Shown here: piece after piece, positions 1 through 24,171 of the stretch
How the letters are laid out: each line of letters begins with the position of its first letter
How positions within the stretch are numbered: position 1 is the stretch's first letter
Virus record (IMG/VR): IMGVR_UViG_3300002144_000512
Location: 1-24,171 of that record
DNA length: 24,171 bases
Strand: one strand, 5' to 3'
From: a virus
The notes under the pieces: generated by a model
Database searches by the model: none
Seen by the model: the letters and a program-made list of their open reading frames with translations, nothing else
What the model was told of the DNA's origin: nothing
Program-made: the position numbers and the translations under genes

Positions 1-1712
1 ACCTGAAACACCACTTACTCTATTAAGACCGTTACCACCATTATTACCTGAAGATCCAGTTGACCCTGAAGTACCCGATAAACCAGAATTTCCGTTATTA
101 CCATTATTACCATTAGATCCATTAGAACCTGATGAACCTGAAACACCACTAACTCTACTAACACCATTAGCGCCAGTAGCACCATTAGATCCATTAGACC
201 CTGAAGTACCTGATAAACCAGAATTTCCGTTATTACCATTAACACCGTTAGATCCATTCGTACCAGTCGAACCTGAAACACCACTTACTCTATTAAGACC
301 GTTACCACCATTATTACCATTAGATCCATTAGACCCTGAAGTACCTGAAACACCACTTACTCTACTAAGACCAGCAGCACCATTGTTACCTGAAGTACCA
401 GTAGAACCTGATGAACCTGAAGTACCACTTAGTGCAGAAACTCTATTAGCTCCAGCTACACCATTATTACCATTTGATCCATTTGAACCTGAAGTACCTG
501 ATAAACCAGAATTACCTGAGTTACCTGCAACGCCATTTGTACCATTAGATCCAGTTGAACCTGAAATACCACTAGCTCTACTAACACCATTAGCACCAGT
601 AGCACCAGCCGTACCAGCTGTACCTGATGAACCAGAAGATCCAGAAAGCGCTGAAACCCTATTAGCACCAGCAACTCCATTATTACCGCTTGATCCATTT
701 GAACCTGAAGTACCTGATAAACCAGAATTACCTGAGTTACCTGCCACACCGTTAGATCCATTCGTACCAGTCGAACCTGAAACACCACTTACTCTACTAA
801 GACCAGCAGCGCCATTGTCGCCTGAAGTACCAGTAGAACCTGATGAACCTGAAGTACCTGAAGATTTACTTGCTCTATCATCACCTTGTGTACCTGCTGT
901 TCCTGTTGAACCACTTGAACCACTTGATCCTGAAGGTCGACTTGTTCTATCATCACCTTGTGAACCTGCTGTACCAGTTGATCCTGATGAACCTGAAATA
1001 CCACTAACCCTACTAATACCATTAGCACCAGTATTACCTGAAGAACCATTAGTACCAGTTGAACCTGAAGATCCAGAAAGGGCTGAAGCACCGCTGTTTC
1101 CAGCTACACCAGCAGTACCATTTGTTCCCGAAGATCCAGTAGATCCTGATAATCCACTTACTCTGTTAAGTCCAGCTACACCGTTATTACCATTAGAACC
1201 TGATGTACCAGTAGAACCAGAAAGTGCTGAAGCACCACTATTACCACCTACACCAGCATTACCTGATGTCCCATTAGATCCAGTTGAACCAGAAGTACCT
1301 GATACATTAGAAGTACCTTTAATACCAGCCACACCGTTATTACCGTTAGAACCATTTGAACCTGATGTACCACTTAGTGCTGAAGCACCACTATTACCAA
1401 CTACACCGTTAACACCATTAGATCCTGACGAACCAGTAGAACCAGAAAGTGCTGAAACACCATTGTTTCCAGCAACACCGTTAACACCATTTGTACCATT
1501 AGATCCAGTAGAACCTGATAACCCACTAACTTTAGATAAACCGTTTATTCCGTTATTACCATTAGAACCTGATGTACCAGTAGAACCAGAGGTACCACTT
1601 AATGCCGAAACACCTTTATTACCTGCATTACCAACTGAACCAGAAGAGCCAGAAGAACCAGATGTCCCTGAAGGACCTGAAGTCCCACCATGACCAGCCG
1701 ATCCAGATGTAC
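1..1712 (-). repeat. Collagen-like Gly-X-Y coding repeats, first fibre gene
   Basis: On the minus strand almost every third codon is Gly (GGT/GGA; seen as acc/tcc on the plus strand). Triplets run GTS-GST-GSS-GTN-GTA-GVA-GNS-GLS-ALS, giving units of about 24-30 residues. Each unit ends in a triplet whose Gly is replaced (ALS, RLS, AIS, NLS, RVS). The array continues past the left edge. Confidence 0.85.
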
Positions 1713-2235
1713 CATCAGCAATTGTTCTTGTTGCTACTTTACCTGTACTTGAATTATAAACCAAATATTGTGGTAAATTATTATCTGTAGCTAAACCAGT
1801 TAAATTAACATTACCAGTTACTTTAGCATTACCTGTTACTTGAAAATTAGTACCATCGAATGTTAAGTTATTTTCACCGTTAATCGTAGACGCACTACCA
1901 GTAGCTGTAATAATTCTATTGTCAGCATTATTACTAATTCTAATAGTTTCAGAATTACCAGAATTACCCCTATACTCTATAGCATTTTTACTACTATTAA
2001 AGTATACCGAACCAATTTTAGCATTTACTGGTACAGATGTTACTACAGGGATATTAAGCTCTGTTTTTATATCAACGTTACTACCATTAATTGCCATCAA
2101 TAATGTAACCCCTTCATAAAAACCTAGGATACCATCACTCCCGTATTTTAGTTCAATATTATTAGTTGTGACACCCGATGTGTACACGAAGCTTAAACTA
2201 CCTTGCGCTGGTATAATTTTTACTGTATTTGCCAT
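1..2235 (-). CDS. Collagen-like tail-fibre protein, 3' end beyond the window
   Basis: The minus frame starts with ATG at 2235 (MANTVKIIPAQG) and stays open to position 1, so at least 745 residues are present and the C-terminus is missing. Residues 1 to about 174 form a non-repetitive, beta-rich head containing a segment (NNLTFDGTNFQVTGN) of a kind common in phage tail fibres. From about residue 175 the protein is a Gly-X-Y repeat rich in Ser, Thr, Asn and Ala, with almost no proline and with the Gly of a triplet replaced at regular intervals. Two local variants (GDDRASKSS, GDDRTSRPS) lie at roughly 860-960. It is probably a virion fibre that recognises the host surface. The next gene upstream (2264-6859) is a paralogue in its repeats but not in its N-terminal domain. 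A TATTTAT motif lies 14 nt before the ATG. Long open frames on the plus strand here are by-products of the repeat composition. Confidence 0.85.
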   Translation of the reverse strand, partial: MANTVKIIPAQGSLSFVYTSGVTTNNIELKYGSDGILGFYEGVTLLMAINGSNVDIKTELNIPVVTSVPVNAKIGSVYFNSSKNAIEYRGNSGNSETIRISNNADNRIITATGSASTINGENNLTFDGTNFQVTGNAKVTGNVNLTGLATDNNLPQYLVYNSSTGKVATRTIADGTSGSAGHGGTSGPSGTSGSSGSSGSVGNAGNKGVSALSGTSGSTGTSGSNGNNGINGLSKVSGLSGSTGSNGTNGVNGVAGNNGVSALSGSTGSSGSNGVNGVVGNSGASALSGTSGSNGSNGNNGVAGIKGTSNVSGTSGSTGSNGTSGNAGVGGNSGASALSGSTGTSGSNGNNGVAGLNRVSGLSGSTGSSGTNGTAGVAGNSGASALSGSSGSTGTNGSSGNTGANGISRVSGISGSSGSTGTAGSQGDDRTSRPSGSSGSSGSTGTAGTQGDDRASKSSGTSGSSGSTGTSGDNGAAGLSRVSGVSGSTGTNGSNGVAGNSGNSGLSGTSGSNGSSGNNGVAGANRVSALSGSSGSSGTAGTAGATGANGVSRASGISGSTGSNGTNGVAGNSGNSGLSGTSGSNGSNGNNGVAGANRVSALSGTSGSSGSTGTSGNNGAAGLSRVSGVSGTSGSNGSNGNNGGNGLNRVSGVSGSTGTNGSNGVNGNNGNSGLSGTSGSNGSNGATGANGVSRVSGVSGSSGSNGSNGNNGNNGNSGLSGTSGSTGSSGNNGGNGLNRVSGVSG

Positions 2236-2249
2236 TTTATGTTTTTATA

Positions 2250-2256
2250 ATAAATA
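2250..2256 (-). promoter_or_regulatory. Candidate late promoter motif TATTTAT
   Basis: TATTTAT on the minus strand ends 14 nt before the ATG at 2235, in the 28-nt gap between the two fibre genes. The same motif at similar spacing precedes several other late-type genes here. A late promoter role is inferred. Confidence 0.4.
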
Positions 2257-2263
2257 TAATTTT

Positions 2264-5200
2264 TTATTCTTTAATGTATTCTAATTTAGGTGCATTACCT
2301 TTTCTTTCAGCTGTTATAGTATAATAAGCGTTTACCTCACCACATTCGCAATCGATATTCACTTCATTATTAATTATACTTACAACATAATGTGTACACG
2401 CACTACCTATCGGTGTTAATTGTACTGTAATTGAATCAGCATAAACTAAATCAACCCAATAATCTGGTAGTTTAATTGTTTTATCTTTAGCGGTACCTCT
2501 TACATAAACACCATTTTCTGGCCCCTCTAATACAGCATATTGTAATCTATACGGATCACCTTTTGTTGGGTGAGGTATATCAAAGAATTTATTATTAGCT
2601 GATAATATGTTTAAGTTTTGGATATCAATAAAACCACCACCATCTAACCCATTTGCGCTTGCTTGGAATGGCTGACCAAATTCTGTGAATTGAGAACCAT
2701 CCCAATAAACCAACTCAGACGGATTAGTAGAGACAATATTTAAATCTAAAGTTCTGTTAGTATTTAATACACCACCACCAGTCAATCCAGTTCCTGCACT
2801 AATTGTCACATAAGTACCTGAAGTACCAACATTACCTGATATACCATTTGTACCTGATATACCATTTGTACCTGAAGTACCAGATGTACGTGAAGTACCA
2901 GAACCACCTGAATTACCAGTAGCACCAGAAGTACCGTTCGAACCAGCTGTACCTGATGAACCTGACGCATTAGATCTACCATTAGTACCAGCTACACCAC
3001 TAACACCGTTTGTACCATTAGAACCAGTAGTACCATTAGCACCATTAGTTCCTGACGAACCAGATGTTCCACTTAATCTACTAGCACCATTAGCACCGAC
3101 TAAACCAGTAGTACCATTAGTACCAGTAGATCCTGAAGATCCAGAAAGTGCTGAAGCACCTATAATACCAGTTTCTCCATTTGTACCATTAGTACCAGTA
3201 GACCCTGAAGACCCTGATAATCTAGATAAACCACTATTACCATTAACACCAGCCGTACCATTCGTACCTGATGAACCAGTTGAGCCTGAAGTTCCACTTA
3301 GTGCTGATACTCTATTTGTACCAACCACACCATTAGTACCGTTAGAACCAGATGACCCAGAAGTACCCGAAACAGCCGAAACTCTATTAAGTCCAGCTAC
3401 ACCGTTATTACCATTAGATCCAGAAGTACCTGTTGATCCACTTAGTGCAGAAGCACCACTGTTTCCAGCTACACCGTTAACACCGTTAGTACCTGCTGTA
3501 CCGTTTGATCCACTTAGTGCGGATAATCCACTGTTACCAGCTACACCATTATTACCATTTGTTCCAGATGAACCAGTTGAACCTGATGAACCAGATGTAC
3601 CACTTAATGCGGACAATCTATTAGCACCAGCAACACCAGCTGTACCACTAGTTCCTGACGAACCAGTTGACCCACTTAATGCAGATAAACCACTATTACC
3701 AACTACACCGTTAACACCGTTAGTACCTGATGTACCATTTGATCCACTCAATCTAGATAATCCACTAACACCATTATTACCTGACGTACCGTTTGTCCCA
3801 GTAGACCCTGAAGACCCTGATAATCTAGATAAACCACTATTACCTGCTACACCAGCAGTACCATTTGTTCCCGAAGAACCTGTTGATCCTGAGGTACCAC
3901 TTAGTGCTGAAACACCTTTATTCCCAGCGTTACCTGATGTACCATTTGTTCCAGTAGATCCTGAAGAACCGCTTAGTGCTGAAGCACCTATAATACCAGT
4001 ATCACCATTTGTACCATTAGTTCCAGCCGAACCTGAAGAACCACTTAGTGCAGATAAACCGCTATTACCAGCTACACCAGCAGTACCATTTGTTCCCGAA
4101 GAACCTGTTGATCCTGAAGTACCAGAAAGAGCTGAAAGACCTTTATTCCCAGCGTTACCTGACGTACCGTTTGTCCCAGTAGACCCTGATGAACCTGAAG
4201 GGCCTGAGGCACCTATAATACCAGCAACACCAAGACTACCATTAGATCCAGAAGATCCTGAGGTACCACTTAATGCACTTAAACCATTATTTCCGTTTAC
4301 ACCTACTGTACCATTTGTTCCTGAAGAACCTGTGGATCCCGAAGTACCTGAGCCACCTGACGTTCCTCTTGTTCCAGAGCTACCTGAAGAACCGCTTAGT
4401 GCTGAAGCACCTATAATACCAGTAGCACCATTAGTACCATTAGTTCCTGACGAACCAGATGTTCCACTTAATCTACTAGCACCATTAGTACCGACTAAAC
4501 CAGTAGTACCATTAGTACCTGACGAACCAGATAAACCACTTAATGTAGATAAACCACTAGTACTAGAAATACCTGAAGAACCGTTGGTTCCTGAAGTACC
4601 AGCAGTACCAGCACTACCTGAAGAACCATTAGTATTAATAGATAATTGGAATGTTATATCGTCACCGTTAGTTGGTGTCCATTGTGCACCAGAAACGTAA
4701 CTAACAACTACTTCTGTCCATGTCGCTTGCGGTAATGGTACTTGAGTTGTTACATAATATGTCGTACCACCCGAACCAGTTACCGTAATATTCGTACCTA
4801 TCGGTAATGATTGGATAATTGATGTATAATCTATAGAATTAAGTGAAACATAAGCAAGATTAAAATATTGACTTGATGAATCTATGTTATTATTGAAACT
4901 ATTAACAACCCCATTAGCTAATGGACTATTCCAATCCCAAATATCATTAATTGCAGCACCACTAACACCGCTAGTTCCAGACGAACCAGACGAACCAGCT
5001 GTACCAGATAAATTAGAAATACCTTTAATACCTGCTGTACCATTAGTACCTGAAGATCCAGTAGAACCAGAGGTTCCTGAAACTGCTGAAACTCTATTAG
5101 CTCCAGCTACACCAACCGTACCAGCTGTACCAGTAGAACCTGAAGTTCCTGATATATTACTTAAACTATTAACACCTGCATTACCAGCCGTACCATTAGT

Positions 5201-6859
5201 TCCTGACGAACCTGAAGTTCCTGAATTAGCACTTAAACCACTATTTCCAGCAACACCTGCTGTACCTGCGGTACCTGTGGATCCAGCTGTACCTGACGTT
5301 GCACTTAAAGGGCTATTACCAGCTACACCAGCCGTACCGTTTGTTCCTGAAGATCCTGTTGATCCCGATGAACCGCTTAGTGCTGAAGCACCTATAATAC
5401 CAGTATCACCATTTGTACCATTAGTACCTGAAGATCCTGAAGACCCGCTTAATCTAGATAAACCACTATTACCAGCTACACCTGCGGTACCGTTTGTACC
5501 TGATGAACCTGTGGATCCCGAAGTACCAGAAATAGCTGAAAGTCTATTAGCTCCAGCTACACCAGCAGTACCAGCTGTACCAGTAGAACCTGAAGTTCCT
5601 GATATATTACTCAAACTATTAGCACCCGCATTACCAGCTGTACCATCAGATCCTGATGAACCCGATGTTCCTGAAAGATTAGATGTACCTTTATTACCAA
5701 CAACACCGATTGTACCATTAGTTCCAGTTGAACCTGAGGTTCCTGAATTAGCACTTAAACCACTATTACCAGCTACACCTGCGGTACCGTTTGTACCTGA
5801 TGAACCTGTGGATCCCGAAGTACCAGAAATAGCTGAAAGACTACTAGCTCCAACTACACCTGCTGTACCGTTAGTACCTGAAGAACCCGTAGATCCTGAT
5901 GAACCACTTAGTGCGGATAAACCGCTGTTTCCTATTACACCAGCCGTACCATTCGTTCCCGAGGTTCCAGTTGAACCTGAATTTGAACTCAAACCATTAT
6001 TACCAGCTACACCAGCTGTACCATTAGTACCAGAAGTACCCGTTGAACCAGAAAGTGCTGAAGCACCACTATTACCAGCTATACCATCTGTTCCATTTGT
6101 TCCTGAAGATCCAGTAGATCCACTTAGTGCGGATAAACCACTATTACCAGCTACACCAGCAGTACCATTAGACCCTGAAGATCCTGAAGAACCACTTAAT
6201 GCACTTAAACCGCTATTTCCAGTTATACCTGCGGTTCCGTTTGTCCCCGAAGAACCTGTAGAACCAGAGGTTCCTGAAAGATTAGATGTACCTTTATTAC
6301 CAGCAGTACCATTTGTTCCTGAAGACCCAGTTGACCCAGAAGATCCAGAAAGTGCTGAAGCACCACTATTTCCAGCTACACCAGTAGTACCATTTGTTCC
6401 CGAAGATCCAGTAGATCCTGAGGTACCAGAAATAGCTGAAACTCTATTAATACCCGCTACACCTGTTGTACCAGCTGTACCAGATGAACCTGAAGATCCA
6501 GAAACACCGCTTTGACCAGAACTACCAGCCGTACCACTAGTTCCAGAAACTACTTCAGAAAACTCAAAGTTACCCGTAGAATTGTCATATGAAACAAAAT
6601 GAGTAGGGTTATTATTTTGTGATAAACTTGAAGCAGAAATGGTATCTATAGATACATCTCTTGTATTTTCAAAGTCTCCAGTAACACTATTATAAGCCAA
6701 TAAATCCCCATTTTGAGGATTTAAGACCACGATGTCATTGAGGTCGGATATACCCAATCCCTCTACAGCCGTTTTAATATTTTGAAAATTAGCATCTAAC
6801 TCAGTATAAGATAGTGCTCGACCTAAATTTTGTCTAAGGTAGATTGTTACTGTCGCCAT
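2264..6859 (-). CDS. Giant collagen-like tail-fibre protein (1531 aa)
   Basis: The N-terminus (MATVTIYLRQNLGRALSYTELDANFQNI) matches the opening seen in tail-fibre and structural proteins of T4-like marine phages. Approximate layout: residues 1-105 N-terminal domain; 106-633 collagen-like Gly-X-Y block; 634-743 globular insert (AAINDIWDWNSPLANG onward); 743-1348 second collagen-like block; 1349-1531 C-terminal domain. The C-terminal domain has the stretches TGLTGGGVLNTNRTL and, near residue 1425, FDIPHPTKGDPYRLQYAVLE, then LPDYWVDLV and DSITVQLTPIG. I recognise this as a C-terminal module shared by many marine T4-like phage fibre proteins. The repeats almost lack proline (GPS and SPL are exceptions). 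Its probable role is a long, distal fibre for host attachment. The exact fibre (tail, whisker or head) cannot be told. Confidence 0.88.
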   Translation of the reverse strand: MATVTIYLRQNLGRALSYTELDANFQNIKTAVEGLGISDLNDIVVLNPQNGDLLAYNSVTGDFENTRDVSIDTISASSLSQNNNPTHFVSYDNSTGNFEFSEVVSGTSGTAGSSGQSGVSGSSGSSGTAGTTGVAGINRVSAISGTSGSTGSSGTNGTTGVAGNSGASALSGSSGSTGSSGTNGTAGNKGTSNLSGTSGSTGSSGTNGTAGITGNSGLSALSGSSGSSGSNGTAGVAGNSGLSALSGSTGSSGTNGTDGIAGNSGASALSGSTGTSGTNGTAGVAGNNGLSSNSGSTGTSGTNGTAGVIGNSGLSALSGSSGSTGSSGTNGTAGVVGASSLSAISGTSGSTGSSGTNGTAGVAGNSGLSANSGTSGSTGTNGTIGVVGNKGTSNLSGTSGSSGSDGTAGNAGANSLSNISGTSGSTGTAGTAGVAGANRLSAISGTSGSTGSSGTNGTAGVAGNSGLSRLSGSSGSSGTNGTNGDTGIIGASALSGSSGSTGSSGTNGTAGVAGNSPLSATSGTAGSTGTAGTAGVAGNSGLSANSGTSGSSGTNGTAGNAGVNSLSNISGTSGSTGTAGTVGVAGANRVSAVSGTSGSTGSSGTNGTAGIKGISNLSGTAGSSGSSGTSGVSGAAINDIWDWNSPLANGVVNSFNNNIDSSSQYFNLAYVSLNSIDYTSIIQSLPIGTNITVTGSGGTTYYVTTQVPLPQATWTEVVVSYVSGAQWTPTNGDDITFQLSINTNGSSGSAGTAGTSGTNGSSGISSTSGLSTLSGLSGSSGTNGTTGLVGTNGASRLSGTSGSSGTNGTNGATGIIGASALSGSSGSSGTRGTSGGSGTSGSTGSSGTNGTVGVNGNNGLSALSGTSGSSGSNGSLGVAGIIGASGPSGSSGSTGTNGTSGNAGNKGLSALSGTSGSTGSSGTNGTAGVAGNSGLSALSGSSGSAGTNGTNGDTGIIGASALSGSSGSTGTNGTSGNAGNKGVSALSGTSGSTGSSGTNGTAGVAGNSGLSRLSGSSGSTGTNGTSGNNGVSGLSRLSGSNGTSGTNGVNGVVGNSGLSALSGSTGSSGTSGTAGVAGANRLSALSGTSGSSGSTGSSGTNGNNGVAGNSGLSALSGSNGTAGTNGVNGVAGNSGASALSGSTGTSGSNGNNGVAGLNRVSAVSGTSGSSGSNGTNGVVGTNRVSALSGTSGSTGSSGTNGTAGVNGNSGLSRLSGSSGSTGTNGTNGETGIIGASALSGSSGSTGTNGTTGLVGANGASRLSGTSGSSGTNGANGTTGSNGTNGVSGVAGTNGRSNASGSSGTAGSNGTSGATGNSGGSGTSRTSGTSGTNGISGTNGISGNVGTSGTYVTISAGTGLTGGGVLNTNRTLDLNIVSTNPSELVYWDGSQFTEFGQPFQASANGLDGGGFIDIQNLNILSANNKFFDIPHPTKGDPYRLQYAVLEGPENGVYVRGTAKDKTIKLPDYWVDLVYADSITVQLTPIGSACTHYVVSIINNEVNIDCECGEVNAYYTITAERKGNAPKLEYIKE
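2812..6545 (-). repeat. Collagen-like Gly-X-Y coding repeats, second fibre gene
   Basis: Two blocks of Gly-X-Y triplets (about 2812-4630 and 4957-6545) flank a globular insert. Units of 24-30 residues follow the same consensus as the first fibre gene, each closed by a triplet whose Gly is replaced by Ala, Arg or Asn. Near-identical units, such as those around 5440-5530 and 5760-5830, suggest recent expansion by recombination. Confidence 0.85.
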
Positions 6860-6884
6860 TTATTTATATAATTTAAAGTATATG

Positions 6885-6892
6885 TATAAATA
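6885..6892 (-). promoter_or_regulatory. Candidate late promoter motif TATTTATA
   Basis: TATTTATA on the minus strand ends 25 nt before the ATG at 6859. A second element, read as TATAAATA on the minus strand (6861-6868), abuts the start codon. The first fits the window-wide motif; the second may only be AT-rich leader. Confidence 0.35.
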
Positions 6893-6931
6893 GTGCAAAA
6901 GAGTAATAAGGTACCCTAAATTTAAAAAAAA

Positions 6932-9397
6932 CTAAATTTTAATCACAATCTTTAGTTTATCTAACTTAGTATTCATTGTTACGTTTATACCACCAGACTT
7001 AGGCATATACTTAATAAGCATTTCATCTGATATAGGATCTTCAATTAGTTTACGTATTGTGCGCTGAATTTCTCTAGCTCCATATGTTTTATCATAACCA
7101 ACTTTTAGTATAAATTCCTTGGATTTTTTATCTATTTTAAAAGAAAAACCATTTTCACTTAATCTATCTGAAAATTCATTTAATTGTAGATCTATTATTT
7201 TACCAATATTATCTTCGGATAAGTAATTAAAATGAATAATCTCATCTAGACGATTAATAAATTCAGGTTTAAACGTCTTCTTCATATTTTTCTCAATTAT
7301 TTCTTTAGAATTAATTTCATCGGATTCTGAGTCACTAAAACCAATCTTTGAACCAAAATCCTGAACTTCCTTCAACCCAATGTTAGATGTCATTATAATA
7401 ACGGTATTTTTAAAATTAATTTTACGACCATTAGCATCTGTTAAAAACCCCTCATCTAGCAACTGTAACATCACATTAAAAATATCTGGATGAGCCTTTT
7501 CAATTTCATCAAAAAGAATTAATGAGTACGGGTTATTTTTAACTTTTTCAGTTAATTGACCACCCTCATTATAACCAACATATCCTGGAGGCGCACCTAT
7601 AATCTTACTGATATTAAATTTTTCAGAGTATTCAGACATGTCCAATCTGATTATCGAATCTTTTGAACCAAAAACATTTTCAGCTAAAGCTTTAGCTAAC
7701 TCAGTCTTACCAACACCAGTTGGTCCAATAAAAAGAAAAGAACCAATAGGTTTAGATTGTTTCCTAAAACCAGTTTTATTTCTTTTTATTGAAGAAACAA
7801 CTTTTTCAATAGCATCACGTTGACCGATAACACAATCAGATAAGGTCTCAGTCATATTTAATAACTTTTCTAAATCACTTTCAGTAACCCTACTAACAGG
7901 AATACCAGTCATCATTGAAACAACTTCTGATATCATATCTGGTGTGATAACTGACCTACACTCATTAACAGATAATCTCCACGCAACATTCTCTTTTTCC
8001 AAATCTGTTAATATTTTTTTCTCTGAATCCCTCAAACTAGCTGCCATCTCAAAGTTCTGAGTCCTTACAACTCTAGACTTCTCTTCTTTAACTAATTTTA
8101 GTTCTTGTTCTAAATCTTTAATATTTTGTGGAGCTTTTATAGATACCTGAGTTCTAGAACCAACCTCATCCATGATATCGATAGCTTTATCAGGAAACTC
8201 CCTATTAGTTATATACCTGTCGGATAATGAAATGATTTCATCAATAGCTTCTTCTGAATACGTTGTTTTATGGAAATCCTCATACTTAGACTTAATATTC
8301 ATTAATATTTCTTTAGTCTCACTTAGCGATGGTGGGTTCACCATAACTTTCTGGAATCTCCTATCTAATGCACCATCCTTTTCAATATTTTCACGATACT
8401 CGTCTAAAGTAGTAGCACCTATACATTGAAGTTCACCTCTAGCTAAAGCTGGTTTAAATACGTTTGCAGCATCTAATGAACCAGAAGAATTACCAGCACC
8501 GACAATAGTGTGAATCTCATCTATAAATAAAATTACATCTGGATTTTCTTTAGCTTCATCTATAATAGCTTTAATCCTCTCCTCAAACTGTCCACGATAT
8601 TTTGTACCAGCAACTAAAGACGTCATATCTAAAGTAATAACACGTTTACCGATCAAAGGTCTAGGGCAGTCACCAGTCGCTATTTTGATGGCCAACCCTT
8701 CAGCAATAGCTGTTTTACCAACACCTGGATCACCAATAAGGATAGGGTTATTCTTTTTTCTACGTGTTAATATCTGACAAACCCTCTCAACCTCTTCAGA
8801 CCTCCCAATAACTGGGTCTAAAATATCTTCTAAAGCTAACGCAGTTAAGTCACGACCAAAGCTATCTAACATAGGGGTCTTATTTTTACCACCCTTATTA
8901 GGGATCTCTTGTGACCTCCTAGGTCTAGGTAATTCATTTTCGTTTGATGGTGTATCCATATTTTTTGATGATGTTAATTGTTTAATTTTTCTTGATATAA
9001 ATGTTTTTGTTAACCCGAAATCTTTAAATATCTTAACAAAAGCTTCATCGCTTTCCATAGATACCATAAAGAATAATTCAGCTGTTATGTATTCACTAAT
9101 CTTTTTTCTCTTTATACATTCTTTTATAGTTATCTGCAAACCTGGTTCAAATGGAAGTATAGCACTCGCACCATCATTAAGTGTATCTGATGTTCGTCTA
9201 CTTAGATTATTTAAATCATTAACTAACACATCAAAGTCAACTACTTTATTTTTAACAACTTCGCATACTAGATTCTCAGTTGTTAATACCCCGTAAATAA
9301 CATGTTGCAATCTAAGCATTGAATCGTCATATCTCAAAGCAATTGACTGACCCTTTGTAAAAGCGGTTCTCAACTCATTTGTCATTCTATCTTTCAT
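6932..9397 (-). CDS. clpC: ClpC-type AAA+ unfoldase (Clp protease ATP-binding subunit)
   Basis: The product has 821 residues in standard ClpA/ClpC order. A divergent Clp N-domain spans about 1-145. D1 AAA+ has Walker A GDPGVGKT (222-229), Walker B VILFIDE (288-294), pore loop KYRGQ (about 266-270) and arginine finger GALDRRF (342-348). A UVR-like coiled segment at about 428-465 marks it as ClpC-like. D2 has Walker A GPTGVGKT (558-565), pore loop GYVGYNEGG, Walker B LILFDE and sensor-2 GAR (773-775). An IGF tripeptide (685-687) sits where ClpC and ClpA carry the ClpP-docking loop, so coupling to a ClpP (host or phage) is plausible; no clpP lies in this window. Both ATPase sites look intact. 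It should unfold protein substrates in the cytoplasm, possibly redirecting host proteolysis. A host-type promoter lies 20 nt upstream, suggesting early expression. The 5' end is duplicated at 10421-10612. Confidence 0.93.
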   Translation of the reverse strand: MKDRMTNELRTAFTKGQSIALRYDDSMLRLQHVIYGVLTTENLVCEVVKNKVVDFDVLVNDLNNLSRRTSDTLNDGASAILPFEPGLQITIKECIKRKKISEYITAELFFMVSMESDEAFVKIFKDFGLTKTFISRKIKQLTSSKNMDTPSNENELPRPRRSQEIPNKGGKNKTPMLDSFGRDLTALALEDILDPVIGRSEEVERVCQILTRRKKNNPILIGDPGVGKTAIAEGLAIKIATGDCPRPLIGKRVITLDMTSLVAGTKYRGQFEERIKAIIDEAKENPDVILFIDEIHTIVGAGNSSGSLDAANVFKPALARGELQCIGATTLDEYRENIEKDGALDRRFQKVMVNPPSLSETKEILMNIKSKYEDFHKTTYSEEAIDEIISLSDRYITNREFPDKAIDIMDEVGSRTQVSIKAPQNIKDLEQELKLVKEEKSRVVRTQNFEMAASLRDSEKKILTDLEKENVAWRLSVNECRSVITPDMISEVVSMMTGIPVSRVTESDLEKLLNMTETLSDCVIGQRDAIEKVVSSIKRNKTGFRKQSKPIGSFLFIGPTGVGKTELAKALAENVFGSKDSIIRLDMSEYSEKFNISKIIGAPPGYVGYNEGGQLTEKVKNNPYSLILFDEIEKAHPDIFNVMLQLLDEGFLTDANGRKINFKNTVIIMTSNIGLKEVQDFGSKIGFSDSESDEINSKEIIEKNMKKTFKPEFINRLDEIIHFNYLSEDNIGKIIDLQLNEFSDRLSENGFSFKIDKKSKEFILKVGYDKTYGAREIQRTIRKLIEDPISDEMLIKYMPKSGGINVTMNTKLDKLKIVIKI

Positions 9398-9417
9398 ATT
9401 TAATTTGAATATTTAAA

Positions 9418-9448
9418 CAAAGGTAGTGTTATACTTTACAATTACAAA
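9418..9448 (-). promoter_or_regulatory. Bacteroidota-type promoter of clpC
   Basis: On the minus strand TTTG (9448-9445), a 19-nt spacer and TACCTTTG (9425-9418) match the Bacteroidota primary-sigma consensus (TTTG, 19-21 nt, TAnnTTTG). The ATG follows 20 nt later, so the leader is short and A/T-rich with no Shine-Dalgarno sequence. Confidence 0.75.
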
Positions 9449-9481
9449 ATATATTATAACTTTATTCATAAATAAATATAT

Positions 9482-9718
9482 ATGGAAAAGATAACAATTT
9501 ACTTTAATAACGGAAAATTCAAAGAATTTCCTGATGGGTCTATCGCAGTGGTATCTGGTAATTATTTAACAATTACCGTAAAAAGTACTGTTGAATCAGA
9601 TAATAATGATCACCTGTTGGTAACAACAACAAATATATTTGATTTAAATGAAGTCAAAACATTTGTAAAAATAAATAAAACGATTAAAGTTGATTATAGT
9701 TATGTCAGTGAAAAGTAA
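9482..9718 (+). CDS. Small protein of unknown function, copy 1 (78 aa)
   Basis: The product starts MEKITIYFNNGKF and shows alternating beta-strand-like segments (TIYFNNGKF, SIAVVSGNYLTITV, HLLVTTTNIF) with no membrane segment or known motif that I can name. It opens an operon read divergently from clpC and its end overlaps the KTSC gene by 17 nt, which suggests translational coupling. No clear host-type or TATTTAT promoter is seen before it; the leader is very AT-rich (ATAAATAAATATAT). An identical copy lies at 10697-10933. Confidence 0.7.
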   Translation: MEKITIYFNNGKFKEFPDGSIAVVSGNYLTITVKSTVESDNNDHLLVTTTNIFDLNEVKTFVKINKTIKVDYSYVSEK

Positions 9719-9944
9719 GGATTATATAGGTGAGAATGTTGTAGTTGAGTACGAGAGCTCAAATATCAAACAAGGTAAATACAATATACCAAATAAAAAA
9801 TTGCAAATAACATTTAACACAGGTTCTATTTATGAGTATGATGGAGTACCTCATGATGTTTTTGCTGAATTTAATTTAGCGGAAAGCCAGGGTAAGTACT
9901 TTAATAGTAAAATTGCTAAAAATTACACTTTCAAAAAACTATAA
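9702..9944 (+). CDS. KTSC-domain protein, copy 1
   Basis: From ATG at 9702 (MSVKSKDYIG) the product is 80 residues; an in-frame TTG at 9690 is a less likely start. The core YESSNIKQGKYNI, LQITFNTGSIYEYDGVP and SQGKYFNSKI fits the KTSC domain, a small beta-rich domain named for its occurrence at the C-terminus of some lysyl-tRNA synthetases and common as a stand-alone phage protein. Its biochemical role is not established. The start overlaps the 3' end of 9482-9718 and the next gene follows 3 nt after its stop. The second copy is 10917-11159 with identical protein. Confidence 0.8.
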   Translation: MSVKSKDYIGENVVVEYESSNIKQGKYNIPNKKLQITFNTGSIYEYDGVPHDVFAEFNLAESQGKYFNSKIAKNYTFKKL

Positions 9945-9947
9945 AAC

Positions 9948-10412
9948 ATGTTTATTGATGTAACAAAAGATTCTAGCGCCAACATAACATTCAACGATAT
10001 GGCAAAGGTGTCTATAAGGGGTGATAAGAGTTATAATGTCCTGTGGTATTATAATAACGAATTAGTACACGAGTTTTACCTAAATAGTGGTACGTGGGCT
10101 GGTATACCAATGGATGGTATTGGTGACTGGGTTATAGAGTTCTGGGATGAGGGTAATTTAGTTAACACTTACAATAACACGGTTAATGATAAAGATATAA
10201 TGATTATATTTAATAATGATGGTAATGAATTGGGTGAATTCGTTAAAAGGATTAAAAATTACTCAAACGAATTAATTAGCAGACTCAATATAAACCTGTA
10301 TGTATTTTTTAAAGGTTCTGAATTATGTGATTTTACTGATACCAGAATTAAACCACTTAGGTTGAATGATAAGATTGATAATTTTAATATGATTTATAGT
10401 AAAACATTATAA
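9948..10412 (+). CDS. Unknown protein, copy 1; resembles the N-terminal part of TibC-like glycosyltransferases
   Basis: This 154-aa protein has a beta-rich first half (YNVLWYYNNELVHEFYLNSGTWAGI, GDWVIEFWDEGNLVNTY, DIMIIFNNDGNELGEFVKRI). The order of these blocks recalls the N-terminal sandwich and first Rossmann strand of autotransporter (TibC/BAHTCr-like) glycosyltransferases, but the protein stops before any catalytic region, so enzyme activity is not supported. The resemblance is from memory and weak. The stop codon TAA shares its last A with the following ATG (10412), the usual coupling arrangement. Here that following gene is a broken oxygenase start; the intact pairing is in copy 2 (11163-11627). 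Confidence 0.65.
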   Translation: MFIDVTKDSSANITFNDMAKVSIRGDKSYNVLWYYNNELVHEFYLNSGTWAGIPMDGIGDWVIEFWDEGNLVNTYNNTVNDKDIMIIFNNDGNELGEFVKRIKNYSNELISRLNINLYVFFKGSELCDFTDTRIKPLRLNDKIDNFNMIYSKTL

Positions 10413-10486
10413 TGGATAATTTAGTTAGGATTTACGAACAACACATCAAAGTCAACCACTTTATTTTTAACAACTTCGCATACTAG
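10412..10486 (+). pseudogene. Truncated 5' fragment of the 2OG-Fe(II) oxygenase gene
   Basis: The first nine codons (MDNLVRIYE) equal those of the intact oxygenase at 11627. The frame then crosses the duplication junction into antisense clpC sequence and ends at TAG (10484-10486) after 24 residues. No catalytic residue remains. Confidence 0.85.
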
Positions 10487-10612
10487 ATTCTCAGTTGTTA
10501 ATACCCCGTAAATAACATGTTGCAATCTAAGCATTGAATCGTCATATCTCAAAGCAATTGACTGACCCTTTGTAAAAGCGGTTCTCAACTCATTTGTCAT
10601 TCTATCTTTCAT
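10421..10612 (-). pseudogene. Truncated 5' fragment of clpC
   Basis: The first 58 codons match clpC (MKDRMTNELRTAF to VVDFDVL), then the junction adds FVNPN and a stop. Only the start of the N-domain remains. Its promoter (10633-10663) is intact, so a transcript could run leftward, antisense to 9482-10412, and join the true clpC gene. Confidence 0.85.
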
Positions 10613-10632
10613 ATTTAATTTGAATATTTAAA

Positions 10633-10663
10633 CAAAGGTAGTGTTATACTTTACAATTACAAA
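10633..10663 (-). promoter_or_regulatory. Duplicated Bacteroidota-type clpC promoter
   Basis: Identical to the clpC promoter at 9418-9448, shifted by 1215 bp (TACCTTTG at 10640-10633, TTTG at 10663-10660 on the minus strand). It now drives only the clpC remnant or an antisense read-through transcript. Confidence 0.65.
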
Positions 10664-10696
10664 ATATATTATAACTTTATTCATAAATAAATATAT

Positions 10697-10933
10697 ATGG
10701 AAAAGATAACAATTTACTTTAATAACGGAAAATTCAAAGAATTTCCTGATGGGTCTATCGCAGTGGTATCTGGTAATTATTTAACAATTACCGTAAAAAG
10801 TACTGTTGAATCAGATAATAATGATCACCTGTTGGTAACAACAACAAATATATTTGATTTAAATGAAGTCAAAACATTTGTAAAAATAAATAAAACGATT
10901 AAAGTTGATTATAGTTATGTCAGTGAAAAGTAA
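10697..10933 (+). CDS. Small protein of unknown function, copy 2 (78 aa)
   Basis: Identical in DNA and protein to 9482-9718. This copy heads the intact operon that continues through the KTSC gene (17-nt overlap) and the 154-aa gene to the full oxygenase. The function is not recognised; the product looks beta-rich and soluble. Confidence 0.7.
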   Translation: MEKITIYFNNGKFKEFPDGSIAVVSGNYLTITVKSTVESDNNDHLLVTTTNIFDLNEVKTFVKINKTIKVDYSYVSEK

Positions 10934-11159
10934 GGATTATATAGGTGAGAATGTTGTAGTTGAGTACGAGAGCTCAAATATCAAACAAGGTAAATACAAT
11001 ATACCAAATAAAAAATTGCAAATAACATTTAACACAGGTTCTATTTATGAGTATGATGGAGTACCTCATGATGTTTTTGCTGAATTTAATTTAGCGGAAA
11101 GCCAGGGTAAGTACTTTAATAGTAAAATTGCTAAAAATTACACTTTCAAAAAACTATAA
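10917..11159 (+). CDS. KTSC-domain protein, copy 2
   Basis: Identical to 9702-9944. The ATG at 10917 gives 80 residues; an in-frame TTG exists at 10905. The KTSC core (SSNIKQGKYNI, FNTGSIYEYDGVP, GKYFNSKI) is complete. With copy 1 the gene dosage is doubled. Confidence 0.8.
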   Translation: MSVKSKDYIGENVVVEYESSNIKQGKYNIPNKKLQITFNTGSIYEYDGVPHDVFAEFNLAESQGKYFNSKIAKNYTFKKL

Positions 11160-11162
11160 AAC

Positions 11163-11627
11163 ATGTTTATTGATGTAACAAAAGATTCTAGCGCCAACAT
11201 AACATTCAACGATATGGCAAAGGTGTCTATAAGGGGTGATAAGAGTTATAATGTCCTGTGGTATTATAATAACGAATTAGTACACGAGTTTTACCTAAAT
11301 AGTGGTACGTGGGCTGGTATACCAATGGATGGTATTGGTGACTGGGTTATAGAGTTCTGGGATGAGGGTAATTTAGTTAACACTTACAATAACACGGTTA
11401 ATGATAAAGATATAATGATTATATTTAATAATGATGGTAATGAATTGGGTGAATTCGTTAAAAGGATTAAAAATTACTCAAACGAATTAATTAGCAGACT
11501 CAATATAAACCTGTATGTATTTTTTAAAGGTTCTGAATTATGTGATTTTACTGATACCAGAATTAAACCACTTAGATTGAATGATAAGATTGATAATTTT
11601 AATATGATTTATAGCAAAACATTATAA
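11163..11627 (+). CDS. Unknown protein, copy 2; resembles the N-terminal part of TibC-like glycosyltransferases
   Basis: Protein identical to 9948-10412; two silent base differences lie at 11576 and 11615. The final A of its stop is the first base of the oxygenase ATG (11627), so the two proteins are probably made in a coupled way. It may therefore act with the oxygenase, but that is only inferred from position. Confidence 0.65.
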   Translation: MFIDVTKDSSANITFNDMAKVSIRGDKSYNVLWYYNNELVHEFYLNSGTWAGIPMDGIGDWVIEFWDEGNLVNTYNNTVNDKDIMIIFNNDGNELGEFVKRIKNYSNELISRLNINLYVFFKGSELCDFTDTRIKPLRLNDKIDNFNMIYSKTL

Positions 11628-12292
11628 TGGATAATTTAGTTAGAATTTACGAAAAAACTCTACCAAAAGAAATGTGTGAGTTTATAATAAATGAATTTGA
11701 GACCTCAAATAGTCAACTAGAGGGTATTAGTGGTGCTGGTGTTAACAAGGCTGTTAAGTCGTCAACAGATTTAATGGTACATCTTAACCTAGACCAACCA
11801 AACTGGGTTTATATATACGATTACTTAAGAGAAAATCTATTAGGATGTTTGGTTGAATATATTGAAAATAACCCTTTTATGACAATAAACGGTGACTTCA
11901 AGTCCAAAGCAGCTGTAATAAGGACAGCACAATCGTGCTATATTGCAGGTAACAACGGCACACCACATATGCAGATGCAAAGATACATAGATGATCAGGG
12001 TTATTATGCTTGGCATCATGAAAATGAAGGGGGTAGTACAGCAAAAAGAGAGTTATTTTTTATATACTACTTAAACGATGTACTTGAGGGTGGAGAGACT
12101 GAATTTAAATTTAACCAACAAAAAGTTAAACCAGAAGCTGGTAAATTAGTTATAGCACCAGCTTTATGGACACATAAACATCGTGGAAACCCACCGTTAA
12201 ATAACCAGTCTAAATACATTATCACAGGTTGGATTGAGAAAACTGACGAACATCAAATAGCCACAGAATTCGCTGAAGATTATTTGATTTAA
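11627..12292 (+). CDS. 2OG-Fe(II) oxygenase, prolyl-4-hydroxylase-like
   Basis: The product has 221 residues with a double-stranded beta-helix dioxygenase pattern. The segment YYAWHHENEGG supplies the first iron ligands as H130-x-E132 (HxE rather than the commoner HxD). WTHKHRGNPP supplies the distal His (H183 or H185), and K196 in SKYIITGWI sits where the basic residue binds 2-oxoglutarate. A typical LNDVLEGGETEF block lies between. Such enzymes couple 2-oxoglutarate decarboxylation to hydroxylation of a protein or small molecule and are frequent in T4-like phages. The substrate here is unknown. The collagen-like fibres are an obvious thought but contain almost no proline. The ATG overlaps the stop of the preceding gene. 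Confidence 0.85.
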   Translation: MDNLVRIYEKTLPKEMCEFIINEFETSNSQLEGISGAGVNKAVKSSTDLMVHLNLDQPNWVYIYDYLRENLLGCLVEYIENNPFMTINGDFKSKAAVIRTAQSCYIAGNNGTPHMQMQRYIDDQGYYAWHHENEGGSTAKRELFFIYYLNDVLEGGETEFKFNQQKVKPEAGKLVIAPALWTHKHRGNPPLNNQSKYIITGWIEKTDEHQIATEFAEDYLI

Positions 12293-12316
12293 ATTGATTT
12301 TAATTAAAAACATAGA

Positions 12317-12324
12317 TATTTATT
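12317..12324 (+). promoter_or_regulatory. TATTTATT motif before the nucleotidyltransferase
   Basis: TATTTATT ends 4 nt before the ATG at 12329, closer than at most other genes with this motif. As a -10 element it would give a leaderless mRNA. Confidence 0.3.
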
Positions 12325-12328
12325 GTAT

Positions 12329-13072
12329 ATGGACAATATTATAAAAAGTTTTACTGTCAAACCTAGCTTGTTCAATGACATTTGGACAAACGCTGATTCT
12401 GATGACTTTAAAACCATTAAATTACAAAAAGAGGTTAGAGAAAGATTAATCGAAACATCTAAAGATTTTGTGGATAGTTTGGGTATCGACTCTTTTGCTA
12501 TAGAAGATATTTTATTTGTTGGTAGTTTAGCTAATTATAATTGGTCTGAGTATTCTGACGTTGATTTACATATTGTTATTGATAAAGAAGCTGTAAATGA
12601 TGACGAATCACTAGTTGATGAATTCTTTACTGCTAAAAAAGAGTTATATAATATAAAACACGATATTAAAATTAAAGGTTTTGATGTTGAGTTATATGTA
12701 CAGGATGTTAAAGAGGAACTTGATGCCTCTGATGGTATTTATAGTGTATTATACAATAAATGGCGAAAAGAACCTAGTAAAGATAAGGGTTCTGTAAATA
12801 AAACTGATATCATAAAGAAAGTTAGAGAATTCATAAAGAAGTTATCTGACATACAAAATGAAAGTGACGCTGAAGCTAAAATACTTAAGATAAAAAAACT
12901 TAAGGAGAAAATAAGGGCTTACCGAAAAAGTGGTTTAACGGCAACAGGTGAGTATAGTACAGAGAATTTGGTATTCAAGTATTTAAGAAGATCTGGGTAT
13001 ATGGAAAAATTAACAGATTTAGGTATCAACGTAAAAGATGATGTTTTGTCTTTAGAAAACCACACACATTGA
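12329..13072 (+). CDS. Nucleotidyltransferase-fold protein (Pol beta/MNT type)
   Basis: From ATG at 12329 (MDNIIKSFTV; a TTG two codons earlier is less likely) the product is 247 residues. The core ILFVGSLANYNWSEYSDVDLHI has the GS (65-66) and D77-x-D79 metal-binding signature of the DNA polymerase beta-like nucleotidyltransferase superfamily. A third acidic ligand is likely in GFDVELYV (D119 or E121), so the site looks complete. The C-terminal ~100 residues are charged and helical (KIKKLKEKIRAYRKSG). Proteins of this type recur among T4-like and marine phages, but whether they modify RNA, protein or nucleotides is not known. A TATTTATT motif immediately upstream suggests its own transcription start. 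Confidence 0.75.
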   Translation: MDNIIKSFTVKPSLFNDIWTNADSDDFKTIKLQKEVRERLIETSKDFVDSLGIDSFAIEDILFVGSLANYNWSEYSDVDLHIVIDKEAVNDDESLVDEFFTAKKELYNIKHDIKIKGFDVELYVQDVKEELDASDGIYSVLYNKWRKEPSKDKGSVNKTDIIKKVREFIKKLSDIQNESDAEAKILKIKKLKEKIRAYRKSGLTATGEYSTENLVFKYLRRSGYMEKLTDLGINVKDDVLSLENHTH

Positions 13073-13091
13073 TTTTTTAATAAAATCAGTA

Positions 13092-13099
13092 TATTTATA
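13092..13099 (+). promoter_or_regulatory. Candidate late promoter motif TATTTATA
   Basis: TATTTATA lies 34 nt before ATG 13134, just after a weak hairpin (TGATTTT/AAAATCA, 13070-13088) that lacks a U-tract. It fits the window-wide late motif. Confidence 0.35.
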
Positions 13100-13133
13100 A
13101 GAAGAATAAGATTTATTTAACAAAGAAAAAATT

Positions 13134-13502
13134 ATGAGACCAGTAGGTTCAGAAAAAATAGGAAACCCAGAAGAAAAATTAGCGAGAATTCTCGAAATAG
13201 CTGGGATTAAAAAAGATTCAATAAACGAAAGTGTATCAACAACAGGTACCCAGTCTAATGTATTACATGAAGCTTTAGCTTCTGACGGTACAGAGTACGG
13301 TATTGTTCAAGAAGAAAAACACGTTTATATAAAAGTAAAAGGTGAAAACGGTTACGAGTATGTTAGTGGTGTACAAAATATTCACGAACATTCATATAGA
13401 TCATATGCTGACGCACTTAAACATTTAAATATGATGTTTAAACAAATCAACGAAAACGTTGGTCATGTTGGTAATATCGATGTATTAAAAAAAAAAGTCT
13501 AG
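13134..13502 (+). CDS. Unknown protein, N-terminal part of a frame-broken gene
   Basis: The 122-residue product (MRPVGSEKIGNPEEKLARILEIAGI) ends at TAG directly after a run of ten A (13487-13496). A -1 shift within that run avoids the stop and continues in frame as KKSLAERYILKLKGADSDNTG into 13595-14083, giving about 316 residues. Both parts have consistent composition and no separate leader, so this looks like one gene, either with programmed slippage (A-AAA-AAA fits a -1 slippery heptamer) or with one A missed in sequencing. The ARILE segment resembles an (I/L)xE site of T4-type prohead protease, a weak hint of a virion or scaffold protein. The function is not recognised. Confidence 0.6.
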   Translation: MRPVGSEKIGNPEEKLARILEIAGIKKDSINESVSTTGTQSNVLHEALASDGTEYGIVQEEKHVYIKVKGENGYEYVSGVQNIHEHSYRSYADALKHLNMMFKQINENVGHVGNIDVLKKKV

Positions 13503-13594
13503 CTGAACGCTACATATTAAAACTTAAAGGGGCTGATTCTGATAATACGGGATCAGCTTCTTCTGTTAATACCGATAATGAAATTGAAGCTGAT

Positions 13595-14083
13595 ATGGGT
13601 GTTGATACAACTGGTGATGATGACTTAGCAACTGATTTTGCTACAGAAACACCTGAAGATACAGGAGTTGATGTAACTGTCGATGGTATGGGTATTGATA
13701 CAACTGGTGATGATATGGTAATTGATACGACCAGTGACGATACCACTGAAACTGGTGAGGAAGAAAACCCAGACGAACCAATCTTAAAAAGTGTTCAAAA
13801 ATTAACAGGTAAATTAGCTCAAAAAATGAGAAGTGGGTCTGAAGAATTGGAATCAAAAGATTATAAATACGTGGTTAACTCTATATTATCAGCGATAGAT
13901 ATGACTAAAATATCCGAAGAAGATATGGCTGATATGTTAAGTAAATTAGAAAACAAAGATTCTGAAGATACCGAAAAAGCTGAAACTGAAGTAGAAACAC
14001 CTGAAGAACCAATTCAGGAACAACCTTTAAACTACCTAAAAAGGATACGAAAATCTACTATAGACGAATTTTTAAATAGATAA
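13595..14083 (+). CDS. Acidic protein, probably the C-terminal part of the gene starting at 13134
   Basis: The open frame reaches back to the A10 run near 13496, although the first in-frame ATG is 13595. It begins with an acidic, repetitive stretch (VDTTGDDDLATDF, VDGMGIDTTGDD), followed by a helical region (SVQKLTGKLAQKMRSGSEELESKDYKYVVNSILSAIDM) and a basic tail LNYLKRIRKSTIDEFLNR. Acidic linkers with helical cores are common among phage scaffold or prohead core proteins, but no family is recognised. A strong terminator follows 5 nt after the stop. Confidence 0.55.
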   Translation: MGVDTTGDDDLATDFATETPEDTGVDVTVDGMGIDTTGDDMVIDTTSDDTTETGEEENPDEPILKSVQKLTGKLAQKMRSGSEELESKDYKYVVNSILSAIDMTKISEEDMADMLSKLENKDSEDTEKAETEVETPEEPIQEQPLNYLKRIRKSTIDEFLNR

Positions 14084-14088
14084 ACAAA

Positions 14089-14116
14089 AAATCCCCGAAA
14101 GGGGATTTGTTTTTTA
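14089..14116 (+). terminator. Rho-independent terminator with GAAA tetraloop
   Basis: AAATCCCC-GAAA-GGGGATTT forms a perfect 8-bp stem, followed by GTTTTTT. It closes the operon ending at 14083. Confidence 0.9.
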
Positions 14117-14137
14117 ACAATCTTTTTATTATTTTTG
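14106..14137 (+). promoter_or_regulatory. Bacteroidota-type promoter of the dNMP kinase gene
   Basis: TTTG (14106-14109, partly within the terminator stem), a 20-nt spacer and TATTTTTG (14130-14137) precede the ATG by 16 nt. TATAAATA follows directly at 14138-14145. Overlap of terminator and promoter saves space and separates the two units. Confidence 0.6.
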
Positions 14138-14153
14138 TATAAATAGTTTTAAG

Positions 14154-14723
14154 ATGATAATAGGAGTTTTAGGAAAAAAAAGATCTGGTAAAGACACCAC
14201 AGGTGATTACCTTGTAGCTAACCACAATTTTACTAAGTATAGCTTTGCTAACCCAATTAAACGAGGTGCGATGGAGTTATTCGGATTTACTGAGGAACAA
14301 GTATTCGGTGATTCTAAAGATGTTGTTGACCCAACCTGGGGTATAACACCAAGATTAGTCTTGCAAATAATGGGTACAGAAATTTTTCAGTACGATATAC
14401 CAAAACATATACCAGAATTACAAGTATTCGGTAGAAGTTTTTGGGTTAAAAGATTTGAACAGTGGTATCAAAAAAATAAAGATTTAGATGTTGTTATTTG
14501 TGATGTTAGGTTTCAACATGAGGTTGATGCTATATTAGAAATAGGTGGATATGTTTTGTCGGTACAAAGAGAAGGTTTGGTTACTGGTGACGAACACGCA
14601 TCAGAAAAAGAAATGGATTTGATAAAAGGTGTTAATTACAGTATGTTAAATAATGGTACATTGGACGATTTGTACGAAAAAATTAATTATTTAATACATG
14701 ATTTACGAAAATCCGTTAGCTGA
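14154..14723 (+). CDS. Deoxynucleoside monophosphate kinase (T4 gp1-like)
   Basis: This 189-aa protein opens with a P-loop (MIIGVLGKKRSGKDTTGDYL) and keeps the signature blocks of the phage dNMP kinase family: YSFANPIKRGAMELFG near the start, ITPRLVLQIMGTE in the middle, and VVICDVRFQHEVDAI. In T4 the gene 1 enzyme phosphorylates dTMP, dGMP and hydroxymethyl-dCMP to diphosphates for phage DNA synthesis; the substrate range here is unknown. The length is slightly below T4 gp1 (about 240 aa). It has its own host-type promoter, consistent with early expression, and the next gene starts 26 nt before its stop in another frame. Confidence 0.85.
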   Translation: MIIGVLGKKRSGKDTTGDYLVANHNFTKYSFANPIKRGAMELFGFTEEQVFGDSKDVVDPTWGITPRLVLQIMGTEIFQYDIPKHIPELQVFGRSFWVKRFEQWYQKNKDLDVVICDVRFQHEVDAILEIGGYVLSVQREGLVTGDEHASEKEMDLIKGVNYSMLNNGTLDDLYEKINYLIHDLRKSVS

Positions 14724-15078
14724 GATATTATCCTTACATAACTTTAAAACAAATAGGTCTTTAGCTGAAGCATTATGTTACACATTTAATAGTGATATAA
14801 AGTGTGGTAGGCCGATTAATATAAAACTATTTAGTATGTTTGCTGAATATGAACCTTTATATGTTTTTAGTCATCGGGGTGCGATTAATGATACACTATC
14901 CAACCAACCAATTACTTTACAGGGGGTTGAGATTACCGTACCACCTGGTAAAGAAGATGCGTTTATGGATAAAACATCTAACTTCATATTTTACGGTAGT
15001 TCAGACTCTAGTATTAATTGGTTAGATGATGAAGATGGTTATGAAGATGTTTACGGTAAATGTCAAATTAACTTTTAG
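14698..15078 (+). CDS. Unknown protein (126 aa)
   Basis: The product starts MIYENPLAEILSLHNF; the ATG lies inside the 3' end of the kinase gene (26-nt overlap), so it is probably co-transcribed. A segment PLYVFSHRGAIND is followed by GVEITVPPGKEDAFMDKTSNFIFYGSS. The end is acidic (WLDDEDGYEDVYG). No family is recognised. Its stop overlaps the convergent gene 15068-15346 by 11 nt, a sign of dense phage packing. Confidence 0.65.
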   Translation: MIYENPLAEILSLHNFKTNRSLAEALCYTFNSDIKCGRPINIKLFSMFAEYEPLYVFSHRGAINDTLSNQPITLQGVEITVPPGKEDAFMDKTSNFIFYGSSDSSINWLDDEDGYEDVYGKCQINF

Positions 15079-15346
15079 TTATCCTCAACCTTAGTTTACC
15101 AGTACCTTTTATAACCCTATGCCAATTATGTCTCGCTATTTTTAGTGAGACATTTTCTTTTAAAGGGGTTGGTAACTCATTGTCATATTGAAAAAACCAA
15201 TCGGTGTTATTTAAAACCTCAACAACACGATCTTCATTATCCCTATGCCATTTAAGTTCTATTGGATCAATATCTTCACCAAATTCCCTTATAACACAAT
15301 TATCGCATATCGCAATATCCGAATACGGTTTACCAGAATCCACCAA
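15068..15346 (-). CDS. Small conserved phage protein, cupin-like (about 92 aa)
   Basis: No ATG is available; the frame opens after TAA at 15358 with TTG (15346) or GTG (15343) as start. The sequence has CDNCVIREFGEDIDPIELKWHRDNEDRVVEVL, then DWFFQYDNELPTPL and HNWHRVIKGTGKLRLRI. I recall this pattern (CDxCVxREFG, ELxWHxDxEDR, WHRxIKGxG) from small uncharacterised proteins of marine T4-like phages, and the beta-strand spacing suggests a small cupin. The start overlaps the upstream DUF5872 gene by 17 nt, so translational coupling likely supports the weak start codon. The function is unknown. Confidence 0.7.
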   Translation of the reverse strand: MVDSGKPYSDIAICDNCVIREFGEDIDPIELKWHRDNEDRVVEVLNNTDWFFQYDNELPTPLKENVSLKIARHNWHRVIKGTGKLRLRITKS

Positions 15347-16256
15347 ATTTAGATTTTAAACCAAGTAGACTAGCGTATCTAGGTAATCTACATGACCAGT
15401 AAGATGCTTTTGTTCTATCTTTTTTATTAGCACAATCGTGTCTAGCAGCAAATGATTTACGTGCTTTTGGGTTATTTAATTTAACTGATAAACCAGTTGT
15501 ATCACCAAATGAAACTTTTTTAACACCACCACCTGGTTTTCTAACGTAAACATAGAATTTTTTAGAACCACCTCTTTTAGGTTTATTTAAATCAACATCC
15601 TTACCTTGATACTTAGCCTCTTCAATTATATCATCCTCAGTAAAAGGTAAATCTAACGGAACCATTATACCATCGTATTCACCAAAAGTACCTAGATCAG
15701 TGTTTTCAAATAAATATTTATGTTCACCATCTAAATACAGGTCACCCCTTTCCCACATTTCTCTAGCTTCTTTAATCAATGAAATGTGTTTATTACTACC
15801 AGGCCTGTATACGTTCTCTAGTAAAGAAATGTTATTATCTAAATGATATCTAATATCTTCGTATAATTCAATCCTATCAGACAGTACATCTAAGTTCTCT
15901 ATAAGTCTTTTTTCGATGTTTACTTCTAAACACTCTTCGCAAACAAAATCTGATTCAGAAACCAATGACTCAAACTCTTTATTGTTAAACATTTCATCTA
16001 TAACTTCAAACACAAAAAATAAATCTTTATATTTAGGGTTAACCTTAACACCATAACAATCACCATTTTTCTCCATCATTGGTTTACCAAATTTATCATC
16101 AGACTTAGACAAATAGAAACTAGGTTCATCACAATCTTCGGATATAGAGAATAATTCTGGTATAATTTCTAGTGTTAATTCGGGTTTAACTGTAGTAGGA
16201 CTAACAACTTTTTCAGATAGGAATACCTCTAATATATCTTTTTTACTAACAATCAT
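15330..16256 (-). CDS. DUF5872-type phage protein
   Basis: This 308-aa protein has a characteristic C-terminus (about 226-308): KPKRGGSKKFYVYVRKPGGG, KKVSFGDTTGLSVKLNNPKARKSFAARHDC and TKASYWSCRLPRYASLLGL, ending GGFW. I recognise it as the DUF5872 module, widespread in marine myoviruses and giant viruses and of unknown function. The middle part (EAREMWERGDLYLDGEHKYLFENTDLGTFGEYDGIMVPLDLPF) is also shared with such phage proteins. The N-terminus (MIVSKKDILEVFLSEKVV) is short and helical and carries LSE/ILE sites that could suit prohead processing, which is only a suggestion. A TATTTATA motif 15 nt upstream suggests late expression and a virion-related role. Confidence 0.75.
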   Translation of the reverse strand: MIVSKKDILEVFLSEKVVSPTTVKPELTLEIIPELFSISEDCDEPSFYLSKSDDKFGKPMMEKNGDCYGVKVNPKYKDLFFVFEVIDEMFNNKEFESLVSESDFVCEECLEVNIEKRLIENLDVLSDRIELYEDIRYHLDNNISLLENVYRPGSNKHISLIKEAREMWERGDLYLDGEHKYLFENTDLGTFGEYDGIMVPLDLPFTEDDIIEEAKYQGKDVDLNKPKRGGSKKFYVYVRKPGGGVKKVSFGDTTGLSVKLNNPKARKSFAARHDCANKKDRTKASYWSCRLPRYASLLGLKSKFGGFW

Positions 16257-16271
16257 AATGTTGTATTTAAC

Positions 16272-16279
16272 TATAAATA
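16272..16279 (-). promoter_or_regulatory. Candidate late promoter motif TATTTATA (DUF5872 gene)
   Basis: TATTTATA on the minus strand ends 15 nt before ATG 16256, matching the commonest spacing of this motif in the window. Confidence 0.45.
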
Positions 16280-16299
16280 TAATTAAATATAGTTAAAAT

Positions 16300-16330
16300 T
16301 TTGTTTTAATAAACTAATGGGTTATATTTG
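16300..16330 (+). promoter_or_regulatory. Bacteroidota-type promoter that decides the start of the ParB-like gene
   Basis: TTTG (16300-16303), a 19-nt spacer and TATATTTG (16323-16330). The box lies downstream of the in-frame ATG at 16317, so translation must begin at ATG 16335, only 4 nt after the box, on a near-leaderless mRNA. Confidence 0.7.
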
Positions 16331-16334
16331 CTAT

Positions 16335-16691
16335 ATGAAATATCTTGATTTAACAAAATACCACCAGACGTACTCTGATGATACCGAGTTAATGCTAGTT
16401 GACATTAATACGTTAATGAATCGTCTTAGGTTAGATAACCCTGAGTATTTCATAGACATTACAACTAAAAATAGTAATAGTATTTCTCGAATAGATAGTT
16501 CTATTAATTACATTCAGCGTAATTCTTTAAATGAGGGTTGTTTTGAAGCGCCTTTACTAGGTGTTGATAGTGGTAAAATTGGTGTTATTGATGGTAGACA
16601 CAGAATAGCTGCATCAAAAAAAATTGGGTACTCCCACATCTATGTAGAAATACCCAATCGGTATAAAATTAGTTTATCGGATCTTATTTAA
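16335..16691 (+). CDS. ParB/sulfiredoxin-fold protein
   Basis: The start is set at ATG 16335 (MKYLDLTKYHQTYS) because the promoter box overlaps the earlier in-frame ATG at 16317. The 118-aa product ends with FEAPLLGVDSGKIGVIDGRHRIAASKKIGYSHIYVEIP, which has the DGRHRxAA signature of the ParB/Srx N-terminal fold. Stand-alone phage members are diverse (DNA-binding, nuclease or nucleotide-binding) and there is no HTH domain here, so a partition role is unlikely. Its 3' end overlaps the convergent gene 16684-17331 by 8 nt. Confidence 0.75.
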   Translation: MKYLDLTKYHQTYSDDTELMLVDINTLMNRLRLDNPEYFIDITTKNSNSISRIDSSINYIQRNSLNEGCFEAPLLGVDSGKIGVIDGRHRIAASKKIGYSHIYVEIPNRYKISLSDLI

Positions 16692-17331
16692 CCATCGATT
16701 TTAGTTTACCACTATGCATCGAATCAATTGATTCTGGTGTAACTCGCATAAAATAAGCCTCACCATTCTCAAAAGCTTCTGAATCACCAATCTTAAGGTC
16801 CATACCCTTTTTAGTCATATAATTCATATAGCTAGATAAAGCGGACAAAAGATCCCCCATTGTTATGTAATCCTTCCAATCGTCAGCTGCCGATGAATAT
16901 CTACCATCCTCATCCTCAGATTCTTCTTGCTCAACATCTAAATAATCTTGTAGAATATCGTATATATCTTCATTACCATCGTAAATTGAGTCTTTATAAG
17001 TGAAGTAATATTCTTTATTTGATTTATTCATCAAAAGCATTTCATCATTATCGGTACCAACACCAGCAAAATCTCCTGGTACACTTTCACCAGGTCTAGC
17101 ATTACCATCATCATTCCATGGTGCATTAGGATCAGAATCAGCGCCCATAGGATAGTTGTAATTATCGTATTCCTTTAGATTAGTTTTTTCTAATTCATTA
17201 AATATTTTTTTTAACTGAGATTCAGATATTTTATATTTAGTCTTAGTACCATCAGTTTTTTTAGAAACTTTTTTATCTTCTAAGATACTTCTCATTTGAG
17301 ATTCCGTTATCTTATAAATCTTTTTACTCAT
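16684..17331 (-). CDS. Unknown acidic protein with repeated N-terminal ESQ motif (215 aa)
   Basis: The N-terminus carries two copies of a short helix motif: YKITESQMRSILEDK (about 6-20) and YKISESQLKKIFNEL (about 32-46). Such (K)ITESQL(R/K)xI starts recur in uncharacterised phage proteins of Bacteroidota. A Gly/Asn/Pro-rich linker (NYPMGADSDPNAPWNDDGN) and an acidic region (EQEESEDEDGRYSSAADD) follow. The C-terminal part (DLLSALSSYMNYMTKKGMDLKIGDSEAF) is helical. The motif copies end near IxE or FxE, like T4 capsid-targeting peptides, but that link is speculative. A TATTTATA motif 13 nt upstream suggests late expression. Confidence 0.6.
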   Translation of the reverse strand: MSKKIYKITESQMRSILEDKKVSKKTDGTKTKYKISESQLKKIFNELEKTNLKEYDNYNYPMGADSDPNAPWNDDGNARPGESVPGDFAGVGTDNDEMLLMNKSNKEYYFTYKDSIYDGNEDIYDILQDYLDVEQEESEDEDGRYSSAADDWKDYITMGDLLSALSSYMNYMTKKGMDLKIGDSEAFENGEAYFMRVTPESIDSMHSGKLKSMVK

Positions 17332-17344
17332 AATATGATTTATA

Positions 17345-17352
17345 TATAAATA
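17345..17352 (-). promoter_or_regulatory. Candidate late promoter motif TATTTATA
   Basis: TATTTATA on the minus strand ends 13 nt before ATG 17331. Distance and sequence match the other late-type genes. Confidence 0.45.
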
Positions 17353-17357
17353 TATAG

Positions 17358-17912
17358 TTATTCAACTAAATTCTGAAAGTCATATATATTACTTGGTACT
17401 GGTTTTAAATACTCAAAACCATAAAAAGCAATCATGCTAGTATTTTCTCTAATATTTTGATTTTGAACCAAAGATTTATGTGAATAACTATTAATCACTG
17501 ACTTAGAACCGTAACCACAAATGGTATATTCAGTGTCACTTATTTTACATATAAAAATTGATTTTTTATATATCGGGTAGTAAAATATAGGAAACTCACC
17601 ATCATTGAAAACAATTATATCAACCCATTTACCAGCGTACCTTCTAAATTGATCAATAATAGGTGTGTCTAGATCATTAAAATCTATTATGGGGTACTCA
17701 ATCCTATTTGAAATTGCTGTTATCTGACAAACCAACGAGAAGATACCCTTATACCTATCATTATTTTTTCCCAATTCAATAACACCTAAATCATGTTTTA
17801 TTAGATTATTAATGTAAGACACACAATTATGTATATCACCACTACTCAGCACAATTTTACTGAATTTATGTTCGTGTTTTTCAAACACTTCGTTAAATTT
17901 TAATATTCCCAT
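17358..17912 (-). CDS. Unknown protein divergent from the helicase (184 aa)
   Basis: The product begins MGILKFNEVFEKHEHKF. It is a soluble alpha/beta protein rich in aromatic residues and Ile (WVDIIVFNDGEFPIFYYPIYKKSIFICKI), with no family that I recognise. The start codon lies inside the left arm of a 20-bp inverted repeat shared with the helicase gene, and a host-type promoter box ends 5 nt before the ATG. Co-expression with the helicase from mirror-image promoters suggests an early role, perhaps in replication or host takeover. Confidence 0.65.
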   Translation of the reverse strand: MGILKFNEVFEKHEHKFSKIVLSSGDIHNCVSYINNLIKHDLGVIELGKNNDRYKGIFSLVCQITAISNRIEYPIIDFNDLDTPIIDQFRRYAGKWVDIIVFNDGEFPIFYYPIYKKSIFICKISDTEYTICGYGSKSVINSYSHKSLVQNQNIRENTSMIAFYGFEYLKPVPSNIYDFQNLVE

Positions 17913-17917
17913 GGGGA

Positions 17918-17949
17918 CAAAATTAAATAAAAGTTTGCTTTAAACCAAA
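17918..17949 (-). promoter_or_regulatory. Bacteroidota-type promoter of the 17912 gene
   Basis: On the minus strand TTTG (17949-17946), a 20-nt spacer and TAATTTTG (17925-17918), 5 nt before the ATG. It is the mirror image of the helicase promoter and implies a near-leaderless transcript. Confidence 0.7.
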
Positions 17950-17965
17950 TAAATTCCTAATTTTG
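17934..17965 (+). promoter_or_regulatory. Bacteroidota-type promoter of the helicase gene
   Basis: TTTG (17934-17937), a 20-nt spacer and TAATTTTG (17958-17965), 5 nt before ATG 17971. Its -33 box overlaps the spacer of the opposing promoter, so the two promoters may compete for polymerase. Confidence 0.7.
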
Positions 17966-17970
17966 TCCCC

Positions 17971-19371
17971 ATGGGAAATAAATATACTAAGGAACAACTT
18001 GAGTTTATAGAGTTTAACGGACCTGAATCCGTTATATTATCAGCAACAGCTGGTAGTGGTAAAACACATTCAACAGTAGGTAGATTAAAACAATTACTCG
18101 ATAATGGTGTTGACCCAGAAAGAATTATATTCTTTTCATTTACTAACGATGCGGTCAACGAACTGAGAACTAGAATCGGTGAAGGTGTTAAGATAACAAC
18201 AATACATAGTTTTACGAGTAGTATATTAGGTAAATTAGGTAAATTTAAACCAATCGTAACTTTCTACGACTTTATATCATGGTATCGTGAAAAAAAGAAA
18301 CCGTCTTTTAAAGATTCAAGAAAAGCTAGGGACGACTACTATAAGACCATCGAAAAATTCTATGAGGAGGGTTCTGGTATTTCATCAGCGTTCGCTTCAT
18401 ATAAACTACAATTCTATGATGGCGTGAGATCACCAAAACCATCGTACTACGATGACTATGTAACTTTCTTAAAGACAACCAATAGTCGTGACTTTTCTGA
18501 TATGTTAATAGATACCGAAAAATTATCTAAAAGTAAAGAACATAAAGATTTCTTTAACGGATTATACGATTATGTTTTTGTTGATGAATATCAAGATACA
18601 TCAACGTTACAAATGAAAATATTATCAGCTATAAACGCTAAACAATATTGTCTAATCGGTGACAAAAACCAATCGATATATGGTTTTTCTGGTGCCAACT
18701 GCTTAATGATAGAATCTTTATTGAAGGAAAAGAAAACAGTTGTTGAATTAACATTAACCAAGAATTTTAGATCACATAAAAAAATTGTAGAGAACGCTAA
18801 CAAATTTAGTTCACTAAAAGCTATAGCTGAATCAGAGATAGATGGGTTTGTTGACCATAAGTTTATAAACAATACTCAGTTATTTGAAATGTTAAAGGAC
18901 GGTAACCCCTTAACGGTATTAATCAGAACAAATAATGTTATTAAAGAAATAGAAAAGAAGTGTCTTAAAAAAAGGATACCAATGAGATATTTTAACTATA
19001 TAACTAAAACAGACTTAGATAAAATTGTTAAATCTGACTTAACAGATGCGTTAAAAAAGAAAATTAACGAAGTGCTACCATACTACATGGATTTAGATGA
19101 ATTAGTTGGTTTTATAAAATCAAATCTTGAATCGGAAGTATTTATCACATCTATACATAAAAGCAAAGGACGTGAGTTTCCGAGGTGTATTGTGGTTAAT
19201 TCAGCTGACCCACAAATGCTATTGGATTACGGTAGTTTAACACATGATTTAACAGATTATTCATTTATAACTGATGATGGTATAGTTGATGAGGAAAGTC
19301 GAAACATACACTATGTTGCTGTGACTAGACCCAAGGAAGAACTATACTTCATGATATACGATGACATGTAA
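17971..19371 (+). CDS. UvrD/PcrA-like superfamily 1A DNA helicase, compact
   Basis: This 466-aa protein has the SF1A motifs in order: Q-motif YTKEQLEFI near the start, Walker A SATAGSGKT (24-32), motif Ia FFSFTNDAVNEL, Walker B VFVDEYQDTS (202-211), motif III GDKNQSIYGFSGA (230-242), motif IV LTKNFRSHKKI, motif V ITSIHKSKGREFPRCIVV and motif VI YVAVTRPKEELYF. It is shorter than bacterial UvrD (about 720 aa), so the accessory 1B/2B subdomains are reduced, as in other phage helicases. It should translocate 3' to 5' on single-stranded DNA and act in replication, recombination or repair. The Q-motif lies so close to the N-terminus that ATG 17971 must be the start. A terminator follows the stop. 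Confidence 0.92.
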   Translation: MGNKYTKEQLEFIEFNGPESVILSATAGSGKTHSTVGRLKQLLDNGVDPERIIFFSFTNDAVNELRTRIGEGVKITTIHSFTSSILGKLGKFKPIVTFYDFISWYREKKKPSFKDSRKARDDYYKTIEKFYEEGSGISSAFASYKLQFYDGVRSPKPSYYDDYVTFLKTTNSRDFSDMLIDTEKLSKSKEHKDFFNGLYDYVFVDEYQDTSTLQMKILSAINAKQYCLIGDKNQSIYGFSGANCLMIESLLKEKKTVVELTLTKNFRSHKKIVENANKFSSLKAIAESEIDGFVDHKFINNTQLFEMLKDGNPLTVLIRTNNVIKEIEKKCLKKRIPMRYFNYITKTDLDKIVKSDLTDALKKKINEVLPYYMDLDELVGFIKSNLESEVFITSIHKSKGREFPRCIVVNSADPQMLLDYGSLTHDLTDYSFITDDGIVDEESRNIHYVAVTRPKEELYFMIYDDM

Positions 19372-19377
19372 TAAAAA

Positions 19378-19406
19378 AACCACCTTAAAGGTGGTTTTTG
19401 TTTTTT
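19378..19406. terminator. Bidirectional rho-independent terminator
   Basis: AACCACCTT and AAGGTGGTT form the stem; TTTTTGTTTTTT follows on the plus strand, and an A-run before the stem gives a U-tract on the minus strand. It sits between the convergent helicase gene and the 47-aa gene. Confidence 0.85.
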
Positions 19407-19416
19407 AATACTTTAG

Positions 19417-19560
19417 TTATTTACCCTGACCTCTATAAGGCTTTTTGTATTTCTGGGCACCTTTGTTTTTTGTTGTTTTTGTTTTAGCGTGAACACCTGG
19501 TCTTTTTTTCTTAGAGTCACCAACCATAGTAGTTGACGCACCCGCTTTTTTTGCTGCCAT
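19417..19560 (-). CDS. Very basic 47-aa phage protein
   Basis: The reading frame is MAAKKAGASTTMVGDSKKKRPGVHAKTKTTKNKGAQKYKKPYRGQGK. About a third of its residues are Lys or Arg, so it likely binds nucleic acid or is an internal or ribosome-associated peptide. I recall similar short proteins (KKRxGVHAKTK, NYKKPYRGQG) in phages of Bacteroidota, without known function. It starts 16 nt after the coiled-coil gene on the same strand and is probably co-transcribed with it from the TATTTATA motif at 20229. Confidence 0.75.
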   Translation of the reverse strand: MAAKKAGASTTMVGDSKKKRPGVHAKTKTTKNKGAQKYKKPYRGQGK

Positions 19561-19576
19561 AATTCTTTAATTTAGT

Positions 19577-20212
19577 TTAAAATTTAATTATACTTTTCAT
19601 TCTATTAACTGATTCATAAATAGCTCCAGATTCAAAGTCATCATAATTTTTTGACGCCATCTCACCATCATTTTGATTTTCTAAGTCTTTAATCATAGCC
19701 TCAATCTCATCCACACCTTCACTAGCTTTATTTGAGAAACTAGTTAACTTATCATAAGCTTTACCTAACCAACTTTTAACAGAACCTAACCATTCCACAA
19801 CAGCACCTTCATAAACTTTAGCACCATCAATTTTTAATTGACCTTTAACTTTACCAACAACTTTAGTATCCTGCAAAATTTGTTCTAATACAGCTCTGGT
19901 ATTTTGGTTAACTTTTTGTAAGGCCATTTCAAAAGCATTTTTATAAGATGCTGTTAACCTCTCAGATTCCTGTGTAACCTCAACTAATAAGTTATCTATA
20001 TCTAATTTAAGTTTTTTACCTGGATCAACCTGACCATCAAATATTGACATAATTTCTGGAACCAGATTACTTTTACTAACCTCTAATTCAGATATTGAAT
20101 TTTTATACATTTCTAAAGCCTCATCTAATTTAGCTTGAATTTCTTTTAATTCATTTAATTTCATTTTAACCGATTCGTCTAAATCAGCATTAAAATATTC
20201 ATTTACGTTCAT
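19577..20212 (-). CDS. Coiled-coil protein of unknown function (211 aa)
   Basis: The product begins MNVNEYFNADLDESVKMKLNELKEIQAKLDEALEMYKNSISELEV, a long helical, probably coiled-coil region, and continues with helices through GKAYDKLTSFSNKASEGVDEIEAMIKDLENQ. The C-terminus is YESVNRMKSIIKF. It has no signal peptide or membrane segment and no enzyme motif. A TATTTATA motif 16 nt upstream and co-transcription with a basic 47-aa protein fit a late, perhaps virion-internal or assembly role, but no family is recognised. Confidence 0.65.
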   Translation of the reverse strand: MNVNEYFNADLDESVKMKLNELKEIQAKLDEALEMYKNSISELEVSKSNLVPEIMSIFDGQVDPGKKLKLDIDNLLVEVTQESERLTASYKNAFEMALQKVNQNTRAVLEQILQDTKVVGKVKGQLKIDGAKVYEGAVVEWLGSVKSWLGKAYDKLTSFSNKASEGVDEIEAMIKDLENQNDGEMASKNYDDFESGAIYESVNRMKSIIKF

Positions 20213-20228
20213 AATGTATACATTTTCA

Positions 20229-20236
20229 TATAAATA
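20229..20236 (-). promoter_or_regulatory. Candidate late promoter motif TATTTATA (coiled-coil gene)
   Basis: TATTTATA on the minus strand ends 16 nt before ATG 20212. It faces away from a second copy at 20263-20270 that serves the lysis operon, so the two late units diverge from this 67-bp gap. Confidence 0.45.
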
Positions 20237-20262
20237 TGCATATACTTAACAAAAAACCAACA

Positions 20263-20270
20263 TATTTATA
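20263..20270 (+). promoter_or_regulatory. Candidate late promoter motif TATTTATA (lysis operon)
   Basis: TATTTATA ends 9 nt before ATG 20280 and 30 nt before the in-frame ATG 20301. It is the only candidate promoter seen before the tightly packed genes 20280-23170. Confidence 0.45.
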
Positions 20271-20279
20271 TTTAAGCTT

Positions 20280-20441
20280 ATGATTATTTTTTACAACAAA
20301 ATGGATTCTAATAAAGAACCGATAGGAAAAACAAGTGATTACAATAATAGATTGGACGCAACAAAACATTTCGCCCAACTTAAACAATTGGCTATTAAAG
20401 ACTTCGTTAGAATATTTAAGGTCGAGAAAATAAATGTCTAA
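20280..20441 (+). CDS. Small unknown protein heading the lysis operon (53 aa)
   Basis: The frame reads MIIFYNKMDSNKEPIGKTSDYNNRLDATKHFAQLKQLAIKDFVRIFKVEKINV. An alternative start is Met8 at 20301 (46 aa). It is helical and charged with no membrane segment, and lies 11 nt before the endolysin gene. The function is unknown; it might regulate or accompany lysis, but only its position suggests this. Confidence 0.5.
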   Translation: MIIFYNKMDSNKEPIGKTSDYNNRLDATKHFAQLKQLAIKDFVRIFKVEKINV

Positions 20442-20452
20442 ATACAAACAAC

Positions 20453-21274
20453 ATGTTATTAAAAGTAGGTTCTAAAGGGGAAGACGTTAAAAAACTCCAA
20501 ACAAAATTAGGTACTAACCCAGATGGTTCTTTTGGGCCAGTTACAGAGAAATTGGTTAAAGCGTGGCAAAAAGAAAATGGGTTAACACAAGATGGTATTG
20601 TTGGTGATACAACATGGGGTAAAATGGGTTTAAACGAAAATTTAAACAAACCAACAACTACACCAGCAAACTCTAAATTTAAGTTAGAAGCTTTAAAAGG
20701 TCATATACCAGATTCAGTTATAGCACAAATTCCAGATGCGGCAATTAAGTTTAATATAACAACATCTTTAAGATTAGCACACTTTTTAGCACAATGCAGT
20801 CATGAATCAGGTGGTTTTAAAGTCGCATACGAAAACTTAAACTACTCATCAAAAGGACTCAAAGGCGTATTTGGTAAATATTTCCCTGGTAATTTAGCTG
20901 ATGAATATGCAAGAAAACCAGAAAAAATAGCAAATAGGGTTTACGCTAGTAGAATGGGTAATGGTAACGAAGCGTCTGGGGACGGATTTAAATTTCGTGG
21001 AAAAGGTTATATCCAGCTAACAGGTAAAGATAACCACGCATTATTTAATAAATTTGTTGATGACGATATTATAAAAAACCCAGATTTGGTTGCAACTAAA
21101 TACCCACTAGCATCAGCTGGATGGTTTTTTGATCATAATAATCTTTGGAAAACTTGTGACCTAGGCTCTAATGAAGATACCGTTAAATCGGTCACTAAAA
21201 GAGTAAACGGTGGTTACAACGGTTTAGATGACCGTATCGCACATTTTAAAGAGTTCTACACACTTCTAAAATAA
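20453..21274 (+). CDS. Endolysin: peptidoglycan-binding domain plus GH19 chitinase-like lysozyme
   Basis: This 273-aa protein has an N-terminal peptidoglycan-binding type 1 domain (about 1-60: KVGSKGEDVKKLQTKLGT, DGSFGPVTEKLVKAWQKENGL, DGIVGDTTWGKM), a Pro/Thr linker (66-73) and a glycoside hydrolase 19 domain (75-273). The likely catalytic acids are E118 in AQCSHESGGF and E127 in AYENLNYSS; FRGKGYIQLTGKDNH (181-195) and the late VNGGYNGLDDR are typical of the family. It cuts the glycan chains of the host wall at the end of infection. There is no signal peptide, so release needs a holin, for which 22853-23170 is the candidate. Confidence 0.92.
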   Translation: MLLKVGSKGEDVKKLQTKLGTNPDGSFGPVTEKLVKAWQKENGLTQDGIVGDTTWGKMGLNENLNKPTTTPANSKFKLEALKGHIPDSVIAQIPDAAIKFNITTSLRLAHFLAQCSHESGGFKVAYENLNYSSKGLKGVFGKYFPGNLADEYARKPEKIANRVYASRMGNGNEASGDGFKFRGKGYIQLTGKDNHALFNKFVDDDIIKNPDLVATKYPLASAGWFFDHNNLWKTCDLGSNEDTVKSVTKRVNGGYNGLDDRIAHFKEFYTLLK

Positions 21275-21279
21275 AAACA

Positions 21280-21882
21280 ATGAGATATACTAGAGAACAA
21301 ATAGAAACAGCTGTAAAAGCTAAAGGACATAAATGGTTCACAGGAACCAACCACGATGTAAATATCGTGGGAGTTAGGAATTCAGAAACACATGAAAATG
21401 TAACCAATAAATTTGATGATAAGATCACAGTATCTTTTAAGGATGAAAAGGGTGAGTGGAAATACTATGAATTTGATTGTACAACCGATCCAGGTAAATA
21501 TTGGGTTGAGAATATAATGAATAAATCTGGTGTCGCTATACTAAAAGAAGGTCAATACAGAGGTTCACATACCATCAGAAAACATCAAGGTAAATACGAT
21601 GCGTTATGCCAAAAAGGTCTTGTTAAAGTTTATAGAGATAAGAATATGGATAATGAATATGATTTATTAGAAGAAAACGTAAATGAAGGTATCTACGGTA
21701 TAAACATACATAGAGCAACAGTAAGTGGTAAATCAAAACAAATAGATAAATGGTCTGCTGGTTGTCAAGTAATCGCATCTAGCGATGATTTTAAAACATT
21801 TATGGACATTATGTACAAAGCAAAAAATGTTTGGGGTAATTCATTCACATACACATTAATTAAATCAAAAGATATTATATAA
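21280..21882 (+). CDS. Possible YkuD-like (L,D-transpeptidase-fold) wall enzyme
   Basis: This 200-aa protein starts 5 nt after the endolysin stop. The core GIYGINIHRATVSGKSKQIDKWSAGCQVIAS has His144 and Cys162 in an H...SxGC arrangement like the YkuD L,D-transpeptidase active site (HG...SHGC), and VKVYRDKNMDNEYD before it fits a beta-sandwich strand. The SAGCQVI form is one I associate with phage and Bacteroidota wall-enzyme relatives. It could be a second lytic or wall-modifying activity working with the GH19 enzyme. No signal peptide is seen. The assignment rests on the short motif and is moderate. Confidence 0.55.
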   Translation: MRYTREQIETAVKAKGHKWFTGTNHDVNIVGVRNSETHENVTNKFDDKITVSFKDEKGEWKYYEFDCTTDPGKYWVENIMNKSGVAILKEGQYRGSHTIRKHQGKYDALCQKGLVKVYRDKNMDNEYDLLEENVNEGIYGINIHRATVSGKSKQIDKWSAGCQVIASSDDFKTFMDIMYKAKNVWGNSFTYTLIKSKDII

Positions 21883-21886
21883 AATT

Positions 21887-22849
21887 ATGTCAGAAGAAGT
21901 AAACAAAACAGTAGGCGATGAAAACCTAGGAGCATCTGCAAACGCAAGTGCTGGAACTGAAATCACAGATACATCAGTAGCAGCAGGAGCTGATGCTAAT
22001 GCAGAAGGTGGAACAAACAACACAGACACTAGTCTGAATGGAGAATACAGAGCAGGTGCTGGTATCTATGTAAATGCTCAAGGTGAGTGGACGGATCCAA
22101 ATGGTACTGTTCTAAGAGGTGAGGCATTAATGAAAGCAGAAGCTAACGCATCTGCAAAATATGGTGTTGGTTACCGAAATGGTAATCTTTATATAGAAGC
22201 CGTAGCTGAAGCAAAATTGAGAGCAGAAGTTTCTTTAAAAGCAGAGATGGAAAATGGACAACACGCAGCGGGAGTTGAGTTATATGCGTATGCAGAACTT
22301 TATGCTTGGGCGGGTGGTGAAGCTAACGTAGGTACTGATGGATGTTGGTTCGAAGGTGGAGCAATAGCTGGAGCTAAGGCGGGTGTTGGTACGAAAACAT
22401 ATTATACAAATGAAGCACTAGGGGTTGCTGCAACTAATAACACATCAGTATCCGCAGGAGCACAAGTGGGTGCAACTATTGGTGGTGGTTATCAAGTTCC
22501 AGATTGGAACAAAGATAGTAAACCAATTACGATAGGTGGTTCAGTAAATTTAGCACTTATTGTAGGTGTAAAGACCGAAGGAACTGTTACTGTTGATGTA
22601 GATCCTGCTTATGATGCTATCGTAGAAACAAACAATAAAGCGATTGATGCAGCAGCAGAATTACTTAAAACTCAAGAAGCTCAAAGATTAAAAGATGAAG
22701 CTGAAGAAGCTCAAAGAAAATTAGATGCAGCAGCAGCTGAATTAAAAAGACAATCTGATGCAGCAGCAGAAGCTTTAAGATTAAAAGATGCAGCAGATGC
22801 TTTAAATAAAGCTGGTAAGAAAGCTAATCCAAAAAACTGGTTTAAATAA
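21887..22849 (+). CDS. Ala/Gly-rich protein with C-terminal coiled coil, in the lysis operon
   Basis: This 320-aa protein starts 4 nt after the YkuD-like gene. The N-terminus (about 1-50) is a low-complexity Ala/Asn/Thr stretch. The middle (about 55-230) alternates Ala/Gly with aromatic residues (AEAKLRAEVSLKAEMENGQH, AGVELYAYAELYAWAGGEANVG, GGAIAGAKAGVGTKTYY), a pattern of small beta repeats also seen in secreted or polymorphic-toxin-associated domains. The C-terminus (about 250-320) is a TolA-like coiled coil (EAQRLKDEAEEAQRKLDAAAAELKRQSDAAAEALRLKDAA) ending KKANPKNWFK. By eye its Ala/Gly codons make it richer in G+C than its neighbours. No family is recognised; position suggests a lysis accessory, envelope-disrupting or virion-associated role. 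Confidence 0.7.
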   Translation: MSEEVNKTVGDENLGASANASAGTEITDTSVAAGADANAEGGTNNTDTSLNGEYRAGAGIYVNAQGEWTDPNGTVLRGEALMKAEANASAKYGVGYRNGNLYIEAVAEAKLRAEVSLKAEMENGQHAAGVELYAYAELYAWAGGEANVGTDGCWFEGGAIAGAKAGVGTKTYYTNEALGVAATNNTSVSAGAQVGATIGGGYQVPDWNKDSKPITIGGSVNLALIVGVKTEGTVTVDVDPAYDAIVETNNKAIDAAAELLKTQEAQRLKDEAEEAQRKLDAAAAELKRQSDAAAEALRLKDAADALNKAGKKANPKNWFK

Positions 22850-22852
22850 ATC

Positions 22853-23170
22853 ATGATAAAGAACAGTGAGTTTATAAGTATCTTAAATAGGATGATGATA
22901 GGTAAAGTAGTAATAACAGCTACTGTTATTTTTTCATTCTTTGGTGTTATAGTAGGAATAGGGCATGCAATGCATACAGACACTGAAATATCAGGTGAAT
23001 GGAAAGAAATCTTATTATTAATGTTAGGTGCATTAATCGGTGCCTTTGGTAAAGTAATAGATCATTGGTTCACAGATACAGAAAAGGATAAGAAACTTAT
23101 TGATAAGATAACAAGCATAACCAAAAACGATGAGGATTGTAAATGTGATGACTGTATAAAAAAAGTTTAA
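22853..23170 (+). CDS. Two-TM small membrane protein, holin candidate
   Basis: This 105-aa protein has two hydrophobic segments: about 17-38 (GKVVITATVIFSFFGVIVGIG) and 52-70 (ILLLMLGALIGAFGKVIDHWF), separated by a short polar loop, then a charged tail with a CxCxxC cluster (96-101, DCKCDDC). Size, topology and position 3 nt after the Ala/Gly-rich gene in an operon with an endolysin fit a class II holin. The C-terminal cysteines are unusual for holins and could bind metal or form disulfides. Confidence 0.65.
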   Translation: MIKNSEFISILNRMMIGKVVITATVIFSFFGVIVGIGHAMHTDTEISGEWKEILLLMLGALIGAFGKVIDHWFTDTEKDKKLIDKITSITKNDEDCKCDDCIKKV

Positions 23171-23201
23171 TTATCAAACTAACTAACTTATATGTATAAC
23201 A

Positions 23202-23390
23202 ATGAGTTTTAATAAAAGATATATTAATAAGGATAAAATATTAGCTTACCGTGATAAGCTTGGTATTTTATTTGGGGGTAAAACAGATGTTATCTTCTTA
23301 GAGGATAAATTCTCTATCGAAATATATGATTTATTTTGTGAAGGTAAAAACCAATTAATTGAAGATAAAATCTCACAAGAAATTAATTAA
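23202..23390 (+). CDS. Unknown small protein (62 aa)
   Basis: The product is MSFNKRYINKDKILAYRDKLGILFGGKTDVIFLEDKFSIEIYDLFCEGKNQLIEDKISQEIN, helical and charged with no recognised motif. It starts 31 nt after the holin-candidate stop with an A-rich leader and no promoter motif of either class, so it may be the last gene of the lysis operon. Confidence 0.5.
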   Translation: MSFNKRYINKDKILAYRDKLGILFGGKTDVIFLEDKFSIEIYDLFCEGKNQLIEDKISQEIN

Positions 23391-23411
23391 TAGTACTTTA
23401 TCCATATTTAA

Positions 23412-23433
23412 ACGTATTTATTGTAAAATACGT
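23412..23433. repeat. Inverted repeat overlapping a late promoter motif
   Basis: ACGTATTT (23412-23419) and AAATACGT (23426-23433) are exact reverse complements around a 6-nt loop. The TATTTATT motif at 23415-23422 lies inside it, so a protein bound there, or a hairpin, could affect the promoter or leader of the 23438 gene. Confidence 0.6.
23415..23422 (+). promoter_or_regulatory. Candidate late promoter motif TATTTATT
   Basis: TATTTATT ends 15 nt before ATG 23438, the usual spacing of this motif here, and is embedded in the 23412-23433 inverted repeat. Confidence 0.4.
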
Positions 23434-23437
23434 CAAA

Positions 23438-23692
23438 ATGAACACCAACGCATCTAATTTTTTAAAAGACTTAAGATCACAACTAGTTGAAATACTAGAC
23501 GATAATGTTAATACACTAGATAATATATTACCAAATCATTTTAAAGATGATTTAACCGAAAACATATTCGGTAAGATAAGCTCAACATTATACGAAATTG
23601 AAACAATGCTTTCTGACGTTGAAGATGGTCATTACGATGATTGTATTGATGATTCAGAAGATGAAGACTATACTGATGACGATATTTATTAA
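23438..23692 (+). CDS. Small acidic protein of unknown function (84 aa)
   Basis: The product begins MNTNASNFLKDLRSQLVEILDDNVNTLDNIL and ends in a strongly acidic tail (VEDGHYDDCIDDSEDEDYTDDDIY). The first 60 residues look helical. The tail could mimic DNA or bind basic partners, but no family is recognised. It appears to be a single-gene unit behind its own TATTTATT motif. Confidence 0.6.
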   Translation: MNTNASNFLKDLRSQLVEILDDNVNTLDNILPNHFKDDLTENIFGKISSTLYEIETMLSDVEDGHYDDCIDDSEDEDYTDDDIY

Positions 23693-23700
23693 TAAAAATA

Positions 23701-23731
23701 TTTGTTTTTATCAGAACTTTACTTACTTTTG
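23701..23731 (+). promoter_or_regulatory. Bacteroidota-type promoter before a short terminated transcript
   Basis: TTTG (23701-23704), a 19-nt spacer and TACTTTTG (23724-23731). Transcription would begin near 23737 and meet the terminator at 23770-23802, about 65 nt later. An 18-codon frame (ATG 23758, MKNLNPGPKKFRVFFVVI, stop 23814) overlaps the terminator and is not called as a gene. Confidence 0.6.
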
Positions 23732-23769
23732 TACTAATTATTAGAATAACATAAAAAATGAAAAACCTA

Positions 23770-23802
23770 AACCCTGGACCTAAAAAGTTCAGGGTTTTTT
23801 TT
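23770..23802 (+). terminator. Rho-independent terminator upstream of the tRNA genes
   Basis: AACCCTGGAC and GTTCAGGGTT form a 10-bp stem with one G-U pair and a 7-nt loop, followed by eight or more T. It lies about 70 nt before tRNA-Arg. The rest of 23803-23870 holds only a palindromic TTGGCCAATTGG-type stretch near 23843. Confidence 0.85.
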
Positions 23803-23870
23803 GTTGTTATTTGACGTATTGGTAATTTAAAAAATAGTGTAGTTGGCCAATTGGGTAGGTCACCCCATTT

Positions 23871-23944
23871 ACCTTCATAGCTCAACGGATGAGAGCATTT
23901 CACTACGAATGAAAAGGTTGGGAGTTCGAATCTCTCTGGAGGTA
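23871..23944 (+). tRNA. tRNA-Arg (anticodon ACG)
   Basis: Full cloverleaf: acceptor ACCTTCA/TGGAGGT (one wobble), D stem GCTC/GAGC, anticodon stem TTTCA/TGAAA with loop CTACGAA (anticodon ACG at 23905-23907), 5-nt variable loop, T stem GGGAG/CTCTC (one wobble) with loop TTCGAAT, discriminator A. CCA is not encoded. It reads CGN arginine codons, and A34 would need host TadA for inosine. Confidence 0.93.
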
Positions 23945-23958
23945 CACAATAAACACGT

Positions 23959-23997
23959 TTTTGCTACAATAAACCTACTTACTTTATTATAGCAAAA
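23959..23997. other. Long hairpin between the two tRNA genes
   Basis: TTTTGCTA-c-AATAAA and TTTATT-a-TAGCAAAA pair as 8 + 6 bp with one mismatch around a 9-nt loop (CCTACTTAC). It has no GC-rich base or clear U-tract, so it is not a standard terminator; a tRNA-processing or protein-binding role is possible. Confidence 0.75.
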
Positions 23998-24007
23998 TCT
24001 ACTTTAT

Positions 24008-24081
<74 letters not shown>

Positions 24082-24140
24082 CAATTAAATTACCGATAAA
24101 ATCTTTATTAATAATAATTTTTACCTAATTTTAAAGTACT

Positions 24141-24148
24141 TATTTATA
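24141..24148 (+). promoter_or_regulatory. Candidate late promoter motif TATTTATA
   Basis: TATTTATA ends 12 nt before ATG 24161, matching the spacing seen at other late-type genes. Confidence 0.4.
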
Positions 24149-24160
24149 AAGAATTAATAT

Positions 24161-24171
24161 ATGAAAGTAGG
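24161..24171 (+). CDS. Start of a further gene, cut by the window edge
   Basis: ATGAAAGTAGG is preceded by an A-rich leader and a TATTTATA motif, so a gene probably begins here. Only three codons are visible (M K V) and nothing can be said about its product. Confidence 0.4.

Follow-up and report, generated by a model that had tools for sequence, protein, structure and literature searches.

A mirror-symmetric, interleaved promoter pair in a phage lineage, with start regions most likely made alike by DNA copying between the arms

A virus record of 24,171 bases, referred to here in its full length as the window, contains two mirror-image divergent promoters within a perfect 20-bp inverted repeat, and the arms of this repeat reach through the start codons of both genes. 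The reading we favour, at a probability of roughly 0.6, is that the locus is a bidirectional promoter block of the Bacteroidota primary (sigma-ABfr) type serving two genes with predicted leaderless mRNAs, in which the promoter pair is old and the arms have been extended by homogenisation.

The two 20-nt arms (TCCCCATGGGAA) are 100% complementary and lie 32 nt apart (Table 1), whereas the perfect inverted repeats in 12 dinucleotide-shuffled versions of the window reached at most 10–13 nt. Read outwards, each arm comprises the -7 box TAATTTTG, the gap TCCCC and then ATGGGAA, and the two agree for 12 nt past the boxes; per arm, the consensus of the promoter accounts for about 8 nt and the ATG for 3, with the remainder in excess. 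The 32-nt centre, present in the window in standard orientation, runs 8 nt, TTTG, 8 nt, CAAA, 8 nt (8-4-8-4-8), where TTTG serves the plus promoter as its -33 box and CAAA, i.e. TTTG on the opposite strand, serves the minus promoter; each -33 box is placed inside the 20-nt spacer of the opposite promoter. The combination of TAATTTTG and TTTG at 20 nt is found on both strands and conserved in relatives, and it corresponds to primary promoters of Bacteroidota, which have the same boxes (TTTG / TAnnTTTG) and a spacer of ~20 nt (PMC6847099, PMC9723704, PMC7366714). A scan for E. coli-type promoters gave background level only. The sequence-only reading, which had described a perfect 20-bp inverted repeat holding mirror-image divergent promoters, proved exact in this respect, and the promoters are kept across a phage lineage. 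An RNA hairpin was also considered and was rejected, because the two arms belong to opposite transcripts.

Table 1. Features of the promoter block and the two genes adjoining it (positions in the window).
Feature	Position	Strand	Remark
Left arm: -7 box, gap TCCCC, first codons ATGGGAA of minus-strand gene	17906..17925	-	
Right arm: -7 box, gap TCCCC, first codons ATGGGAA of helicase gene	17958..17977	+	
-7 box TAATTTTG, minus promoter	17918..17925	-	TAnnTTTG consensus (PMC6847099)
-7 box TAATTTTG, plus promoter	17958..17965	+	
-33 box TTTG, plus promoter	17934..17937	+	8 nt from minus-strand -7 box, 20-nt spacer
-33 box TTTG, minus promoter	17946..17949	-	8 nt from plus-strand -7 box, 20-nt spacer
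Spacer between arms, 32 nt	17926..17957	.	contains both -33 boxes
Gap and ATG of minus-strand gene	gap 17917-17913, ATG 17912-17910	-	
Gap and ATG of plus-strand gene	gap 17966-17970, ATG 17971-17973	+	
Minus-strand gene, 184 aa	17358..17912	-	uncharacterised phage protein
Helicase gene, 466 aa	17971..19371	+	UvrD/Rep-type superfamily 1

A pattern consisting of only the four boxes at their set spacing was run on IMG/VR and matched 71 viral stretches, about 61 of which represent the homologous locus by gene content, with the UvrD-helicase on one side and a protein of 184–190 aa on the other; roughly ten are at different places, some of them perhaps matched by chance. A helicase search yielded 36 loci with 76–82% protein identity, and the alignment was extended to relatives at ~63–65% identity and beyond. 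Judged from these sequences, the promoter pair is ancestral, as is its spacing, and both have long been kept in this phage lineage. The gaps from box to ATG differ among loci, with TCCCC, TAAAC, TAAAT, TTAAC, TCCC, ACCC, TGGT, TGTC and TCAA among those on the helicase side and TCCCC, TGTC, TGTT, TCCT, TGACAT, TCACAT and TAAAC among those on the minus side; at most loci they are asymmetric, and the extended symmetry is absent from most relatives. Since the gaps vary and are mostly asymmetric, boxes and spacing are what selection keeps. The sequence-only reading had also considered equal early expression of the two genes; identity of the arms, at least, is not required, as relatives with unequal arms exist.

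These gaps also bear on an operator, proposed in the sequence-only reading, at which one regulator would bind both start regions and control both genes together. Perfect symmetry over 20 bp would suit such a site, and divergent genes often have common regulators. We nevertheless regard it as quite unlikely, given that relatives with both genes and both promoters at the same spacing carry unrelated, mostly asymmetric gaps (TAAAC/TGTC, TGGC/TGACAT, ACCC/TGTT etc.) with no conserved half-site, the very pattern that had been set beforehand as speaking against an operator. In addition, the arm is without a second copy in the record, where a search suggested by the same reading found the 16-mer TAATTTTGTCCCCATG nowhere else in the 24 kb, even with 3 mismatches, and the two abutting -33 boxes account for the central palindrome, TTTGGTTT or TTTGTTTT being read at single promoters of these phages as well.

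Among 64 distances from box to ATG in the phages, 34 measure 4–6 nt, one more 8 nt and the others 13–24 nt, while distances of 0–3 or 9–12 nt do not occur; on this sample the short spacing is one of two start classes and no quirk of the window. In Flavobacterium johnsoniae the -7 box occupies positions -12 to -5 and transcription starts 4–5 nt after the box (PMC6847099). As a gap of 5 nt would place the start at the ATG or a single base ahead of it, the mRNAs of both genes should, by Flavobacterium spacing, be leaderless, and the near-leaderless starts described earlier find support in the 5-nt gaps, with leaderless status itself deduced from spacing. Compared with these phage genes, which have 4–6 nt from box to ATG, Bacteroidota host mRNAs are mostly leadered: 87% of leaders in F. 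johnsoniae exceed 10 nt (PMC6847099), leaderless mRNAs make up 5.5% in F. psychrophilum (PMC9723704), and ~3.7% of 5' UTRs in B. thetaiotaomicron are shorter than 10 nt (PMC7366714). Another near-leaderless start, TATATTTG followed by 4 nt and ATG, is conserved at the MKYL gene at 16335 of the window and in its relatives.

The mirror symmetry in this phage was most likely completed by a slip in DNA copying, in which the start region was copied between the genes. Three separate contigs (L049, L113 and L013) carry the minus-side gap TAAAC and are nested in the helicase tree within a clade with the minus-side gap TGTC (TGTT in L111). Their TAAAC is an exact copy, including a 1-nt insertion, of the helicase-side gap shared by most of the clade. 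Alignment of the L049 lineage with L117 revealed this clustered gap change and, within the promoter core, just one further difference; set against L117, L112, L118, L107 and L111, it is a clustered multi-base change on one branch, and in our analysis it is the product expected of template switching at a quasipalindrome. For the window, the nearest relatives are ~77% identical in helicase DNA: its sister L127 has TCCC-ATGGAA on one side and TCCT-ATGAGT on the other, its sister L109 ACCC-ATGGAA and TGTT-ATGAGT, both being too distant to give the ancestral state and the direction of copying in the window. Only the window's helicase has Gly as its second codon; in relatives this codon is Lys, Glu or Ser. 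Pairing of the gaps was higher within loci than across loci (permutation p 0.0038, with related loci treated as separate). The earlier suggestion of a recently copied cassette consequently holds in part: copying between the sides looks recent for the start-region arms, but the promoters as a pair are old.

Two outcomes have been reported for template switching between inverted repeats in yeast, homogenisation of the arms and inversion of the spacer (PMC8604942). The second was found in L109/L110, the closest relatives of the window by helicase protein identity: when their 32-nt spacer is turned round, its matches to the window and L127 amount to 13 and 12 of 16 flank positions, compared with 4 and 7 of 16 uninverted. 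Against a profile of near relatives the log-likelihood ratio is -13.6 nats in favour of inversion (shuffle p 0.0003), whereas all other near relatives, with positive ratios, have the standard orientation. In L137/L138 the spacer may also be inverted with respect to other lineages, a leaning only, these being too diverged to call. The tally amounts to two clear homogenised lineages and only one clear spacer inversion. Template switching is indicated by the gap copy in the L049 lineage, the 12-nt match of the window's arms and the inverted spacer of L109/L110 taken together.

An inverted spacer would also be left by an invertible, phase-variable promoter, on whose inverted repeat a site-specific recombinase acts, and such promoters are known in Bacteroidales (PMC8748976). 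For this locus we consider it very improbable: flipping a symmetric pair leaves the choice of the active gene unchanged, the arms show no conservation as recombination sites, they are separated by only 32 nt, and no recombinase was found among the ten window proteins scanned.

Among the matches listed, the 8-4-8-4-8 geometry was also present in chromosomes of Paludibacteraceae and other Bacteroidales, where the sites adjoin many unrelated divergent gene pairs. Two of these genomes place the opposite -7 box 8 nt from the -33 box in 21 of 38 and 36 of 57 cases, and the reversed control of both contains none. Many divergent promoters with the 8-nt distance and a TTTGCATATATGCAAA-like centre were noted in each of the genomes G001 and G003, which hold L197 and L184. 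The idea of a geometry common to Bacteroidota as a whole was dropped, since only G003 had many matches among 198 genomes sampled across the phylum, the other five genomes with a match having one each, at about the level of the reversed control. At the chromosomal interleaved promoters the median distance from box to ATG is 23 nt. Arm copying was not apparent in the 118 chromosomal promoters of identical geometry that were compared, which display no excess similarity past the boxes (z 0.02); with these sites at background, the geometry alone does not make arms match.

The chromosomal sites are relevant to convergence, by which the two sides would have become identical independently of each other, both genes being under the same selective demands (a -7 box, a short gap, good initiation). 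Box and ATG are constraints common to both sides, the palindrome CCCATGGG renders one arm partly self-complementary, and C-rich gaps of short, TCCC-like form turn up in other lineages too (L127, L131), so that some convergence is possible. As an explanation of the whole it is rather unlikely, because the two sides usually differ in other lineages, the L049 lineage matches in several neighbouring bases and a length change at once, and chromosomal promoters with the same geometry lack similarity of the gaps.

Under the favoured reading of an old promoter pair with homogenised arms, the primary sigma factor of the host (Bacteroidota sigma-ABfr type, -33 TTTG / -7 TAnnTTTG) would use both promoters. 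Since the two overlap completely and are interleaved, RNA polymerase would presumably bind in one orientation at a time. The two transcripts would begin with their AUG, or a single base ahead of it, yielding leaderless mRNAs of the helicase and the uncharacterised protein. During replication, a nascent strand may fold back on the imperfect inverted repeat and copy the opposite arm, by which the repeat would be made perfect and the symmetry extended through the gaps and first codons of both genes. A further-reaching view, which we advance only tentatively, is that interleaved bidirectional promoters of fixed geometry form a distinct class of Bacteroidota and their phages, whose symmetry acts as a self-renewing hotspot of template switching and spreads into both coding starts; a block so symmetric would then tolerate both the copying of its arms and the inversion of its spacer.

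The protein encoded on the minus strand matches no Pfam or PHROG family, and no convincing solved-structure relative was found by sequence. Its predicted model is confident (mean pLDDT 92.6), and its relatives at the level of structure are uncharacterised phage proteins. A fold search gave NhoI as the best solved match (Z 5.4), followed by DpnI and PvuII, with weak scores; PD-(D/E)XK-type restriction nucleases would thereby be its closest solved structures, by matches too weak for an assignment. As sole query the protein retrieved no relatives, these being reached via the helicase. An annotated phage collection contained no related phage DNA for this locus, and the helicase relatives there are only ~20–30% identical. 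In L149 (2402-3403; also in L150 and L151) an intein-like sequence was observed in the Walker A region of the helicase, which in L149 ends ...VTHN and continues directly with THSTVGR.

Elsewhere in the window, a perfect direct repeat of 1118 nt (9243-10360 and 10458-11575, at a spacing of 1215 nt) duplicates three small genes and the 5' end of a ClpB-like gene, and is either a real duplication or an assembly artefact. Two very long collagen-like GTSGSSG repeat proteins of 745+ and 1531 aa, encoded at 1-6859, are probably tail fibres.

Bidirectional promoters of E. coli (Warman, Grainger and colleagues, PMC12825309) likewise combine symmetric DNA with divergent transcription, and two RNA polymerases cannot bind them at once. 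They possess one shared -10 element, with starts most often 18 bp apart, whereas in the phage block a shared symmetric -10 is replaced by two separate -7 boxes 32 nt apart with interleaved -33 boxes, the predicted starts lie at a distance of ~57 nt and leaderless mRNAs are predicted. The phage block would work like a bidirectional promoter, yet is not of the shared -10 type. A literature search of partial coverage returned nothing relevant on bidirectional promoters in Bacteroidetes. Quasipalindromes subject to template switching in Saccharomyces cerevisiae (PMC8604942) and E. coli (PMC7202029) likewise undergo multi-nucleotide, arm-equalising changes and spacer inversion; what differs here, by comparison, is that promoter symmetry would supply the unfinished repeat and that the block also holds both start codons. 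Bacteroidales chromosomal promoters share the 8-4-8-4-8 geometry but differ, among the matches listed, in their longer distance to ATG and in being free of homogenisation.

What is new is the combination of two known kinds of element, bidirectional promoters and quasipalindrome homogenisation. Followed through one phage lineage, a single locus displays arm copying as well as spacer inversion, a naturally occurring and replicated example of a copying slip and a symmetric promoter that may strengthen one another. For Bacteroidota, the finding suggests a layout of bidirectional promoters, the spacing of which is strongly fixed in one group of Bacteroidales; it also points to predicted leaderless phage mRNAs in a phylum whose hosts rarely use them.
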